The notes under the pieces were generated by a model, which saw nothing but the letters and a program-made list of their open reading frames with translations, was not told the DNA's origin and made no database searches. This document shows positions 1 to 64,000 of a stretch of DNA of 64,000 nucleotides, piece after piece. Location: the NCBI GenBank assembly GCA_013151335.1, contig JAADIJ010000092.1, positions 62,001-126,000 of the forward strand, in the 5' to 3' direction. The position numbers and the translations under genes were made by a program. This DNA is from Alphaproteobacteria bacterium (GTDB lineage: Bacteria; Pseudomonadota; Alphaproteobacteria; Rhodobacterales; Rhodobacteraceae). Positions within the stretch are counted from its first letter, which is position 1, and each line of letters starts with the position of its first letter.

Positions 1-234
1 TGCTTCGGCGATGGTTTTAAGGCCGCCTGCCAATTGATGCTGGCCGTCAGACAGGCCTTGAACCGTGCGCCCCAGATCGTCCATCTGACGCAAAAGCGGC
101 GACGGAACCGTGTCGCGACGACCACCAAGGCGCAAGACCGCCAGCAGCAAAACCAGCAGCAGAGCGGCGACGACCGCCAGCCCCAACATCAAAGGATCGC
201 TGAAATCCAGTTGCGTTTCCCCGATTTTAATCAT
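1..234 (-). CDS. rmuC: DNA recombination protein RmuC, N-terminal part (truncated by window edge)
   Basis: Reading the minus strand from an ATG at 232-234 gives an open frame to the window edge (78 codons, no stop). It starts MIKIGETQLDF, then has one hydrophobic segment at about residues 18-36 (leucine/valine rich), then a polar stretch with MDDLGRTV followed by LSDGQHQLAGGL, which looks like the start of a coiled coil. One N-terminal membrane anchor followed by a coiled coil is the usual RmuC plan; the family restrains inversions and has a nuclease-like domain further on, which lies outside the window. Its ATG overlaps the mutL stop as ATGA, so the two are probably translationally coupled. 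The name rests on architecture and on the mutL neighbour, so it is moderately sure. Confidence 0.6.
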   Translation of the reverse strand, partial: MIKIGETQLDFSDPLMLGLAVVAALLLVLLLAVLRLGGRRDTVPSPLLRQMDDLGRTVQGLSDGQHQLAGGLKTIAEA

Positions 235-2066
235 GTGCGCCCAAACAGCCTTTCGATATCACTCAGCTTTAATTCCACATAGGTTGGACGCCCGTGATTG
301 CACTGGCCAGAGCTTGGCGTCGCCTCCATTTCGCGCAACAACGCGTTCATCTCATCGGCCTGCATGCGGCGACCCGAGCGGATCGAGCCATGACAGGCGA
401 CGCGGCTGAGAATGGCGTTAAGGCGCTCGCTGACAAGGCTGGTTTCGCCTTGGTCGTCCAACTCGTCAAGTATATCGCGCAGCATGTTTTCGCCGTTGAT
501 CCGGCCCAGTATTGCGGGTGTTTCGCGGATGCACACAGCACTACCGCCGAACGGTTCCAATGTTAGGCCGAGCTTGGTCAACTCTGGGGCCACGGCCAGC
601 AAGCGCGCGCAATCATTGGCGGAAAACTCAATGATTTCAGGGATTAGCAGGGCTTGCGCGCGCACCCCACTCGCCTCCATCTGTGCCTTGAGACGCTCAT
701 AAACCAGACGTTCATGCGCAGCATGTTGATCAACAATCACGATGCCATCCACTGTTTGCGCGATGATATAATTTTCATGAAGCTGCGCACGCGCCGCGCC
801 CAAAGGATGGGATTGCTCCACTGAAATCTGCTCAGGATCGTCGGGTTCAACCCGGCCATATTGGGCCTGAATTTCCGCAAATCCGGGCGCTTGGGAGGAA
901 GGGCGGATGATGTTGCCACCCGACTGCCGGTCCATTTGATAGATCGGCGCACCTCCCGAAGGCTCGGGCTGAAATGCGCCAAGAGTTGCAGTTGCAACCG
1001 TAGTTGAGGCGCGATGTCCCGCCTCCGCAAGCGCGTGGCGAAGGGCTGACACGATCAGACCGCGCGCCATTCCGGGATCACGAAACCGCACTTCGGCCTT
1101 GGCGGGGTGAACATTAACGTCCACCAGTTCAGGGGCGCATTCCAGAAAAAGCGCAACCGCCGGGTGGCGATCGCGGCTGAGAAAATCAGCGTAAGCCCCG
1201 CGTAATGCACCCACCAGCAGCTTGTCGCGCACGGGTCGTCCGTTCACAAACAGGAATTGCGCGACTGCGGCCCCGCGCGAATAAGTCGGCAAAGCGGCAT
1301 ATCCGGTCAGGCTGATCCCCTCGCGCGTCGCGTCGATCAGCAGCGCATTTTCAGCGAACTCTGCCCCCAAAATCTGCCGCAGACGGCCATGAAGCGCGTC
1401 GAATAAATCGCCGGTTTGCGCGTCACTGCGAAACGTAACCCGCCCCACCCCGCCTTTGGAGATATCGCTGAGGGTGAAGCTCACAAACGGTTCGGCCATG
1501 GCCAGACGGCGCACGATATCGCCGATTGCCTGCACTTCGGCGCGGTCGCTGCGCAGAAATTTCAGCCGCGCCGGTGTGGCATAAAAGAGATCGCGCAGCT
1601 CGACCACGGTACCCTGACCAAGCGCTGCTGGTCGCGGTTGGCTCATCTCGCCGCCATTGACCGTGATCATCGCCGCCGCCGTCGCCCCTCGGCTGCGCGA
1701 GGTGATACTCAAACGGCCAACCGCCCCCAGCGAGGGCAGCGCCTCGCCACGAAACCCGAAGGAATGAATGTTGAGCAGATCACTACCGTCGATCTTGGAG
1801 GTCGCGTGCCGCGCCAGCGCCAATTGCAACTGATCCTCAGGGATACCGCAACCGTCATCGGTCACCCGGATCAGGGTTTTGCCGCCATCCGCATAGGCGA
1901 TATCGACTCGGTTGGCACCCGCATCAAGCGCGTTTTCAATCAGTTCTTTGACGGCAGAGGCCGGACGCTCGACCACTTCGCCAGCGGCAATCCGGTTGAC
2001 GGCAGCCTCGCTCAATTGCCGGATCACCGGCATTGGCGGCTCTATATGGGGGTTCAACGCACTCAT
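231..2066 (-). CDS. mutL: DNA mismatch repair protein MutL
   Basis: MutL links mismatch recognition by MutS to strand removal. The N-terminal GHKL ATPase is intact: ELIENALDAGA near residue 45, DDGCGI near 70 and GFRGEAL near 105. The C-terminal third has DQHAAHERLVYE, which fits the DQHA(X)2E(X)4E metal-dependent endonuclease motif, plus ACHGSIRSG and CNHGRP, which complete the nicking site. This is the type found in bacteria without MutH, where MutL itself nicks the strand. Length (611 aa) is normal. Neither start has a clear Shine-Dalgarno: ATG 2066 is used here, and ATG 2033 (MPVIRQLSEAAV) is an equally good alternative. It lies 71 bp downstream of the M16 peptidase genes and overlaps rmuC by 4 nt. 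Confidence 0.97.
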   Translation of the reverse strand: MSALNPHIEPPMPVIRQLSEAAVNRIAAGEVVERPASAVKELIENALDAGANRVDIAYADGGKTLIRVTDDGCGIPEDQLQLALARHATSKIDGSDLLNIHSFGFRGEALPSLGAVGRLSITSRSRGATAAAMITVNGGEMSQPRPAALGQGTVVELRDLFYATPARLKFLRSDRAEVQAIGDIVRRLAMAEPFVSFTLSDISKGGVGRVTFRSDAQTGDLFDALHGRLRQILGAEFAENALLIDATREGISLTGYAALPTYSRGAAVAQFLFVNGRPVRDKLLVGALRGAYADFLSRDRHPAVALFLECAPELVDVNVHPAKAEVRFRDPGMARGLIVSALRHALAEAGHRASTTVATATLGAFQPEPSGGAPIYQMDRQSGGNIIRPSSQAPGFAEIQAQYGRVEPDDPEQISVEQSHPLGAARAQLHENYIIAQTVDGIVIVDQHAAHERLVYERLKAQMEASGVRAQALLIPEIIEFSANDCARLLAVAPELTKLGLTLEPFGGSAVCIRETPAILGRINGENMLRDILDELDDQGETSLVSERLNAILSRVACHGSIRSGRRMQADEMNALLREMEATPSSGQCNHGRPTYVELKLSDIERLFGRT

Positions 2067-2137
2067 ACCACAAGCGATAGCATGAGTTCAGGCGATTCGC
2101 ACCATGGCGCGGGTTGGAATTGCGGGTTGAAACCGCT

Positions 2138-3475
2138 TTAGTTGATATTCTCCATGCCTTCCGGCTGACCAACAACCACGATTCTCAGGTTCTCAGGCTT
2201 AAGCAAGCGTTTGGCCACCTTGGCCACATCCGCCAGTGTCACCGCATTAACCTTATCGTTCCGGGTCTTGATGTAAGAGCGCGGCAAATCATCAAGCTGC
2301 ATATTGACCAAAATACTGGCGATACGGCCATTACCGTCAAACCGCAAAGGATAGGCGCCGGTCAGGAATTTCTTGGCGGCGTCAAGCTCCTCGGCAGTGG
2401 CCCCGCCCTTGGCCATCTTGGCCCATTCCGCCTTGATCACATCAATCGCCTGCGCAATCCGGTCATTGGCCGAGGCCACCGAACCCATATAAAGCTCGGC
2501 CAAATCATAGCTGGCGAGATAGGTGTAAACGCCATAAGTCAGCCCGCGTTTCTCACGCACCTCCTTGGTGAGGCGCGAGGTGAACCCGCCGGCCCCAAAA
2601 ATCTGGTTCATCACGAAGGCCGCAAAAAACTCCGGGTCATCGCGTTTGATGCCCTTATGGCCAAACAGCGCCACCGATTGCGGCGTCGGCAGATCAACCA
2701 AAGTCACCCCGCCGGTCAAAGTGATCTTGGCATGGGGCGGCATGGGAGAGCCTTTGTCGGGCAAGCCACCAAGCAACTCGTCAAGCATCACGCCGAGTTC
2801 CTTGGGCGTCACATCCCCCACCGCCGACACGTAAAGGCGATCCTTGGCCATGGCGTTTTTGTAGGCCGTGACCAAGTCCGCGCGGGTCAGTTTATCAATG
2901 CTGGCGGTGGTCCCGGTCGAGGGCGTGGCGTAGGGGTGATTGCCGTAAGCAAGACGATCAAACGTTGCCGACGCGATCTCGTTTGGGTCTTTTTTATCGG
3001 CGGCGATGATAGAGATCACCTGCGCGCGCACCCTGTCGATGGCCACCTGATCAAAGCGCGGCGCCTCAATCGCTTTGCGCAACAACTCAAGCGCTGCGGG
3101 CTGGTTCTCGCGCAGGAATTTGGCGGAGATCTTAACCGTATCGGCACGGGCGCTAAAGGCAAAATCGGCGGCAAGCTCTTCGCGCGTGCGGCTAAATGCG
3201 GCGGCATCAAGATTGCCCGCCCCCTCCTCAAGCAGGCCCGACATCATATAGGTCGCCCCGCGTTTGCCCGGCAAATCCAGACTGGTGCCGCCTTTGAAAC
3301 GGATTTCAAGGGTGACGAACGGGATCGAATGCTCCTCAACCAGCCAAGCTTTTATGCCCCCCGGCGAGGTCACGTCTTGTATGTTCAACTCGGCCCGCAC
3401 AGGCAGCGCAGCCCCGATCATGAGGATCAATATTGCGGCGAAACGGATCACGGAGCGGGTCACAAAACGGTTCAT
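2138..3475 (-). CDS. M16 family peptidase-like protein, non-catalytic subunit
   Basis: A 445-aa secreted protein with a signal peptide ending near VRA-EL (residues 1-28), followed by the two-lobed M16 (pitrilysin/processing-peptidase) fold. The zinc motif HxxEH, expected where YMMSGLLEEG lies near residue 80, is missing, while the C-lobe signature REKRGLTYGVY is kept. This matches the inactive partner of an M16 heterodimer. Its ATG overlaps the stop of the upstream catalytic M16 gene (ATGA), with AGGAGG 8 nt before the start, so the two are probably made in equal amounts. Substrate is unknown; periplasmic degradation of peptides is the family-level expectation. Confidence 0.9.
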   Translation of the reverse strand: MNRFVTRSVIRFAAILILMIGAALPVRAELNIQDVTSPGGIKAWLVEEHSIPFVTLEIRFKGGTSLDLPGKRGATYMMSGLLEEGAGNLDAAAFSRTREELAADFAFSARADTVKISAKFLRENQPAALELLRKAIEAPRFDQVAIDRVRAQVISIIAADKKDPNEIASATFDRLAYGNHPYATPSTGTTASIDKLTRADLVTAYKNAMAKDRLYVSAVGDVTPKELGVMLDELLGGLPDKGSPMPPHAKITLTGGVTLVDLPTPQSVALFGHKGIKRDDPEFFAAFVMNQIFGAGGFTSRLTKEVREKRGLTYGVYTYLASYDLAELYMGSVASANDRIAQAIDVIKAEWAKMAKGGATAEELDAAKKFLTGAYPLRFDGNGRIASILVNMQLDDLPRSYIKTRNDKVNAVTLADVAKVAKRLLKPENLRIVVVGQPEGMENIN

Positions 3476-4827
3476 TGGGTAGCCTCCTGAGTGGACCGCA
3501 TTAACCAGCCAGTCACGGAATAATTAGGGTCAAACACCATCTTTGCGGCGGCCATGATGTCGTCCGCCGTCACCGATTGCAAAATGCCCGACCACGCGTC
3601 CACATCGTCAACCGTCAGGCCCGACGTCAGCGCCTCGCCATAGCTGCGTGCCAGGCCAGCCATATTATCTCGCGCATAAATGTCGGAGGCCCGTATCTGC
3701 GCCTTGATCCGCGCAAGCTGGTCGGGATCAACGCCGGTTTTCATGAAATTGGCGATCACCGCGTCCATCGCGTCCTCGGCTTTTCGCAACGAAACCCCGT
3801 CAACCGGCACCATCACCAAGCCAAAAGTCGATGGATCAAGCGACAAACCATCGTAAAAAGCCGTGGCTTGCAGTGCGATCTTTTGTTCCAGTTGCAGTTT
3901 TTGTCCCAGAACCGATGTCAGCCCGCTGCCACCCAAAACCTGCGCCAGCATCGACAAGGCGGCCGCCTGCTTTTGGTCGCCTGCATTGCGTTCGGGCGCG
4001 AGATAGGTGCGGATCACATAAGGCTGCGAGACGCGAGGGTCAGAAAATTTCAGCCGCCGAGCGGCCAATTGGGTCGGCTCCTGCGGGCGATGGCGCTTGG
4101 TAATACTGGGCGAGGGCTTTAATCCGCCGTAATATTTCTGCGCCAGCGCTTTCACTTCGGCGGGGTATACATCGCCAGCAACGATTAGAATCGCATTGTT
4201 AGGCGCGTAGTATTTCTTGTAAAATGCCAGCGCATCTTCACGCGTAAGTGCGCCAACTTCTTGTTTCCAACCAATAATAGGTCGCCCATAAGGGTGGTTG
4301 AGATAAAGAGCGGCTGCGCGCTGCTCGGAAAATTGCGCGCCGGGATTGTTGTCGGTGCGGGCATTACGCTCCTCTAAAACCACCGAGCGTTCGGTTTTGA
4401 CATCCTTGTCGCTGAGGATCAGGCCTTGCATCCGGTCGGCCTCCATCTTCATCATCAAGGCCAGACGATCGGACGCGACCCGCTGCCAATAGCCAGTATA
4501 ATCATAAGAGGTGAACGCGTTTTCAGAGCCGCCATTGGCCGAGACCACGCGAGAAAACTCGCCCGATTTCATGGTTTTCGTGCCCTTGAACATCAAATGT
4601 TCCAGCAGATGCGCGCTGCCGGTTTTGCCCGGCGCGTCATCGGCGGCACCGACCTTGTACCACACCATATGGGTCACCACCGGGGCGCGATGATCCTCGA
4701 CCACGACCACGTCCATACCGTTTTTAAGCGTGAACGTGGTCACGTTATCAGCGGCGGCAAAGGCGAGAGATGGCAGGGTCAGGGAAATGAATGTGGCGGC
4801 AATGGCGAGTTTTTGGCAAATACGCAT
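3472..4827 (-). CDS. M16 family zinc metallopeptidase, catalytic subunit
   Basis: Secreted M16 peptidase with the zinc-binding, catalytic motif HLLEH (SAHLLEHLMFKGT) followed about 75 residues later by an acidic region with ERSVVLEERNAR, which supplies the third ligand. The chosen start at 4827 gives a classic signal peptide (MRICQKLAIAATF...AFA-AAD) and has GGAG 7 nt upstream. Longer starts at ATG 4869 and GTG 4884 are open, but they place a polar stretch before the signal peptide. It overlaps the non-catalytic M16 gene by 4 nt. The pair probably forms a periplasmic heterodimer like the mitochondrial processing peptidase core. Confidence 0.93.
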   Translation of the reverse strand: MRICQKLAIAATFISLTLPSLAFAAADNVTTFTLKNGMDVVVVEDHRAPVVTHMVWYKVGAADDAPGKTGSAHLLEHLMFKGTKTMKSGEFSRVVSANGGSENAFTSYDYTGYWQRVASDRLALMMKMEADRMQGLILSDKDVKTERSVVLEERNARTDNNPGAQFSEQRAAALYLNHPYGRPIIGWKQEVGALTREDALAFYKKYYAPNNAILIVAGDVYPAEVKALAQKYYGGLKPSPSITKRHRPQEPTQLAARRLKFSDPRVSQPYVIRTYLAPERNAGDQKQAAALSMLAQVLGGSGLTSVLGQKLQLEQKIALQATAFYDGLSLDPSTFGLVMVPVDGVSLRKAEDAMDAVIANFMKTGVDPDQLARIKAQIRASDIYARDNMAGLARSYGEALTSGLTVDDVDAWSGILQSVTADDIMAAAKMVFDPNYSVTGWLMRSTQEATQ

Positions 4828-4946
4828 TCGGGCACTCCAGGCGAGGTCTTTGGGTTGAGAATTAGGCATGTATCCCCCCAACACAAGCGCGAAAACGAAC
4901 TTGTGACCAAACGTGGCGAAACTTGGCTGATCCTTGAAAATCGCTG

Positions 4947-5477
4947 CTATTTGGCCGTGTCAGGCGGAGCTGCGGAGGTGCGAACTCCCAGTCGACGCAG
5001 GCGTTTTAGCTCGCGGTAACGATCCAGCGTTTGCGGCTGGTAAGCGCTGAAATAGACGGTGGTGCCAAACAAACGCTCCAACAATTTCCCGCGATGTTTG
5101 CTGCGAAACTCGCGATCCTCTGTGGCCAGCACGCTGCGAATATCGCCGGCAACACCGTAGCGCGAGGTCACATTGATCAGCCCGAGATCACTGCGCGGCA
5201 CCCCAGCGCGCGTCATCTGTTTGGGGCTGCCACCCAGAGCGGCGGCAGCATCCAACAGCGGAGTGGGGTCGGTGATATTGGCGCTACCCGGCGTTGGCGC
5301 GGGCAGGTTGGTGTAGGATTTGGGTTGGGTCAGGGTCTTGGTTGGCAGGATGGTAAACTCGTCGGGTCCACTGCCCGAAGCGCGCAGGTTCATCAACCCG
5401 CCCTCTTTCTTGGCGCAGGCAGACAAAGCAACGGTCGCCGCCAGCAACACCACGATCATCGGTTTAACCGTTATCAT
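4947..5477 (-). CDS. DUF3035 lipoprotein, BamF-type
   Basis: A 176-aa lipoprotein: short hydrophobic signal and lipobox LSAC with the cysteine near residue 21, then a proline-rich middle (LPAPTPGSANITDP) and a basic helical C-terminus (RYRELKRLRRLG). A Shine-Dalgarno GGAGG precedes the ATG. The composition and the lspA neighbour fit the DUF3035 family, named from memory as the alphaproteobacterial BamF subunit of the outer-membrane beta-barrel assembly machine. The mature part has no catalytic motif. It lies 49 bp downstream of lspA, whose product would process its signal peptide. Family assignment is fairly sure; the BamF role is known for relatives only. Confidence 0.75.
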   Translation of the reverse strand: MITVKPMIVVLLAATVALSACAKKEGGLMNLRASGSGPDEFTILPTKTLTQPKSYTNLPAPTPGSANITDPTPLLDAAAALGGSPKQMTRAGVPRSDLGLINVTSRYGVAGDIRSVLATEDREFRSKHRGKLLERLFGTTVYFSAYQPQTLDRYRELKRLRRLGVRTSAAPPDTAK

Positions 5478-5526
5478 TCAATCCTCCAACACCCCAGCGA
5501 GGGGTCTTGCCCCCTTATCGCCCGGC

Positions 5527-6009
5527 TCAGCCCTCGTTGTCCAGTTTATTGGATGTCAGGACAAGCCCGAAAGCACCTAAAAAGATCACAACGTCGGCGA
5601 TATTGAACGCATATGGGTTTTTCAGGCCACAGCATGCGACGTTCAAAAAGTCCGCAACCGCGCCGTATATCACCCGATCAAGCGCGTTACCGATCGCGCC
5701 GCCAACCACCAAAGCGGCCCAAAACACCCCGATCGGACTGGTCAACTTGCGCGCCCAATTGATCAGCCAAACGGATATCCCCAGCGATAGAACGACCAAA
5801 ACCCAGCGCATGATTTCGGTGCCATTGGCAAACAGACCGAAATTCACCCCCTGATTCCAGGCAATGCTGAAGTTAACGTAAGGCGGATAAACCGCGATAT
5901 ACCCCAGATTTTTGAGGTCCATCCACTGCACCACCAGCCATTTCGTGCTTTGGTCAAGCAGCAACACCACGGCAGCAATAACGAGCAGTTTTGTCAGTCT
6001 AGCATCCAT
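5527..6009 (-). CDS. lspA: Lipoprotein signal peptidase (signal peptidase II)
   Basis: LspA cleaves the signal peptide of diacylglyceryl-prolipoproteins in the inner membrane. The 160-aa protein has four hydrophobic segments and the two conserved blocks with the catalytic aspartates: GGAIGNALDRV...GAVADFLN and FNIADVVI. N-terminal LLLDQSTKW is the usual family start region. AGAGG lies about 9 nt before ATG 6009. It sits between purH (13 bp gap) and the BamF-type lipoprotein gene on the same strand, so it is probably one transcript. Confidence 0.97.
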   Translation of the reverse strand: MDARLTKLLVIAAVVLLLDQSTKWLVVQWMDLKNLGYIAVYPPYVNFSIAWNQGVNFGLFANGTEIMRWVLVVLSLGISVWLINWARKLTSPIGVFWAALVVGGAIGNALDRVIYGAVADFLNVACCGLKNPYAFNIADVVIFLGAFGLVLTSNKLDNEG

Positions 6010-6022
6010 ACTTATCGACCTC

Positions 6023-7615
6023 TCAGTGACGAAAATGCCGCATTCCGGTGAACACCATCGCCAAGCCCGCCTCGTCCGCCGCGGCGATCACCTCGGCATC
6101 TCGCAATGAGCCTCCGGGCTGGATCACAGCGGTCGCACCGGCCTCTGCCGCCGATAACAGCCCATCGGCAAACGGGAAAAACGCGTCCGACGCCACCACC
6201 GAGCCGATGGTCAAAGGCGCTTGCAAACCCAGCGCCTTGGCCATGTCCTGCGATTTTCGGGCCGCAATGCGCGAACTGTCAACGCGGCTCATCTGTCCGG
6301 CACCGATACCGACGGTGGCCTGATCCTTGACGTAAATAATGGCGTTGGATTTGACATGTTTAGCCACACGCCACGCAAACAAAAGATCGCCAAGCTCGGC
6401 CTCGGTGGGCGCGCGCTTGGTCACCGTGCGCAAATCCTCTAGCGAAAGCCGCCCATTATCGCGATCCTGCACCAGATATCCGCCCGAGACCTGTCGCCAA
6501 GTGCGCGCGCGCGTGGTCACATCGGGCAGACCGCCGGTGGTCAGCAGGCGTAAATTGCGCTTGGCCGAGAACACCTCTTTGGCCTCGTCGGTGGCGTCAG
6601 GCGCGATCACTACCTCGGTAAACACATTGACGATCTCGCGCGCGGTTTGCCCGTCAAGCACACCGTTCAGCGCGACAATTCCGCCAAAAGCCGAGGTCTG
6701 ATCACATTGAAAAGCGCTCTGATACGCCTCGATGAACGAGGCACCACGCGCGACACCGCACGGATTGGCGTGCTTGATAATCGCAACCGCCGGACCATTA
6801 TCGGGAGCAAACTCGGCCACCAGCTCAAACGCCGCATCGGTGTCATTAAAATTGTTGTACGAAAGCTCTTTACCCTGCCATTGCCGTGCCGTGGCCACAC
6901 CTGCACGCACCTCGCCAGACGTGTAAAACGCCGCCGTCTGGTGGGGGTTTTCGCCATATCGCAGCGTTTGCGCCAAGGTGCCTGCCACCGCCTGACGCCG
7001 TGGGGCCGCCACATCCAGCGCGCCCGAAAACCAGTTGGAAACCGCCGCATCATAGGCCGCCGTGCGCCCGTAAGCCGTCAGCGCCAACTGCTGACGATAG
7101 GCGTAAGAGGTCGCTCCATCATGGGCCTCAAGCTCTGAAAGCAGAGCCGCGTAATCCTCAACATCCACCACCACATTAACGAATTGGTGGTTCTTGGCCG
7201 CAGCCCGGATCATCGCCGGACCACCAATGTCGATATTCTCGATACAGGTCGCATAATCAGCGCCTTTGGCCACAGTTTCTTCAAACGGATAGAGGTTTAC
7301 CACCAGCAAATCGATGGCCTCAATCCCGTGTTGCTCCATCGCGCTCAGATGTTCGGCATTGTCGCGCAAGGCCAAAAGTCCGCCGTGAACGCCGGGATGC
7401 AGGGTTTTCACACGCCCATCCATCATCTCGGGAAAACCAGTGAGATCAGAGACATCGCGCACACTTACGCCCGCATCGCGCAGCATGCCCGCACTTCCCC
7501 CCGTTGACAAAACCTCAATCCCGCGCGCGCTAAGCGCCTGCGCCAATTCAACCAGCCCGGTCTTGTCAGACACAGACAGCAATGCGCGCCGCACCGGCAC
7601 CAGATTATCAGCCAT
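6023..7615 (-). CDS. purH: Bifunctional purine biosynthesis protein PurH (AICAR formyltransferase / IMP cyclohydrolase)
   Basis: Catalyses the last two steps of IMP synthesis. The N-terminal MGS-like cyclohydrolase domain (about residues 1-150) begins [17 protein letters not shown] and contains STGGSA and DGRVKTLHP. The C-terminal transformylase domain has the KHANPCGVA motif near residue 270. At 530 aa the length is standard, and it ends in the usual [15 protein letters not shown] lies about 9 nt before the start. It is 18 bp downstream of the heparinase-like gene. Confidence 0.98.
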
Positions 7616-7633
7616 GAAACAGATTTCCTTTTG

Positions 7634-9460
7634 TCAAACCATCGCCAGCGGATCGCCTTCGGCAATATCGCGCACATGCCGGTTGCCGTCCTGTACACGC
7701 GCCAAAGTCCAACTGACCTGGCTGGAGTAATCCATAACCGTGTCAGATAAAACGATCTGTTTTGTCGCGCGTGGCCGCAAACGCCCGCTTTCCAGATAAA
7801 CACTTTCCTCCAGCGCAATTTTGGCGCTGCCGTGATGGCGAAAAACCCAGACCTCGCCGCTTTTAAGCACCAGCGACACGGCAGTACCGCCAAGATCGAC
7901 AGTGGCGCTGACATCCGGGTGAAGGTGAAACCGCACGTCAAACTGAACTCCGCGCATAGCCGTACGGTTCATCATATCCTCAAACGTGATGCGATCAGTT
8001 TCCGACAAAGCGCCTAGCGTATCCTCGCCATGCAGGCCCCGCCCGTCGAGCGACAGATCAAGCCGGCGCACATGCAACAACCCGTGGGTGCGCGCATACC
8101 CGTTATGGGTCGCCGAGACCGAGCTGCCGTTCAGATTGCTCGCGGGTTGCGCCAGCACCTCTTTGGGACCGTCAACCAGCAGATCGTCCATCCCCAAAGC
8201 CGGGCCAAACCGCGACGAGGAAAACCCCGAAATCGACAAGGTGGAATGAGAGGCGGTCGAGCGCGCGGCCCGGCGCCACTCCTCGCCAAACTCGTTACCA
8301 GAGCCGCAATTGACGATAATCGGCCGCCGCCCGGAGGTCATCTCAAACCCCAGCGTGCTGGCATGGGCATTCACCGAATGGGTCGTGGCGGGAGGCGAGC
8401 TTGCGTCCATCACAATGCTGGTGCGCCCCGCCGAAAGCCGCCCATAGCCCATCGCAAGACCAGAATTTCCGCTCGCGCGCACCCCGGAGGAGGCCAGCGC
8501 GAGGTCAAGTCGACCCTCCGCCCCCCTGCCGCCGCCATGAAACCGCGCCAGCGAGCCGTCGGAATGGCGCAGGCTGCGCAAAGTCGGCGCAATGCGCTCT
8601 ATCGCCAGTAAATGCTGACGCTCTGCCATCTTTCCGTCTTCGCTCAACGCGGCGGCAGCCCATGTCAAAAGGGTAAACGCCTCGGTCAATTCCTCGGGAT
8701 TGCGCGTGGGAATTCCGCCCTCGGCATCAATCCGGCGCGCACATTCATCGCCCACCGCGCGCATGGCAGGCCCAACCAGATGCGACGATCCCTCAAGCGC
8801 GAGGCCCGCGTAAATCAACCCGGTCAGCGACTCAAATCGCGGCAAGCCCGCCGGGGCAGAGTGCCAGCGGCGGCGCAGAAAATTGGTCTGACGGGCGAGA
8901 TTGCGAAAAAACCGATCGGCCTCGTCCTTGCTCAGACCTTTAAGCATGAAAACCGCTTGATTTATCCAGCGAATGATCCGCCGACCGGCAAGTTCCGGCA
9001 CCCAGCCATTGCCGTAACCGCGCCCGTAATGCTCGATCCACTCGATCAACCAGCGCTGCGCCAGATCGCGCGAGGCCGAGGTGCCGACCGCTGCCAGATC
9101 ATCAAGCCAAGCAAAGCCGTGCAATTGCGCCTCAAACGAGGCCGAAGGGCGCTCGATATCCCAGATTGACACACCCGGAGCCTCGACCAGAAAACCCGCA
9201 AACAGGTAGTTTCCAGCCATCAGTTGATGACCGCGCGCATAAGAGCCGATGGTTTTGGGTTCGGGCTGGGACACAAAAGCGGTGACTGGTCGGGCGATGC
9301 CGCCAAGCCGCGCGGCAAAGCGATTGAGCAAGCGATCTCGCGCCAACTCAAACCGCGCGCCAAGCAGCTTTCGGGCCAGGGTTGCATCCTTCATCGCGGC
9401 GCTATTGTTCCTTGAGAGTACGTTTGGCGCGAGCATAATCACCGCTTGGCGAACTGTCAC
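7634..9460 (-). CDS. Heparinase II/III family protein
   Basis: A protein of up to 608 aa with an N-terminal alpha-helical toroid part (tryptophan and arginine rich, e.g. RRIIRWINQAVFML) and a C-terminal beta-sandwich heparinase II/III-like domain (from about residue 330; SRFGPALGMDD, RFHLHPDVSATVDL). Known relatives are polysaccharide lyases, but the substrate of this bacterial branch between rsmB and purH is not established. No signal peptide is evident at any of the starts. GTG 9460 has no good ribosome site; ATG 9436 and ATG 9394 (AAGGAA about 15 nt upstream) are alternatives. It lies 15 bp after rsmB. Confidence 0.88.
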   Translation of the reverse strand: MTVRQAVIMLAPNVLSRNNSAAMKDATLARKLLGARFELARDRLLNRFAARLGGIARPVTAFVSQPEPKTIGSYARGHQLMAGNYLFAGFLVEAPGVSIWDIERPSASFEAQLHGFAWLDDLAAVGTSASRDLAQRWLIEWIEHYGRGYGNGWVPELAGRRIIRWINQAVFMLKGLSKDEADRFFRNLARQTNFLRRRWHSAPAGLPRFESLTGLIYAGLALEGSSHLVGPAMRAVGDECARRIDAEGGIPTRNPEELTEAFTLLTWAAAALSEDGKMAERQHLLAIERIAPTLRSLRHSDGSLARFHGGGRGAEGRLDLALASSGVRASGNSGLAMGYGRLSAGRTSIVMDASSPPATTHSVNAHASTLGFEMTSGRRPIIVNCGSGNEFGEEWRRAARSTASHSTLSISGFSSSRFGPALGMDDLLVDGPKEVLAQPASNLNGSSVSATHNGYARTHGLLHVRRLDLSLDGRGLHGEDTLGALSETDRITFEDMMNRTAMRGVQFDVRFHLHPDVSATVDLGGTAVSLVLKSGEVWVFRHHGSAKIALEESVYLESGRLRPRATKQIVLSDTVMDYSSQVSWTLARVQDGNRHVRDIAEGDPLAMV

Positions 9461-9475
9461 CCGGTCATTGCGGTT

Positions 9476-10777
9476 TCAGCGCGCTTTTTCACCGTTCTGC
9501 AACAGGGCCATGTAAAACCCGTCCATGCCGCCAAGATCGGGCCAATAATCAGGCCGCAACCGCAAGCCTCCATCGGCGGTTTGCCATGTCGGATCAACGC
9601 CAAGAGTGACCCAATCGACCGGTGCGACGCGCAAATTCTCGTGGCGCGCCAACGCATCGGCCACCTGCCGCTCGCCCTCGCGCGGCAACAGCGAGCAGGT
9701 GCAATAAACCAGATACCCGTCCGGTTTCAGTTGTGACAGGGCCGCATCAATCAGGCGCGCTTGCAAGTCAAACAGCCCCGACATATCCACGCCCGCCTTG
9801 GCAAACGGCAAGTCGGGATGGCGGCGAATGGTGCCGGTGGCCGAGCAAGGCGCGTCCAGCAGCACCGCGTCAAACGGCTCGTCGGGTTCAAAACGGGTGG
9901 CATCCTCGTCGATCAGATGAGCGCGCAAACCAACCCGCTCGAGGTTTTCGCGCAGCCGATCAAGGCGCGCGTCCGAGATATCAACCGCGCTGACCCAAGC
10001 GCCACTTGACGCCATCTGCATGGTTTTCCCGCCGGGAGCGGCGCAAAGATCAAGCACGTTTTTACCGTCCACATCACCCAACATGCGCGCGGGCAAAGCG
10101 GCGGCGGCGTCTTGCACCCACCAGTCGCCCTCCACGAACCCCGGCAAAGCCGACACCTGCGGTCGCCCCGGCAGACGCAAACTGCCGGTCGGCAACAGCG
10201 TGGCGTTCAGCCGCTCGACAAACTCGTCGCTCCGGCCCTGATCCTTGAGCGTCAGATCAATCGCCGCCCCGGCCTGATGGGCAGCTTCAATCGGCGTAAG
10301 CACCTCTTTGCCAAAATTCTTGGTGATCGGTCGCGCCAGCCAGCTTGGCAGCTTTTGCGGCTTTTGATCCTGCCACAAGGCCGGGCCCTCATCGGCGACT
10401 TTGCGCGCGACCGCGTTAACCAACCCCGCCAGATGTCCGGCCTTGGCGCTGCCGCGCACGATCTCGACCGCTGCATTGACCGCGCCATGGGCCGCAGTTT
10501 GCTCGGCCAACATCTCGTAAGTCGCCAACCGCAATGCCTGCATCGCTCGAGGTTGCGGCGGCCTTTCGAGGTAAACGTTCAGGATCGCGTCGATGCCTTC
10601 AAGATGGCGCAAAACGCCCGTGGCCATGGATTGCGCGCGCGCACGATCGGCAGGGCTGAGACGCGCAATCGGGCTTTTGGAGCCTGACAACATCTCTGCC
10701 ATCAGGCGCTTGTCAAACAGAACCCCGTGCAAAATCTGGGTCGCCGCCAGTCGTGCCGCTATTGCCTTTGATGACAT
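9476..10777 (-). CDS. rsmB: 16S rRNA (cytosine(967)-C5)-methyltransferase RsmB
   Basis: Methylates C967 of 16S rRNA (E. coli numbering) using S-adenosylmethionine. The N-terminal NusB-like RNA-binding domain spans about residues 1-140. The Rossmann methyltransferase domain follows, with the SAM loop LDLCAAPGGKTMQMA, motif IV DAPCSATGTIRRHPD and motif VI CTCSLLPREGE; the two cysteines are the catalytic pair of m5C enzymes. At 433 aa it is full length. It is the first gene of the minus-strand run that continues through purH, lspA and mutL. Confidence 0.95.
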   Translation of the reverse strand: MSSKAIAARLAATQILHGVLFDKRLMAEMLSGSKSPIARLSPADRARAQSMATGVLRHLEGIDAILNVYLERPPQPRAMQALRLATYEMLAEQTAAHGAVNAAVEIVRGSAKAGHLAGLVNAVARKVADEGPALWQDQKPQKLPSWLARPITKNFGKEVLTPIEAAHQAGAAIDLTLKDQGRSDEFVERLNATLLPTGSLRLPGRPQVSALPGFVEGDWWVQDAAAALPARMLGDVDGKNVLDLCAAPGGKTMQMASSGAWVSAVDISDARLDRLRENLERVGLRAHLIDEDATRFEPDEPFDAVLLDAPCSATGTIRRHPDLPFAKAGVDMSGLFDLQARLIDAALSQLKPDGYLVYCTCSLLPREGERQVADALARHENLRVAPVDWVTLGVDPTWQTADGGLRLRPDYWPDLGGMDGFYMALLQNGEKAR

Positions 10778-10842
10778 TGCTCGATCCCTTCTTGCCGTTG
10801 CCTATTCGGCGCGTATATCAAGGGGCACGCCAGAGCAAGCCA

Positions 10843-11046
10843 ATGAGCCGCGATATGACCAATACCGACAAAACAAGCCGCGATGAAAAACACGCTGACG
10901 CCGCCACGCGCGCGTTAAAAGAGGCCAAAGCACGGCGCGTCATCGCCGACAAGAAACTACGGCCAGTTGAGCTTGGTGGCCGCGACGGGCCAGAGCCGAC
11001 CCGCTATAATGACTGGGAAAAAAAGGGCATCGCCTCTGATTTTTGA
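10843..11046 (+). CDS. DUF1674 protein (SdhAF4-like)
   Basis: A small acidic/basic protein (67 aa from ATG 10843, 63 aa from ATG 10855) ending in the DUF1674 signature ELGGRDGPEPTRYNDWEKKG, followed by IASDF. In eukaryotes this C-terminal motif defines the succinate dehydrogenase assembly factor SDHAF4, which stabilises flavinylated SdhA; the bacterial role is inferred by homology. Neither start has a clear ribosome site; further upstream the frame runs antisense into rsmB and is unlikely to be coding. It diverges from rsmB, with only about 65 bp between the starts. Confidence 0.85.
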   Translation: MSRDMTNTDKTSRDEKHADAATRALKEAKARRVIADKKLRPVELGGRDGPEPTRYNDWEKKGIASDF

Positions 11047-11060
11047 AAACGGAATTGGCG

Positions 11061-11978
11061 TCAGATTATTGGCGTTATTTTTCGGACGCGCGATACTCTG
11101 CGCTCGCGCCAGATAATCAACAAACCACCTGCCACGATCAGCAACACGCCGGGGAACAACTTGTCCACGGGGGCCTCGTCAAAAATCAGCCAGCCAATGA
11201 TAAACGCGGAGAGAATGCCGAAATAGTTGAACGGCGCCAAAATACTGGGCGTCGCCAAGCGCCACGCGACCAGCAGGCACAGCACCCCCGTTCCGCCAAA
11301 CAGCCCCATGGTGATCAGGCGCAACAAATCGGCGACCGAGTAAACCGGCGAGAACCCCGTGGTCAGCAGCGCCAGCGTCACACTGCCAATCGCCGCGGCA
11401 AACGCTGAATAAAGATACAGCAAAGTGTTTGGCACATCGCGGTCAATCAGGCGCACGCTCACGCTGGAAGCCGCATATAAAAACGCAGCGACAAGTGGCA
11501 ACAAAGCCACCGGCGAAAAGGTCTCCGAGCCCGGATTTACCACCGAGATCGCTCCGAGAAACCCAAGCAACACAGCCGCCCAGCGCACCATCCCGACCTT
11601 TTCTTTCAGCACCGGCACCGACAAAGCCACCGCAAACAGCGCCGAGGTATAAGACAGTGCCGAGACCGTTGCGAACTCAAGCTTGCCAAGGGAGTAATAA
11701 AACGAAAGCTGCGCGAAAGTCACAAACACACCGCGCAGCAGTGCCAGCGGCCATTGGCGGATGATCAGGCGCTTGCGCCCAACGCGAAACTCGCCCCTCC
11801 AAGCCAGCAAAATCAAACTGGGAATCATGCCGATCAAATTGCGCCATGCCGACAATTCCTGCGCGCTGAAATGGGGCAACAGCGATTTCACCATCGCGCC
11901 CATGATGTCCAACAAAAAGATGCCCAGCAACAAGACCAGAACCGCGCGCACGCTCGGCGAGAGGCCGGTCCAGCTCAT
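11061..11978 (-). CDS. DMT superfamily (EamA) transporter
   Basis: A 305-aa integral membrane protein with about ten hydrophobic segments arranged as two EamA repeats (about residues 13-145 and 158-290). The second half contains the familiar FNYFGILSAFIIGWLIFDEAP block. Relatives export or import metabolites such as amino acids or their derivatives; the substrate cannot be read from the sequence. It converges with the DUF1674 gene (14 bp between stops) and is the gene after the adenosine kinase on the same strand, separated by 21 bp. Confidence 0.92.
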   Translation of the reverse strand: MSWTGLSPSVRAVLVLLLGIFLLDIMGAMVKSLLPHFSAQELSAWRNLIGMIPSLILLAWRGEFRVGRKRLIIRQWPLALLRGVFVTFAQLSFYYSLGKLEFATVSALSYTSALFAVALSVPVLKEKVGMVRWAAVLLGFLGAISVVNPGSETFSPVALLPLVAAFLYAASSVSVRLIDRDVPNTLLYLYSAFAAAIGSVTLALLTTGFSPVYSVADLLRLITMGLFGGTGVLCLLVAWRLATPSILAPFNYFGILSAFIIGWLIFDEAPVDKLFPGVLLIVAGGLLIIWRERRVSRVRKITPII

Positions 11979-11999
11979 ATTTCAGAGCTTTGGGAGCTG

Positions 12000-12995
12000 T
12001 CAGACAAGCCCGTGTTCCTTGAAAAGACCCATCAAATCAACCTCTGGACGCGCGCCGATATGGCTGATCACTTCGCCAGCAGCAACGCAACCCATGCGCC
12101 CGGCGCTGAGCATATCAAACCCCGAGGTCAGCCCGTATAAAAAGCCCGAGGCAAACAAATCCCCGGCGCCGGTCGCGTCAATGATCCGGGTCGGCACCGC
12201 GTGCGCGTGCTCGGTCTCGCCATCATAAAGAATATAGGCGCCGTTTTCCGAGGCGGTACAGGCAACTATCTCGACCTCGGCTGCGGCCTCGGCCATCGAT
12301 GCCTTTAGATCATCGGCCGGAAACATTGCCTGCATTTCATGCACATTGCAAAACAGCAAATCCACATGATCCCGGATCATGGTGCGAAACGCGCCCCGGT
12401 GCCGATCAACGCAAAACGGATCACTCAGCGTCAACGAAACCTTGCCGCCAGCCCCCTTGCAAGCGTCGATTGCAAGGGCAAAGGCCTCGTGACTTTCTGG
12501 CCCGTCAAAGCGGTAACCCTCAAGGTAGATCCACTCGGTGTTGGCCATCATCTCGCGGTCAATATCGGCAGGGCCAAGATGCTCGGAAACACCGAGATAA
12601 GTGTTGAGCGAACGCTCGCCATCCGGGGTCACCAGCACCATGCAGCGCCCGGTTTCGTCGGCGCCATCAGGAGCGGCGAAGGGTGTTTCATAAACCGCCC
12701 CCTGCGCGCGCAAATCATGGGCGAAAATAGCGCCGAGTTGATCGTCTCTGACCTTGCCCACATAGGCGGTGCGACCTCCCAAGGCGGCAATTCCGGCAAT
12801 CGTATTGGCCGCGGAGCCACCCGAAATCTCTTTTGTCACGCCCATTTTGCCGTAAAGTTCGACCGAGCGCTCGGTGTTGATCAGCTGCATGATGCCCTTC
12901 TCAACCGCATTCTCGGCCAAAAAACCATCCTCAACATGGCTGAGAACGTCCACCATGGCATTGCCAATGCCCACGACCTGAAACCTCTTTTTCAT
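12000..12995 (-). CDS. Adenosine kinase (PfkB family)
   Basis: PfkB/ribokinase-fold sugar kinase of the adenosine kinase branch, expected to phosphorylate adenosine to AMP. It starts MKKRFQVVGIGNAMVDV, has GGSAANTIAGIAALGG near residue 55 (first PfkB signature) and DATGAGDLFASGFLYG near 290 with the catalytic Asp of the GAGD anion hole. ATG 12995 is preferred over the longer frame because AGAGGA lies about 9 nt upstream and the fold starts there. The ATG overlaps the nth stop (ATGA), so translation is probably coupled. Confidence 0.93.
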   Translation of the reverse strand: MKKRFQVVGIGNAMVDVLSHVEDGFLAENAVEKGIMQLINTERSVELYGKMGVTKEISGGSAANTIAGIAALGGRTAYVGKVRDDQLGAIFAHDLRAQGAVYETPFAAPDGADETGRCMVLVTPDGERSLNTYLGVSEHLGPADIDREMMANTEWIYLEGYRFDGPESHEAFALAIDACKGAGGKVSLTLSDPFCVDRHRGAFRTMIRDHVDLLFCNVHEMQAMFPADDLKASMAEAAAEVEIVACTASENGAYILYDGETEHAHAVPTRIIDATGAGDLFASGFLYGLTSGFDMLSAGRMGCVAAGEVISHIGARPEVDLMGLFKEHGLV

Positions 12996-13636
12996 AGTGT
13001 TTTGTCCTCTGAATGACAGAATTCTTCGATGATACAATTGGCACAAACCGGCTTGCGCGCCTTGCAGATATAGCGTCCGTGCAGGATCATCCAGTGATGG
13101 GCATGTTGTTGGAACTCGGCGGGAATATTGTCCTCAATCGCCCGCTCGACCGCCAGAACGTCCTTGCCCACGGCCACGCCAGTTCGGTAGCCAAACCGGA
13201 AAATATGGGTGTCCACCGCCTGCGCCGGTTGGCCAAACCACATGTTCAGAACCACATTCGCAGTCTTGCGCCCCACTCCCGGCAGGCTTTGCAAAGCGGC
13301 GCGCGAGGACGGCACCTCGCCGTCAAACTGGTCCACCAAAATCTGGCTCAGCCGGATGACGTTTTTGGCTTTTTGGCGAAAGAGGCCAATGGTTTTGATA
13401 TGTTCGGTCACGCCGTCAATGCCAAGATCAAGCATCTTTTGCGGGGTGTCGGCTAGCGCAAACAGGCCCCGCGTCGCTTTATTCACACCCGCGTCGGTCG
13501 CCTGCGCCGAAAGCGCGACTGCGACGACAAGGGTGTAAACATTCACATGTTCAAGCTCGCCCTTCGGCGCGGGCTCGCTGTCGCGAAACCGGCTGAAAAT
13601 AGCGGCGATTGTATGATAGTCGAGTTGCTTTGTCAT
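12992..13636 (-). CDS. nth: Endonuclease III (DNA glycosylase/AP lyase)
   Basis: Removes oxidised pyrimidines from DNA and cleaves the abasic site. The helix-hairpin-helix LPGVGRKTANVVL contains the catalytic lysine, and VDTHIFR contains the catalytic aspartate. Near the C-terminus a [4Fe-4S] cluster loop with spacing C-x6-C-x2-C-x5-C is complete (CKARKPVCANC...FC). Start ATG 13636 (MTKQLDYHTIAAIF) is preferred; an upstream TTG at 13672 adds twelve residues without a family match. It overlaps the adenosine kinase start by 4 nt. Confidence 0.97.
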   Translation of the reverse strand: MTKQLDYHTIAAIFSRFRDSEPAPKGELEHVNVYTLVVAVALSAQATDAGVNKATRGLFALADTPQKMLDLGIDGVTEHIKTIGLFRQKAKNVIRLSQILVDQFDGEVPSSRAALQSLPGVGRKTANVVLNMWFGQPAQAVDTHIFRFGYRTGVAVGKDVLAVERAIEDNIPAEFQQHAHHWMILHGRYICKARKPVCANCIIEEFCHSEDKTL

Positions 13637-13711
13637 AAGGGTTGTTTGCCACGCAATCGGGGGGAAAGCCAAGCGGATTACAGCGCCAGTTTGCCGCCCT
13701 TCCTCCCGAAA

Positions 13712-15760
13712 TTACTGCGCGCGCAAGATCTCCAGAAACCGAGCGGCAAATCTCTCGGTTTTCGGCGCGCCCAATATCCGGCTGATTGCCGCAAGATCGG
13801 CACTTTTTGCTTCGGCCAGTTTGGCCAATAGCGCGTTTGAGCAACTCATCAGCTTTCCCGCTCCATCATCGCCGCGCGCCAAGTCAAGCTGGACCGCTTG
13901 CAAACGATCAAAAATCTCGCCCGAGTCACGCCCGGCCAGTCGCCGTCTCGCGGGATGCAACTCCTCGGGCGGCGCGCCATTGATAACTGCCAAGAAAACT
14001 TGGCCGAATTTTTCCAGTTTTTTTGCGCCAACGCCCGACAGGCGGGAAAAATCATCCAACGTCACCGGCTTGCTTGTGGCCATCTCGATCAGAGTTTTGT
14101 CTGGAAATATCACATAGGCGGGCGCGCGCGCTGCCTCGGCCAGTGCCCGACGCTTTGATTTCAAGGCTGACAACAACGGCTCGTCCTCCTCGCTGATTTG
14201 CGCGCGCACCTTGGGTCTGGTTGTTGAGGCGGCACGCGCAATAATGGTATCACGCCGAAGTTCTATCGTTTCCTCACCGCGCAAAATTGGCCGCGCGGTA
14301 GCCGTCATGCGCAATGCTCCGAACCGGGTCACATCAGGGCGGATCAAATCATACCCCATCATCTGACGAAACACCGCCTGCCAAGCCCCCTTGCTGATAT
14401 CGGCCCCCACGCCAAAAGTCGGCAAACGGTCATGCCCGCGCTGGTGCACTTTGTCGGTCGTAACCCCGCGCAGCACATCAATCAGGTGGCCCGCCCCGAA
14501 ATATTCGCCCGTACGCAATATGGCCGACAGCGCCTTTCGAACCTGCTCAGTCCCGTCAAAAACCTCCGGTGGCTTGTCGCATAGGTCACAATTTCCACAA
14601 GCCTCCATTTCGTCGCCAAAATAACGCAGCAATGTCCGCCGCCGACAGCGCCGCGCCTCGGCCAACCCCAGCAATGCATTCAAGCGTCCGTGATCCGCCT
14701 CTTTTCGCTCAACAGGAGCCAAACCTTCGTCAATCTGCCCACGGCGAAGGCGCACATCGTCGGCCCCATAAAGCGTTAACGTATCAGCTGGAGCACCATC
14801 CCGCCCGGCTCGGCCAATCTCTTGATAGTAACTTTCGATAGACTTGGGCAAATCCGCATGGGCAACCCAGCGGATATCCGGCTTGTCCACCCCCATGCCA
14901 AAAGCAACTGTCGCCACCACAATCAACCCGTCTTCGCGCGAAAACCGAGCCTCGGTTACCCGCCGTGCTTCCGGGTCCATCCCGGCGTGATAGGCGACCG
15001 CCACATGCCCCTGCGCTGACAAAGCTTGCGCCAGCGTTTCGGTCTTAGCCCGCGTACCGCAATAAACGATCCCAGATTGACCTTTCCGCGCGGCCGCGAA
15101 ATCAAGTATTTGCTGTCGCGGTTTATTTTTCGGCTGAAAAGCCAGATAGATGTTGGGCCGATCAAAACCTCGCAGAAAAATCTTGGGCCGCACGCCTGCA
15201 AACAGGCGAGTAACAATTTCATCGCGGGTCTCTGCGTCCGCAGTTGCCGTAAACGCTGCAAGCGGCACATCAAGGGCTTTGCGCAACTCGCCAATACGCA
15301 GATAATCCGGCCTGAAATCATGACCCCACTGGCTGACGCAATGGGCCTCGTCCACGGCAATCAAACGGGTATTCACCTTTCTCAGCATCATCAGCGTACC
15401 CGGATTGGCCAACCGCTCCGGCGCCATATAAAGCAGCTTGAGTTGACCTTGCTCAAGTAACTGAAAAACCTGTTCTATTTCCTCCTCGGTGTTTCCACTC
15501 GTTAACGCGCCAGCCTCAATCCCGACCGCCCGCAAGCTGCGAACCTGATCGCGCATCAACGCAATCAGCGGCGAGATCACCACCGTCACACCGTCCTGCG
15601 CAATCGCCGGAAGTTGAAAGCACAGAGACTTACCACCGCCCGTCGGCATGATGGCAAGGGTATTTTGGCCCGCCGAAACCGCCTCTACGATCTCTTGTTG
15701 GCCCGGCCGGTAGGCATCGAACCCAAACACGGATTTTAAAAGATCATCAGGTCGTTTCAT
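13712..15760 (-). CDS. recQ: ATP-dependent DNA helicase RecQ
   Basis: 3'-5' superfamily 2 helicase acting in recombination and replication-fork repair. Residues about 1-340 form the helicase core: Walker A TGGGKS, box VDEAHCVSQWGHDFRPDY and motif VI QEIGRAGRDG. A zinc-binding RQC part follows with CRRRTLLRYFGDEMEACGNCDLC-type cysteines (quoted in part), then a winged helix, then an HRDC domain (ARAPAYVIFPDKTL...). At 682 aa it is standard for alphaproteobacteria. It is monocistronic-looking, with 92 bp upstream to the rsmD stop and 75 bp downstream to nth. Confidence 0.97.
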   Translation of the reverse strand: MKRPDDLLKSVFGFDAYRPGQQEIVEAVSAGQNTLAIMPTGGGKSLCFQLPAIAQDGVTVVISPLIALMRDQVRSLRAVGIEAGALTSGNTEEEIEQVFQLLEQGQLKLLYMAPERLANPGTLMMLRKVNTRLIAVDEAHCVSQWGHDFRPDYLRIGELRKALDVPLAAFTATADAETRDEIVTRLFAGVRPKIFLRGFDRPNIYLAFQPKNKPRQQILDFAAARKGQSGIVYCGTRAKTETLAQALSAQGHVAVAYHAGMDPEARRVTEARFSREDGLIVVATVAFGMGVDKPDIRWVAHADLPKSIESYYQEIGRAGRDGAPADTLTLYGADDVRLRRGQIDEGLAPVERKEADHGRLNALLGLAEARRCRRRTLLRYFGDEMEACGNCDLCDKPPEVFDGTEQVRKALSAILRTGEYFGAGHLIDVLRGVTTDKVHQRGHDRLPTFGVGADISKGAWQAVFRQMMGYDLIRPDVTRFGALRMTATARPILRGEETIELRRDTIIARAASTTRPKVRAQISEEDEPLLSALKSKRRALAEAARAPAYVIFPDKTLIEMATSKPVTLDDFSRLSGVGAKKLEKFGQVFLAVINGAPPEELHPARRRLAGRDSGEIFDRLQAVQLDLARGDDGAGKLMSCSNALLAKLAEAKSADLAAISRILGAPKTERFAARFLEILRAQ

Positions 15761-15852
15761 CGCAACATTCTGGTACTACTGGGGTTTATATAACCATCAC
15801 ATATTAAGTTTTGGTGAACAAGAATGGAACATGTTCTCGCCCGCCCAATCCG

Positions 15853-16419
15853 CTAAACTGCGTCGGCCCTCAAGATATTCACCCAAGTGTCGCCATAACG
15901 CCGCGCATCCAGACTGCTAAACCCCAAAGGGGCGGTCTGTCTGGCGTTTTCCTCCCAAACAATCAGCGCGTCCTTGGCCAACCAGCCGTGGTTTTTTACC
16001 GCCAGCAACGCACGAGTTCCCAGCCCGGCGCCGTAAGGTGGATCGAGAAAAATCAAATTAAACGGCGGGCCCTTCCAGGGCTTTAAATTGCTCAGATCCA
16101 TCGCAATAAATCTAGCGATATCAGATAGTTTACAGAGATCAATATTAGCGGAAACCAATGCCCTAGCTTTCCTGCCATTGTCCAAAAATACCGCCAAACT
16201 GGCCCCTCGACTGAGCGCCTCCAGCCCGAGTGCACCGGTCCCGGCAAAAAGATCAAGCACGCGCGCGCCATCAAGCGGTTCGCCATAGCCACCGTTTTGC
16301 AGCAAATTGAAAATACTCTCGCGAACACGGTCCGTGGTCGGCCTCAAATGCGCCGCCATATCGCCCTTGCCAACCGAGGTCAGAGCGCGTCCTTTAAGCT
16401 TTCCACCAACAATCCGCAT
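15853..16419 (-). CDS. rsmD: 16S rRNA (guanine(966)-N2)-methyltransferase RsmD
   Basis: Methylates G966 of 16S rRNA. The 188-aa protein begins MRIVGGKLKGRAL, a typical RsmD start, has RPTTDRVRESIFN, the SAM-binding DLFAGTGALGLEALSRG and the N6/N2-type catalytic motif DPPYG. The start follows the stop of the FAD reductase gene with no gap, so the two genes are likely co-transcribed. Confidence 0.96.
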   Translation of the reverse strand: MRIVGGKLKGRALTSVGKGDMAAHLRPTTDRVRESIFNLLQNGGYGEPLDGARVLDLFAGTGALGLEALSRGASLAVFLDNGRKARALVSANIDLCKLSDIARFIAMDLSNLKPWKGPPFNLIFLDPPYGAGLGTRALLAVKNHGWLAKDALIVWEENARQTAPLGFSSLDARRYGDTWVNILRADAV

Positions 16420-17625
16420 CTATGATTTCAGTAATGATTTCAAGTCACTGCCCGAATTCTTAACCACCTGCACATCCGCAGTTTTTCCGGCATCAATCAG
16501 CCGTTTTGCGACCATATAAGCGCGCGGATCGTTCATCGCGTCGACCGCCAAAAGTTTTTCTCCACAATAATACCAGAAAGATACCGAATCTTTACCTTTT
16601 CGGGTGATGATCTTGTCATATCCGCTGTTCAGCCCGGCTATTTGCAGCTTCACATCAAACTGATCGGACCAAAACCATGGTTTAGCAATATATTTCTTAT
16701 TCGCGCCCAGCATATTCTCGGCAACGATTTCGGCCTGATCAATCGCATTAGGCACGGACTCAAGTCGTATGCGGCGCTCTTGATACGGAAACGAGGTGCA
16801 ATCTCCCGCAGCCCAAACGCACGCGTTGCTTGTCCGCCCATGCGCATCAGTTTTGATTCCGTTCTCTATATCAAGGCCTGCCGTCTCTGCCAGATCAGTC
16901 GAGGGGACAATGCCCACGCCTGCGATCACAAAATCTGTCGAAAGGACTCTGCCATCTGACAATATAGCACCGGATACGCGTTCTTCCCCTCTCAAAGCCC
17001 TCAATCCAATCCCCTCGAGTATCTCGACTCCATGCGATTGGTGCAATGCACGAAAATAGTCCGATGTTTCCGTCGAGGCGACCCGTTGCAATATCCGATC
17101 CGCCATCTCGACGAGTGTCACCTTCAATCCACGTTTTGCGGCCACCGCTGCCGCTTCCAAACCAATATATCCACCACCCACGATAAGCAGACGACGACCC
17201 ATTTGGAATTCCGCTGCCATCCGGTCAATATCCACCAGCCTGCGTATCCCGTAAACACCCTCAAGCGAGCCGCCGATAGAAGCAGGTAGGCGGCGTGCTT
17301 CAGAACCAGTGGCCAACGCAAGCTGGTCATAGACCAATACTTCGTCTCCCAAATGCACGGTCTTGGCGCCAACATCGATACCAGCGACCCCACGCCCCAG
17401 CTTCAGCGCTATATCCTGCCCCCGATAATAAGCCTTTGGCCGCAGAAATAGCCGCTCAACCTCCATCTCGTCCAGTAAATATCTCTTGGATAATGGCGGT
17501 CGTTGGTAAGGGGGCACATTCTCGTCGCCGATCAACGTAATCTCACCGCCAAATCCCAAGGAGCGCAGCTTGATAACCATCGATGCGCCCGCCTGCCCGG
17601 CCCCGACTACAACAATATGAGACAT
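16420..17625 (-). CDS. NAD(P)/FAD-dependent oxidoreductase (ferredoxin/rubredoxin reductase type)
   Basis: A 401-aa two-dinucleotide-binding flavoprotein. N-terminal FAD site VVVGAGQAGASMVIKLR, NAD(P) site LLIVGGGYIGLEAAAVAAKRG near residue 150 (quoted as LLIVGGGYIGLEAAA), and the FAD-closing motif CVWAAGDC near residue 275. Family members such as putidaredoxin reductase pass electrons from NADH to a [2Fe-2S] ferredoxin serving a P450 or dioxygenase. No ferredoxin, P450 or oxygenase lies nearby, so its partner is unknown. It diverges from the peroxiredoxin gene with 87 bp between starts. Confidence 0.9.
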   Translation of the reverse strand: MSHIVVVGAGQAGASMVIKLRSLGFGGEITLIGDENVPPYQRPPLSKRYLLDEMEVERLFLRPKAYYRGQDIALKLGRGVAGIDVGAKTVHLGDEVLVYDQLALATGSEARRLPASIGGSLEGVYGIRRLVDIDRMAAEFQMGRRLLIVGGGYIGLEAAAVAAKRGLKVTLVEMADRILQRVASTETSDYFRALHQSHGVEILEGIGLRALRGEERVSGAILSDGRVLSTDFVIAGVGIVPSTDLAETAGLDIENGIKTDAHGRTSNACVWAAGDCTSFPYQERRIRLESVPNAIDQAEIVAENMLGANKKYIAKPWFWSDQFDVKLQIAGLNSGYDKIITRKGKDSVSFWYYCGEKLLAVDAMNDPRAYMVAKRLIDAGKTADVQVVKNSGSDLKSLLKS

Positions 17626-17712
17626 GCGTCCCCCTCACGATTTTGCTGGCTCTTGCCGCTGCCCAACCCTATATGTTTTCCAACAAATTCAGCAATGCAA
17701 AAGAGGCAAAAT

Positions 17713-18201
17713 ATGATCATTTCAGTTGGCGACGTTCTCCCGGAGATCAGTTTTTCCCACATCGCAGACGGCAATCTTGAAACCATTTCTCTGAAAACTC
17801 TGACGCGCGGAACCAAGCTGGTTTTGTTCGGCCTTCCCGGCGCGTTTACCCAAACCTGCAGCGCCTTGCATCTGCCCGGTTTCATCTATGCAGCGCAAGC
17901 GCTTCGCGCCAAGGGTGTGGATCACGTTATCTGCATGTCGGTAAATGATCCGTTCGTAATGAAGGCGTGGGACGATGCCCAAGGCGCAAGTTTAGCGGGG
18001 CTTATGATGCTGGCTGATGGGGATTCCTCAGCGACCAAAGCGCTGGGCCTTGAGTTTTCCGCCCCCGAAATCGGGTTTGTAAACCGTTGCAAACGGTTTT
18101 CGGCCTATGTTGACGATGGCGTGGTCAAGGTGATGAACTTCGAAACCAAGCCCGGTGTTTGCGAGTTCACCTCCGGCGAAACTCTGCTCGCCCAGATTTA
18201 G
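17713..18201 (+). CDS. Peroxiredoxin (Prx5/AhpE-like redoxin)
   Basis: A 162-aa thiol peroxidase. The active-site block is [20 protein letters not shown], with peroxidatic Cys49 in a PxxxTxxC context; the common PTC is QTC here. Other cysteines are Cys74, Cys126 and Cys150, the last placed where atypical two-Cys Prx5 proteins keep their resolving cysteine. ATG 17713 is clear: AAGAGG stands 6 nt upstream, so the longer open frame to 17503 is not used. It would reduce H2O2 or organic hydroperoxides with glutaredoxin or thioredoxin. It ends overlapping the stop of phhB (convergent). Confidence 0.94.
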
Positions 18202-18500
18202 CCAGCCTTCGCCAGCGCGTCCATTTTGCGCGCAAGTTTTACATCCCGAGCGGACAGACCATCAAGATCGTGGCTTTGCAAAGTAACGTCTACTCGGTTG
18301 TAAACATTAAACCATTCTGGGTGGTGATTCCATTTTTCCGCATAAATCGCGACTTGGGTCATCCAACCAAAGGCCTCAATAAAGTTCTTGAACTGAAACT
18401 CTTTCACAATCGCATCGCGGGTTTTGTCCATCGACCAGCCGTTCGCAAACAGCACCGTCAGATATTCATCTCGACCTTGTTGTGTCAGGGCATCCGTCAT
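18198..18500 (-). CDS. phhB: 4a-hydroxytetrahydrobiopterin dehydratase (pterin-4a-carbinolamine dehydratase)
   Basis: A 100-aa PCD/DCoH protein with the active-site motif [18 protein letters not shown]. It regenerates oxidised pterin cofactor after aromatic amino acid hydroxylation; in bacteria without phenylalanine hydroxylase it may serve molybdopterin or other pterin metabolism. No phhA lies nearby. Its ATG overlaps the stop of the GNAT gene (4 nt), and its stop overlaps that of the peroxiredoxin on the other strand. Confidence 0.95.
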
Positions 18501-19675
18501 TCTCTCTCCTCGCCGCCGCGCCTAAACGGCCCATAACTGGTTAATATCTCGATATCCTCATCAACCGCCGCACGCTCAGCGGTCAAAAACTGGGCAACTG
18601 CGGCCTTAAACCCCGGATCACCAATCCAGTGTAGCGAGTGGGTCGCCGCCGGCAAATAGCCGCGCGCAAGCTTGTGTTCGCCTTGCGCCCCCGCCTCGAC
18701 ATGACGCAGACCACGCCTTATCGCATAATCAATCGCCTGATAATAACAGACCTCGAAATGCAAGAACGGATGGTCCTCAATGCACCCCCAATAGCGCCCA
18801 AACAACGTGTCGCGACCGATGAAATTAAGCGCGCCCGCCACCCATCGCCCCTCGCGCTTACATAAAATCAAAAGCGTTTCTTCGCGCAGATTCATCTGCA
18901 CTTCATCAAAAAATGCTCGGGTCAAATACGGCGTGCCCCATTTTCTCTCCCCCGTGTCCTGATAAAACCGCCAGAACGCATCCCAATGTTCCTCGCAGAT
19001 TTCGTCGCCACTAAACTGGTGAATCGTGCCCCCGAAACTCGCCGCTCCGCTACGTTCACGACGGATAGCTTTGCGCTTTCTCGACGACAAACGAGACAGA
19101 AAATCATCGAACTTCCCGTAGCCGTCATTGTACCAATGAAACTGCTGACCAGTACGATGCATCAGGCCAAATTCCTGACCGAACCGGGCCTCGTCTTCGG
19201 TGCAAAACGTTACATGAAACGACGATAAATGGTTTTCCTCTACGAGCTTTATGACTGCCTGAACAAGAGATGTCCGTCCAATCTCTGTATAATCCGGCAA
19301 GGTCAAAAACCGCCGGCCCGTGGCCGGAGTAAACGGCACCGCCGCTTGAAGTTTCGGGTAATACCTCCCGCCCGCGCCCTCAAACGCGTTGGCCCAGCCG
19401 TGGTCAAACACATATTCTCCCTGACTGTGATACTTCAGATATAGTGGCATCGCCGCGATCAGCCGACCATCAAGGCGTGCCAGCAAGTGCCTCGGGCTCC
19501 AGCCACAATCAACAGTAACCGAACCGCTTTTTTCCAGTGCGTTCAAAAACTTATAGGTGGTAAATGGGTCAATCGCCCGACCACCTTCTGGGCAGGCAAG
19601 TACGTCCCAGTCGCGCTCTGAGACCTCGGACATGCCGTGAATTACTTCGATCTCGATCTGCGCACCGCCCGCCAT
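18497..19675 (-). CDS. GNAT family N-acetyltransferase, FemAB/COG3146-like
   Basis: A 392-aa protein of the DUF482/COG3146 group, a double-GNAT fold related to FemAB peptidyltransferases. Recognisable blocks are NPFTTYK-like [10 protein letters not shown] near residue 36, [15 protein letters not shown] near 205, [19 protein letters not shown] near 255, and [17 protein letters not shown] with [14 protein letters not shown] near 330-350. The substrate is unknown. It overlaps phhB by 4 nt and lies 38 bp after the glycerophosphodiesterase gene, so a four-gene run from ridA to phhB is likely. Confidence 0.88.
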
Positions 19676-19713
19676 AACTTTCTGCCACCATGTTGGTGTT
19701 TTGTTAATCTGCT

Positions 19714-20466
19714 TCAGGCAAGATAGCTTTCAAATGTGATATTGTCCGCAAAGTTTCGCGCGCGGGCTTCTTGTTGTTTGGATCGCACGGTCCAGCACAG
19801 GATTTTCACGCCTAACGCCTTGAGTTCGGCAACCCGCTTGCTGGCCAAATCGCCACGGTCATGCGAGATAAAATTGGCGTTCAGACGCTGAACATCCGGA
19901 ATTTTCGCCAGTTCGGCGCGGCGCTCGGACGGCAAGAAGTCCCAAGCGGAGTGGGCAAAATTTGCCGTCACCAATCCGCAGGAAACCTGTGGTGCGTATC
20001 GTGAAAACATGGCGATCGCATTGGGGTTAAAAGACATCACAGCGACAGGTCCCCGATAGTCCGACAATTGCCGCGCGATCTCTGCCTCCAACGCACCAGA
20101 GGTCGGCCCCAAACGACCGTGTTGGTCCTTGATCTCAATCAGCAGCGGCGCGCATCCGTTAACCAATTTTAAAACCTCCCGCAGGTCGGGAATATTATCC
20201 GCCCCTCCCTTGAGACGGATTTGCCCGAGCTCCGCTGCGGTAAGTGCGCTCACCGCTCCGCTTTTGTCGGTCAACCGATCCAGCATTTTATCATGAAAAA
20301 CTATCGCATTTTGATCACGGGAAGGCTGGATATCAAGCTCGATTCCATAACCATGCCGGATCGCACGCGCAAATGCCGCCAGCGAGTTTTCCGCAATGCC
20401 GTTTGCAACATCGTGCAAACCACGATGGGCCAGCGGTTTGCTTAGAAAATCCGGATGTAGCGCCAT
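19714..20466 (-). CDS. Glycerophosphodiester phosphodiesterase family protein
   Basis: A 250-aa cytoplasmic GDPD TIM barrel that hydrolyses glycerophosphodiesters to sn-glycerol-3-phosphate and an alcohol. Catalytic residues are in place: His14-Arg15 (LAHRGLHD), Glu43 and Asp45 (GIELDIQ), and His58 (VFHDKMLDRLT), with EIKDQHG near residue 117 as the third metal site region. No signal peptide. Its start overlaps the RidA stop by one nucleotide. Confidence 0.93.
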   Translation of the reverse strand: MALHPDFLSKPLAHRGLHDVANGIAENSLAAFARAIRHGYGIELDIQPSRDQNAIVFHDKMLDRLTDKSGAVSALTAAELGQIRLKGGADNIPDLREVLKLVNGCAPLLIEIKDQHGRLGPTSGALEAEIARQLSDYRGPVAVMSFNPNAIAMFSRYAPQVSCGLVTANFAHSAWDFLPSERRAELAKIPDVQRLNANFISHDRGDLASKRVAELKALGVKILCWTVRSKQQEARARNFADNITFESYLA

Positions 20467-20930
20467 TATTTAATCCTGAAGATGCCTTCGATCTCGACCG
20501 CAACCCCAAGTGGCAGCGACGAACATCCGACCGCAGCGCGGGCATGGGCACCGGCCTCCCCCAAAAGCTCGCCCAGAAAATCAGACGCGCCGTTGATCAC
20601 CTCGGGATGGTTTTCAAATTCCTGCGTGGCGTTGACGAAACCGCCAAGTTTCACCACTTTATCAAGCCGATCAAGGTCGCCATCGCAGGCGGATTTCACT
20701 TGCGCCAACAGGTTCAGCGCACAGGCTCTGGCCGCCGCCTGTCCCTCGGCAATGGTCATGCTATCGCCGAGCTTTCCCAAAATCAGCCCGTTTTCGTCCT
20801 TGGCCACCTGCCCCGACACGAACACCAGATCGCCGCTGACGACATATGGCACATAATTGGCGGCGGGAGCGGGGGCTTCGGGCAAATCAACCCCCATTTG
20901 TGCAAGTTTGCTCTCGATAATTCCAGTCAT
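20466..20930 (-). CDS. RidA family protein (YjgF/endoribonuclease L-PSP fold)
   Basis: A 154-aa protein of the longer RidA branch (SGQVAKDENG, ARACALNLLAQVKSA, GAHARAAVGCSSLPLGVAVE). RidA proteins hydrolyse reactive enamine/imine intermediates from PLP enzymes. The canonical RidA arginine lies in a different context (HARAAVG), so the deaminase role is not certain for this subgroup. Start ATG 20930 has GGGGGA directly upstream; the longer frame to 20972 is not needed. Confidence 0.9.
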   Translation of the reverse strand: MTGIIESKLAQMGVDLPEAPAPAANYVPYVVSGDLVFVSGQVAKDENGLILGKLGDSMTIAEGQAAARACALNLLAQVKSACDGDLDRLDKVVKLGGFVNATQEFENHPEVINGASDFLGELLGEAGAHARAAVGCSSLPLGVAVEIEGIFRIK

Positions 20931-20999
20931 GATTCCCCCGAGTTTTAGCTGTCGCGCCGACGCTACCCGCAAAAACTCGGACTGAAAACCGCTATTTTT

Positions 21000-22346
21000 C
21001 TATTCGCGAAAGGCCTTGTTGAAATAGTTTTCAACCGGCTGCAAAAGATAGCTCAGCGGCGTTCTGTCGGCGGTCCGCATATAGCTTTCCACCGGCATCC
21101 CCGGTAACAGCCTCAATCCCTTCAGCTTTTTATACTCCCCGGGGTTGGGTTTGATTTCTGCCCGATAATAAGAGGTGCGGGTCACATCATCGACAAATGC
21201 GTCTGCCGAAAGCTTGACCACCTTGCCAAACAGCTCCGGCGTCGTGCGTTGATCAAACGCTGAAAATCTCAAGGTTACGTCTTGCCCCACATGCACCTGA
21301 TCGATGTGAATAGGGTTAATCCGGGTGGTGATCACCAGGGGGCGGTCTTTTGGAACGATAAACATCACCGGCTCTGCCGCACGCACAACCGCGCGGATCG
21401 TGTGAACTTTCAGTCCATAAACCGAGCCGGACACTGGTGCGCGAATATCCAGTCGGGCGAGGTTCTCCTTGATCAGAATGCGGCGTTTCGCCAACTCCAA
21501 CTCGCGATATCGAAGGTCGCGCAAATTGGTGATCGCCTTTTCACGCCGCCCGGTTTCAAGGCGCAAAATACCGATGCCGGTTTCGATCATCCGACCAGCG
21601 GCCTCCGCGCGCGCAGCGGTTATCTTGCCAATCTCGCCCTCCAGACGCGCCTGCTCACGTTCCAAACCCGTCACCCGCGAGGCTTGGGCCAGCCCTTTTT
21701 GCAGCAGTTTTTTCTGATCGCCCAATTCGCCACGCACAAGATCAAGCTGCTTTTTCTGTGCATTTTCTTGCGCTGACAAGCCATCGATCTGGGCCGATAT
21801 CTGCACTTTGCGCTCACTCATCTGCTCGGTTTCGCGCGTTTGAGAGGCCCGCCGCGCGGCAAATAGCCGGGTCTGGCCAGCCATCAGATCGGCGACTTCG
21901 GCGCTTTTGGCCGCGGCCTCCAGCAGCAACGGGTCAAACGAGATCTTGGGGCTGCCGTCGCGCTCGGCCTCCATCCTGCCACGGCGCGCGACCAGATCAA
22001 AATATTGGCTGTCAATCACCGACAGTTCTGATTTCAGCGCGGTGTCGTCAAGGCGCAAAACGATTTCACCAGCCTTGACCTCTTGCCCTTCGACCACAAA
22101 AATCTTACCCACAACCCCACCATCCGGGTGCTGAACAACCTGCCGATTTTGCTGAACTTCAATCCGACCGGGGGATACGACCGCGCCTGAAATCGTGGCC
22201 ATCACGCTCCACGCCCCGAACCCGCCGAGTAGCAAAACAATCGCGCCATAGCCGACAATCATCGGCATCCTCGCCGTGAAACGGGCAATCTGTGACACTT
22301 TGGCGCCGGACGAAGCACCGCTTAGCGTTGGAGTATTCTGCGTCAT
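21000..22346 (-). CDS. HlyD family type I secretion periplasmic adaptor
   Basis: Membrane fusion protein of a type I exporter. One transmembrane helix (about residues 31-50, MPMIVGYGAIVLLLGGFGAW), a barrel/lipoyl half (VVSPGRIEVQQNRQVVQHPDGG), a long coiled coil (about 140-290, rich in Glu/Lys/Arg/Gln), the second lipoyl half (DIRAPVSGSVYGL) and a C-terminal beta-barrel with the family signature GMPVESYMRT. At 448 aa the length fits PrtE/LapC-type adaptors. It overlaps the ATPase gene by 4 nt (ATGA). No TolC-like gene is in the window. Confidence 0.95.
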   Translation of the reverse strand: MTQNTPTLSGASSGAKVSQIARFTARMPMIVGYGAIVLLLGGFGAWSVMATISGAVVSPGRIEVQQNRQVVQHPDGGVVGKIFVVEGQEVKAGEIVLRLDDTALKSELSVIDSQYFDLVARRGRMEAERDGSPKISFDPLLLEAAAKSAEVADLMAGQTRLFAARRASQTRETEQMSERKVQISAQIDGLSAQENAQKKQLDLVRGELGDQKKLLQKGLAQASRVTGLEREQARLEGEIGKITAARAEAAGRMIETGIGILRLETGRREKAITNLRDLRYRELELAKRRILIKENLARLDIRAPVSGSVYGLKVHTIRAVVRAAEPVMFIVPKDRPLVITTRINPIHIDQVHVGQDVTLRFSAFDQRTTPELFGKVVKLSADAFVDDVTRTSYYRAEIKPNPGEYKKLKGLRLLPGMPVESYMRTADRTPLSYLLQPVENYFNKAFRE

Positions 22347-24070
22347 TTCTGCCGCCCCGACCCAGCGGCCTTGTTGATCTGTGCGTGGTTTTGCACCTGA
22401 GATTTCAGCACCTCGTCGCGCGGCCCAAATGCCTTTCTCGTCCCGTCCTCAATCACCAAAAGCAGATCGCATTCGGCAATGGCAGCAGGGCGGTGGGCCA
22501 TGATAATAACCGATTTCCCCTCGGCTTTGGTCTGACGTATTGCCTTGTTGAGCGCCTCCGAGCCGACCGCATCAAGGTTCGAGTTTGGCTCGTCCAGTAC
22601 CAGAAAAACCGGATCGCCATACATCGCCCGCGCCAGCCCGATCCGCTGCATCTGCCCCCCCGACAGCCGTCCGCCGTGGGGCGTAACATGGGTGTCATAG
22701 CCCTGCGGCATGCGCAAAATCATCTCATGCGCCCCGGCTTTTTGGGCGGCCTTAACCACCAATTCGGGGTCAGGCTCGGTTGACATACGGGCGATATTTT
22801 CGGTGATCGTACCCTCAAACAGCGTCACACGTTGCGGAAGATAGCCAATATGGCGTCCTAAAACATCCGGCTCATACTGATCGGTCGCGGCGCCATCAAG
22901 GCGGATTTTACCGCCCGCCACAGGCCAAACCCCGGTGATTGCGCGCGCCAGCGTCGACTTGCCCGCGCCGCTTTGACCAATAACCCCCATCGCCATCCCC
23001 GGCCCTATTCGAAACGACATCATTCTAAGCGAGGCCTGCTTTTCACCCGGCGGAACAACCGTTAGTTGCTGCGCTTCCATGATTGCTCTTGGTTCAGGCA
23101 GCGGGGTGCGCACCGGCTCAAACGGCGCTGTCTTCAACAGCTTGTCTAGCCGCTTCCAGCCAAATCCCGCGCGCTGCACCAACGGCCATTGCCCAATCGC
23201 CTGTTCAACCGGCGAGAGCGCGCGCCCCAACAAAATAGAGCCGGCAATCATCGCCCCTGCCGTCATTTGCCCCTGCAACACCAGATAGGCCCCAAGGCCC
23301 AGCATGGCTGATTGCAAAAACAGGCGCATGGTCTTGGTAAGGCTGGAAAAACTGCCGGTGCGATCACTTGACGAGATGGTGCGCGCCAGCGATTTCTGGC
23401 GCAGCGAAAGCCAGCGTCGATAGACCGCTGCGCGCATCCCGAGGCTCTGAACCAGCTCGGCTTCGTTGCGGATACTATCGGCAAACAAATCGGCCTGCGA
23501 GGTCGCCATATTGGCCTCGCTCACAATGCGTTTGGTGGTCCATTGATTGAGAAATGTCATGAAAATCAACACCCCGCCACCGCCAACTGCCAGATAACCA
23601 AGCCACGGGTGAAACAAGAAAATCGCCAGCAAAAACACCGGAGTCCACGGCACATCGAACACCGCCAACAAGGCAGGTGAGGACAACAACCGCTGCACCG
23701 CCTCCAGATCGCGCAGCCCGGTATTTGGGCCAAGCTCACCCGAGGCCAGCCCCGCCTGTCGCAGCACCGCGCTAAACACGCGCTGGTCGAGCAGCGATTG
23801 AAACCGAGCGCCCGCACGCGCCAGAATTCGCCCGCGCGCATAGTCCAGCAGCCCCATCATCAGGTAGAGAAACGTGACCAATAACGACAGCGCCAACAGG
23901 GTTTCCACAGACCGGCTGCCCAGCACACGGTCATAAACCTGCAACATGAACAGCGGCCCCGTCAGCATCAACGCGTTGACAAAAAAGCTAAAAATAAACG
24001 TGCTCGTGAACAAGCCCGTGCTTTTTCGCAACGCCTTTTGAAGTTCTGCGCGGCCCTGTTCACGGTTCAT
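22343..24070 (-). CDS. Type I secretion system permease/ATPase (PrtD-like ABC transporter)
   Basis: A 575-aa fused permease and ATPase: five to six hydrophobic segments in about residues 25-300 and a nucleotide-binding domain with Walker A GQSGAGKS, signature LSGGQMQRIGLARAM and Walker B FLVLDEPNSNLD. The N-terminus has no C39 peptidase or C39-like domain, which places it with PrtD/HasD-type exporters that usually move RTX proteins unprocessed. ATG 24070 has GAGG 7 nt upstream; the open frame continues to 24400 but would run through the divergent promoter and into mlaA. No RTX substrate gene is nearby. Confidence 0.94.
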   Translation of the reverse strand: MNREQGRAELQKALRKSTGLFTSTFIFSFFVNALMLTGPLFMLQVYDRVLGSRSVETLLALSLLVTFLYLMMGLLDYARGRILARAGARFQSLLDQRVFSAVLRQAGLASGELGPNTGLRDLEAVQRLLSSPALLAVFDVPWTPVFLLAIFLFHPWLGYLAVGGGGVLIFMTFLNQWTTKRIVSEANMATSQADLFADSIRNEAELVQSLGMRAAVYRRWLSLRQKSLARTISSSDRTGSFSSLTKTMRLFLQSAMLGLGAYLVLQGQMTAGAMIAGSILLGRALSPVEQAIGQWPLVQRAGFGWKRLDKLLKTAPFEPVRTPLPEPRAIMEAQQLTVVPPGEKQASLRMMSFRIGPGMAMGVIGQSGAGKSTLARAITGVWPVAGGKIRLDGAATDQYEPDVLGRHIGYLPQRVTLFEGTITENIARMSTEPDPELVVKAAQKAGAHEMILRMPQGYDTHVTPHGGRLSGGQMQRIGLARAMYGDPVFLVLDEPNSNLDAVGSEALNKAIRQTKAEGKSVIIMAHRPAAIAECDLLLVIEDGTRKAFGPRDEVLKSQVQNHAQINKAAGSGRQK

Positions 24071-24274
24071 AATTGGCCTCAAACCCCTGTATTTCCATAA
24101 TAATACCCAAGCAGTACAGGAACGATCGACTTTGTCAAAGAGCGAAAATCCACACTTACAAAATATTGCGCCCGCGTGACTTGCACGCGGTTTCATTCTG
24201 GCTTTCAATTGGTTAAGGAATTGTTGGTCAAATTCGGATTTATAGGAAAGAAAACTTTGCTTGGAAAAACCGTC

Positions 24275-25006
24275 ATGCGTGGAACCAATCGGCTGATATT
24301 TTTGCTGCTCGCCGCGACCCTTGGACTCGCGGCCTGCACCCCTGCCCGGGTCACCAAAAACATTAACGATCCGTTTGAGCTGGATAATCGCGAAACCCAC
24401 GAGGCCAACAAGCGGCTGGATCGCACGTTACTAAAACCTGTGTCGCATCTTTACGGCAAGGCCACGTCCAATTCCATGTCGGATGGTGTTGACAATTTCG
24501 CCTCGAATCTGGCGCTGCCCGGCATGATTGTGAACGATCTTTTGCAACTAAACCTGCCCGACGCCACGTCCAACACCTTTCGCTTCGCGCTGAACACGAC
24601 ATTTGGGCTTGGTGGGTTGTTTGATGTTGCCGGCAAGAACAAAATACCCGAAAAATCGACCGATTTTGGCGAGACACTCTATACTTGGGGCGTGCCCGAG
24701 GGCCGCTATCTGGAGCTTCCCATCACAGGGCCAAGCACCGAACGGGCGACAGCGGGCATGATCGTTGACACCTTCCTTGACCCGATAAATCGGCTGGTCC
24801 CCGCGCCACAAAAATATGTGGCCACGGCGGCATATGTTATGAAAAAGGTCGGAGAACGCGATAAATTCGGGGCGATGGTTGAGTCGATTCTATATGACAG
24901 CGCTGACAGTTACGCACAGGCGCGTCTGATGTATTTGCAAGCGCGCCGCCACAAACTAACTGGCGGCATAAGCCTTGACCAGCTGGAGGATCCCTATGCC
25001 AACTAG
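24275..25006 (+). CDS. mlaA: VacJ/MlaA family outer-membrane lipoprotein
   Basis: Outer-membrane part of the Mla system, which removes misplaced phospholipids from the outer leaflet. The 243-aa product from ATG 24275 has a signal peptide with lipobox LAAC (Cys21), then the MlaA blocks NDPFELDNRETHEANKRLD-like (residues about 29-47), NLALPGMIVNDLLQ, TFGLGGLFDVA and TWGVPEGRYLELPI. The open frame upstream of ATG 24275 is not preferred because it would precede the signal peptide. It overlaps mlaC by 11 nt and diverges from the type I exporter. Confidence 0.95.
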   Translation: MRGTNRLIFLLLAATLGLAACTPARVTKNINDPFELDNRETHEANKRLDRTLLKPVSHLYGKATSNSMSDGVDNFASNLALPGMIVNDLLQLNLPDATSNTFRFALNTTFGLGGLFDVAGKNKIPEKSTDFGETLYTWGVPEGRYLELPITGPSTERATAGMIVDTFLDPINRLVPAPQKYVATAAYVMKKVGERDKFGAMVESILYDSADSYAQARLMYLQARRHKLTGGISLDQLEDPYAN

Positions 25007-25631
25007 ATCAAACCCGCCTAAACACCTCGCGCGACACCTATCTCGGCGCACAGCCCTGCTCGCACCGATGGCCGCATTGGCTGCGGCTGGATTGCCCAAC
25101 TTCGCATTCGCGCTGACCGACGCGCAAGCGGTCGACCTGATCGGGCGCGTGGTTGCCGACATCAACAGCATCATCAATTCCGGCAAGTCAGAGGCGGCGA
25201 TGATCCGTGATTTCGAAGCTCTGTTTAACCGCTATGCCGACGTGCCGATCATCGCCAGAATCGCGCTCGGCGTACCTTGGCGCACCGCTTCCAGCAGCCA
25301 GCGCTCTCGCTATGTTTCTGCGTTTCGTGGCTATATCTCGCGCAAATACGGCAAGCGGTTTCGCGAGTTCATTGGCGGCACAATCACAGTTACTGGCTCC
25401 AGAAAAGTCAAAAGCGGTTACCTCGTTTCGTCGATCGCCAGCCTCAAAGGCAGCGCGCCGTTCGCGCTGGATTGGCAGGTTTCCGACAAGAGCGGCAAGG
25501 ACAAAATGTTCAACCTCTATATCGAGGGCATCAGCCTGTTGGCGACCGAGCGCACCGAAGTTGCCGCCATGCTCGATCAACAGCGCGGCGACATCAACGC
25601 GCTGATCGCGGCCATCAAGGCAGCCGGATAA
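24996..25631 (+). CDS. mlaC: MlaC/ttg2D family phospholipid-binding ABC substrate protein
   Basis: Periplasmic lipid carrier that shuttles phospholipid between MlaA and the MlaFEDB ABC transporter. The 211-aa product starts at ATG 24996, with GGAGGA 6 nt upstream, inside the end of mlaA. The N-terminus has SRRTALL followed by a hydrophobic run ending NFAFA-LTD, a twin-arginine-like signal. The mature part has the MlaC features DFEALFNRYADVPIIAR, RSRYVSAFRGYISRKYGKRF (split here: RYVSAFRGYISRKYG) and DWQVSDKSGKDKMFNLYIEG (partial DWQVS...FNLYIEGISLL). mlaFEDB are not in the window. Confidence 0.93.
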   Translation: MPTRSNPPKHLARHLSRRTALLAPMAALAAAGLPNFAFALTDAQAVDLIGRVVADINSIINSGKSEAAMIRDFEALFNRYADVPIIARIALGVPWRTASSSQRSRYVSAFRGYISRKYGKRFREFIGGTITVTGSRKVKSGYLVSSIASLKGSAPFALDWQVSDKSGKDKMFNLYIEGISLLATERTEVAAMLDQQRGDINALIAAIKAAG

Positions 25632-25655
25632 CCCCAAAACCCGACCGTTTCGGCC

Positions 25656-27866
25656 CTATTGCGTCCGCCCGAAAATCGCGCCCAAAACGTCTTCTATAAT
25701 GGTGCGCGCCGAATCTTTTCGCCGCTTCTTACCTTTAAGCGCAACCTTGGGGCTGGCCTCCAGCACCGGATCGATCATCGGCAAGGGCCGCGCTGGCGTA
25801 CCCTTGGTCACCACCAGCATGGTTTCTTTCCAGATTTGTGCTGGCAGCCCACTTCCGGTCACGCCAGTCAGCTTGGAGTTATCGTCATAACCCATCCAGA
25901 CGCCCGCCACATAATTGGCGGTGTAACCGATAAACCACGCATCTCGCGCGCCTTGGGTGGTGCCGGTCTTGGCCCCGATTTGCCGATCCGGCAATTGTGC
26001 GCGCCGTCCGCTGCCGATCAGACTAACCTGGTTCATCATATAGACCAGCTGGCGCGCCGAATTCTCGGTGATCACCCGCTCGCCCAGCCCACCGGATTTG
26101 ACCATAAGTGGCGTTTTATCACCCTGCAACGAGATATCAATCAGCCCGTAAGGCGCGACACTGGTGCCGCCGTTCAAAATCCCCGCATAAGCCCCGGTCA
26201 TCTCCAGCACCGTGGATTCGCTTGCCCCGAGCGCCAGTGCCGGGCCCTGCGCCAGCTTGCCGCGCAGGCCGAACCCGTTTGCCACAGCCCGCACCGCATC
26301 GCGCCCGATATCCTCGCTGACCCGCACGGCAACCGTGTTGAGCGAATAGGCCAGCCCCCTGGTGATCGTCACCGGCCCCATAAACTTGCCAGAATAATTC
26401 TTGGGCGACCAAGGCCCCGAGCCGGGAATATCAATGGTGATCGGCGCATCCTCGACCACGGTATCAAACCTGTAGCCCAAATCCAGCGCCGCGCCGTAAA
26501 CGAACGGCTTGAAAGACGAACCGGTTTGCCTGAGCGCTTGCGTTGCGCGATTGAACTGTCCGGCCACATCCAGCGCGCGCCCACCAACCATTGCACGCAC
26601 CGCCCCGTCGGCAGACATCACCACCATCGCGGCCTGCGCCTTGGAGCCTTTGGAGACCTTATTCTTGAACACATCCGCAAAAGCGGCTTCGGCAGCCTTT
26701 TGTATCTTCGGGTCAAACGTGGTCTTGATAATCACGTCCTCGGTGGTGGCTTTGGTCAGAAACGACGGCGCGGTTGCCATTACCCAATCGGCAAAATACC
26801 CCCCCGCACGCGCTTGGGCCGCCAGCGACAGCTTGGCCGGATTGGCGCGCGCATAGTCGGCCTCGGCCTTGGTCAAATAGCCCTGCGCCTCCATCAAGCC
26901 AATGATCACCCGCGCGCGGTCATTGGCGCGTTTCAAATTTCGCGTTGGCGCATAATAAGACGGGGCGACCAGCAACCCGGCCAACAGCGCGCTTTCGGCA
27001 GGGGTGACCTCGGTTGCCGACTTGCCAAAGTAGCGTCGGCTCGCAGCCTCGAACCCTTGTGAACCTGCCCCCAGAAATGCCCGATTCATATAGATCATCA
27101 GGATTTGGTCTTTGGTATATTTCAGCTCCATCGCCAGCGCATAAGGCACTTCGTTCAGCTTGCGCCACAGGGTCGCCTGACGACACTCCGCCTCATATTG
27201 CCGTTCGGTCTGGCCAGAGTTTGGATCATAGCGCTTGCCAAGACAGACAATTTTCGCGACCTGCTGGGTCAAGGTTGAGCCACCATGACCCTGCAATGGT
27301 CCGCGCCCGTCGCGCAGGTTGATCACTATAGCACTGGCAATCCCGCGCGGACTGATGCCGAAATGCTGATAAAACCGCTTATCCTCGGTCGCGACCACCG
27401 CGTCCACTAGATAGGGCGAAATGTCTTTTATGCGCAATATCCCGCCAAATTGCTCGCCGCGCCACGCAAATACTTTGTTATAGCGATCCAGCATGGTGAC
27501 AGAGCCGCGCGCGCGCCCGTCAACCTGCTCGGATGCAGGAGGCAGGCCGGTATAATAATACCCCGTGGCCGCCGCCAGAACCAATATGCCGACAATGGTT
27601 CCACGCAAAAACACCCACCAAAACAGGCGAAACACCGACCGGACCAGCCACAGAACCAGCGCGACAAACAAATTTCTCGGCGGCCGTTTCTTTTTCGCCT
27701 TACCCGCGGCTTTGGGCCTTGGCGTGCGACTGGATTTCGCCTCCGATTTGGGATCAGATTTCTTGGCGGCTTTCTTTCGTGTCTTTTTCCCCGCAGAGCT
27801 CCCCACCGACGAAAAGTCTCGGCGAGGGGCCGTCAATATGGGCTTGGAATCGCCAGGTTTACGCAT
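25656..27866 (-). CDS. Class A penicillin-binding protein (transglycosylase/transpeptidase, PBP1A type)
   Basis: Bifunctional peptidoglycan synthase of 736 aa. A long Lys/Arg/Ala-rich cytoplasmic tail (about residues 1-65) precedes one membrane anchor (about 66-105). The GT51 domain has the catalytic ATEDKRFYQHFG and GGSTLTQQVAK blocks. The transpeptidase domain has SSFK (TGSSFKPFVYGAAL), SLN and KTGTT. It ends in a basic tail. It converges with mlaC, 24 bp between stops. The highly basic N-terminus is longer than in most PBP1A proteins. Confidence 0.95.
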   Translation of the reverse strand: MRKPGDSKPILTAPRRDFSSVGSSAGKKTRKKAAKKSDPKSEAKSSRTPRPKAAGKAKKKRPPRNLFVALVLWLVRSVFRLFWWVFLRGTIVGILVLAAATGYYYTGLPPASEQVDGRARGSVTMLDRYNKVFAWRGEQFGGILRIKDISPYLVDAVVATEDKRFYQHFGISPRGIASAIVINLRDGRGPLQGHGGSTLTQQVAKIVCLGKRYDPNSGQTERQYEAECRQATLWRKLNEVPYALAMELKYTKDQILMIYMNRAFLGAGSQGFEAASRRYFGKSATEVTPAESALLAGLLVAPSYYAPTRNLKRANDRARVIIGLMEAQGYLTKAEADYARANPAKLSLAAQARAGGYFADWVMATAPSFLTKATTEDVIIKTTFDPKIQKAAEAAFADVFKNKVSKGSKAQAAMVVMSADGAVRAMVGGRALDVAGQFNRATQALRQTGSSFKPFVYGAALDLGYRFDTVVEDAPITIDIPGSGPWSPKNYSGKFMGPVTITRGLAYSLNTVAVRVSEDIGRDAVRAVANGFGLRGKLAQGPALALGASESTVLEMTGAYAGILNGGTSVAPYGLIDISLQGDKTPLMVKSGGLGERVITENSARQLVYMMNQVSLIGSGRRAQLPDRQIGAKTGTTQGARDAWFIGYTANYVAGVWMGYDDNSKLTGVTGSGLPAQIWKETMLVVTKGTPARPLPMIDPVLEASPKVALKGKKRRKDSARTIIEDVLGAIFGRTQ

Positions 27867-28133
27867 GAATTACTGCCTGTATTGCTGTGTTTTGATCGAG
27901 ATTACCCGTTTTGACGCCAGAAGGGGAGGCTGCGCAACCGGAATGTTCGACTCAACGCCGCCTAGTTTTTAGGCGATAGCGGAAATTTGTGCGTTTTTTG
28001 TGCGCTTTGCAGCCCAAACCAGCAGTTTTCCGCCCGCCTTGCCTGTACTCACAACCTGCTTGCCTGCTTTTGAAGCACATCTTTGACAACAACTTTGGTT
28101 GAAAACCGGGTTACGAGGAAAAAGGAAACCGAT

Positions 28134-28472
28134 GTGAACCTAATAATTGCCACGATCAAACCCTTCAAACTGGACGAGGTGCGCGAGGCGCTGACGGCAC
28201 TCGGTGTCGGCGGAATGATGGTGGCCGAGATCAAAGGGTTTGGCGCACAATCGGGCCATACCGAGATTTATCGCGGGGCCGAATACGCCGTGAATTTCGT
28301 TCCCAAGGTCAAGATCGAGCTGGTTGTCGCCAGTTCCATGACCGACCAGATCGTCGAGACCATCCAGTCCACCGCCAGAACCGACAAGATCGGTGATGGC
28401 AAAATATTCGTGCTGGACGTTCAGCAAGCGGTCCGCGTTCGGACCGGCGAGACCGGCGAAGACGCGCTTTAA
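28134..28472 (+). CDS. glnK: P-II family nitrogen regulatory protein
   Basis: Signals nitrogen, carbon and energy status, and in this setting controls AmtB. The GTG at 28134 gives exactly 112 residues, the canonical P-II size, starting (M)NLIIATIKPFKLDEV; AAGGAA lies about 7 nt upstream. The T-loop has Tyr51 in EIYRGAEYAV, the uridylylation site. The longer open frame from TTG 28083 has no family support. It is 22 bp upstream of amtB in the classic glnK-amtB pair, which supports GlnK over GlnB. Confidence 0.95.
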   Translation: MNLIIATIKPFKLDEVREALTALGVGGMMVAEIKGFGAQSGHTEIYRGAEYAVNFVPKVKIELVVASSMTDQIVETIQSTARTDKIGDGKIFVLDVQQAVRVRTGETGEDAL

Positions 28473-28494
28473 TCCCCCAAAAAGGACCGAAAAA

Positions 28495-29811
28495 ATGCAC
28501 ATAAAATTCATCCGCCCCGCCACTCTGGCACTGGCAACTCTCGCGCCAGCCACCCTGTGGGCGCAGGAAACCACCGCCACCATGGACAAGGGCGACACCG
28601 CGTGGATGCTGGTCTCGACCTTGCTGGTTCTGTTCATGATCCTGCCGGGCTTGGGCCTGTTTTACGGCGGCTTGGTGCGCTCTAAAAATATGCTGTCGGT
28701 CTTGATGCAATGCACCATGATCACCGCCGTTGTGGTGGTGGCTTGGGTCGGCTGGGGCTATTCCTTCGCATTTGGCGGCGGCTCCAGCCCGTTCTGGGGC
28801 GGCACTGCCAAGCTGTTTTTGGCAGGCGTCAACATGAACTCGATGGTCGCAACCTTCACCGAAGGGGTCGTGATCCCCGAATATATTTTCATCGCTTTCC
28901 AGATGACATTCGCCGCCATCACCCCGGCGCTGATCGTCGGCGCATTTGCCGAGCGGATCAAATTCTCCGCCCTGATGGTGTTCGTTTTGTTATGGATCAC
29001 GCTGGTCTATTTCCCCATCGCCCACATGGTTTGGGATCCCGCAGGCTTTCTTTTCAACCTCGGAGCACTCGATTTCGCAGGCGGCACGGTCGTCCACATC
29101 AACGCAGGCGTAACCGCCTTAGTCGGCGCAATGGTGCTTGGCCCAAGGATCGGCCTTGGCCGCGATATGATGGCGCCGCACTCCATGACCTTGGCACTGG
29201 TCGGCGCGGCAATCCTGTGGGTCGGCTGGTTCGGCTTTAACGCGGGCTCCAACCTCGAGGCCAACGGCGGGGCAGCACTGGCGATGATCAACACCTTCAC
29301 CGCAACCGCAGGGGCGATCCTGACATGGGCCGTGATCGAGGGGATCACCCGCGGCAAATCCTCGCTACTGGGAGCCGCCTCCGGCATGGTCGCCGGTCTG
29401 GTCGCCGTAACACCGGCCGCAGGAACCGTCGGCCCCGTCGGAGCAATCGCTTTGGGAGCAATCGCCTCGGCAGGCTGTTACATCTTCGTTGGCCCGCTCA
29501 AAAACAAGTTTGGCTATGACGACAGCCTCGACGTTTTCGGCATCCACGGCATCGGCGGCATCATCGGCGCGGTCGGCACCGGCATCTTCACCGCGCCATT
29601 TCTTGGCGGCACCGGCGGCGAGGATTACTCCCTCAGCAGCCAAGTCCTGATCCAGATCGAGGCCGTTGGCATCACCATCCTGTGGGCCGGCACCATCAGC
29701 TTCATCCTATTCAAAGCGATCGACATGCTGATGGGTCTGCGCGTCAGCGAAGAGGACGAACGCGTCGGCCTTGACCAATCAGCCCACGGCGAAAGCGCTT
29801 ACCACTTTTAG
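28495..29811 (+). CDS. amtB: Ammonium transporter AmtB
   Basis: A 438-aa trimeric channel-type ammonium transporter. It has a cleavable signal (MHIKFIRPATLALA...LWA-QET) and eleven hydrophobic segments, the family signature region GTVVHINAGVTALVGA with the pore histidines in YFPIAHMVW and FGIHGIGG. ATG 28495 has AAAGGA about 8 nt upstream. It follows the P-II gene by 22 bp and is closed by a strong hairpin terminator. Confidence 0.97.
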   Translation: MHIKFIRPATLALATLAPATLWAQETTATMDKGDTAWMLVSTLLVLFMILPGLGLFYGGLVRSKNMLSVLMQCTMITAVVVVAWVGWGYSFAFGGGSSPFWGGTAKLFLAGVNMNSMVATFTEGVVIPEYIFIAFQMTFAAITPALIVGAFAERIKFSALMVFVLLWITLVYFPIAHMVWDPAGFLFNLGALDFAGGTVVHINAGVTALVGAMVLGPRIGLGRDMMAPHSMTLALVGAAILWVGWFGFNAGSNLEANGGAALAMINTFTATAGAILTWAVIEGITRGKSSLLGAASGMVAGLVAVTPAAGTVGPVGAIALGAIASAGCYIFVGPLKNKFGYDDSLDVFGIHGIGGIIGAVGTGIFTAPFLGGTGGEDYSLSSQVLIQIEAVGITILWAGTISFILFKAIDMLMGLRVSEEDERVGLDQSAHGESAYHF

Positions 29812-29840
29812 GCGGGGGTCTAAAACCTAGGGTCAAAACC

Positions 29841-29870
29841 AACACCTCCGGGATATCTCGGGGGTGTTTT
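29841..29870 (+). terminator. Intrinsic terminator of glnK-amtB
   Basis: A near-perfect inverted repeat: AACACCTCCGGGAT pairs with ATCTCGGGGGTGTT along 14 bp with two G-U pairs (the innermost pairs open to form the loop), followed directly by TTTT. It starts 30 bp after the amtB stop. The T run favours the plus strand. Confidence 0.85.
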
Positions 29871-29876
29871 CCGTTT

Positions 29877-29901
29877 GGCCCAAATATCCTCGCCGAAGGC
29901 C
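29877..29901. repeat. 25-bp dispersed intergenic element, copy 1
   Basis: The element begins GGCCCAAATATCC and ends GCCGAAGGCC. It differs at 3 of 25 positions from the copy at 53670-53694. Both copies lie between convergent genes, directly after a plus-strand gene end. From memory, similar strings are frequent between genes of Rhodobacterales; this was not checked. Confidence 0.6.
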
Positions 29902-29919
29902 ATAAACCCTTGCCGAACA

Positions 29920-30714
29920 TCAACCAAAAGACGCCCTAACCCGGCGGCCAATCGCTGAAACCAACAACAATCCCAGTGCGGCAACCACGATGCTCGGCCC
30001 GGTCGGCGTGTCAAACTGAAACGAAGCAAACAGCCCGAGCAACGCCGCAGCCCCCCCACTCATCGCCGCAAAAACCGCCATTCGCTCCGGCGTGCGCGCG
30101 CCCAATCGACCAGTAGCCGCAGGGATAATCAGCAGCGCCGTGATCAACAAAGCCCCGACAACCTTGATCGCCACCGCCACCAAAACAGCCAGCGCCAGCG
30201 TGAAATAAATACTCTCACGCGCCGGGTTCTGCCCATGCGCAATCGCCATCTCCCGATCAAGCGACGAGACCAGCAATGCGCGCCACCGCCAAACCACCAG
30301 CCCGACCGACAGCGCTCCACCGGCCCAGATCAGCGCCACATCCTGCCAACTCACCGACAGAATATCGCCGATCAAATACCGCATCAGATCCGCAGCCGAG
30401 CCATTGCCCAACCCGACTGCCACCAGCCCAAGTGCCAGCGCCGAATGCGCCGACACCCCCAGCAACGTGTCGGTGTGATGCACGCGCCCCTGAGCCGTCA
30501 GCACCACCCAGGAAATCCCCAGCGCCATGACCAGCACTCCGAAAAACACCGGCAAATCCAGCGCCAGCGCTAAGGCCACACCCAACAGCGAAGCATGCGA
30601 AATCGTGTCGCCAAAATAGACCATCCGCCGCCACAAAACCACGCATCCGATTGGGCCGGCTGCTAGGGCAACACCAAGTGCTGCCAACGTCACAATCAGG
30701 AAAAATTCATCCAT
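29920..30714 (-). CDS. znuB: Zinc ABC transporter permease ZnuB
   Basis: Inner-membrane permease of the high-affinity zinc importer, 264 aa from ATG 30714 (MDEFFLIVTLAALG) with seven to eight hydrophobic segments. Typical ABC-3 family blocks are RRMVYFGDTISHASLLGVA and LLITALLIIPAATGR. The frame is open to 30840, but that part overlaps znuC and has no family match. Its start overlaps the znuC end by 8 nt, so it is coupled to znuC. Expected to be Zur-repressed through the zur-znuCB transcript. Confidence 0.95.
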   Translation of the reverse strand: MDEFFLIVTLAALGVALAAGPIGCVVLWRRMVYFGDTISHASLLGVALALALDLPVFFGVLVMALGISWVVLTAQGRVHHTDTLLGVSAHSALALGLVAVGLGNGSAADLMRYLIGDILSVSWQDVALIWAGGALSVGLVVWRWRALLVSSLDREMAIAHGQNPARESIYFTLALAVLVAVAIKVVGALLITALLIIPAATGRLGARTPERMAVFAAMSGGAAALLGLFASFQFDTPTGPSIVVAALGLLLVSAIGRRVRASFG

Positions 30715-31438
30715 CTTGCTCAACCCCTGCATGCGAATGATCATGCTCGTGCCGATATAGCGCCAGCGCCCCCTCAGTTCCAAGCCCGAACAAACGCCGA
30801 TATTCCGGCGCCTCGGACACCACACTCGGCGTGCCCTCACAACAGATATGCCCGTTCAGACACAGCACCCGATCAGACGCGCTCATCACCACATGAAGGT
30901 CGTGACTGACCATCAAAACCGCGCACCCAAACTCGTGACGAACCTCGTCAATCAGCCGATAAAACCCGGCGACGGCAGGCTGATCCAACCCCTGCGAGGC
31001 CTCGTCCAGCACCAGCAGATCGGGCTGACCGATCAGCGCATGACCCAGCAATACCCGTTGAAGCTGCCCACCCGAAAGCTCGGAAAGTTGCCGCTCAACC
31101 AGCCGCTCGATCCCGACCCGCTTTTCGATCTCCTTATAGGCGCGCGCTGTGCCGTCCCTCAGACGCAAAAATCGCCCAACCGTGATCGGAAAAGCCGCAT
31201 CAAGCGACAATTTTTGCGGCACATAGCCAATCTTAAGGCCGATTTTACGCGCCACTGTGCCAGAACTTGGCACCAGCGCCCCGATCAAACACTTCAAAAG
31301 CGAGGACTTGCCCGAACCGTTGGGACCAACAATCGTGACAATCTCACTGGGTCGAATTTCCATATCCACATCATGCAAAACCTGCACCCCGTCAAAACTC
31401 AGCCTAACGCCGGAAAGGTTAACCAATGGCCTACTCAT
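30707..31438 (-). CDS. znuC: Zinc ABC transporter ATP-binding protein ZnuC
   Basis: ATPase of the zinc importer, 243 aa. Walker A GPNGSGKS, signature LSGGQLQRVLLG, Walker B LLVLDEASQGLD, and switch His in VSHDLH. The C-terminus carries a histidine-rich tail (ALYRHEHDHSHAG), a probable metal-binding segment. Overlaps the zur stop (ATGA) and the znuB start. Confidence 0.96.
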   Translation of the reverse strand: MSRPLVNLSGVRLSFDGVQVLHDVDMEIRPSEIVTIVGPNGSGKSSLLKCLIGALVPSSGTVARKIGLKIGYVPQKLSLDAAFPITVGRFLRLRDGTARAYKEIEKRVGIERLVERQLSELSGGQLQRVLLGHALIGQPDLLVLDEASQGLDQPAVAGFYRLIDEVRHEFGCAVLMVSHDLHVVMSASDRVLCLNGHICCEGTPSVVSEAPEYRRLFGLGTEGALALYRHEHDHSHAGVEQDG

Positions 31439-31941
31439 AGCCCCGCTCCACCTTGGCAGGCAGGGCAGCGACCAATCAGTTCGACCACGCGCGACTGCAC
31501 CTCAAAACCAAGCGCTGCGGCACATTTCTCAATGCTCCCCTCTACCTCCTTAAGCGAGGTTTCGGCGACTTGACGACATTGCGTACAGATCAAAAACATT
31601 GGCTCATGCCCCCGGCCCTCCGCCGATCCCTGATGGCAGCACGCCGCGAACGCGTTGAGCTTTTCAAGCCGGTGGACCAACCCGCTTTGGACCAAAAACT
31701 CCAACGCCCGATAGACGACCGGCGGCTGCCGCCCCATACCATCCATGTCCAATATTGCCAAAATATCGTATGCTCCCAACGCCTTATGCGACTCCAGCAG
31801 GATTTCCAGCACACGCGCCCTCACTGGCGTCAGGCGCAATCCCTGCGTCTGACATAATGCACGCGCCTCATCCATTCCGCCTTTCAGACAGCGGCGATGA
31901 TTGTGTTTCTCAAAGATGTTCGTGGCAGGTTGAACAGGCAT
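31435..31941 (-). CDS. zur: Fur family zinc uptake repressor Zur
   Basis: A 168-aa Fur-family regulator starting at ATG 31941. The winged-helix part (GLRLTPVRARVLEILLESH, VYRALEFLVQSGLVHRLE split here) is followed by the metal domain with two CxxC pairs, CTQC and CPAC, the structural zinc site typical of Zur/Fur, and a HEP motif (GRGHEPMFLIC). Genetic context with znuABC makes zinc the effector. It is first gene of zur-znuC-znuB and shares its promoter region with znuA. Confidence 0.94.
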   Translation of the reverse strand: MPVQPATNIFEKHNHRRCLKGGMDEARALCQTQGLRLTPVRARVLEILLESHKALGAYDILAILDMDGMGRQPPVVYRALEFLVQSGLVHRLEKLNAFAACCHQGSAEGRGHEPMFLICTQCRQVAETSLKEVEGSIEKCAAALGFEVQSRVVELIGRCPACQGGAGL

Positions 31942-31956
31942 CCAGCATTTCCATAT

Positions 31957-31971
31957 TGTTATCTTATAACA
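31957..31971. promoter_or_regulatory. Probable Zur operator between zur and znuA
   Basis: A perfect 6-bp inverted repeat with 3-bp spacer, TGTTAT-CTT-ATAACA, in the 76-bp gap between the divergent zur and znuA starts. It is AT-rich in a GC-rich genome and resembles the GTTATA-type palindromes bound by Zur in proteobacteria. One site could control both directions. Confidence 0.75.
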
Positions 31972-32017
31972 TATCACTTATAGCCACCCGAAACCGGCAA
32001 TTGCAAGAGGTGCGACA

Positions 32018-32941
32018 ATGGAAAAGTTTAACTATCTGAGAAAATTTTACCTCGTCCTCGTCACCGCATTTGGCTTGGCTTATAGCTTGGCGGCACAGGC
32101 GAAAACCCTTAACGTCGTGACTGATATCGCCCCCGTTCAGGCAATCGTTTCGGGTCTGATCTCACCCCAAAGCACGTCCATACAACTGGTGTCAACCGCC
32201 ATTTCCTCCCATGATTTCGCGCTCAAACCCTCGCAAATCCGCGCGGTTCAGCAGGCCGACCTGATCATATGGCTCGGCCCAATCGCCACCCCCGGTCTGG
32301 CCCGCCTGATGGCGCAACCCGCAATCGCGGCCAAAGCCATCACCCTAAATGAGCTGCCAAAAACCCACCTGTTAAAAGAGCTAAAGCCGGGGCTTTTTAA
32401 CCCGGCAATCCCCAGAAAAACCCGCGATCCGCACAGTTGGCTTGACCCGGACAATGCCGTTTACTGGAGCCAAGAGATCGCGCGTGCTCTGACGCGACTT
32501 GACCCCAAACATAGCGCCGCCTACCTCGCATCGGCGCAGGCTCAGTCCGAGAAAATCAACAACCAAAAAGCCGAAATCAACGTAATATTTGGTACAGCAG
32601 ATCTCCTGCCATATGTCCAATTTCACGAGGCATTTCAATACTTTGAAGAAGAATTCAACCTGCACCCAATGGGTGCCGCCACCACCTCTGACCCACGTGC
32701 GACCAGTCTTGGCGTCACCACCGAGTTGCGCGCTGAGTTGCAAAAAACCACACGCTCCTGCCTGCTGGTTCGCGACCAAAGACAAGCGGATCAGGCCGCC
32801 CCGTTTCGCCAGATTTCCGGTGTGAAACTCGGTTTTGTCGATCCGCTCGGTGCCGATATCGGTAAGGTCAATTTCTCCTACACGTCGCTGCTGGCCAAGA
32901 TTTCCACAGGCTTTCTGGCCTGCCTCACCACCAAGCCCTGA
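32018..32941 (+). CDS. znuA: Zinc ABC transporter substrate-binding protein ZnuA
   Basis: Periplasmic zinc-binding protein of 307 aa with a signal peptide (residues 1-28, ends AQA-KTL). The metal ligands expected for cluster A-I proteins are present: His65 (SSHDF), His139 (DPHSWLDP), His203 (QFHEAF) and Asp280 (DPLGAD). The His/Asp-rich loop that many ZnuA proteins carry between the first two ligands is absent. AGAGG lies 7 nt upstream of the start. Diverges from zur-znuCB. Confidence 0.94.
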   Translation: MEKFNYLRKFYLVLVTAFGLAYSLAAQAKTLNVVTDIAPVQAIVSGLISPQSTSIQLVSTAISSHDFALKPSQIRAVQQADLIIWLGPIATPGLARLMAQPAIAAKAITLNELPKTHLLKELKPGLFNPAIPRKTRDPHSWLDPDNAVYWSQEIARALTRLDPKHSAAYLASAQAQSEKINNQKAEINVIFGTADLLPYVQFHEAFQYFEEEFNLHPMGAATTSDPRATSLGVTTELRAELQKTTRSCLLVRDQRQADQAAPFRQISGVKLGFVDPLGADIGKVNFSYTSLLAKISTGFLACLTTKP

Positions 32942-32954
32942 CCCAAAGAACGCC

Positions 32955-34991
32955 TCAATGTCGATAGGCAACCATGGTCAAAAGATCATACGCCGCCACC
33001 TGCTCGTCGTCCTGATTATAAAGGGTCACGCTCCAGCGCACCTCGCCATATTCGTCGGTGCGCCGGGTCTTGCGACTGGCCGTCAAACGCACGCGAATCG
33101 CGTCGCCAGGGCTGACCGGTTTTTGAAAACTCAGCCCCTCAAGCCCGGTATTGGCCAGCACGGGGCCGGATTCTGGCGACACAAACAGGCCAGCGGCAAA
33201 GCTTAACAACAAATACCCATGCGCCACGCGACCGGGGAAAAACGGGTTCGCGGCGGCTGCTGCCTCGTCCATATGGGCGTAAAATGTATCGCCGGTGAAA
33301 TGGGCGAAATGCTCAATATCCTCAAGCGTCACCACACGCGATTTGGTTAACAGGGTTTCGCCAATCTCGATCTCGTCAAAGCAGCGGCGAAACGGATGCG
33401 AGGGCGTTGGAATTTCGCGCGCACCCTGAACCCAAGTCCGCGAGATTTCCGACAGAATATCGGCACTCCCCTGCACGGCTGTTCGTTGCATGAAATGAAG
33501 AACACCCCGAATGCCGCCTTGTTCCTCGCCACCCCCAGCACGACCCGGACCACCATGAACCATATGCGGCAGCGGCGCGCCATGTCCGGTGCTCTCATTC
33601 ATCGAATCGCGGTTATTGAAATAGAGCCGCCCATGCCAAGCCGCTACGGCGAGCGTGAATTTACGCGCAATTACAGGGTCATAGGTAATCACAGACCCAA
33701 CTAGCGAGCCCCCTCCCCGGTTCATCAGCGCCGCCCCATGCTCAAGATCACGGTACCCGATCAGGGTTGCGACCGGGCCGAATGCCTCGACATCATGCAC
33801 ATTCTGCGCCGCATCAGGGTCATCACATCGCAGCAATATCGGAGGCAGAAACGCGCCAACTTTCGCGTCCGCTCCTGTCACCTCAAACCGATCAAGATCG
33901 CCGGAAATTACTTCGCATTCTGTTCTCAGCAGCGCGATTTTCTCGCGCACATCGGATCGCTGCGCCAAACTCGCCAGCGCACCCATAGTGGTTTCGCGCT
34001 CCGAAGGCGCACCGATATTAACCATGTTCAGAGCAGCCGAGATCGCATCGCCAACGGCTTTGATCAGCGTTTCAGGCACGATAATGCGTCGGATTGCCGT
34101 GCATTTCTGCCCGGCCTTCACCGTCATCTCGCTCACAACCTCCTTAACGAACAGATCAAACTCAGGCGCATCGACACTCACATCCTCGCCCAGAATGGAG
34201 GCATTGAGGCTGTCTTGCTCGGCCGTGAATCTCACCCCGTTTTGCAAAATCCCCGGCCGCGCGCGCAGCTTCAACGCGGTCGTCGCCGAGCCGGTAAACG
34301 ACACAACATCTTGCGGGCCAAGCCGATCCAGCAAGTCACCCGTCCCCCCGACCACAAGCTGAAAAGAGCCGCGCGGGAATATCCCCGAGGCATCCATCAG
34401 CTGCATGGCCGCCGCCGTCAAATAGGCGCCATCAGTTGCCGGTTTCACAATCACCGGCACCCCTGCCAGCAGGCTGGGTGCGAGCTTTTCAAGCATCCCC
34501 CAGACCGGGAAATTAAAGGCGTTGATCTCCACCGAAACCCCCAGCAGCGGGGTGCAGATATGTTGCCCCAAAAAGCTGCCGCCGCGCGAAAGCTGCTCCA
34601 CATCCCCATCCAGATAGACATGCCCATCAGGCATTTCGCGCCGCCCTTTGGAGGCCATAACCAGCATAGTGCCGATCCCGCCATCAATGTCGATTTTACT
34701 GTCAGCAAGGGTCGCACCGGTCATGAAAGACAGGGGGTAAAGCGCGTCCTTTCGCGCCGATAAATATAGCGCCAGCGCCTTCAATGCGCGCGCGCGATCA
34801 TGAAATGTCATCTCGCGCAGGGCGGGGCCGCCGACCTTGGTGGCGAACTCGATCATCGCCTGAAAATCCAAGCTGCCAGAGCCAGCATAGCCAATACTCT
34901 CCCCCGTTACCGCGTCGCGAACCTCGCGAAGATTTCCGCTGGGGCTGTGCCACGATCCATAGGCGAAGCTATCCATTTTTGCGCGCGTCAT
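32955..34991 (-). CDS. paaZ: Phenylacetic acid degradation bifunctional protein PaaZ (oxepin-CoA hydrolase / 3-oxo-5,6-dehydrosuberyl-CoA semialdehyde dehydrogenase)
   Basis: Opens the oxepin-CoA ring and oxidises the resulting aldehyde in phenylacetate breakdown. The N-terminal aldehyde dehydrogenase domain (about 1-520) has the catalytic Glu in RFTAEQDSLNA and Cys in AGQKCTAIRRI. The C-terminal MaoC/R-hydratase domain has FTGDTFYAHMDE with the Asp/His pair. ATG 34991 is favoured because AAGGAG stands 6 nt upstream (678 aa). It diverges from paaI across a 87-bp gap holding a TetR-type palindrome, and converges with znuA. Confidence 0.95.
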   Translation of the reverse strand: MTRAKMDSFAYGSWHSPSGNLREVRDAVTGESIGYAGSGSLDFQAMIEFATKVGGPALREMTFHDRARALKALALYLSARKDALYPLSFMTGATLADSKIDIDGGIGTMLVMASKGRREMPDGHVYLDGDVEQLSRGGSFLGQHICTPLLGVSVEINAFNFPVWGMLEKLAPSLLAGVPVIVKPATDGAYLTAAAMQLMDASGIFPRGSFQLVVGGTGDLLDRLGPQDVVSFTGSATTALKLRARPGILQNGVRFTAEQDSLNASILGEDVSVDAPEFDLFVKEVVSEMTVKAGQKCTAIRRIIVPETLIKAVGDAISAALNMVNIGAPSERETTMGALASLAQRSDVREKIALLRTECEVISGDLDRFEVTGADAKVGAFLPPILLRCDDPDAAQNVHDVEAFGPVATLIGYRDLEHGAALMNRGGGSLVGSVITYDPVIARKFTLAVAAWHGRLYFNNRDSMNESTGHGAPLPHMVHGGPGRAGGGEEQGGIRGVLHFMQRTAVQGSADILSEISRTWVQGAREIPTPSHPFRRCFDEIEIGETLLTKSRVVTLEDIEHFAHFTGDTFYAHMDEAAAAANPFFPGRVAHGYLLLSFAAGLFVSPESGPVLANTGLEGLSFQKPVSPGDAIRVRLTASRKTRRTDEYGEVRWSVTLYNQDDEQVAAYDLLTMVAYRH

Positions 34992-35030
34992 CCGCACTCC
35001 TTCGGGTGGAAATTGTCCGAAACACTATTG

Positions 35031-35044
35031 ACCAACCGGTCGGT
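35031..35044. promoter_or_regulatory. Probable PaaR operator overlapping the paaI promoter
   Basis: ACCAACCGGTCGGT is a 14-bp near-palindrome (centre CCGG, one mismatched pair), the form of TetR-family operators described for PaaR-type regulators. It overlaps a candidate -35 box TTGACC (35029-35034) whose partner AATATT lies 17 nt further on (35052-35057). It sits in the shared gap between paaZ and paaI, so one repressor could control both directions. Confidence 0.7.
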
Positions 35045-35078
35045 TTATGCAAATATTTTCCCAGATAAAAGGAAGAAA

Positions 35079-35522
35079 ATGCCCCGAATTTCTCCCAAAG
35101 CCCGCGCCGAGCGTTGCCGCGAAGCCATGCATATCAATGATCGCGCCTCCAAATGGTTTGAGATGTCGATCGACGAGATCGCGCCCGGTCAGGCCTCGGC
35201 CTCGATGGAGGTGCAGCCCCACCACCTCAACGGTCACGATATCTGCCACGGCGGGGTCATTTTCACGCTGGCCGACACTACCTTTGCCTATGCCTGCAAC
35301 AGCTACAATCAGACCGTGGTTGCCCAACACAACACCATCAGTTTCATCGCCCCCGCGCGGCTCGGCGAGCGGCTTTACGCCCGCGCGACCGAGACCAGCA
35401 AGGCAGGGCGCAACGGCATTTACGATGTGATCGTGACTGGCGAGAACGGTCGCGAGATCGCGGCGTTTCGCGGCTGCTCGCGCGTCATTCAGGGCCAGCA
35501 TTTTGATGAGAAGGAACCTTAA
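35079..35522 (+). CDS. paaI: Hydroxyphenylacetyl-CoA thioesterase PaaI
   Basis: Hotdog-fold thioesterase (147 aa) that frees CoA from dead-end phenylacetyl-CoA intermediates. Active-site block LNGHDICHGGVIFTLADTTFAYA contains the conserved Asn/His-Gly-Gly and Asp (quoted GHDICHGGVIFTLADTTFA). ATG 35079 has AAAGGAAG about 5 nt upstream; the longer frame from 34800 reads through paaZ and the operator and is not real. First gene of paaI-thiolase-paaK-paaR. Confidence 0.94.
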   Translation: MPRISPKARAERCREAMHINDRASKWFEMSIDEIAPGQASASMEVQPHHLNGHDICHGGVIFTLADTTFAYACNSYNQTVVAQHNTISFIAPARLGERLYARATETSKAGRNGIYDVIVTGENGREIAAFRGCSRVIQGQHFDEKEP

Positions 35523-35525
35523 TTC

Positions 35526-36728
35526 ATGACCCAGGCCTATCTTTGCGAGGGGCTGCGCACGCCCATCGGCCGCTATGCGGGCGGACTGAGCGCCGTGCGT
35601 CCCGACGACATGCTGGCGCATGTATTGCGCCAGGTTTTGGCGCTGGTGCCCACCTTCGATCAGACCGCAATCGACGATATTTTGATCGGAAACGCCAATG
35701 GCGCGGGCGAGGACAATCGCAATGTGGCGCGCATGGCGGCCCTGCTCGCGGGCCTGCCCGACAGCGTTCCGGGGGCGTCGATCAACCGGCTTTGCGGCTC
35801 GGGTCTGAACGCGGTCGGCATGGCGGCGCAGGCGATAAAATCGGGTGACGCCGATATTATTTTCGCGGGCGGGGTTGAGAGCATGAGCCGCGCACCCTTT
35901 GTCACCGCCAAGTCGGAGACCGCATTTTCGCGCGCACCTCAGACCTTTGATACCACCATTGGCTGGCGATTTATCAACCCCGCGATGAAGAGCAAATACG
36001 GCGTAGATTCCATGCCCGAAACTGCCGAAAACGTCGCCACCGAGTTTGCCATCTCGCGCGCCGATCAAGACGCCTTCGCCCGCCGCTCGCAAGAGCGCGC
36101 AGCGGCAGCAATTGCCTCCGGACGGCTGGCGCAAGAGATCACGCCGGTGCCAATTCCCCAACGCAAAGGCCCACCGCTGCTCTTTGATACCGACGAGCAT
36201 CCCCGCCTGACCAGCTTGGAAAAACTCGCCACTCTGCCCACGCCATTTCGCCAAGACGGCACGGTCACCGCAGGCAATGCCTCGGGCGTCAATGACGGGG
36301 CGGCGGCGCTGATCATCGCCAGCGAGGCGGCGGTGAAACGCCATGGCCTGACCCCAAAAGCGCGCATCACCGGCATGACCAACGCCGGGGTTGCCCCGCG
36401 TATCATGGGCATGGGACCGGCCCCCGCCAGCCAAAAACTGCTGGCTCGTATGGGCCTCGCGATCCACGATATCGACATCATTGAGCTAAACGAGGCCTTT
36501 GCCGCCCAAAGTCTCGCGGTGCTGCGCCAGCTCGGCCTGCCTGACGATGCGGCGCATGTGAACCCCAACGGCGGCGCAATCGCACTTGGCCATCCGCTCG
36601 GCATGTCGGGCGCGCGACTTGCCCTGACGGCGGCGATCGAACTGGTCAATCGGGGCGGCAAACGCGCGCTTTGCACCATGTGCATCGGGGTTGGTCAAGG
36701 CGTCGCACTGATGCTCGAACAGGTCTAA
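35526..36728 (+). CDS. paaJ: 3-oxoadipyl-CoA / 3-oxo-5,6-dehydrosuberyl-CoA thiolase (PaaJ/PcaF)
   Basis: A 400-aa thiolase acting in the last beta-oxidation-like steps of phenylacetate breakdown. Nucleophile Cys90 (NRLCGSGLNAV), His in GHPLGMSGAR and second Cys in MCIGVGQG complete the triad. The sequence is close to PcaF, so it may also serve the beta-ketoadipate pathway; the location between paaI and paaK argues for PaaJ. It starts 3 bp after paaI, with AAGGAA upstream. Confidence 0.9.
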   Translation: MTQAYLCEGLRTPIGRYAGGLSAVRPDDMLAHVLRQVLALVPTFDQTAIDDILIGNANGAGEDNRNVARMAALLAGLPDSVPGASINRLCGSGLNAVGMAAQAIKSGDADIIFAGGVESMSRAPFVTAKSETAFSRAPQTFDTTIGWRFINPAMKSKYGVDSMPETAENVATEFAISRADQDAFARRSQERAAAAIASGRLAQEITPVPIPQRKGPPLLFDTDEHPRLTSLEKLATLPTPFRQDGTVTAGNASGVNDGAAALIIASEAAVKRHGLTPKARITGMTNAGVAPRIMGMGPAPASQKLLARMGLAIHDIDIIELNEAFAAQSLAVLRQLGLPDDAAHVNPNGGAIALGHPLGMSGARLALTAAIELVNRGGKRALCTMCIGVGQGVALMLEQV

Positions 36729-36740
36729 CGAGGCGCACCG

Positions 36741-38051
36741 ATGCAAGATTTGACCCCAAGTCGCGACAGCCTCGACCCGATAGAAATCGCCTCACGCGAC
36801 GAAATCTCGGCGCTGCAATTGTCGCGCATGAAGACCTCCCTGCACCACGCCTACGACAACGTCCCCCATTACCAAGCCGCGTTTGAAGGCGCAGACGTCC
36901 ACCCGGACGATCTGAAATCCCTGTCTGATCTCGCGCGTTTTCCCTTCACCGTCAAACAGGATTTGCGCGACAATTACCCGTTCGGAATGTTCGCCGTGCC
37001 GCGCACCGAGATCGCGCGCGTCCATGCCTCAAGTGGCACCACCGGCCAGCCGACCGTGGTTGGTTACACCAAATCCGACCTCGAAATCTGGGCCAACGTG
37101 GTCGCGCGCTCCCTGCGTGCGTCGGGCTTGAAGGCGGGGGATGTGCTGCACAACGCCTATGGCTATGGTCTGTTCACCGGCGGGCTTGGCATCCATGCGG
37201 GGGCCGAAAAGCTGGGTCTGATGCAGGTGCCGGTGTCAGGTGGTATGACCCAGCGACAGGTGCGCCTGATCGAGGATTTTCGCGCCGACGGCATCACCGT
37301 CACCCCGTCTTATATGCTGTCAATTCTCGACGAATACCGCGCGCAAGGCTTTGACCCGCGCCAAAGCCCTCTTAAGGTCGGGGTGTTCGGGGCGGAGCCA
37401 TGGACCAACGCCATGCGCGCCGAGGTCGAAGACGCGTTTGATATGCATGCCGTTGATATCTATGGCCTTTCCGAAGTTATCGGGCCGGGCGTTGCCAATG
37501 AATGTGTCGAGACCAAGGACGGTTTGCACATTTGGGAGGACCACTTTTACCCCGAGATCGTTGACCCGACGACTGGCGAGCCGCTGGAAGACTGCGAATT
37601 TGGCGAGCTGGTTTTTACCTCGTTGACCAAAGAAGCCTTCCCGATCATCCGCTATCGCACCCGCGATCTGACCCGGCTTTTGCCCGGCACCGCGCGCTCG
37701 ATGCGGCGGATGGAAAAGGTCACCGGACGCAGCGACGACATGATCATTCTGCGCGGCGTTAACGTTTTCCCGACCCAAATCGAGGAGCAATTGCTGACCA
37801 TCGACACTCTCGCGCCGCATTTTCAGATCGAGCTGATCCGCAAGGGCCGCATGGATCACATGATCATCCATGTAGAGCCGACTTTGGCCGCCGCCAGCGA
37901 AATTGAGCGCCAAGCCTCCGCCAAACAGCTTGGCGCACGGATAAAATCCACCGTCGGCATCAGCACCGAAGTGCGCGCGAGTGAGCCGGGCAAAGTCGCC
38001 AGATCCCAAGGCAAAGCCGTGCGCGTCGTTGATAATCGGCCCAAGTCCTGA
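36741..38051 (+). CDS. paaK: Phenylacetate-CoA ligase PaaK
   Basis: Activates phenylacetate to phenylacetyl-CoA with ATP. The 436-aa protein has the P-loop-like AMP-binding motif HASSGTTGQPTVVGYT near residue 93, DIYGLSEVIGPG near 238, and RYRTRDLTRLLPG with GRSDDMIILRGVNVFPTQ (hinge and C-terminal lid) near 310-350. Length and the KTLP-less start fit PaaK rather than general acyl-CoA synthetases. It overlaps paaR by one nucleotide (TGATG). Confidence 0.96.
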   Translation: MQDLTPSRDSLDPIEIASRDEISALQLSRMKTSLHHAYDNVPHYQAAFEGADVHPDDLKSLSDLARFPFTVKQDLRDNYPFGMFAVPRTEIARVHASSGTTGQPTVVGYTKSDLEIWANVVARSLRASGLKAGDVLHNAYGYGLFTGGLGIHAGAEKLGLMQVPVSGGMTQRQVRLIEDFRADGITVTPSYMLSILDEYRAQGFDPRQSPLKVGVFGAEPWTNAMRAEVEDAFDMHAVDIYGLSEVIGPGVANECVETKDGLHIWEDHFYPEIVDPTTGEPLEDCEFGELVFTSLTKEAFPIIRYRTRDLTRLLPGTARSMRRMEKVTGRSDDMIILRGVNVFPTQIEEQLLTIDTLAPHFQIELIRKGRMDHMIIHVEPTLAAASEIERQASAKQLGARIKSTVGISTEVRASEPGKVARSQGKAVRVVDNRPKS

Positions 38052-38656
38052 TGGCCCGTACCATCGCCAAAGACCATGAGGAAAAGCGCCTCGCCATCCT
38101 GAAAAACGCCGCGCAATTTTTCGCCCATAACGGGTTTGACCGCTCGTCCATGAGCCAACTCGCCATCGCCTGTGGTGTTTCTAAGGCATTGATATACCAC
38201 TATTATAATAGTAAAGACGCGTTGCTATTTGACATTGTCAACACTCACCTGACAGCCCTGCTCAAGACCCTGCAAAAGGTCGATCAGTCCGGCCTGGACA
38301 AGTCACAAAACCTGCGCCAGACCGTCCACGCCATTCTTGACGCCTACCGGGATGCGGATGCCGAGCATCAAGTCCAGACCGAGGCCATGACCGCCCTGCC
38401 CGAGCGCGAGCGCGCCTTTCTGGCGGATTTGCAACGCCAAATCGTTGCCATAGTCGCCGATGCTCTGCGCGCCGTCACCCCCGAAATTTACGCCAAAAAA
38501 CCCGAAAGCCTGCGCCCCGTCACCATGTCTCTGTTTGGGATGCTCAACTGGTTTTACATGTGGCATCGCCCCGGCAAAGGCCTGAGCCGCGCGCAATATG
38601 GCGATCTGGTTTCCGATCTGATCCTGCGCGGTGTAAACGGGCTGGACGCCGACTGA
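38051..38656 (+). CDS. paaR: TetR/AcrR family regulator of phenylacetate genes (PaaR-like)
   Basis: A 201-aa TetR-type repressor: helix-turn-helix at about residues 30-55 (SMSQLAIACGVSKALIYHYY) and a C-terminal ligand domain. It is translationally coupled to paaK (stop/start overlap). By context it would bind the ACCAACCGGTCGGT palindrome upstream of paaI and respond to phenylacetyl-CoA, as known for PaaR of other proteobacteria. It converges with the alpha/beta hydrolase gene, stops adjacent. Confidence 0.88.
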   Translation: MARTIAKDHEEKRLAILKNAAQFFAHNGFDRSSMSQLAIACGVSKALIYHYYNSKDALLFDIVNTHLTALLKTLQKVDQSGLDKSQNLRQTVHAILDAYRDADAEHQVQTEAMTALPERERAFLADLQRQIVAIVADALRAVTPEIYAKKPESLRPVTMSLFGMLNWFYMWHRPGKGLSRAQYGDLVSDLILRGVNGLDAD

Positions 38657-39349
38657 TCAAATCTTGCGCGCACCAACCCCCAGCGTGTCATTCATCCAAC
38701 CAATGGAAAACTGCCCGGTAAAACACGCCTCGATCAGCCCGGAAAGCTGGCCGCTCTTCTTCAGCCCTGCGGCCAGATTATGGGCCCCATCCTTCAGAAC
38801 GATGTTCTCGATATTTGGCTGCGCGGGAAAGCGTTTCCAGTGTTTACGATCGGGCCAGGAGTTGCTGGAAAACAGGTAATATTGGGTTTTGGCGTTGAAT
38901 TGATCGGCAAGGCTCGGAATTTTGAACTCCTTGATATGCACCCGATGATTGCGCCAACGATGCTCGGACCACAGCACCCGAGCGGATACGCTGAACTGCG
39001 GAACAAAGGCTACCACCGTGTCGATTTCGAGCAGATTGCTCATGACCACACCGAGAAATCCGCCCATGCTGTTGCCAATCGCAAAAATTTTTCGCCCGGC
39101 TACGAAGGGTCGCAACGCTGCTACAATCTCATCAAAATCAAGAGCGTTCCCCCAAGAGCGGGCCAGGTCAGAGATGAAGATAACGTTATCAAACCCACGT
39201 CCGGCACCAAAAAATTCGGGCGTTTGCACGTCGAGCCCTCCCATCGCGTGGCCGATGCCAGTGAACGATAGCAGCACGGTGTTCTGCCAGTCCGAGGCCG
39301 ATTCATACGCCTCAATCCCGCACGTTTCAGTTTCAAGAATCGGTTCCAT
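38657..39349 (-). CDS. Alpha/beta hydrolase-like protein of unknown function
   Basis: A 230-aa protein from ATG 39349 with an alpha/beta-hydrolase nucleophile elbow IGNSMGGFLG (GxSxG, Ser near residue 90) and a late GAHNLAAGL that can supply the catalytic histidine. The central part VLLSFTGIGHAMGG resembles the oxyanion-hole strand. The frame stays open to 39514, but that stretch lies antisense to the aroQ start and is Cys/Arg-rich, so it is unlikely to be coding. No signal peptide. Substrate unknown. Confidence 0.75.
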   Translation of the reverse strand: MEPILETETCGIEAYESASDWQNTVLLSFTGIGHAMGGLDVQTPEFFGAGRGFDNVIFISDLARSWGNALDFDEIVAALRPFVAGRKIFAIGNSMGGFLGVVMSNLLEIDTVVAFVPQFSVSARVLWSEHRWRNHRVHIKEFKIPSLADQFNAKTQYYLFSSNSWPDRKHWKRFPAQPNIENIVLKDGAHNLAAGLKKSGQLSGLIEACFTGQFSIGWMNDTLGVGARKI

Positions 39350-39494
39350 AGCGGTATGTTGCCGCCTTTTCCCGCAAATGCAACGCCAATCATGCGCAAA
39401 AAAGGGCCTGTGACAACAGTTGCGCCCCCGCCAGTTTCGGCTATCCTGCCCGCCATGATCAGGCCCTATCCTGACCCCGCAAAGGACATGCACG

Positions 39495-39932
39495 GTGAGC
39501 AAAACGATTTTCATTCTGAACGGCCCAAATCTTAACCTTTTAGGCCAGCGCGAGCCTGAGGTTTACGGCCATAAAACCCTCAGCGACATCGAAAGTGCCT
39601 GTGACAAGCTGGGGCAAACGCTTGGTCTTGGCATCAAGCTGTTTCAGTCAAATCACGAGGGCGAAATCGTTGAGCATATCCACATGGCCCGCGATCAAGC
39701 CGCCGGGATCATCATAAATCCCGCCGCTTTCACCCACACATCTGTGGCCATTTTGGACGCGCTCAATACGTTCGATGCGCCAGTGATCGAGGTACATATC
39801 TCCAATATCTACAAGCGCGAGCCCTTCCGCCACCACTCCTACATCTCCGGTCGCGCCGATGCGGTGATCTCCGGTTGCGGAACCGACGGTTACACGCTCG
39901 CGCTGCGGCATATCGCGACGCTTGTCAGCTAG
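39495..39932 (+). CDS. aroQ: 3-dehydroquinate dehydratase, type II
   Basis: Shikimate pathway step 3, converting 3-dehydroquinate to 3-dehydroshikimate. The 145-aa protein starts with GTG at 39495 (AAAGGA upstream) and shows the family blocks [18 protein letters not shown] (Tyr base), [33 protein letters not shown] (quoted [15 protein letters not shown], catalytic His) and [11 protein letters not shown]. It lies 15 bp before the EutB-like dehydratase gene. Confidence 0.96.
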
Positions 39933-39947
39933 GGTCGCGGTCAAAAC

Positions 39948-40961
39948 ATGGAAGAAATCTCGCTCCAAACCATCCGCATGGCACAGAAAACCATCGGCAA
40001 TATCGCGATCAACACGCCCCTGATCCCGTCGCCCTTTTTCAGCCAACTCGGCGGCGTCGAGGTTTTGTTAAAGCTTGAAACCATGCAACCAATCGGCGCG
40101 TTCAAGCTGCGCGGAGCCGCCAATGCCATCCTCAATCTACCACGCGACGTGACCGGCGTCACCTGTTGCTCAACGGGAAATCACGGACGCGGCGTTGCCT
40201 TCGCGGCGCGCGCATCGGGGATCAAAGCGGTAATCTGTATGTCCAAACTCGTGCCTCAAACCAAGGTTGACGGTATCCGCGCACTTGGAGCCGAGGTGAG
40301 AATTATCGGTCAAAATCAAGATGATGCCCAAGATGAGGTCGACCGACTGGTCCGCGATCAGGGCCTTCACGACCTGTCCCCATTTGACGACCCCCATGTG
40401 ATTTCCGGCCAAGGCACCATCGCGCTTGAACTGCTCAAAACCCGGCCGGACCTTGAAACCTTGCTGGTGCCGCTGTCCGGCGGCGGGCTTGCTGGCGGTA
40501 TCGCGGTGGCGGCCAAATCAATCAAACCATCGATCCGAATTATCGGCATCACCATGGATCAAGGTGCGGCTATGCACGCCTCTATTCGCGCGGGCCATCC
40601 CGCCTCCGTCACCGAGGTCGGCTCGCTCGCCGACAGCCTAGGTGGCGGTATCATGGACAACAATACCTACACGCTCGACCTCTGCACGCGGCTGCTCGAC
40701 GACACGCTTTTAGTCAGCGAAGAACAGATTTATCACGCCATGCAGACCCTGTTTTATGAGGAGCGTCTGGTAGCCGAGGGGGCCTCCTGCGTCGGGTTGG
40801 CCGCCTTGCAAAGCGGCAAAATCGACCACCTTCGCGGTCCCGTCGCGGTGATCGTAACCGGGCGTAATGTTGACACGACCATGTTCGCCAACATTATCAA
40901 CGGCCAAAATCTGACGCTTGGCGACACGCATATCGCGGGCCGTACATACAAGCGCCGCTAA
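39948..40961 (+). CDS. PLP-dependent threonine/serine dehydratase, EutB-like (hydroxyectoine-utilisation type)
   Basis: A 337-aa fold-type II PLP enzyme. The PLP lysine is in GAFKLRGAANA near residue 54, the cofactor-phosphate loop is PLSGGGLAGGIAV near 182, and STGNHGRGVAFAA is the substrate loop. MSKLVPQTKVDGIRALGAEV, QDDAQDEVDRLV and LADSLGGGIMDNNTYT resemble EutB of the (hydroxy)ectoine degradation set more than IlvA. None of the other ectoine genes (doeA, doeB, eutC) is nearby, so the true substrate could be threonine, serine or 3-hydroxy-amino acids. Confidence 0.8.
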   Translation: MEEISLQTIRMAQKTIGNIAINTPLIPSPFFSQLGGVEVLLKLETMQPIGAFKLRGAANAILNLPRDVTGVTCCSTGNHGRGVAFAARASGIKAVICMSKLVPQTKVDGIRALGAEVRIIGQNQDDAQDEVDRLVRDQGLHDLSPFDDPHVISGQGTIALELLKTRPDLETLLVPLSGGGLAGGIAVAAKSIKPSIRIIGITMDQGAAMHASIRAGHPASVTEVGSLADSLGGGIMDNNTYTLDLCTRLLDDTLLVSEEQIYHAMQTLFYEERLVAEGASCVGLAALQSGKIDHLRGPVAVIVTGRNVDTTMFANIINGQNLTLGDTHIAGRTYKRR

Positions 40962-41046
40962 GCGCCCCACCCCAAAGATTTTTCCTTTGCAACCCCGCCC
41001 ATGATCGCTAACTTGGTCGCTTCAACAGCCCTCTGGGACAGCTCCG

Positions 41047-41541
41047 ATGAAACACCTGACACGCACCGAATTCGTTAACCGTTTTGGCAGAGTTTATGAA
41101 CATTCACGCTGGATTGCAGAGAAATGCTTTGATCAGAACGGCCATATTACCTGCCAAATACCCTCTGATCTGGCCGGCCCATTTTCGCTGCTGATTGAGG
41201 CGGCAGGGCCAGAGCCTCAGCTCATTTTACTGCGCGCCCACCCTGATCTGGCCGGAAAACTCGCCCAAAGCGGAACCCTGACCCATGAGAGCACATCAGA
41301 GCAGGCCGGAGCCGGTCTCGACCATTGCACCCCCGCCGAATTCACCGAATTCACCGATCTCAACACCAAATATCGCGAAAAATTTGCCTTTCCGTTCATT
41401 CTGGCTGTCAAAGGGCGTAACCGCCGCGAGATCCTTGAGAATTTTCGCGCCCGTCTACCCAATGACATGGCAACCGAGTTTCGCGAGGCCCTCAATCAGG
41501 TGCACCAGATCGCGCGCCTGCGGCTTGTCGCCTTGGACTGA
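41047..41541 (+). CDS. uraD: 2-oxo-4-hydroxy-4-carboxy-5-ureidoimidazoline (OHCU) decarboxylase
   Basis: Catalyses the last step from urate to S-allantoin. The 164-aa all-helical protein has the family blocks RAHPDLAGKL (catalytic His), EFTDLNTKYREKFAFPFILAVKG (partly quoted, FAFPFILAVKG) and REILENFRARLPN. No urate oxidase, hydroxyisourate hydrolase or xanthine dehydrogenase gene is in the window. It lies 85 bp after the EutB-like gene, same strand. Confidence 0.93.
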   Translation: MKHLTRTEFVNRFGRVYEHSRWIAEKCFDQNGHITCQIPSDLAGPFSLLIEAAGPEPQLILLRAHPDLAGKLAQSGTLTHESTSEQAGAGLDHCTPAEFTEFTDLNTKYREKFAFPFILAVKGRNRREILENFRARLPNDMATEFREALNQVHQIARLRLVALD

Positions 41542-41560
41542 CGCCCGCCAAACCTAAATC

Positions 41561-42769
41561 TTATTCCACATAAAACGCGTCAGAAAATCCAGCGTTTTGC
41601 GCCTGCGTCAATGCCTGCGCCAGTTTGGTTTGATCCTGAAACGGCCCCAAAAGCACGACGGCATAGCTCCGGCCTTTGCGCTTATAAGGCCGCGAATTGG
41701 TTGGCATACCACCAGCGCTGAACTTGGCCAAAGTCCGCTTGGCATTGGCCGGAACCCCGAAAGTCGCCACCTGAACAAAGCGGCTCACAGCAACCACGGC
41801 GGGTTTCGCTTTCGCACCCGTCACCGTCGTTTTCGCGGCAATAATCTGATCGCTCGCAGCCGAGACATCCTGAATTTTCGTCATGTTGACCGGCGAAGCC
41901 TCGTCTCTCAAAAGCCGCTTTTTAGGCTCCCCCGCATTGGCCGCAATCGCCCCATAAGACTTGGTCGAGGCGGCGACATACGGGTAAACGATCTGCGGAA
42001 GTTGCGCCGTCATATCGCGCCCGGTGGTCACGTCGATCAAGCGGCGCGGCATGGTCTGGGTCCACAACAAATCCATCGCGGCGCGCCCCTCAGGCGTTCC
42101 AAATCCGCGGCGCGAAGCGATCATATCATCGCCGAGCAGGCTTTTATAACCCACCGGCAAAACCGGTGCCGTCCGTGTCACCTGAGCCGAGGCCACGCCG
42201 TTGCGGCCAAGACGCCCATTGAAAAAATCGCCTGGATGCTCGGCTTGCGGGCCGCGCCGGATCGAAACCGTCCGCGCTCCTCGCCGGGGTTTGGACGCGG
42301 CCACCGCTACTGGCGCAGGGCTCACCGCAACCACCTTCGGAGCCTGCGCACGTACCACCTGCCGGGTAAGAACCGGCTGTGCGACTGCAGTTTTCTTGCT
42401 GGTGTTACCCTGAAACCAGCTAAAACGCTTCTTGCTTATCTTGGGCGGGTTACCCGGTATCAATGTGGCGATTTTCGTGGCCTTGGGGGTCGCAGCGACC
42501 GACTTGGTCGCGCCGGCACCCAGCGTCGGTTTCTGCCCACAAACGATCTGACGGTTACGCTGAACCCGCGGCACCCAGGTCACTTTTCCCGCGTAACCTG
42601 AGCGAATATAAGCACAGCCTCCGCTGTCTACATATTGCTGCCCCTTGAAGCTAAGCGGAGGGATTTCGGCAGGTCCATCAGAGCTTCGCAGTGTTTTCGC
42701 CTCGGCGGCAACGGCGATGGATGCAATCGCCAAACTCGCAATTATTAAGCCCGATACCCGCATTTCCAC
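41561..42769 (-). CDS. SPOR domain-containing secreted protein
   Basis: A 402-aa exported protein: signal peptide (MRVSGLIIASLAIASIAVAA-EAK, residues about 3-25), a short region with two cysteines (GGCAYIRSG, RQIVCGQK), a long low-complexity Ala/Lys/Thr/Pro stretch, and a C-terminal SPOR domain (about 325-402: VQVATFGVPANAKRTLAKF, YAVVLLGPFQDQTKL). SPOR domains bind denuded peptidoglycan at division septa. The middle part is not recognised. It converges with uraD. Confidence 0.85.
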   Translation of the reverse strand: MEMRVSGLIIASLAIASIAVAAEAKTLRSSDGPAEIPPLSFKGQQYVDSGGCAYIRSGYAGKVTWVPRVQRNRQIVCGQKPTLGAGATKSVAATPKATKIATLIPGNPPKISKKRFSWFQGNTSKKTAVAQPVLTRQVVRAQAPKVVAVSPAPVAVAASKPRRGARTVSIRRGPQAEHPGDFFNGRLGRNGVASAQVTRTAPVLPVGYKSLLGDDMIASRRGFGTPEGRAAMDLLWTQTMPRRLIDVTTGRDMTAQLPQIVYPYVAASTKSYGAIAANAGEPKKRLLRDEASPVNMTKIQDVSAASDQIIAAKTTVTGAKAKPAVVAVSRFVQVATFGVPANAKRTLAKFSAGGMPTNSRPYKRKGRSYAVVLLGPFQDQTKLAQALTQAQNAGFSDAFYVE

Positions 42770-42839
42770 CCCCTATAGCTGTCTGGGAGTGTGCCTAATC
42801 GTGAAGGTTTAGTAAAGGGCAAGACGCAGGATTTTTAGC

Positions 42840-43472
42840 CTATTTAGTGCCAAACATGCGATCACCCGCATCCCCTAGCCCCGGAAGGATATAACCAACC
42901 TCGTTCAGCTTCTCATCCACAGCCGCCGTTACTATCGGCACATCGGGGTGCGCCACTTTCATGCGCGCGATACCTTCGGGGGCCGCAAGCAGGCATAAAA
43001 ACCGGATATCGGTGGCCCCGGCCTTCTTCAGCAAGTCAATCGCCGCTACCGAGGAATTGCCCGTGGCCAGCATCGGATCAACCGCGATTACCCGCCGATT
43101 TTCAAGGCCAACCGGTACTTTGAAATAATACTGGACCGGCATCAAAGTCTTCTCATCTCGGTAAAGCCCGACAAAGCCGACCCGCGCCGACGGGATCAGT
43201 TCCAACACCCCGTCAAGCAGGCCATTGCCCGCCCGCAAAATTGACACCAGCGCCAGTTTTTTGCCTTTCAGGGTCGGCGCATCCATCTCCACCAGCGGGG
43301 TTTGGATGGTCTTGGTAGTCATCGGCAAATCGCGGGTGACCTCATAGGCCAGCAGCATCGAAATCTCGCGCAGCAACTGTCGAAACACCGCCGTGGACGT
43401 GCCCTTTTCGCGCATCAAAGTTAGCTTGTGTTGCACAAGCGGATGGTCAACAACTTTCAGATGGTCTTGCAT
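42840..43472 (-). CDS. upp: Uracil phosphoribosyltransferase
   Basis: Salvages uracil to UMP. The 210-aa protein starts [17 protein letters not shown] and has the PRPP-binding [14 protein letters not shown] near residue 130 and the C-terminal [17 protein letters not shown] (quoted [12 protein letters not shown]), which binds uracil. GGGGG lies about 5 nt before the ATG. Last gene of cdd-deoA-deoB-upp; a 95-bp leader holding an inverted repeat separates it from deoB. Confidence 0.97.
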
Positions 43473-43494
43473 GATATCCCCCAGATCAGCGCCA

Positions 43495-43525
43495 GTTTGC
43501 GCACGGGTTTTTTCCTAGCGCAAAC
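43495..43525. repeat. Inverted repeat in the deoB-upp gap (upp leader)
   Basis: GTTTGCGC (43495-43502) and GCGCAAAC (43518-43525) form a perfect 8-bp stem with a 15-nt loop, ending about 10 nt before the upp ribosome site on the minus strand. There is no T tract after it, so it is not a simple terminator; it could be an mRNA processing or translation-control hairpin. Confidence 0.55.
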
Positions 43526-43567
43526 CGCCCCACGTTCCAACCTGCTAAATCGAAAAACATCCGAAAG

Positions 43568-44770
43568 TCAGCGCAGAAAACTCTGCCCAAACCGCCCAAA
43601 CGGCACGCCGAGCCGCGCCGCAGCGCTCGCGCCGATATCAGCGAAAGCGCATTGACCAATTTCGCCAACACCCCCTCCAGCCACCACCACCGGCACCCGT
43701 TCGCGCGTATGATCAGTGCCGCGCCAAGTGGGATCGTTGCCGTGATCGGCGGTGAAGATCAGCAAATCACCCGCGCGCATCCCGGCCAGCAATTCGGGCA
43801 CGCGCAGATCAAACCACTCCAGCGCGCGGGCGTAACCCGCCACGTCTCTTTGATGGCCATAAAGCGTGTCAAACTCGACAAAATTGCTAAACACAAACGC
43901 CCCATCCTCGGCCTCTCGCGTCAGGGCCACCAGCCGATCAAAAAGCGAGGTATCCCCCTTGCCTTTATAGGCGTCATCAATGCCTCGACCAGAGAATATA
44001 TCGTTGATTTTACCCACGGAATAGACCTTCCGTCCGGCTTTTTGCGCGTAATCGCACAGGGTATCTGAGGGAGGCGAAATCGCGAAATCCCGCCGGTTCG
44101 CGGTCCGTTGATAACCGCTTTTCTCGTCGCCCAAAAACGGGCGCGCAATCACCCGGCCTACCTTCATCGCATGCAAACTCGGAGCCAGCGCGCGGCACAG
44201 ATCAAGCAACCGCTCCAGCCCGAAATGCTCCTCATGGACAGCGATCTGAAACACGCTATCGGCTGAGGTGTAACAGATCGGCCAGCCCGACCGGATATGC
44301 TCGGCCGCATGTTTGTCAATAATCGGAATGCCCGAGGCATGACAATCGCCCAAAATGCCTGAAACCCCCGCCAGCGCACAAACCTGCGCAACTATTTCGG
44401 CGGGAAAGGCGGGCGTGGTCTCCGGGAAATAATGCCAATCCCACGGCACCGGAACCCCGGTCATTTCCCAGTGACCCGAGGGCGTATCCTTGCCCAACGA
44501 CACCTCGTTTGCACAGCCCCAAAGGCCATTTGGCACCACCTCCAACCCCGGCGTTTCAATGCCGCTGGCGGCACGAATCGCAGCCCCTAGCCCCAATCGG
44601 TCAAGATTTGGCACCCGTAAAACCCCCAAGCGCCCGTCATTGGCGCGCCCCTCAGCACAGGCCTCGATAATATGGCCAAGCGTGTTGGAGCCTTGATCGC
44701 CAAAATCAGCCGCATCCAAAGCCCCGCCACAACCAACCGAGTCCAAAACCGTCAGAAAAACCCGCGCCAT
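43568..44770 (-). CDS. deoB: Phosphopentomutase
   Basis: Interconverts (deoxy)ribose 1- and 5-phosphates. The 400-aa alkaline-phosphatase-superfamily protein begins [20 protein letters not shown] and ends with [21 protein letters not shown] (quoted [18 protein letters not shown]), the metal-binding block. It has the cap region [11 protein letters not shown] overlaps the deoA stop by one nucleotide (TAATG). Confidence 0.97.
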
Positions 44771-46086
44771 TAATCAATCCTTTTCCGTATGAGGATATTT
44801 TCGGTCGGCACATCTTCAGAGATCGTAACCGCCTTCAAAACCGCCGCGCCAGCTTGTTTCAACCTGACCTTATCCGCTGCATGAACCACCGCAATCGGTT
44901 CACCCTCGCTGACATGCAAGCCCAACCCGGCAATCTGGTCGATCCCGACCGAGTGATCAAGCACGTCTTCCTGTTTTTGCCGCCCACCGCCAAGGCCGAC
45001 CACAGCCATGCCGAGCAATTTTGCGTCAATTGCTGCGATAAATCCCGTGCGCGGAGCCAACACCTCGTCAACCACCAGCGCGCGGGGCAGATATTTTGAA
45101 GCTTGATCCACGAAATCCATCGGCCCGCCAAGCGCCGCCACCATCTGTGCAAATTTTTCCGCCGCCGCCCCGCTTTGCAACACCGCCGCGACCATCTCGC
45201 GACCTTCGGCGGCGCGCTCGCACAATCCGCCCACCTCCAACAACACCCCGCCAAGTGCTACGCACACATCCCAAAGTCGGCCATCCATCGCATCGCCGCG
45301 CAAAAACGCCACCGCGTTGGCCACCTCCAGCGCGTTGCCAGCGACACTCGCCAGCGGCTCGTTCATGTCGGTGACCAGCGCCACAGTTTTGCACCCCGCA
45401 CCGTTGGCCACGCTAACCAACGCGCGCGCCAACTCCTCGGCCTCGTCCTGCTTGGCCAAAAACGCGCCCGAGCCGCATTTCACGTCCAGAACCAGCCCTT
45501 CCAGCCCCGCTGCCAGCTTTTTGGACAGGATCGACGCAGTAATCAGATCGACGCTTTCAACCGTCGCCGTCACGTCGCGCACCGCGTAAAGCCGCTTGTC
45601 TGCAGGGGCGATATCACCGCTGGCCCCGACAATTACACAGCCGACCCGGGCGACAACCTCGCGCATTTTATCGATTGAAACTTCGCTCATATAGCCGGGA
45701 ATCGCGTCGAGTTTATCGAGCGTGCCGCCCGTGTGACCAAGACCCCGACCCGAAATCATCGGCACATAAGCGCCACAAGCCGCCAGTGCTGGCGCAAGGA
45801 TCAGCGACACATTATCGCCAATGCCGCCGGTGGAATGTTTGTCCAAAACCGGGCCGGGCAAGTCCCAGACCTGCACATCGCCACTGTCGCGAATGGCCAA
45901 GGTCAACGCCACACGCTCGTCATCAAACATGCCGTTGAGCAGCACCGCCATCGCAAACGCGCCCGCCTGCGCATCGCTGACTTCGCCATTGGCCAGCCCG
46001 TTTGCAAACCAGATAATCTGGTCACGGCTAAGCCGCGCACCATCCCGTTTCTGCGCAATAATCCTGCGCGCATCCATTTCAGCCAT
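44770..46086 (-). CDS. deoA: Thymidine phosphorylase
   Basis: Cleaves thymidine to thymine and deoxyribose 1-phosphate. About 438 aa, with the DPGVSRKHS-type phosphate loop seen as [15 protein letters not shown] near residue 85 and [16 protein letters not shown] near 190. ATG 46086 is used; it overlaps the cdd stop, and GTG 46089 and ATG 46077 are alternatives. Part of the nucleoside salvage operon: its product feeds DeoB. Confidence 0.96.
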
Positions 46087-46498
46087 CACCCATATTCGTG
46101 TCCATATGCGCGGTTGAAAACGCGCCGGGCAGCAACTCGCCCAACGTCATGCGCGCCTGCTCTGCGTCAAGTCCCGCCAGCACCACGACTACGTTCGAGC
46201 CGCCAAATTCCGCCAATTTCTGGCGGCATCCACCGCAGGGCGTGATCGGCTCGGGGCTGTCGGCGACCACCAAAACTTCGGCAATCTCGCGCTCGCCTGC
46301 CGCAACCATGGCAGCGATTGCCCCAGCCTCGGCGCAGGTGCCTTCGGGATAGGCCACATTTTCCACGTTGCAACCGACAAAAACCGCGCCAGAAGCAGTT
46401 TTTATCGCCGCTCCGACCTTAAAGTTTGAATAAGGCGCATGCGCCTTGGCGCGCACCGCCCGCGCGGCCTCAAACATGTTCATAAGATGCTCTCCCAT
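46079..46498 (-). CDS. cdd: Cytidine deaminase
   Basis: Deaminates cytidine and deoxycytidine. The 139-aa homotetrameric-type enzyme has the active-site CNVENVAYPEGTCAEAGAI (zinc Cys and catalytic Glu) and the second zinc pair PCGGCRQKL. ATG 46498 is used; MNMFEAARAVR at 46483 is an alternative. First gene of cdd-deoA-deoB-upp. Confidence 0.96.
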   Translation of the reverse strand: MGEHLMNMFEAARAVRAKAHAPYSNFKVGAAIKTASGAVFVGCNVENVAYPEGTCAEAGAIAAMVAAGEREIAEVLVVADSPEPITPCGGCRQKLAEFGGSNVVVVLAGLDAEQARMTLGELLPGAFSTAHMDTNMGDG

Positions 46499-46554
46499 AT
46501 AATCGTCTGCACGACTCTGATCCCGGAGAAACTGATTTGCAACCCTGACGCCCG

Positions 46555-47871
46555 TTAACCCGACGGTCCTGTCGCGTCACAGTTTTGCCGCCGCGCGTTC
46601 AGACGACTGCACGCACGCCACGCCATCGCCTCGGTCAGCCCGACGAAGATCGCCTGATAACCACCGCGTCTGGAAACCACTTTGCGCAAGGCCCCGTCAA
46701 GCGAGCTGAAATCCTGCAACGCCGTGCGCAACAACAGCTTTTCAGCCTCGTTACGGGTATTAAAGGACCCAAGACTGATCGCCCATTGCCGCCCCCCCGA
46801 GGTCGAAACGCGGGTTACAACCGTCAAACCATCGGCGCGAGGCGCGGGCCTCGTATCGGCGAACACAACCGGCGCCTCAGGCTTGGCGCTTGAGGCAATG
46901 ATGGCATTATTAATCTCTGCCTCCTGCCCCGCAGTTCGCGCCGCCATGCGTACGACGCGCGGTCTTGGCCGCAGACTTTTCTTGACTGCCGTGACCACGA
47001 CAACCCTTTTGGCCCCGCCATAATTGGGGCCGTAATTAGGCAAGGCAGGCTTTATAGTCGCCACCACACTGGGCGCGCGCTTAAAGCCAAGATCCAGCAG
47101 CTTGGCCATCTTCTTGTTGCGCGCCGCAGTTGACCGTGCGCCGAAAACCGCCGCAATAATCCGTTTATTGCCCCGACGCGCAGAGGCCACAAGGTTGAAC
47201 CCGGCCGCCACGGTATAGCCGGTCTTGATACCATCGGCCCCCTTATAGGCCGCCAGAAACTTGCGGTTGGTGCTGCGAACTTCGCGTCCGGCGACATTGG
47301 TCTTTTTACGCGAGAAAATGTTAAAATATTGTGGATAATCGAAAAATAAATGTCGCCCCAGCGTGGTCATGTCGCGCGCGGTCGATAAATGCCCGGCCTC
47401 GGTCAGCCCATGAGCGTTCTTGAACGTGCTTCTCGTCATGCCCAGCGCCTTGGCCGTCCTGTTCATACGCCGCGCAAATGCCGCCTCGCTGCCGCTGACC
47501 GCCTCGCCCAACGCCGTTGCCGCATCATTGGCCGATTTGATTGCGGCCGCGCGAATAAGATTGCGCACAGTAATTTTTTGCCCTGCCCTGAGACCCAGCT
47601 TTGACGGAGGCTCAGCCGCCGCGCGCTTAGAGACCAAAACCTTGGTATCCAGCGTGATTTCGCCGTTTTTGATTGCCTCAAACGTCACATAAAGCGTCAT
47701 CATCTTGGTTAACGAAGCCGGATAAAGCCGCGTGTCGGCGTTGCGCGAATAAAGCACCTCGCCCGTGCGCACATCAATCACCATCGACGCCGCAGGGGCC
47801 GCGAAAGCCCCGCCGCCTGACCATACGATCACTAAAGCGAGGAAAACCCCGCTTATCACTTTTCTGAACAC
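46555..47871 (-). CDS. D-alanyl-D-alanine carboxypeptidase with SPOR domain (DacA/PBP5-like)
   Basis: Trims the terminal D-Ala from peptidoglycan stem peptides. The 438-aa protein has a signal peptide (to about AFA-AP, residue 25), the S11 serine peptidase domain with SLTK (near residue 53), SAND (near 113) and GIKTGYT (near 215), and a C-terminal SPOR domain (about 350-430: WAISLGSFNTRNEAEKLLL). The PBP5 amphipathic membrane anchor is not seen, so the SPOR domain probably provides localisation. It diverges from clpS. Confidence 0.93.
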   Translation of the reverse strand: MFRKVISGVFLALVIVWSGGGAFAAPAASMVIDVRTGEVLYSRNADTRLYPASLTKMMTLYVTFEAIKNGEITLDTKVLVSKRAAAEPPSKLGLRAGQKITVRNLIRAAAIKSANDAATALGEAVSGSEAAFARRMNRTAKALGMTRSTFKNAHGLTEAGHLSTARDMTTLGRHLFFDYPQYFNIFSRKKTNVAGREVRSTNRKFLAAYKGADGIKTGYTVAAGFNLVASARRGNKRIIAAVFGARSTAARNKKMAKLLDLGFKRAPSVVATIKPALPNYGPNYGGAKRVVVVTAVKKSLRPRPRVVRMAARTAGQEAEINNAIIASSAKPEAPVVFADTRPAPRADGLTVVTRVSTSGGRQWAISLGSFNTRNEAEKLLLRTALQDFSSLDGALRKVVSRRGGYQAIFVGLTEAMAWRACSRLNARRQNCDATGPSG

Positions 47872-48169
47872 CGGTTGCTCCGCCGACTATACTGCCTCTG
47901 ACACCGATTATTCGGGGCCCTTTATTATTACCTGGACGCTAGCATGTGATTGTGTACAAAAAAAGACCCATTTTTGAAAGGCTTGGCATATTTGGAACAA
48001 ACACCCGGTCAGCTTCGGCCCGGCGCGCGCGCCGTCGGCGACTCTACGGCATAAATATTAATCTTTTGTTCACATTTTCATATCAATATCGCGACAATGC
48101 AGCATTTCACTTTTCGGTCGCGCTCACCTATATTAAGGACCTGCAAGTCGCGCGATTCTGGAGAGCAGG
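47872..48169. other. Divergent intergenic region between the carboxypeptidase gene and clpS
   Basis: 298 bp between two divergent genes, clearly more AT-rich than the surroundings in places (TAAATATTAATC near 48050; TATTATTACC near 47925). It must hold both promoters. A GC-rich hairpin-prone patch (CGGCGCGCGCGCCG, about 48020-48034) lies in the middle. No RNA gene or ORF was recognised. Confidence 0.5.
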
Positions 48170-48513
48170 GTGAAACCGTTGGGTATAAAAGCAATGGCGA
48201 ACAAGGATGATGATGGCGATGCAGCCATCGTCACCAAAACCCGTTCCAAAACCGAGCGTCCGCCGCTTTACAAGATTTTGCTGCTGAATGACGACTTCAC
48301 GCCGATGGAGTTCGTCGTTTACGTTTTGGAAAGGTTCTTTGGTATATCCCATGATCAGGCGATCGACATTATGATGACCGTTCACAAAAAGGGGCTGGCG
48401 GTTGGGTTGTGGGTGTCTTTTCCTTTGAAATCGCCGAGACCAAGGTCGCCCAAGTGATGGAGCTGGCGCGCCGAAACCAGCATCCGCTGCAATGCACGAT
48501 GGAGAAAGAATAA
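48170..48513 (+). pseudogene. clpS: ATP-dependent Clp protease adaptor ClpS, frameshifted
   Basis: ClpS delivers N-end-rule substrates to ClpA. The N-terminal part is normal ([38 protein letters not shown]), but after GCG-GTT at 48400-48405 five extra bases (48406-48410, GGGTT) shift the frame, and translation ends at a TGA at 48455-48457 after an unrelated tail. The proper C-terminus is intact in another frame: [15 protein letters not shown] then [16 protein letters not shown], stop at 48511-48513. Without the five bases GTT-GTG-GGT-GTC reads V-V-G-V as in the family. Start is GTG 48170 with GGAG upstream, or ATG 48194. Confidence 0.9.
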
Positions 48514-48534
48514 GGCGCGCGCCTTGTTCACATC

Positions 48535-49578
48535 ATGGCCATGTCCCGTCTTGAAACCGTTTTTGACCTCCCCGAGCTTGCCCCGACACAGGGTGAAAAC
48601 ATCGCCGTTCTTCGCGCCCGCAGCGACGTCACTTACCGCATGTTTGACAAGGATCACCTGTCGCTCGCCAACAGCTTTCGCCCGACCTTTGATCGCCTGA
48701 GCGCTCAGGGTTTTGATGTTTCTGACCAAATCGAAGGCTCGTTTCCACGGGTTCTGGTTCATATCACCCGCTCCAAGATCGAAACCTTGGGCCTGATTGC
48801 GCGAGGCTTTGAAATCTGCGCGCCGGGTGGCCTTGTGGTGGTGGATGGGGCCAAAACCGACGGCATCGATTCGGCGCTGAAGCAGTGCAAGTCATTGGGG
48901 TTCGAAGTTGGTGCGCTGGCAAAATCCCACGGCAAGACCTTTTGGATGCGGCGCCCACCCATATTCCCCGAAACGCTGGACGCTTGGCGCTCCGGCCTTC
49001 AGATAAGCCAGAACAAAGACGGTTTTTGGACCGCGCCAGGGATGTTTTCACCCGGCAAGACCGATCCGGGTTCTGCCCTTTTGGCCACACATTTCGGCCC
49101 ACGCCTCAAGGGGCAGATCGCCGATCTCGGGGCGGGTTGGGGCTGGCTAAGCATGCAGGCTTTTGCGCATGCCGACCCAACGGGCATTGATCTTTACGAG
49201 GCCGAAAACACCGCTCTCGCCGCTGCTCTCGCCAATATCTCCGACGAGCGTGCCACCTTCATCTGGTCCGACGTTCAAGCCCTGACGACCGATCAGCGTT
49301 ATGACGCGGTGATTTGTAATCCACCCTTCCATCAGGGCCGCGCCGCCGAGCCGGCGATTGGTGTGGATTTCATTAACAAAGCCGCCGATATCCTGAAACC
49401 AAACGGTCGCCTCTGGATGGTCGCCAACCGGCAACTGCCATATGAGCACAGCCTTGAGCAGTGTTTTGGTCACTGCAAAACGCTGGAGCAAACGCCGCAT
49501 TTCAAGGTGTTTCTGGCCGAAAAACCCCGCAGCGCGCCTTTTCGAGCGCGCCAACTCTCCGCAACTCACTCTCGTTAG
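48535..49578 (+). CDS. Class I SAM-dependent methyltransferase, RsmC-like
   Basis: A 347-aa two-domain protein: an N-terminal degenerate methyltransferase-like half (about 1-165) and a C-terminal active half with the SAM loop ADLGAGWGWLSMQA near residue 195 and the catalytic NPPFHQG near 262, as in RsmC/RlmG enzymes that methylate guanine N2 in rRNA. Best guess is a 16S rRNA G1207-type enzyme. It lies 21 bp after the clpS stop of the restored frame. Confidence 0.85.
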   Translation: MAMSRLETVFDLPELAPTQGENIAVLRARSDVTYRMFDKDHLSLANSFRPTFDRLSAQGFDVSDQIEGSFPRVLVHITRSKIETLGLIARGFEICAPGGLVVVDGAKTDGIDSALKQCKSLGFEVGALAKSHGKTFWMRRPPIFPETLDAWRSGLQISQNKDGFWTAPGMFSPGKTDPGSALLATHFGPRLKGQIADLGAGWGWLSMQAFAHADPTGIDLYEAENTALAAALANISDERATFIWSDVQALTTDQRYDAVICNPPFHQGRAAEPAIGVDFINKAADILKPNGRLWMVANRQLPYEHSLEQCFGHCKTLEQTPHFKVFLAEKPRSAPFRARQLSATHSR

Positions 49579-49599
49579 CCAACGTGCAAAGAGGAAAAT

Positions 49600-50409
49600 A
49601 TGTCCTATTCCATTGCCGGAAAAACCGCCATCGTCACCGGAGCTGCCAACGGCGTTGGCCTCGCCATTGCCCGCCATTTTGTTAACCAAGGTGCTTGCGT
49701 CATGTTCGCCGATATGGACGAGACCAAACTTGCCACCGAAGTTGACGCCGTGAAAACAGAGGACCGTCGCGCGCGCTATTTCGCCGGAGATTTGCGCCAG
49801 CGCCTGACGCTCGCCAACCTGCTCTCGGCAACCATCGACGCCTTTGATCGTGTTGATATACTGGTAAATGCGAGCCGTCAGGTGCTGCGCTCGGACCCGC
49901 TCAACCCGGATGAGGATGCGTTTGAGGCGCTGATCGAGCAAAACCTCACCACCAGCTTGCGCCTGACGCAGGTGGTGGCCAAACGGCTGATAAAACAGGC
50001 CGAGGACGAGGGATCGAAAGACGGCAATATTGGCTCAATCGTTAATATCACGTCGATTGCCGCAACACGGGCGCACCCGCAATTGCTGGCCTACTCAATC
50101 AGCGCGGCAGCGCTTGACCAGATGACCCGCTCCATGGCGGTCGCGCTCGCGGCCAACCGAATTCGCGTCAACGCGGTGGCGTTCGGCTCGGTGATGAGCG
50201 CGAGCTTGCGTTTCGCGCTCAAAGAACATCCCGACCTGCGCGGCATCGTTTCGGACGCAACGCCGCTTGGGCGTATCGGCGAAGCCAACGAGGTCGCCGA
50301 AGCGGTGCAATACCTCGCAAGCGAAAGTTCGAGCTTCGTCACCGGCCAAATATTAACCGTTGACGGAGGCCGAACCCTGATCGACCCCGTGGTCACCGCC
50401 GCGCATTAG
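49600..50409 (+). CDS. Short-chain dehydrogenase/reductase family protein lacking the catalytic lysine
   Basis: A 269-aa SDR with a normal nucleotide site (VTGAANGVGLAIA, TGxxxGxG) and C-terminal signature (GRIGEANEVAEAVQYLASE, SSFVTGQILTVDGG). Ser152 and Tyr165 stand at the catalytic spacing, but the Lys four residues after Tyr is Ala169 (AYSISAAALDQ), and the usual NNAG is VNASR. It may therefore bind NAD(P)(H) without normal catalysis. GAGGAAAAT precedes ATG. It converges with trcR, the ends overlapping by 4 bp. Confidence 0.9.
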   Translation: MSYSIAGKTAIVTGAANGVGLAIARHFVNQGACVMFADMDETKLATEVDAVKTEDRRARYFAGDLRQRLTLANLLSATIDAFDRVDILVNASRQVLRSDPLNPDEDAFEALIEQNLTTSLRLTQVVAKRLIKQAEDEGSKDGNIGSIVNITSIAATRAHPQLLAYSISAAALDQMTRSMAVALAANRIRVNAVAFGSVMSASLRFALKEHPDLRGIVSDATPLGRIGEANEVAEAVQYLASESSSFVTGQILTVDGGRTLIDPVVTAAH

Positions 50410-51163
50410 GGCTGCTCGTCTTTTTCGTCCTCGTCATCCTCATCCGCATCACCCTTGGGCAAATTGAACAGACTTTCGGCGTCAACCAGCTTGGTTTCGC
50501 TCTCTGGCTCGTCATCGGTGCTGAGTGAAAACGTCTCAAGACCGGACATGCTGGCCGGTACTTTCGGCGCATCCTCCAGCCCCAGCGACTGCACCGTTGA
50601 TACCAGCTTGCGCCGTTCGTCATCAGAGATCACGCCGCCCTCTTTGGCCTTCTTGGCAGCGGCTTTGCCCACAGCCGCGTCCAGCTCAAGCTGTTTGCAC
50701 ATGCCCAGCGCCACCGGATCGACAGGTTGTTAATATTCCAGTGGGTGCGCTCGCGAATCGCCTGAATGGTCGGCTTGGTCGTGCCCACCAATTTGGAGAT
50801 TTGGCTGTCGGCCAGCTCTGGATGAAACTTCACCAGCCAAGCAATCGCGCTCGGGCGATCCTGACGTTTGGAGAGCGGGGTATAGCGCGGCCCCTTGCGT
50901 TTCAGCTCGCCCTCGGCAGCAGGGTTATATTTCAGCTTCAGCTTGAGGCGGGGGTTTTTCTCTGCCGCCTCGATCACCTCTTTATCAAGCTGGGTATTGG
51001 CAATCGGATCGAACCCCTTAATGCCAACCGCGACCTCGCCATCGGCAATACCGTTGACCTCCAACTCGTGCAAACCGCAAAAATCGGCGATCTGTTTGAA
51101 TGTCAGCGTGGTGTTGTCAACCAGCCAAACTGCGGTTGCTTTGGCCATAAGGGGCAGTGCCAT
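50406..51163 (-). pseudogene. trcR: DUF1013 cell-cycle regulator TrcR, frameshifted
   Basis: DUF1013 proteins are conserved in alphaproteobacteria and annotated as cell-cycle transcription regulators. From ATG 51163 (GGAGGA 7 nt upstream) the product reads MALPLMAKATAVWLVDN..., with helix-turn-helix-like LADSQISKLVGTTKPTIQAI and RERTHWNINNL, then falls out of frame near 50718-50721. The rest continues in another frame as DPVALGMCKQLELDAAVGKAA-like sequence to an acidic tail (DADEDDEDEKDEQP) ending at 50406. The junction CTGTCGATCCGG would be in frame with one more CGAT copy, which suggests loss of one unit of a CGATCGAT repeat. Confidence 0.87.
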
Positions 51164-51296
51164 GAGAGTTCCTCCGAAATAAGCACATCTTCCCCGTTCA
51201 GTGAAACCTGTCTGCGGAAATCCGCGCATGTCAGTTTTCGTGGGGGAATTCTCAGTGTATATAGGACGTATCGCGTCGATTGGAAAGGGGGATTTC

Positions 51297-51935
51297 ATGC
51301 TGCGTTTAACTGCCGTGCTCGCGCTGATCCTGCTGTCGATCAGCTACACGCTCGCTGGGGCCAAGCGCGCGGGCGAGTTTAAGTATTACGTCCTGTCGCT
51401 GTCGTGGTCACCGAGCTGGTGCGCCCTCAAAGGCGACGCACAATCTGCTGGGCAATGTGCCAAAAACAGCGGCTTTGGCTTCACTCTGCACGGCCTGTGG
51501 CCACAATATGCCAAGGGCTGGCCCTCGTTTTGCCAAACCGACGAGCCCGCACCGACGCGCGAATTAACCGCCGGAATGGCCGATATCATGGGCTCGGAAA
51601 AACTTGCCGCCCACCAATGGGACAAGCATGGCCGCTGCACAGGACTGTCGGCCAAACAGTATTTCTCCGTCTCGCGCGCCGCTTACGAGCGCGTCAATCG
51701 CCCGCACGTGTTTCGCAAACTCCTCAAGCCCCTGACCCTGCCCGCCCCAGTCATCAAGACCGAATTCCTGAAACAAAACCCCGCATTAAAGGCCAACATG
51801 CTGGCCGTAACCTGCAAACGCGGTCATTTCCAAGAGGTGCGCATCTGCCTGACCAAAGGGCTTGAGCCAACCGCTTGCGGGGCAGACGTGCTTGCCGATT
51901 GCCAACAAGCAGTGGTGTTCCCGCCAATAAGATAG
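51297..51935 (+). CDS. Secreted ribonuclease T2 family protein
   Basis: A 212-aa exported RNase: signal peptide (MLRLTAVLALILLSISYTLA), then CAS I FTLHGLWPQY (His65) and CAS II AHQWDKHGRC (His106, Lys110, His111). The residue after the first CAS II histidine is Gln107, where plant, fungal and E. coli enzymes have Glu. Several cysteines suggest disulfides, so it acts in the periplasm or outside. ATG 51297 has AAGGGGG upstream. It diverges from trcR. Confidence 0.92.
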   Translation: MLRLTAVLALILLSISYTLAGAKRAGEFKYYVLSLSWSPSWCALKGDAQSAGQCAKNSGFGFTLHGLWPQYAKGWPSFCQTDEPAPTRELTAGMADIMGSEKLAAHQWDKHGRCTGLSAKQYFSVSRAAYERVNRPHVFRKLLKPLTLPAPVIKTEFLKQNPALKANMLAVTCKRGHFQEVRICLTKGLEPTACGADVLADCQQAVVFPPIR

Positions 51936-52003
51936 TCATTTCCCGTTTGGCACCGCGCGAGTTTTAAGCTATGGCACCCCATTCCCAACCAAAGATCAGG
52001 CCA

Positions 52004-53656
52004 ATGACCCAACACCGCTCCGAACTTCTGATGCCTGCGGGCAACTTGCGAAAACTGAAAATGGCGGTCCTTTACGGGGCCGACGCGGTTTATCTCGGCA
52101 CGCCGGATATGAGCCTGCGCACCAAATCCCAGTTCTCGCTTGAAGAGGTGGTTGAGGGGGTCAAGTTTTGCCATGCCCACGGCAAACGCGCCTATCTGAC
52201 CCTCAATATGTTTTCCCACAACAAAGACGTGCCCAAGCTTGACGAGTACATCCAAACCGTGCGCCAGGTTAAGCCCGACGGCCTGATCATCGCCGATCCC
52301 GGCGTGTTTCAATTCGTGCGCGATCGCGCCCCCGAACTGCCCCTGCACATCTCGACCCAAAGCAATGTCTCGTCATATCTGTCGGTTGATTTCTGGCAGG
52401 CCCAAGGGGCCGATCTGGTGGTTCTGGCGCGCGAAGTTTCGTTCGCCGAGCTGACGGAAATTCGCGAAAAATGCCCTGATATCAAGCTCGAAGCCTTCGT
52501 TCACGGCGCCATGTGCATGACCTATTCGGGCCGTTGCCTTTTGTCCAATTTCATGGCCGAGCGCGGTGCCAACCAAGGCAATTGCGCCAATTCCTGTCGC
52601 TGGAATTACAACGTCAGAATGCGCCTGAAAGACGGCACCGTACAAGCGCTCGACATCAACGAGAGCAATGCCGACATGTTTGAGTTTCTACTCGAAGAGG
52701 GCTGCCGCCCCGGCGAGCTGATGCCGATAGAGGAGGATGGTCGCGGCTCTTACATCCTCAATTCCCGCGATCTTTGCATCATGCCCAAACTCGACCAATA
52801 TCTGGCGCTCGGCATCGACAGCCTCAAGGTCGAGGGGCGCGGCAAGTCCGAATATTACGTCGCCGTGGTCACCCGCACCTACCGCATGGCCATCGACGAC
52901 TATTATGCCGATCCCGAAAACTGGGACCCGCGAAAGTATATGGCCGAGCTGGAAACCGTCGGCAATCGCGGCTACACGCTGGCCTTTCACGATGGCCGCC
53001 TGAGCAACTATGCCCACGACTACGAGAACACCGCCGCCCTCGCCCAATGGGAATATGCAGGCGTGGTTACGGATGTCACCGACGATGCTTTCCACGTTGA
53101 GGTCAAAAACAAGCTCGAGGCAGGCGAGGTGCTGGATTTCATCTCACCAGTCGCTCGCGAGACCATGTTGCTACGTGCCTATCACTTTGAGGATGCGGCC
53201 ACCGGTGAGCTGAAAAACGTGGTGCAAGGCGGCACGAAAACTACGGTGCGCTTTCCCTTCAGCCTGTTTGACCACGAGGATATCGCCTCGCTCAAGGCCC
53301 GTTTCCCGCGCTATTCAGTGCTGCGAAAAGAAAAAGCGCTGAATGACGAGCAATGGAATCGCGTCAAATTCGACAAGCTGGTGCAAGGCTTAGAGACCAA
53401 AGGCGCGCGTAACGACGAGGCCTACACGCGCCGCCGCGACGCACTCGCCAAATCCGTCGATGAGGACCAAAACCAACGCCGTTTCAAAACCAATCGCATC
53501 GGCAAAGAGGGTTGCTGCGGCAAGGGCTGCAACGGTTGTTTGATCTTCTGGCAAGACGACGCATATGCCCGCGCGCGCGAAGTGCTTCTCAAACGAAAAC
53601 AAGGCGAACAACTCACCGCCCAAGAGGCCAAAGACCTAAAAGACGCCGCCGAATAG
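52004..53656 (+). CDS. Peptidase U32 family protein, TrhP/YegQ-like tRNA hydroxylation factor
   Basis: A 550-aa U32 protein. The U32 signature EAFVHGAMCMTYSGRCLLSN (about residue 165) and the following GANQGNCANSCRW give the four-cysteine set of an iron-sulfur site. E. coli TrhP (YegQ) uses it for 5-hydroxyuridine synthesis at tRNA position 34 from prephenate. A second cysteine group, EGCCGKGCNGCLIFW, sits near the C-terminus. An upstream ATG at 51971 adds eleven residues; neither start has a strong ribosome site. Confidence 0.88.
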   Translation: MTQHRSELLMPAGNLRKLKMAVLYGADAVYLGTPDMSLRTKSQFSLEEVVEGVKFCHAHGKRAYLTLNMFSHNKDVPKLDEYIQTVRQVKPDGLIIADPGVFQFVRDRAPELPLHISTQSNVSSYLSVDFWQAQGADLVVLAREVSFAELTEIREKCPDIKLEAFVHGAMCMTYSGRCLLSNFMAERGANQGNCANSCRWNYNVRMRLKDGTVQALDINESNADMFEFLLEEGCRPGELMPIEEDGRGSYILNSRDLCIMPKLDQYLALGIDSLKVEGRGKSEYYVAVVTRTYRMAIDDYYADPENWDPRKYMAELETVGNRGYTLAFHDGRLSNYAHDYENTAALAQWEYAGVVTDVTDDAFHVEVKNKLEAGEVLDFISPVARETMLLRAYHFEDAATGELKNVVQGGTKTTVRFPFSLFDHEDIASLKARFPRYSVLRKEKALNDEQWNRVKFDKLVQGLETKGARNDEAYTRRRDALAKSVDEDQNQRRFKTNRIGKEGCCGKGCNGCLIFWQDDAYARAREVLLKRKQGEQLTAQEAKDLKDAAE

Positions 53657-53669
53657 CCCGTTTCTTTAT

Positions 53670-53694
53670 GGCCAAAATATCCCCGCCGGAGGCC
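53670..53694. repeat. 25-bp dispersed intergenic element, copy 2
   Basis: Begins GGCCAAAATATCCCC and ends CCGGAGGCC, differing at 3 of 25 positions from the copy at 29877-29901. As there, it lies just after a plus-strand gene and before the end of a convergent minus-strand gene. Confidence 0.6.
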
Positions 53695-53718
53695 CCGCCA
53701 CCGGCGACAAAAACCGGC

Positions 53719-54717
53719 TTAAACTACCTTCAAAACCACCTTGCCCACATGAGCAGCACTCTCCAAACGCCGATGCGCCTCAGGTGCCTGAGCCAGATCA
53801 AAGGTCGAATCCATCACCGGCGCAATCACCCCCGCGTCCAACAGCGGCCAGACCTTGGCGCGCAACTGCTCGGCAATCGCCGCCTTGGCTAAATCCGACT
53901 GAGGCCGCAAGGTTGACCCGGTGATGCTCAGCCGCCGCACCATCACTTGAGCAAAGTTCACCTCGGCCTTGACCCCGCCCAGAAACGCAATCATCACCAG
54001 ACGGCCATCATCAGCCAATGCCTTGATATTGCGGGGAATATAATCCCCTCCCACCATATCGAGGATCACATCAACCCCGCGACCAGCGGTCGCCTCGCGA
54101 ACACTCTCGACGAAATCCTGCTCGCGATAATTCACCGCGATCTCGGCTCCAAGCCTCTCGCAAACCGCGCATTTCTCGCTCGATCCCGCCGTGGTAAACA
54201 CCCGAGCACCCATCGCCCGTGCCAACTGAATCGCCATGGTTCCAATGCCGGAGGAGCCGCCATGTACCAAAAAACTCTCCCCCGCCAGCAATCCGCTGCG
54301 CATGAAAACATTCGACCAAACCGTGAAATACGTCTCGCATATGGCCGCCGCGCGGATCATGTCAAAACCCTGCGGCAACCGTAGCGCGTGGTCCTGATCG
54401 CACAGGCAAAATTCCGCATATCCGCCTCCCGGCAGCAGGGCACAAACCGCATCGCCAACCGCCCAGCGCGTCACTCCCGAACCGACCGCCGTGACGGTTC
54501 CGGCACCTTCTAAACCCGGCAAATCCGAGGCTCCCGCAGGCGGCGCATAGGCCCCCGCGCGTTGGAGCGCGTCAGGTCGGTTCACCCCCGCCGCCTCCAT
54601 TCTGATCAGGATCTGACCCACGCCCGGCACCGGCACTGGGCGCTCAACCAACGTCAAAACCTCAGGTCCGCCCGGCTTGGAAATTTCAATCGCACGCATG
54701 GTCGATGGCACTGTCAT
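53719..54717 (-). CDS. NAD(P)H-quinone oxidoreductase, zinc-free MDR family (PIG3-like)
   Basis: A 332-aa medium-chain reductase: GroES-like N-terminal half (GVNRPDALQRAGAYAPPAGAS, quoted NRPDALQRAG; no zinc cysteine set) and NADPH-binding half with HGGSSGIGTMAIQLARAMGA near residue 150. The PIG3/QOR branch reduces quinones or enones. It lies 15 bp after the COQ9 gene, a quinone synthesis factor, on the same strand. Confidence 0.92.
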   Translation of the reverse strand: MTVPSTMRAIEISKPGGPEVLTLVERPVPVPGVGQILIRMEAAGVNRPDALQRAGAYAPPAGASDLPGLEGAGTVTAVGSGVTRWAVGDAVCALLPGGGYAEFCLCDQDHALRLPQGFDMIRAAAICETYFTVWSNVFMRSGLLAGESFLVHGGSSGIGTMAIQLARAMGARVFTTAGSSEKCAVCERLGAEIAVNYREQDFVESVREATAGRGVDVILDMVGGDYIPRNIKALADDGRLVMIAFLGGVKAEVNFAQVMVRRLSITGSTLRPQSDLAKAAIAEQLRAKVWPLLDAGVIAPVMDSTFDLAQAPEAHRRLESAAHVGKVVLKVV

Positions 54718-54732
54718 AAGCTCGCTCCGCCG

Positions 54733-55452
54733 CTAGGATTTAGGATGCACATAACCGGGCAAATCGTTCCGCAATCGCGCCTCGGGAGCCTCGATTTTAT
54801 CAAGCAGTCGCCCCGGTCCGCGCATAAACCCCTGAAACAGCGGGTTCTTCCTTAAACTGCCTTTGAGCTTTTCGAACTGCATCACATTCTCAATCCGCCG
54901 ATCTAAAAACTGCCACGTTTCCTGATGATCTTCGCTATCATCCCCCAGCCAAAACAGCAGCGTCGAGGAATAAACCCCCGACAAAATCGCCCTTTTGGAA
55001 TACCAATTCACATCGCGCGAGGTATCTCCAAGGGCGTTCCAAATCTTGTCGCACGTCCCCCAAATCGCCGCCGCGCCGTCGCTGGCATGGGCTGGCATAG
55101 CAAAGAAAACCATGCCCCGACGCACAATCTCTTTATCCGCCGCCGCCTCCAGACGAAACCGCACCCCGGCCGCCACCCGCGCGCTATAGCGCATGGCCGC
55201 AAGGTCCGCGCCCTCCATCCGCGCCAACATCTCGTCGTCACCGGCCCGATGATAAGCCAGCGCCAGATCGACCACCCCGCGCGGACAAGCCAGCCGCGCC
55301 AACTCCGCATCAACCCCCGAATCAGCCAGAGCAGCGTCAAAAGATTGCGCGCTCCAGCCATCAAACGGAACCTGCACCAAAATCGCCTCAAGCAGCCGCT
55401 CACGGGCCTCAGCCAAATGATTTTCCTCAGTTTTTTGCGGTTTTTGCGACAC
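54733..55452 (-). CDS. COQ9 family protein (ubiquinone biosynthesis accessory factor)
   Basis: A 239-aa TetR-fold-related protein of the COQ9 family, which binds lipids and supports ubiquinone ring hydroxylation. Family features are PFDGWSAQSFDAAL near the N-terminus, the C-terminal WYSKRAILSGVYSSTLLFWL and DDSEDHQETWQFLDRRIENV (quoted EDHQETWQFLDRRI). The start is GTG 55452 with AGGAGG about 5 nt upstream. Followed by a quinone oxidoreductase gene. Confidence 0.92.
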   Translation of the reverse strand: MSQKPQKTEENHLAEARERLLEAILVQVPFDGWSAQSFDAALADSGVDAELARLACPRGVVDLALAYHRAGDDEMLARMEGADLAAMRYSARVAAGVRFRLEAAADKEIVRRGMVFFAMPAHASDGAAAIWGTCDKIWNALGDTSRDVNWYSKRAILSGVYSSTLLFWLGDDSEDHQETWQFLDRRIENVMQFEKLKGSLRKNPLFQGFMRGPGRLLDKIEAPEARLRNDLPGYVHPKS

Positions 55453-55559
55453 GATCGCCTCCTATGGCTGTGCAGGAGTGGACAAGCCCCCGACGCCTTG
55501 CTATAGGCCACGTTCCTGCAATTCTTGCAACTCTAGACTTAGAAAGGTGGTGACACCAC

Positions 55560-55766
55560 ATGCAGGTATCGGTTCGTGATAATAATGTTGATCAGGCGCT
55601 TCGTGCGCTTAAGAAAAAACTGCAACGCGAAGGCGTTTTCCGCGAAATGAAGCTTCGGCAACATTTCGAGAAACCCTCCGTCAAGAAAGCCCGTGAAAAG
55701 GCCGAAGCAGTACGCCGTGCGCGCAAGCTGGCTCGTAAAAAAGCTCAGCGCGAAGGCGGACTATAG
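55560..55766 (+). CDS. rpsU: 30S ribosomal protein S21
   Basis: A 68-aa basic protein, [20 protein letters not shown], with the family's [15 protein letters not shown] and Lys/Arg-rich end. S21 helps the 30S subunit at initiation. It diverges from COQ9 and has its own strong terminator 50 bp after the stop, so it is probably monocistronic. Confidence 0.97.
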
Positions 55767-55816
55767 GCGGCTTACACTGCCAAACCGGCGGTGTTTTGCG
55801 ACATTTGCCAAACGCG

Positions 55817-55845
55817 AACCCCCGAGGCTTAGCCCGGGGGTTTTT
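55817..55845 (+). terminator. Intrinsic terminator of rpsU
   Basis: AACCCCCG and CGGGGGTT form an 8-bp outer stem with an inner GGC-TTA-GCC continuation (one bulged A), followed by TTTTT. It is a textbook hairpin and T tract. Confidence 0.9.
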
Positions 55846-55887
55846 CGTATGCGCTGCCATAACTTCGAGTAGCCCACTCCGAGAGCA

Positions 55888-56472
55888 TCAGCCCGTCTCG
55901 TGCAGATCCTTGCCTTCGTCATTCTGAAAAATCTCGCGCACTTTCACACCCGGAACCTTGTTCAAGGCATTAACCGCGCTGATCGGCCAGATGCTGATCG
56001 GGAAATCCTCAAGCCCCGGCACCAGCGCCAGCAGGTTCGAGGTGTTAACCGCACAAAATCCACTGAACGAGGCCCCACGATCAATCGCGGCGCGCAGGAT
56101 TTTTTCGGCCACAGCCGGTGACACTTCAAGCGTTTGCATCACCACACGAAACTTGGCCCGCGCATGATAATCAATGTAATACTGCAACATTTTCGGCGTC
56201 ATGCCATAAAGCATATCGGCGCGCTCCGGCACGTCCTTATTGTACCAAGTGCCGGCAGGATCATACAAAACCCGCTGGGACGCATTGATCAGCAACGACG
56301 AGTGTCCGGCCGAGTTGCTGCCATTTGCGATCACCGTCATCAGCGTGATCGAGGTCGGGCTAGGGTCGCTATAAGCCGCACTCGTCACCCGCTGATCCGA
56401 GGCCCATGGCAGTTGTGCCACGCAGCCAGACAGAAATAAAACCGTGAAACCTACTAAAAACAGACGCATCAT
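55888..56472 (-). CDS. Lipoprotein of unknown function, paralogue A of a tandem pair
   Basis: A 194-aa lipoprotein (lipobox LSGC, Cys17; GAGGATTA before the ATG pair). It shares with the upstream neighbour the blocks GHSSLLINASQRVLYDPAG, PERADMLYGMTP, YHAR and CAVNTSNLL. A conserved GHS-(S/A)LLI strand followed about 90 residues later by a conserved Cys is reminiscent of permuted NlpC/P60 (papain-like) hydrolases, but this is an inference from motif order only. It lies 57 bp downstream of paralogue B. Confidence 0.75.
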   Translation of the reverse strand: MMRLFLVGFTVLFLSGCVAQLPWASDQRVTSAAYSDPSPTSITLMTVIANGSNSAGHSSLLINASQRVLYDPAGTWYNKDVPERADMLYGMTPKMLQYYIDYHARAKFRVVMQTLEVSPAVAEKILRAAIDRGASFSGFCAVNTSNLLALVPGLEDFPISIWPISAVNALNKVPGVKVREIFQNDEGKDLHETG

Positions 56473-56529
56473 TAATCCTCACTGTCATATAAACGTTAAC
56501 AAACAATGCCCCCCGGCCTGCCCAGCTCC

Positions 56530-57090
56530 CTAATCGTATTCGTAAATCTTATCCGTAATGACCCCCGGCAGCTTGGCGAATGCCTTCATGATCGTCTTGG
56601 GAAACGCCGTGCGCGGGATGGTTTCAAAGCCGGGTATTTTGCGCAGAATATTGGTCACACTGATCGAGCACATGGCCTTGGGCACCGCGCCATAATTCTT
56701 GGTGGCGTTATAAACCATCTCGGCAATTTCAGGCGTAACGATGACCTTTTGGGTCACCACATGCCACGCTTTGCGGGCGTGAAAGCCGTAGTAGGTTTTC
56801 AACACCGCCGGGGTTATGCCGTAAACGAAATCATTGCGTTCCGGAGCAAAACTGCTTTTGAAATTGCCTGCCGGGTCAAAGATCACCCGCTCATGCGCGT
56901 TGATCAGCAGCGCCGAGTGCCCACCCGAGCCGTTATTATTGTTGATAACCGTGACCAGCGTGATCGAGGGCGGCTCGTTGTTTGAATAAGAGAATTTTGT
57001 AACCGCCTCGTCCGAGGCCCAAATCGACTCCGCACAGGCAGACAAAACCAGCAGCAACATCAGCGGCAATAATTTGATAATTCGCGGCAT
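56530..57090 (-). CDS. Lipoprotein of unknown function, paralogue B of a tandem pair
   Basis: A 186-aa lipoprotein starting at ATG 57090 (GAGGG upstream), signal MPRIIKLLPLMLLLVLSAC with lipobox LSAC. Mature blocks match paralogue A: GHSALLINAHERVIFDPAG, PERNDFVYGITP, FHAR, CSISVTNIL. The frame is open to 57177, but the signal peptide fixes the start. Probably arose by gene duplication and forms an operon with A. Outer-membrane location is likely (no Asp after the lipid Cys). Confidence 0.75.
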   Translation of the reverse strand: MPRIIKLLPLMLLLVLSACAESIWASDEAVTKFSYSNNEPPSITLVTVINNNNGSGGHSALLINAHERVIFDPAGNFKSSFAPERNDFVYGITPAVLKTYYGFHARKAWHVVTQKVIVTPEIAEMVYNATKNYGAVPKAMCSISVTNILRKIPGFETIPRTAFPKTIMKAFAKLPGVITDKIYEYD

Positions 57091-57293
57091 CAGACCCTCA
57101 TGAGACAAAACCACCCGCAATATCGGGCTGTCACGAGCGGGCCACGAAATCGTTACCCACGCAAGGTCTAGACCCACGGCGAGTCCGATCTGTTGCGAAA
57201 TGGGCTCAGAACCAACGTGATTGTGAACGTCAAGACACGAGTAACAGGCGAATAACCCTACTGTTTATGGATGGTTACACGTCCGAGCCGCGC

Positions 57294-57428
57294 TTAGCTG
57301 TTGAAGACCGCCAGAAATATCAACGCACCGATACTGATTCCCGCAACCCAGATGGTGGTCTTGATGAACCCTTGAAACGCGCGCTCATGCGATTGAACAT
57401 CCATTGATCCGTGCTTATATTCGGCCAT
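57294..57428 (-). CDS. aa3-type cytochrome c oxidase subunit IV
   Basis: A 44-aa protein, MAEYKHGSMDVQSHERAFQG, then one membrane helix (TTIWVAGISIGALIFLAVF). It matches the small bacterial aa3 subunit IV first seen in Paracoccus, which caps the oxidase. ATG 57428 has AGGGAG 6 nt upstream; the longer open frame to 57479 lacks support. No other oxidase gene is nearby, which is usual for this orphan subunit. Confidence 0.9.
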   Translation of the reverse strand: MAEYKHGSMDVQSHERAFQGFIKTTIWVAGISIGALIFLAVFNS

Positions 57429-57542
57429 TGCCATCTCCCTGATTATTGTTGTCGTGTTTTTATAGCACAGCGCCCGCAAAGTAACTGCGTCGCAGCGTCC
57501 TATGCCTCAGAAACGGATGTTGGGCAACATCTAAGCCATCCC

Positions 57543-58589
57543 TCAGGCGATCTTCCACAGCCACGCGTCATCATCGCGACGGGTTCTCGTAACCGCTCCC
57601 AGATGGTAAAGATGATTGAGATGGGCGATGGCCTCCACCAGCGCCAGCCCATATTCACCCTCGCCAATCGGGCGTTTGAACAGGGTGACAAAACACTCCG
57701 CCGCCGTGCGCTCCTCGCTCAGAAAGGTTTTCAGCCGCTCCAACCCGTTATGGTGATTTCTGATCAGTTGCACCATGCGCGCAGGCAGGCCGGTAAAGGG
57801 CAGCTTGTGGCCCGGCAACACCAGATGTTCCTCGGTTGCAAAATGTGAAAGCCGCTCGCAAGCTTCCAGCCAATCTTCCAGCGGGTCGGCCTCGGGTTCG
57901 GTGGCGTAAACGCCGATATTGGGCGAGATCGAGGACAAAATCTGATCGCCCGCCAGCACCAACGGCTCCTCGCGGCACCAAAATGTCGCGTGCTCCGGCG
58001 CGTGACCGTTACCCATGCGAATATCCCAATCGCGCCCGCCCATGCGCAGCACTTGCCCCTCTTGCAGCCGCTCAAAGCCCAGCGGCATAGGCGCGACCAC
58101 GTCGGAAAACAGAAAGGGCCGCTCCTTGAGGCGTTTTTGATAAATCTTGGCGTCCATCCCACCAGAGCGGTAATGCAGCAGCGTCTCCTCTTTTTGCACC
58201 TCATGGGCGTCCAGCGTCAGCATCCGCGCAAACAGCCAAGCGGTGCGCGTGGTCAGCAAAGTCGCGCCAAAATCCGATTGCAACCACCCCGCCAAACCCA
58301 TGTGATCAGGGTGGTGATGGGTGGCAATTACCCGCCGGATCGGCAGCCCTTGCAGCGGCCCCGCCATGATTTTGCGCCAAACTTCGCGGCTGCGGTTTGA
58401 GGCAAATCCGGTATCAACCACGCTCCAACCATCGCCGTCGCGCAGCGCAAAACAGTTCACATGATCCAGCCGCATCGGCAGCGGCATCCGAAACCACAAA
58501 ATGCCATCCGCGACCTCAATCGCCTCGCCCTCGGCAGGCGGGGTTTCAAAGGGAAAACGTATCGGTCTCATGCTCATGTCGCCATCCAT
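57543..58589 (-). CDS. MBL fold metallo-hydrolase
   Basis: A 348-aa metallo-beta-lactamase-fold protein with THHHPDHMG (HxHxDH), GHAPEHATF (third His) and VLAGDQIL (bridging Asp), plus LPGHKLPF (last His) and a C-terminal helical domain (about 280-348). Relatives include thioesterase-like hydrolases. Possible starts are ATG 58589, 58577 and 58571. It lies 4 bp after the acyl-CoA dehydrogenase gene, so the substrate may be an acyl-CoA-derived thioester; this is inferred only from the neighbour. Confidence 0.88.
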   Translation of the reverse strand: MDGDMSMRPIRFPFETPPAEGEAIEVADGILWFRMPLPMRLDHVNCFALRDGDGWSVVDTGFASNRSREVWRKIMAGPLQGLPIRRVIATHHHPDHMGLAGWLQSDFGATLLTTRTAWLFARMLTLDAHEVQKEETLLHYRSGGMDAKIYQKRLKERPFLFSDVVAPMPLGFERLQEGQVLRMGGRDWDIRMGNGHAPEHATFWCREEPLVLAGDQILSSISPNIGVYATEPEADPLEDWLEACERLSHFATEEHLVLPGHKLPFTGLPARMVQLIRNHHNGLERLKTFLSEERTAAECFVTLFKRPIGEGEYGLALVEAIAHLNHLYHLGAVTRTRRDDDAWLWKIA

Positions 58590-58593
58590 TGCT

Positions 58594-60324
58594 TCAGCTC
58601 GCCAGTTGCTCGGGGCTAAGCGCATAAAGATCGGCCTGACCTTCCGTCGCCTCGGCGCAAAGCCCGGCAACCGCGCCCAACTGACGACGAATAAAGAACC
58701 GCGCCAGTGCTGCCCTCGCCCGGTCTTGGGCCGGATCATCCTTCGCCACCATCGCCGCTTTCAACAGGAAATGCCCGCCAAGCACCAGCGCAAAAGCGCG
58801 CAAATAGGCAACCGAGCCTGCAAACCTGTCATTAAGATCACCTTGCGCCAGCATCCAGTCGGTCGCCGCGCCAACCGCCTCTGCGGCCTCATTCAGCAAC
58901 GCCGACAGATCGCCATAGGCATCTTGACCGGCATCAGCCGTTGCGCGAATATCCGTCAGCAACGCCTTGGCTGCCACCCCACCATCCATCAGCTTTCGTG
59001 CCACCAAATCCATCGACTGGATGCCGTTGGTGCCCTCGTAAATCGCGGTGACCCGTACATCGCGCGAGAACTGCGCCGCTCCGGTTTCCTCGATAAAGCC
59101 CATGCCGCCATGGACCTGAACCCCAAGATAGGCGACCTCGTTGCCGGTTTCGGTGCCGAACGCCTTGGCAATCGGCGTTAGAAAAGCCGCTCGAGCCGCC
59201 ATCTTGGCATCTCCATTAGCCACCGCCAGATCACCGGCAATCGCGGTGGCATAGATGATCGCGCGCGCCGCCGAGGTTTGCGCCTTCATCGTCATCAGCA
59301 TCCGGCGCACATCCGCATGATCCAAGATCGAGCCAGTGCCATCCTTGATCAACGCCCGTCCTTGCTTGCGCTCGCCCGCAAAAGTTAACGCCTGCTGAAA
59401 CGCCGCCTCGGCCACGCCAAGCCCCTCGGCCCCGACGCCCAGCCGCGCGTTGTTCATCATGGTAAACATCGTCTTCATACCGGCGTTTTCTTCGCCAACC
59501 AGCCAGCCGGTCGCACCGTCAAACTCCATCACCGCCGTGGGCGAGCCGTGAATACCGAGCTTATGCTCCAGCGACACCACTTTCAGGCTGTTGGCTACCC
59601 CCGGATTTCCCGCGCTATCGGGCAGAAACTTCGGCACCAAAAACAGCGAGATCCCCTTGGTTCCCGCCGCCGCATCCGGCAATCGCGCCAAAACCAGATG
59701 GCAGATATTGGCGGCAAAATTACTGTCTCCCCAGCTGATAAATATCTTCTGACCGCTCACCGAATAGCTGCCATCGCCGTTGGGAGCGGCCTTGGTGCTC
59801 AGCGCCCCCACGTCAGAACCCGCCTGCGGTTCGGTTAAATTCATCGTCCCCGACCACTCGCCCGCGATCAGTTTTGGCAGGTAAACCGCCTTCATTTCAT
59901 CAGAGGCGTGATGGTGTAGCGCCTCTATTTGTCCCTGCGACATCAAAGGGTTAAGTGCCAGTGCCAGACAGGCCCCGCTCATCATCTCGTTCATGGCAAC
60001 CGACAGGGTTTGCGGCAATCCCATACCACCAAACTCGCTCGGCGCGGCAATGCCGATCCAGCCCCCCTCGGCAATCGCGCGGTACCCTTGGGCAAACCCC
60101 GGCGAGGTACGCACCACCCCGTTTTCCAGCCTCGCCCCCTCAAGATCGCCCGCGCGCTGCAACGGAGCCAGCACCTCTTCGCACAACCGCCCCCCCTCGC
60201 TAAGGATCGCGTGGCGCATGTCACCACTGGCCTCGGCAAACCGTTCGCTCAAGGCCAAAGCATCCACGCCAAGCACCTGATTGAGCCAAAATTCCACCTC
60301 TGAAACCGGGGCTTTATACGCCAT
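58594..60324 (-). CDS. Acyl-CoA dehydrogenase with C-terminal extension (DmdC-like)
   Basis: A 576-aa FAD acyl-CoA dehydrogenase of the long subgroup (N-terminal helical leader APVSEVEFWLNQVLG, TEPQAGSDVGAL FAD block, GTKGISLFLVPKF, QVHGGMGFIEETGAAQFSRD-type block quoted as QVHGGMGFIEETG, and catalytic Glu in AIYEGTNGIQSMDL). This subgroup includes DmdC, the 3-methylmercaptopropionyl-CoA dehydrogenase of DMSP demethylation, and medium/long-chain relatives; the exact substrate is not decidable here. ATG 60324 has AAGGAGAGG upstream. Confidence 0.92.
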   Translation of the reverse strand: MAYKAPVSEVEFWLNQVLGVDALALSERFAEASGDMRHAILSEGGRLCEEVLAPLQRAGDLEGARLENGVVRTSPGFAQGYRAIAEGGWIGIAAPSEFGGMGLPQTLSVAMNEMMSGACLALALNPLMSQGQIEALHHHASDEMKAVYLPKLIAGEWSGTMNLTEPQAGSDVGALSTKAAPNGDGSYSVSGQKIFISWGDSNFAANICHLVLARLPDAAAGTKGISLFLVPKFLPDSAGNPGVANSLKVVSLEHKLGIHGSPTAVMEFDGATGWLVGEENAGMKTMFTMMNNARLGVGAEGLGVAEAAFQQALTFAGERKQGRALIKDGTGSILDHADVRRMLMTMKAQTSAARAIIYATAIAGDLAVANGDAKMAARAAFLTPIAKAFGTETGNEVAYLGVQVHGGMGFIEETGAAQFSRDVRVTAIYEGTNGIQSMDLVARKLMDGGVAAKALLTDIRATADAGQDAYGDLSALLNEAAEAVGAATDWMLAQGDLNDRFAGSVAYLRAFALVLGGHFLLKAAMVAKDDPAQDRARAALARFFIRRQLGAVAGLCAEATEGQADLYALSPEQLAS

Positions 60325-60444
60325 TCTCACCTCTCCTTGCCGCAAAGGGCTTTGCAACGGGTCGCAATCAAAGTTAAGTCAACTTGGCCCTGATGTAACC
60401 TACATTTTGCGCGCCTGCCTTAACAACTGAAACGTAACGACACT

Positions 60445-61405
60445 ATGACCCCGATCGAGACCCAAACCCTGCACCCCGACAGCGATGGCATCACCCAAGC
60501 GGTTGCGATCTGGCGCGCGGGCGGGTTGGTCGTTTTTCCAACCGAGACAGTCTATGGCCTTGGCGCGGATGCCAGCAATGGAGCGGCGGTGGCGCGGATA
60601 TTTGCTGCCAAGGGTCGCCCCGCTTTCAACCCGTTGATATTGCATGTGGCCGACCTTGAGAGCGCGAGGCGATATGCCGAGTTTAACCCAATGGCGCTCG
60701 ATCTGGCCCAAGCATTCTGGCCCGGCCCGTTAACGCTGGTATTGCCGCTCAAACCGAACAGCGGCATCTCGTCTTTGGTCGGCGCCGGCTTGCCAACCGT
60801 GGCTTTGCGCGTCCCCGCGACCCCACTGGCGGCGCAGATGTTGGCGGCATTTGGCGGGGCCATCGCCGCCCCGTCCGCCAACCTCTCTGGCCAGATCAGC
60901 CCCACCACCGCCGCTCATGTGAAGGGCGGGCTTTCGGGCCGGATTGATGCGATTATGGACGCAGGCGCAACCACGGTCGGGCTTGAATCGACCATTCTTG
61001 ACCCGGCCACCACACCACCGACCCTGCTTAGGCCCGGCGGGCTGCCTGCCGAAATAATCCAGCAGATGATAGGCGCGCCACTCGCCTCTCCCGGTCAGAC
61101 CATGGCCCCAAACTCGCCGGGCCAATTGGCCAGCCATTACGCCCCGACCGCCCATCTGCGCCTTAACGTGACCGCACCGCAAGCAGGCGCGTTATGGCTG
61201 GGGGGATTGCGCAGGAGCCGACGCCAATCTCTCGCCCATCGGCGACATGATCGAAGCCGCCGCAAACCTGTTTTCCCACCTGCACAGCCTTGACGCCCAA
61301 GCGAGCAAAACCGGCATAAAAACTATCAACATGGCCCCCGTGCCCCGTCATGGATTGGGGGTTGCAATCAATGACCGGCTCAAACGGGCAGCGGCGGCGC
61401 GTTAG
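60445..61405 (+). pseudogene. L-threonylcarbamoyladenylate synthase (Sua5/TsaC), frameshifted in the C-terminal domain
   Basis: Makes threonylcarbamoyl-AMP for t6A37 of tRNA. The catalytic YrdC domain (about residues 1-205) is complete: TETVYGLGADA, KGRPAFNPLILH, PSANLSGQISPT, GLESTILD. After PNSPGQLASHYAP the C-terminal Sua5 domain starts, but a run of six G (61200-61205) shifts the frame; the current frame ends at 61293. With five G, TGG-CTG-GGG-GAT-TGC continues into GADANLSPIGDMIEAAANLF, and ...RHGLGVAINDRLKRAAAAR to the TAG at 61403-61405. The truncated product may keep activity, since TsaC consists of the first domain alone. Confidence 0.88.
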
Positions 61406-61771
61406 TAACGAAATTATCAGGCATCAAATTTGTTTTAAAACCGACAAAGCGCGCGAACGACAAAGCGAACACACCACCTTTTCAACACAGTCCCGCCCGA
61501 CTGATAGGCCGGGTCGCACCGGACCCCTTGGGAATTGCCAAGCAAATCCTCTTGCGGCGACAGTGGATTGCAAAGTAATCCACGAGAGGCCTTCCCCGTC
61601 GCACCAAAGGAGCGCTTTCTGCGCAACGTGGCGCGATGCAACGGGTGCGAAAGTTGTAAGGGATCAATGGGTTGCGGCGTCCTATCATCCATCAATGGCG
61701 CAAAAGCGCCACCCCAAGGTTCGCCGCGCCCCTCAGCTTTCATCACTAAAGTAGCGCCATCACCTTGAAAA
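61406..61771. other. Hairpin-rich intergenic element between tsaC and yqgE
   Basis: 366 bp between convergent genes with no credible gene. It contains three perfect short inverted repeats: CTTGG/CCAAG (about 61528-61542), GTGGATT/AATCCAC (61563-61583) and TGGCGC-AAAA-GCGCCA (61696-61711). Open frames cross it on both strands without start signals or family matches. It may be a structured RNA, a dispersed repeat or a decayed element. Confidence 0.45.
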
Positions 61772-62390
61772 TCAGGCGGTCCCGCCAGACGCCGACAAAA
61801 AGCTCGGCGAGATACCAAGTGACGCCAAAGCCGCCCCCCATTTATCCCCGTCGCCCTCATTAAACACCAGATCATGTGTGGCGTCACAGGTCAGCCAGCC
61901 ATTGGCCTGAAGCTCGCTTTCAAGCTGCCCCGGCCCCCAACCAGCATATCCCAGTGCCAATAAAGCCGCATCAGGCCCGTCACCGTTGGAGATATCCTCT
62001 AAAATATCCAAGGTCGCCGTCATGCCAAATTTCTCGTCAACCTTCAGGGTTGAATCAACACTTTCATAATCAGGCGAGTGCAAAACAAAGCCCCGCCCAT
62101 GCTCTACAGGCCCGCCGAAATGCACGCGGATTTGACCGGCCTCCCTCGCGCGCCGCTTTCAGATCAAGCTGCTCCAGCAGATCATTGAACCTAAGCTCGG
62201 GGGCGGGCTTGTTGACAATCAGCCCCATCGCCCCATCCTCGGAATGGGCGCACATATAAATCACCGAGCGCTCAAACCGCACATCGCCCATCGAGGGCAT
62301 GGCGATGAGCAGTTTTCCGTCCAGATGCTGACTGGCCTCAAGTTTGTTGGCCTCGGGCTTTTTGGCAGAGGTTTTATCGGTTTTTTTCAT
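61772..62390 (-). pseudogene. YqgE/AlgH family protein (UPF0301), frameshifted
   Basis: YqgE proteins are conserved ~190-aa cytoplasmic proteins of unclear role. From ATG 62390 the frame reads [50 protein letters not shown] up to [10 protein letters not shown] and then shifts. A second frame carries the rest, [58 protein letters not shown]. The join lies at about 62136-62146 and needs the loss of one base (net +1 here). Converges with tsaC; diverges from the DsbD-like gene. Confidence 0.88.
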
Positions 62391-62523
62391 GCCTCAAAGA
62401 TGGCCCCTCGCAGGTCCGGTTTCAAGTTTAAATCACCGGCCAAACCGCCGCTTCGCCAAAATGTGAGTATCGCGTGGCCCAAAATGCCTGTAGACCCGAC
62501 GGATTAGCAAATCCCGAGGCCAA

Positions 62524-63357
62524 ATGACCCGTTTACCACTCTCATTTCTCGCGCTCCTGTTGTCGATCTCAGGGACCAACGTTCAGGCGCAATCTGTGTC
62601 GGGCGAACCGGTGCTCGACAACATCGTGCAGATCAAGTTGCTGCCCGGTTGGCGGCAACCATCAGGTGCGCATATGGTCGCCTTGCAAGTCACCCTCGCC
62701 CCCGGTTGGAAGACCTATTGGCGGGTTGGCGGCGACACCGGCATTCCGCCGCGCTTTAACTGGCAGGGGTCCAAAAACCTCGCCCAAGTCACCTATCGCT
62801 GGCCGCGCCCCGACATCATGTATGTGGATGGGCTAGAGATTATCGGCTATAAACACCAGTTGGTTTTGCCGATCGAGCTTGAGCCGACCCAGCCGGGCGA
62901 GGCCATCACGGCAGCCCTTAACCTTGAGATCGGGGTTTGCGCCAAAGTCTGCATTCCGGTGACCGTAGATTTATCGGCGAGCCTGAAACCCTCGGCTACC
63001 GAGCCGCGCGCGCTGATTGAACGCGCGCTCGATCAGGTCGAGATTTCAGCGGCCAGTGGCGGGTTGAAATCGGTCGCCTGTACTGTCTCCAAGATCAAGG
63101 ACGGCTATCAGCTTAACGCCGAGTTCAAACTGCCTACCTCGGAGACCACGCCCGAAGTCGTGGTGTTTGAGTCCACCCTGCAAGATGTGTGGATCGCCCC
63201 GGCAACCAGCCAGCGCAACGGCGACAGGTTGACCGCGCAAACCACGCTGATCAGCTATGCAGGCGACGGCTTTGCCTTTGATCCCGCCGATCTGCAAGTG
63301 ACGGTGATCGGTAAAAAAGCTGCGATTGATATCGGTGGCTGTCCGCTTAAGAAATAG
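62524..63357 (+). CDS. DsbD N-terminal-domain-like (protein-disulfide reductase) secreted protein
   Basis: A 277-aa exported protein (signal MTRLPLSFLALLLSISG...VQA) with the DsbD alpha-like immunoglobulin-type domain: APGWKTYWRVGGDTGIPP, DGLEIIGYKHQLVLPI and a redox-like pair CAKVCIPV near residue 145. Two further cysteines occur at SVACTV and GGCPL. No membrane or thioredoxin domain follows, so it resembles the stand-alone DsbD-like proteins seen in alphaproteobacteria. It converges with the RND gene (ends overlap by 11 bp). Confidence 0.88.
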   Translation: MTRLPLSFLALLLSISGTNVQAQSVSGEPVLDNIVQIKLLPGWRQPSGAHMVALQVTLAPGWKTYWRVGGDTGIPPRFNWQGSKNLAQVTYRWPRPDIMYVDGLEIIGYKHQLVLPIELEPTQPGEAITAALNLEIGVCAKVCIPVTVDLSASLKPSATEPRALIERALDQVEISAASGGLKSVACTVSKIKDGYQLNAEFKLPTSETTPEVVVFESTLQDVWIAPATSQRNGDRLTAQTTLISYAGDGFAFDPADLQVTVIGKKAAIDIGGCPLKK

Positions 63358-64000
63358 CGTCCAAACTCACCCTCCGCTGCCCAAACCAGAACAGCCCGGC
63401 GCTCACCGCTGCCCCGACAAGACAAATCACCATCATCGCTGCCGCGAACAGGCCGTAAGCAAACATGCCGTCCGGCAGCCCCTCAAAGCCGCTCGTCAGG
63501 CGCGATAGCGGCCCAAACAGGCGTCCGTTCAGCACATAATAACCAATGCTGGCCTGAAACGCCGCCAGCGAGGCCAGCACCGCGCCCCAAAAAACCAGCC
63601 GCTGCGACCAACCCACACGTCCACCCGCCAACATCCGGCGAAACGCCTGAATGCGTCTGGAGATATCGCGCTGCATCGCCAGCAGCGCCGGCACCATCAA
63701 CAGCACCAATATCAACCCGAACCCAAGCCCATAGCTCAGCGTGATCACCGTTGGTTTCAAAAACTGCGCTTGGCGCGAGGTCTCAAACAGCAAGGGCGCA
63801 AGGCCCAGAACCGTGGTCAACGTGGTTAACAGCACCGGCCGCAGCCGATCCGTCACCCCGTCCACAATCGCCTGAATGAAATCCCGATCCTTGGCATATT
63901 CATCAATCGTACTGACCAACACGATGGAATCATTGATAATAATCCCCGTCATCCCAATCAGCCCGACCACGGTAAACAGTGACAAAGGCACGTTCCACAC
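63347..64000 (-). CDS. RND family efflux permease, C-terminal part (truncated by window edge)
   Basis: The last 217 residues of an AcrB/HAE1-type RND transporter. GIIINDSIVLVSTIDE and RLRPVLLTTLTTVLGLAPLLF (quoted RLRPVLLTTLTTVLGLAPL) are the TM10-TM11 signature. After the usual end (MVPALLAMQRDISRRI) the protein continues for about 95 residues with two more hydrophobic segments, an uncommon extension. The start of the gene lies beyond the window. Confidence 0.9.
   Translation of the reverse strand: MWNVPLSLFTVVGLIGMTGIIINDSIVLVSTIDEYAKDRDFIQAIVDGVTDRLRPVLLTTLTTVLGLAPLLFETSRQAQFLKPTVITLSYGLGFGLILVLLMVPALLAMQRDISRRIQAFRRMLAGGRVGWSQRLVFWGAVLASLAAFQASIGYYVLNGRLFGPLSRLTSGFEGLPDGMFAYGLFAAAMMVICLVGAAVSAGLFWFGQRRVSLDAIS

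Follow-up and report, generated by a model that had tools for sequence, protein, structure and literature searches.

Several permuted papain-like proteins have been described. TseH, YiiX, BcPPNE and the DUF862 protein 2wp7 are all described as belonging to this type (PMC3142127, PMC12994826, PMC10318531). BcPPNE carries a triad of Cys154, His49 and Glu64 accompanied by a conserved tyrosine, and YiiX has a bound fatty acid (PMC3142127). TseH and Tox-Act1 cleave phospholipids, and DUF4105 corresponds to the lipoprotein N-acyltransferase Lnb (PMC12994826). In Staphylococcus aureus, the permuted NlpC/P60 protein LnsA takes part in lipoprotein N-acylation and works with LnsB (PMC7387801).

Lipoprotein modification has also been connected with copper. 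In Escherichia coli, copper blocks the Lgt step: the lipoprotein intermediates that form match those of cells lacking Lgt, and lnt lies in the copper-tolerance locus cutE (PMC6538781). Copper also inhibits L,D-transpeptidases by acting on their thiols, and it interferes with disulfide formation (PMC6593411). Mobile DNA of Gram-positive bacteria carries lit2 and a second lgt alongside copper resistance (PMC8275575, PMC7387801). Among the papers listed on Rhodobacteraceae or Roseobacter in connection with copper, plasmids and lipoproteins, judged by title and abstract opening and mostly exclusive of subscription papers, none describes the family presented here. We regard this family as unnamed, with a fold shared by a known superfamily, and its distribution is linked to copper in a way for which we found no description.

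The window, a stretch of DNA of 64,000 nucleotides, carries two adjacent members of this family, P0001 and P0002 (Table 1). The earlier note on this DNA had proposed two neighbouring related lipoproteins, and both open reading frames were recovered where it had placed them, with products 42% identical over 171 residues (E 4e-51, single comparison). Lipoprotein signals stand at both N-termini (...LVLSAC in P0002 and ...LFLSGC in P0001), and GAGG lies just 5' of each start codon; for P0002, a GTG further upstream at 57177 would add 29 residues, and the lipoprotein signal favours the ATG at 57090. The motifs that the note had listed as common to the two proteins are all present, namely GHS(S/A)LLIN, (Y/F)DPAG, PER(A/N)D, YG(M/I)TP, HAR and a cysteine followed by a block, which reads (S/T)N(L/I)L in our alignment. 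The note had also placed a histidine before a conserved cysteine some 90 residues further on; the order holds, and the spacing has to be corrected to 83 residues in both proteins (His57/Cys140 in P0001, His58/Cys141 in P0002). The same tandem pair occurs in a second genome of the genus (G169, locus L067) and at loci L065, L066, L068 and L071.

Table 1. Features of the tandem lipoprotein locus, in window positions
Feature	Positions	Strand	Description
P0001	55888-56472	minus	194-aa lipoprotein, fast-diverging tandem paralogue; ORF and translation
Cys140 codon, P0001	56053..56055	minus	presumed nucleophile; invariant 152/152; sole cysteine past the lipobox
Asp71 codon, P0001	56260..56262	minus	presumed third triad residue; invariant column 152/152
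His57 codon, P0001	56302..56304	minus	presumed general base; invariant column 152/152
P0002	56530-57090	minus	186-aa lipoprotein, groups with the native single-copy form; ORF and translation
Cys141 codon, P0002	56668..56670	minus	presumed nucleophile; invariant 152/152; starts model helix 141-149; sole cysteine past the lipobox
Asp72 codon, P0002	56875..56877	minus	presumed third triad residue; invariant 152/152; right after model strand 68-71
His58 codon, P0002	56917..56919	minus	presumed general base; invariant 152/152; within model strand 56-64
aa3-type cytochrome c oxidase subunit IV	57294..57434	minus	46 aa; PF07835, E 3.3e-10; upstream of P0002, the usual position relative to the native copy

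Around the pair, a scan of 55700-57700 for promoters and terminators found 2 and 1, compared with 1.6 and 2.3 in shuffles. On the opposite strand just past P0001 (55560-55766, plus) lies what we take to be a ribosomal protein S21-like gene. Elsewhere in the window, two overlapping ORFs at 61772-62390 (minus) together resemble one protein, presumably of the YqgE/AlgH type, read in two frames, which points to a frameshift, either genuine or introduced by assembly; two overlapping minus-strand ORFs at 50406-51298 likewise resemble one frameshift-broken protein. Such pairs suggest small assembly errors in the contig.

The earlier note recognised no named family in P0001 and P0002, and neither matches a Pfam or NCBIfam model over the curated cut-off; a scan of 31 family members returned only the lipoprotein-attachment model, in seven of them, and weak scattered matches. 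In a BLAST search with P0001, 163 of 198 genomes from the window's taxonomic family were positive, 153 of them with a single copy. With a family profile, 100 of 101 genomes of an order-level sample, all shown as members of that taxonomic family, gave a match, as did 4 of 289 genomes sampled at class level and, strongly, 15 of 299 sampled at phylum level, these too all from that one taxonomic family; no more than 10-11 first-look candidates per genome were scored in the class and phylum surveys. Four further genomes of the phylum-level sample, outside the taxonomic family, gave partial matches of 14.6-16.1 bits (E 0.013-0.025), which we read as chance. Among the genomes sampled, the lipoprotein family is therefore not convincingly present outside this one taxonomic family. 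Phages gave no family match up to E 0.1, and 13 pattern matches in viral contigs included no relative. The 80 loci examined for genomic context (L065-L144) are the best 80 of at least 561 and thus lean to close relatives; their titles name Rhodobacterales wherever they are more specific than Alphaproteobacteria. The native copy is best explained as a core gene of its bacterial group.

Residue conservation was assessed on 152 native, island and tandem sequences, with identical sequences counted once and each trimmed to its profile match; the set was drawn from the loci in hand and not from all matching genomes. In P0002 numbering, His58, Asp72, Pro73, Gly75, Ala123, Gly134 and Cys141 are invariant, His104 and Arg106 are found in 151 sequences and Gln114 in 148. 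The lipobox cysteine, Cys19, is present in 151 (the remaining row being a gap), and the lipobox pattern is matched in 147. His58 and Cys141, on which the enzymatic reading of the earlier note turned, are kept by every sequence in the set. Cys141 is moreover the only cysteine of the mature chain in 151 sequences, the exception being a very divergent copy in genome G273 considered below; this speaks for a catalytic thiol rather than a structural disulfide, and a disulfide role was rejected on this ground. No tyrosine is invariant: position 133 is Tyr in 83 of the 152, and position 100 is Tyr in 148 but lies far from Cys141 in the sequence.

AlphaFold2 models, built from 31 sequences each, reached a pLDDT of 93.5 for P0002 and 90.0 for P0001, and the presumed triad residues of P0001 fall in the same secondary-structure elements as those of P0002 (Table 1). 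Alignment with VIA-align against Foldseek's top PDB chains placed TseH (6v98) and YiiX (2if6) first for both models, in agreement with the permuted NlpC/P60-like reading of the earlier note and away from any fold unrelated to papain-like enzymes. For P0002, TseH scored Z 9.6 (135 aligned, rmsd 4.2), YiiX Z 8.9 (123 aligned, rmsd 3.0) and BcPPNE (3kw0) Z 7.6 (126 aligned, rmsd 3.8), the next row falling to Z 3.2. For P0001, TseH scored Z 10.0 (140 aligned, rmsd 4.0), YiiX Z 8.3 (123 aligned, rmsd 3.0) and the DUF862 protein 2wp7 Z 4.0 (103 aligned, rmsd 4.3), with Z at most 3.1 for the rest; BcPPNE is absent from the P0001 list, and neither list holds a structure named LRAT. The tool cautions that Z below 8 may reflect just a common arrangement, and we accept the permuted papain-like fold because of the large gap in Z below the top rows and the common type of the structures in them. 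Plain Foldseek against the PDB returned 428 matches, none with E of 0.001 or less and with Mediator subunits at the top, YiiX and TseH surfacing only on re-alignment; a family-profile sequence search of the PDB gave five matches (best E 0.21), none relevant. In a viral structure library, the best match was a Terrestrivirus protein of unassigned function (E 4.8e-3), next to a 'cysteine peptidase' of a phage (prob 0.77); neither served as evidence. Judging from the models, the family very probably has a papain-like fold with a cysteine active site.

The comparison with the named systems refines this placement. The family and the YaeF/YiiX-like enzymes (YiiX, BcPPNE; Peptidase_C92) are alike in predicted fold, in their His-acid-Cys order and in their single-domain size, with a His-to-acid spacing of 14 residues in the family against 15 in BcPPNE. 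They differ in that the acid of the family is Asp and not Glu, that the conserved tyrosine is missing and that a lipobox is present. We therefore credit the family with the fold and the dyad and, as the conserved tyrosine is lacking, stop short of counting it as a full PPNE family member. TseH, a permuted NlpC/P60 secreted effector, gave the highest Z for both models, but it serves bacterial competition, whereas the family is a core lipoprotein of the cell itself; with an identity of 7-8%, the two are likened by structure and not by sequence family.

Profile comparisons drew on 36 Lnb_N and 14 Peptidase_C92 domains, leaving out the weak Lnb_N loci L164 and L165, the C92 loci L209 and L210 and unlisted Lnb_N places. 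Against Peptidase_C92 (PF05708), the family scored 14.1, a value reached by 23 of 60 shuffles, with a profile of 14 domains only, 10 of them partial. The other domain, PF13387 (Lnb_N), which we take to have been formerly named DUF4105, is that of a lipoprotein N-acyltransferase of Bacteroides. With all 36 Lnb_N domains, the score was 25.6 over 128 columns, the GH at the strand start falling on GH and the cysteine in register with NC; none of 200 column shuffles scored as high (HH probability 12%, E 0.0024 as a single comparison), and none of 25 real control profiles reached this score, DsbA coming closest at 23.8 over 14 columns. The long-type Lnb_N subset did no better against the family than shuffles (30 of 60 as high), and hmmscan of P0001, P0002 and 31 members gave no PF13387 match over the curated cut-off. 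The family consists of free-standing lipoproteins of about 190 aa, whereas long Lnb_N frames have 600-690 codons; Lnb_N proteins were found in 9 of 61 order-level genomes and are absent from the window genome. This profile similarity to Lnb_N is a lead and not membership.

From the lipobox, the invariant residues, the predicted fold, the distribution and the linkage, all of them computed, we infer catalysis, a substrate and a reason for the link with copper. Both products would be envelope enzymes that are anchored by lipid and built on a circularly permuted NlpC/P60 (papain-like) fold. In them, Cys141, activated by His58, would attack an acyl bond, ester or amide, Asp72 would orient His58, and the acyl-thioester would then be handed over, either to water or to an acceptor amine or alcohol. 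The likeliest substrate would be a membrane lipid or the lipid-modified N-terminus of a lipoprotein, because the studied permuted members act on lipids and have hydrophobic pockets. As a whole, the statement that the family is an acyl- or lipid-acting, membrane-anchored cysteine enzyme of the envelope with a copper-related role is offered tentatively, with a little less than even credence.

The same cysteine enzyme could instead be a peptidoglycan hydrolase or amidase, cutting cell-wall peptides like the canonical NlpC/P60 lipoproteins. Such an activity would suit the copper islands presented below, where L,D-transpeptidases accompany the family in seven of the opened islands, PBP2 and an M23 peptidase together in two, PBP2 alone in one and M23 alone in one. 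It is nevertheless unlikely, the best structural matches being permuted members that are described as lipid-acting with hydrophobic pockets (PMC3142127, PMC12994826).

At the native site, the gene upstream of P0002 encodes subunit IV of the aa3-type oxidase (Table 1), followed on the minus strand by genes for a metallo-beta-lactamase-fold hydrolase and an acyl-CoA dehydrogenase. Context labels were assigned by tblastn with 25 reference proteins, which is not a full annotation. Within 8 kb of the 84 family ORFs found in 79 of the 80 loci (L104 yielded none), subunit IV was matched for 65, the hydrolase for 69, the dehydrogenase for 66, and AzlC and AzlD for 49 each; over the loci examined, 69 of 79 same-strand subunit IV matches lie 0-107 bases from the family ORF. 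This link is not obligatory, since 13 family ORFs outside copper islands, including that of Rhodobacter capsulatus (L101), are without a subunit IV match; with the islands, 28 of 106 ORFs are without one within 8 kb, and an obligatory partnership with the oxidase subunit was rejected accordingly. The native site of the family gene is not in a copper island, and the same holds for the window copies; a scan of the window for CueR-like operators gave 2 matches with 3 mismatches against a chance mean of 7.95.

These surroundings could also point to a non-enzymatic lipoprotein of copper or oxidase assembly, in which His58, Asp72, His104 and Cys141 would bind copper and the links with subunit IV and the islands would express copper handling for the aa3 oxidase. 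The subunit IV gene adjoining most native copies, the copies in copper islands and the near-constant His104 would all fit this role, but the mature protein offers one cysteine only, His and Met are not enriched in the island copies (means of 2.8% and 2.9%, against 3.1% and 2.1% in native ones), the association with subunit IV fails in the ORFs just counted and the fold match accounts for the same residues as a triad. We consider it improbable.

The case for a copper-related role draws on where additional copies are found. A family copy was found in 39 plasmid records, of which 31 are typed as conjugative. Twelve of these records were opened. Copper or metal genes surround the family copy in 11, and the remaining one, on the megaplasmid of Ruegeria sp. 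TM1040, has the native neighbours. Six of the opened islands combine a copper ATPase, Lgt, an L,D-transpeptidase and a multicopper oxidase; four have a multicopper oxidase together with DUF411, three of these four also carrying Lnt and three carrying PBP2 and DsbA; in a Sulfitobacter island, DUF411 occurs with an L,D-transpeptidase and a cation transporter, and the stretch shown has no multicopper oxidase. Of the 84 family ORFs of L065-L144, 7 are likewise in islands. Ten genomes of the BLAST-positive set have several copies; two of them hold tandem pairs (G000 and G169), and in all eight others the extra copy lies in a copper island, the label resting in G166 on a DUF411 match alone. The plasmid and multi-copy-genome counts overlap, because replicons of some of these genomes are also among the plasmid records.

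The profile survey added two multi-copy genomes. In G270, the second copy (L228, 8028-8582, minus) has neighbours that match none of the 25 reference proteins, a context neither native nor copper-related. In G273, a very divergent copy (L229, 8980-9900, minus) adjoins a normal one; it sits on an end branch of 8.3 changes per column, keeps the His, Asp and Cys columns and is alone in having two mature cysteines.

In a quick maximum-likelihood tree of the 152 sequences, with SH-aLRT support only, the island copies separate into two starred clades, one of 7 rows and one of 10, the latter nested among native copies; the island label needs two changes. Two recruitments of extra copies into mobile copper islands best explain this pattern. 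P0002 clusters with five copies from tandem-bearing genomes or loci (support 96, starred), and P0001 with its five counterparts forms a clade of its own (100, starred) whose stem measures 1.03 changes per column; P0001 is best explained as a clade-specific tandem duplicate that diverged fast and kept the triad. That an ordinary envelope enzyme without a copper role was captured by copper plasmids by chance is quite unlikely. In favour of such a capture, the Lgt-type island copies are near-identical on many plasmids, so that one capture is counted many times, and the native site is not a copper island; against it, there are two separate island clades with different partner sets, and one set has a DUF411 gene about 100 bases downstream on the same strand.

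The reading as an envelope cysteine enzyme with a copper-related role gives these associations a possible sense. In ten of the Rhodobacterales plasmid islands (L145, L146, L148-L152 and L154-L156), further copies of Lgt or Lnt, L,D-transpeptidase, PBP2 and DsbA/DsbB amount to a spare set of envelope enzymes. By analogy with the E. coli work cited above, the island partners would largely be the functions that copper hits there. Island members of the family could then be part of a replacement set for thiol-dependent envelope enzymes, copper making the function of the family either necessary or vulnerable. On the simplest joint view, the family is one more thiol-dependent envelope enzyme, an extra or hardened copy of which would benefit a copper-exposed cell. 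The context does not by itself pick a lipid substrate, because the islands also carry peptidoglycan enzymes.

Going further, the family could represent a new lineage of cysteine enzymes, acyltransferases or deacylases, that tailor lipoproteins or lipids, keeping lipoprotein N-termini or envelope lipids serviceable under copper. It would then be a moving part of a copper-proof envelope toolkit, convergent with the Gram-positive Lit2/Lgt2 operons, LnsA and Lnb; we regard this fuller proposal as speculative and rather doubtful. The Lit2/Lgt2 copper operons also consist of lipoprotein-tailoring genes moving with copper resistance (PMC8275575), and both they and LnsA (PMC7387801) are compared here by description only. 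Lit2 differs in being an unrelated membrane transacylase. In the window genome, an lnt gene passes the curated cut-off, so that the family is no stand-in for a missing Lnt there.

An unnamed gene, near-universal in the sampled members of a large bacterial family, thus gains a putative catalytic site that can be tested, and the family is placed close to a superfamily in which the permuted members studied to date modify lipids and lipoproteins. The repeated moves of the family to the side of Lgt, Lnt, L,D-transpeptidase and DsbA/B suggest that the islands carry spare or hardened thiol-dependent envelope enzymes, and the question of why lipoprotein-tailoring genes travel with copper resistance is made testable.
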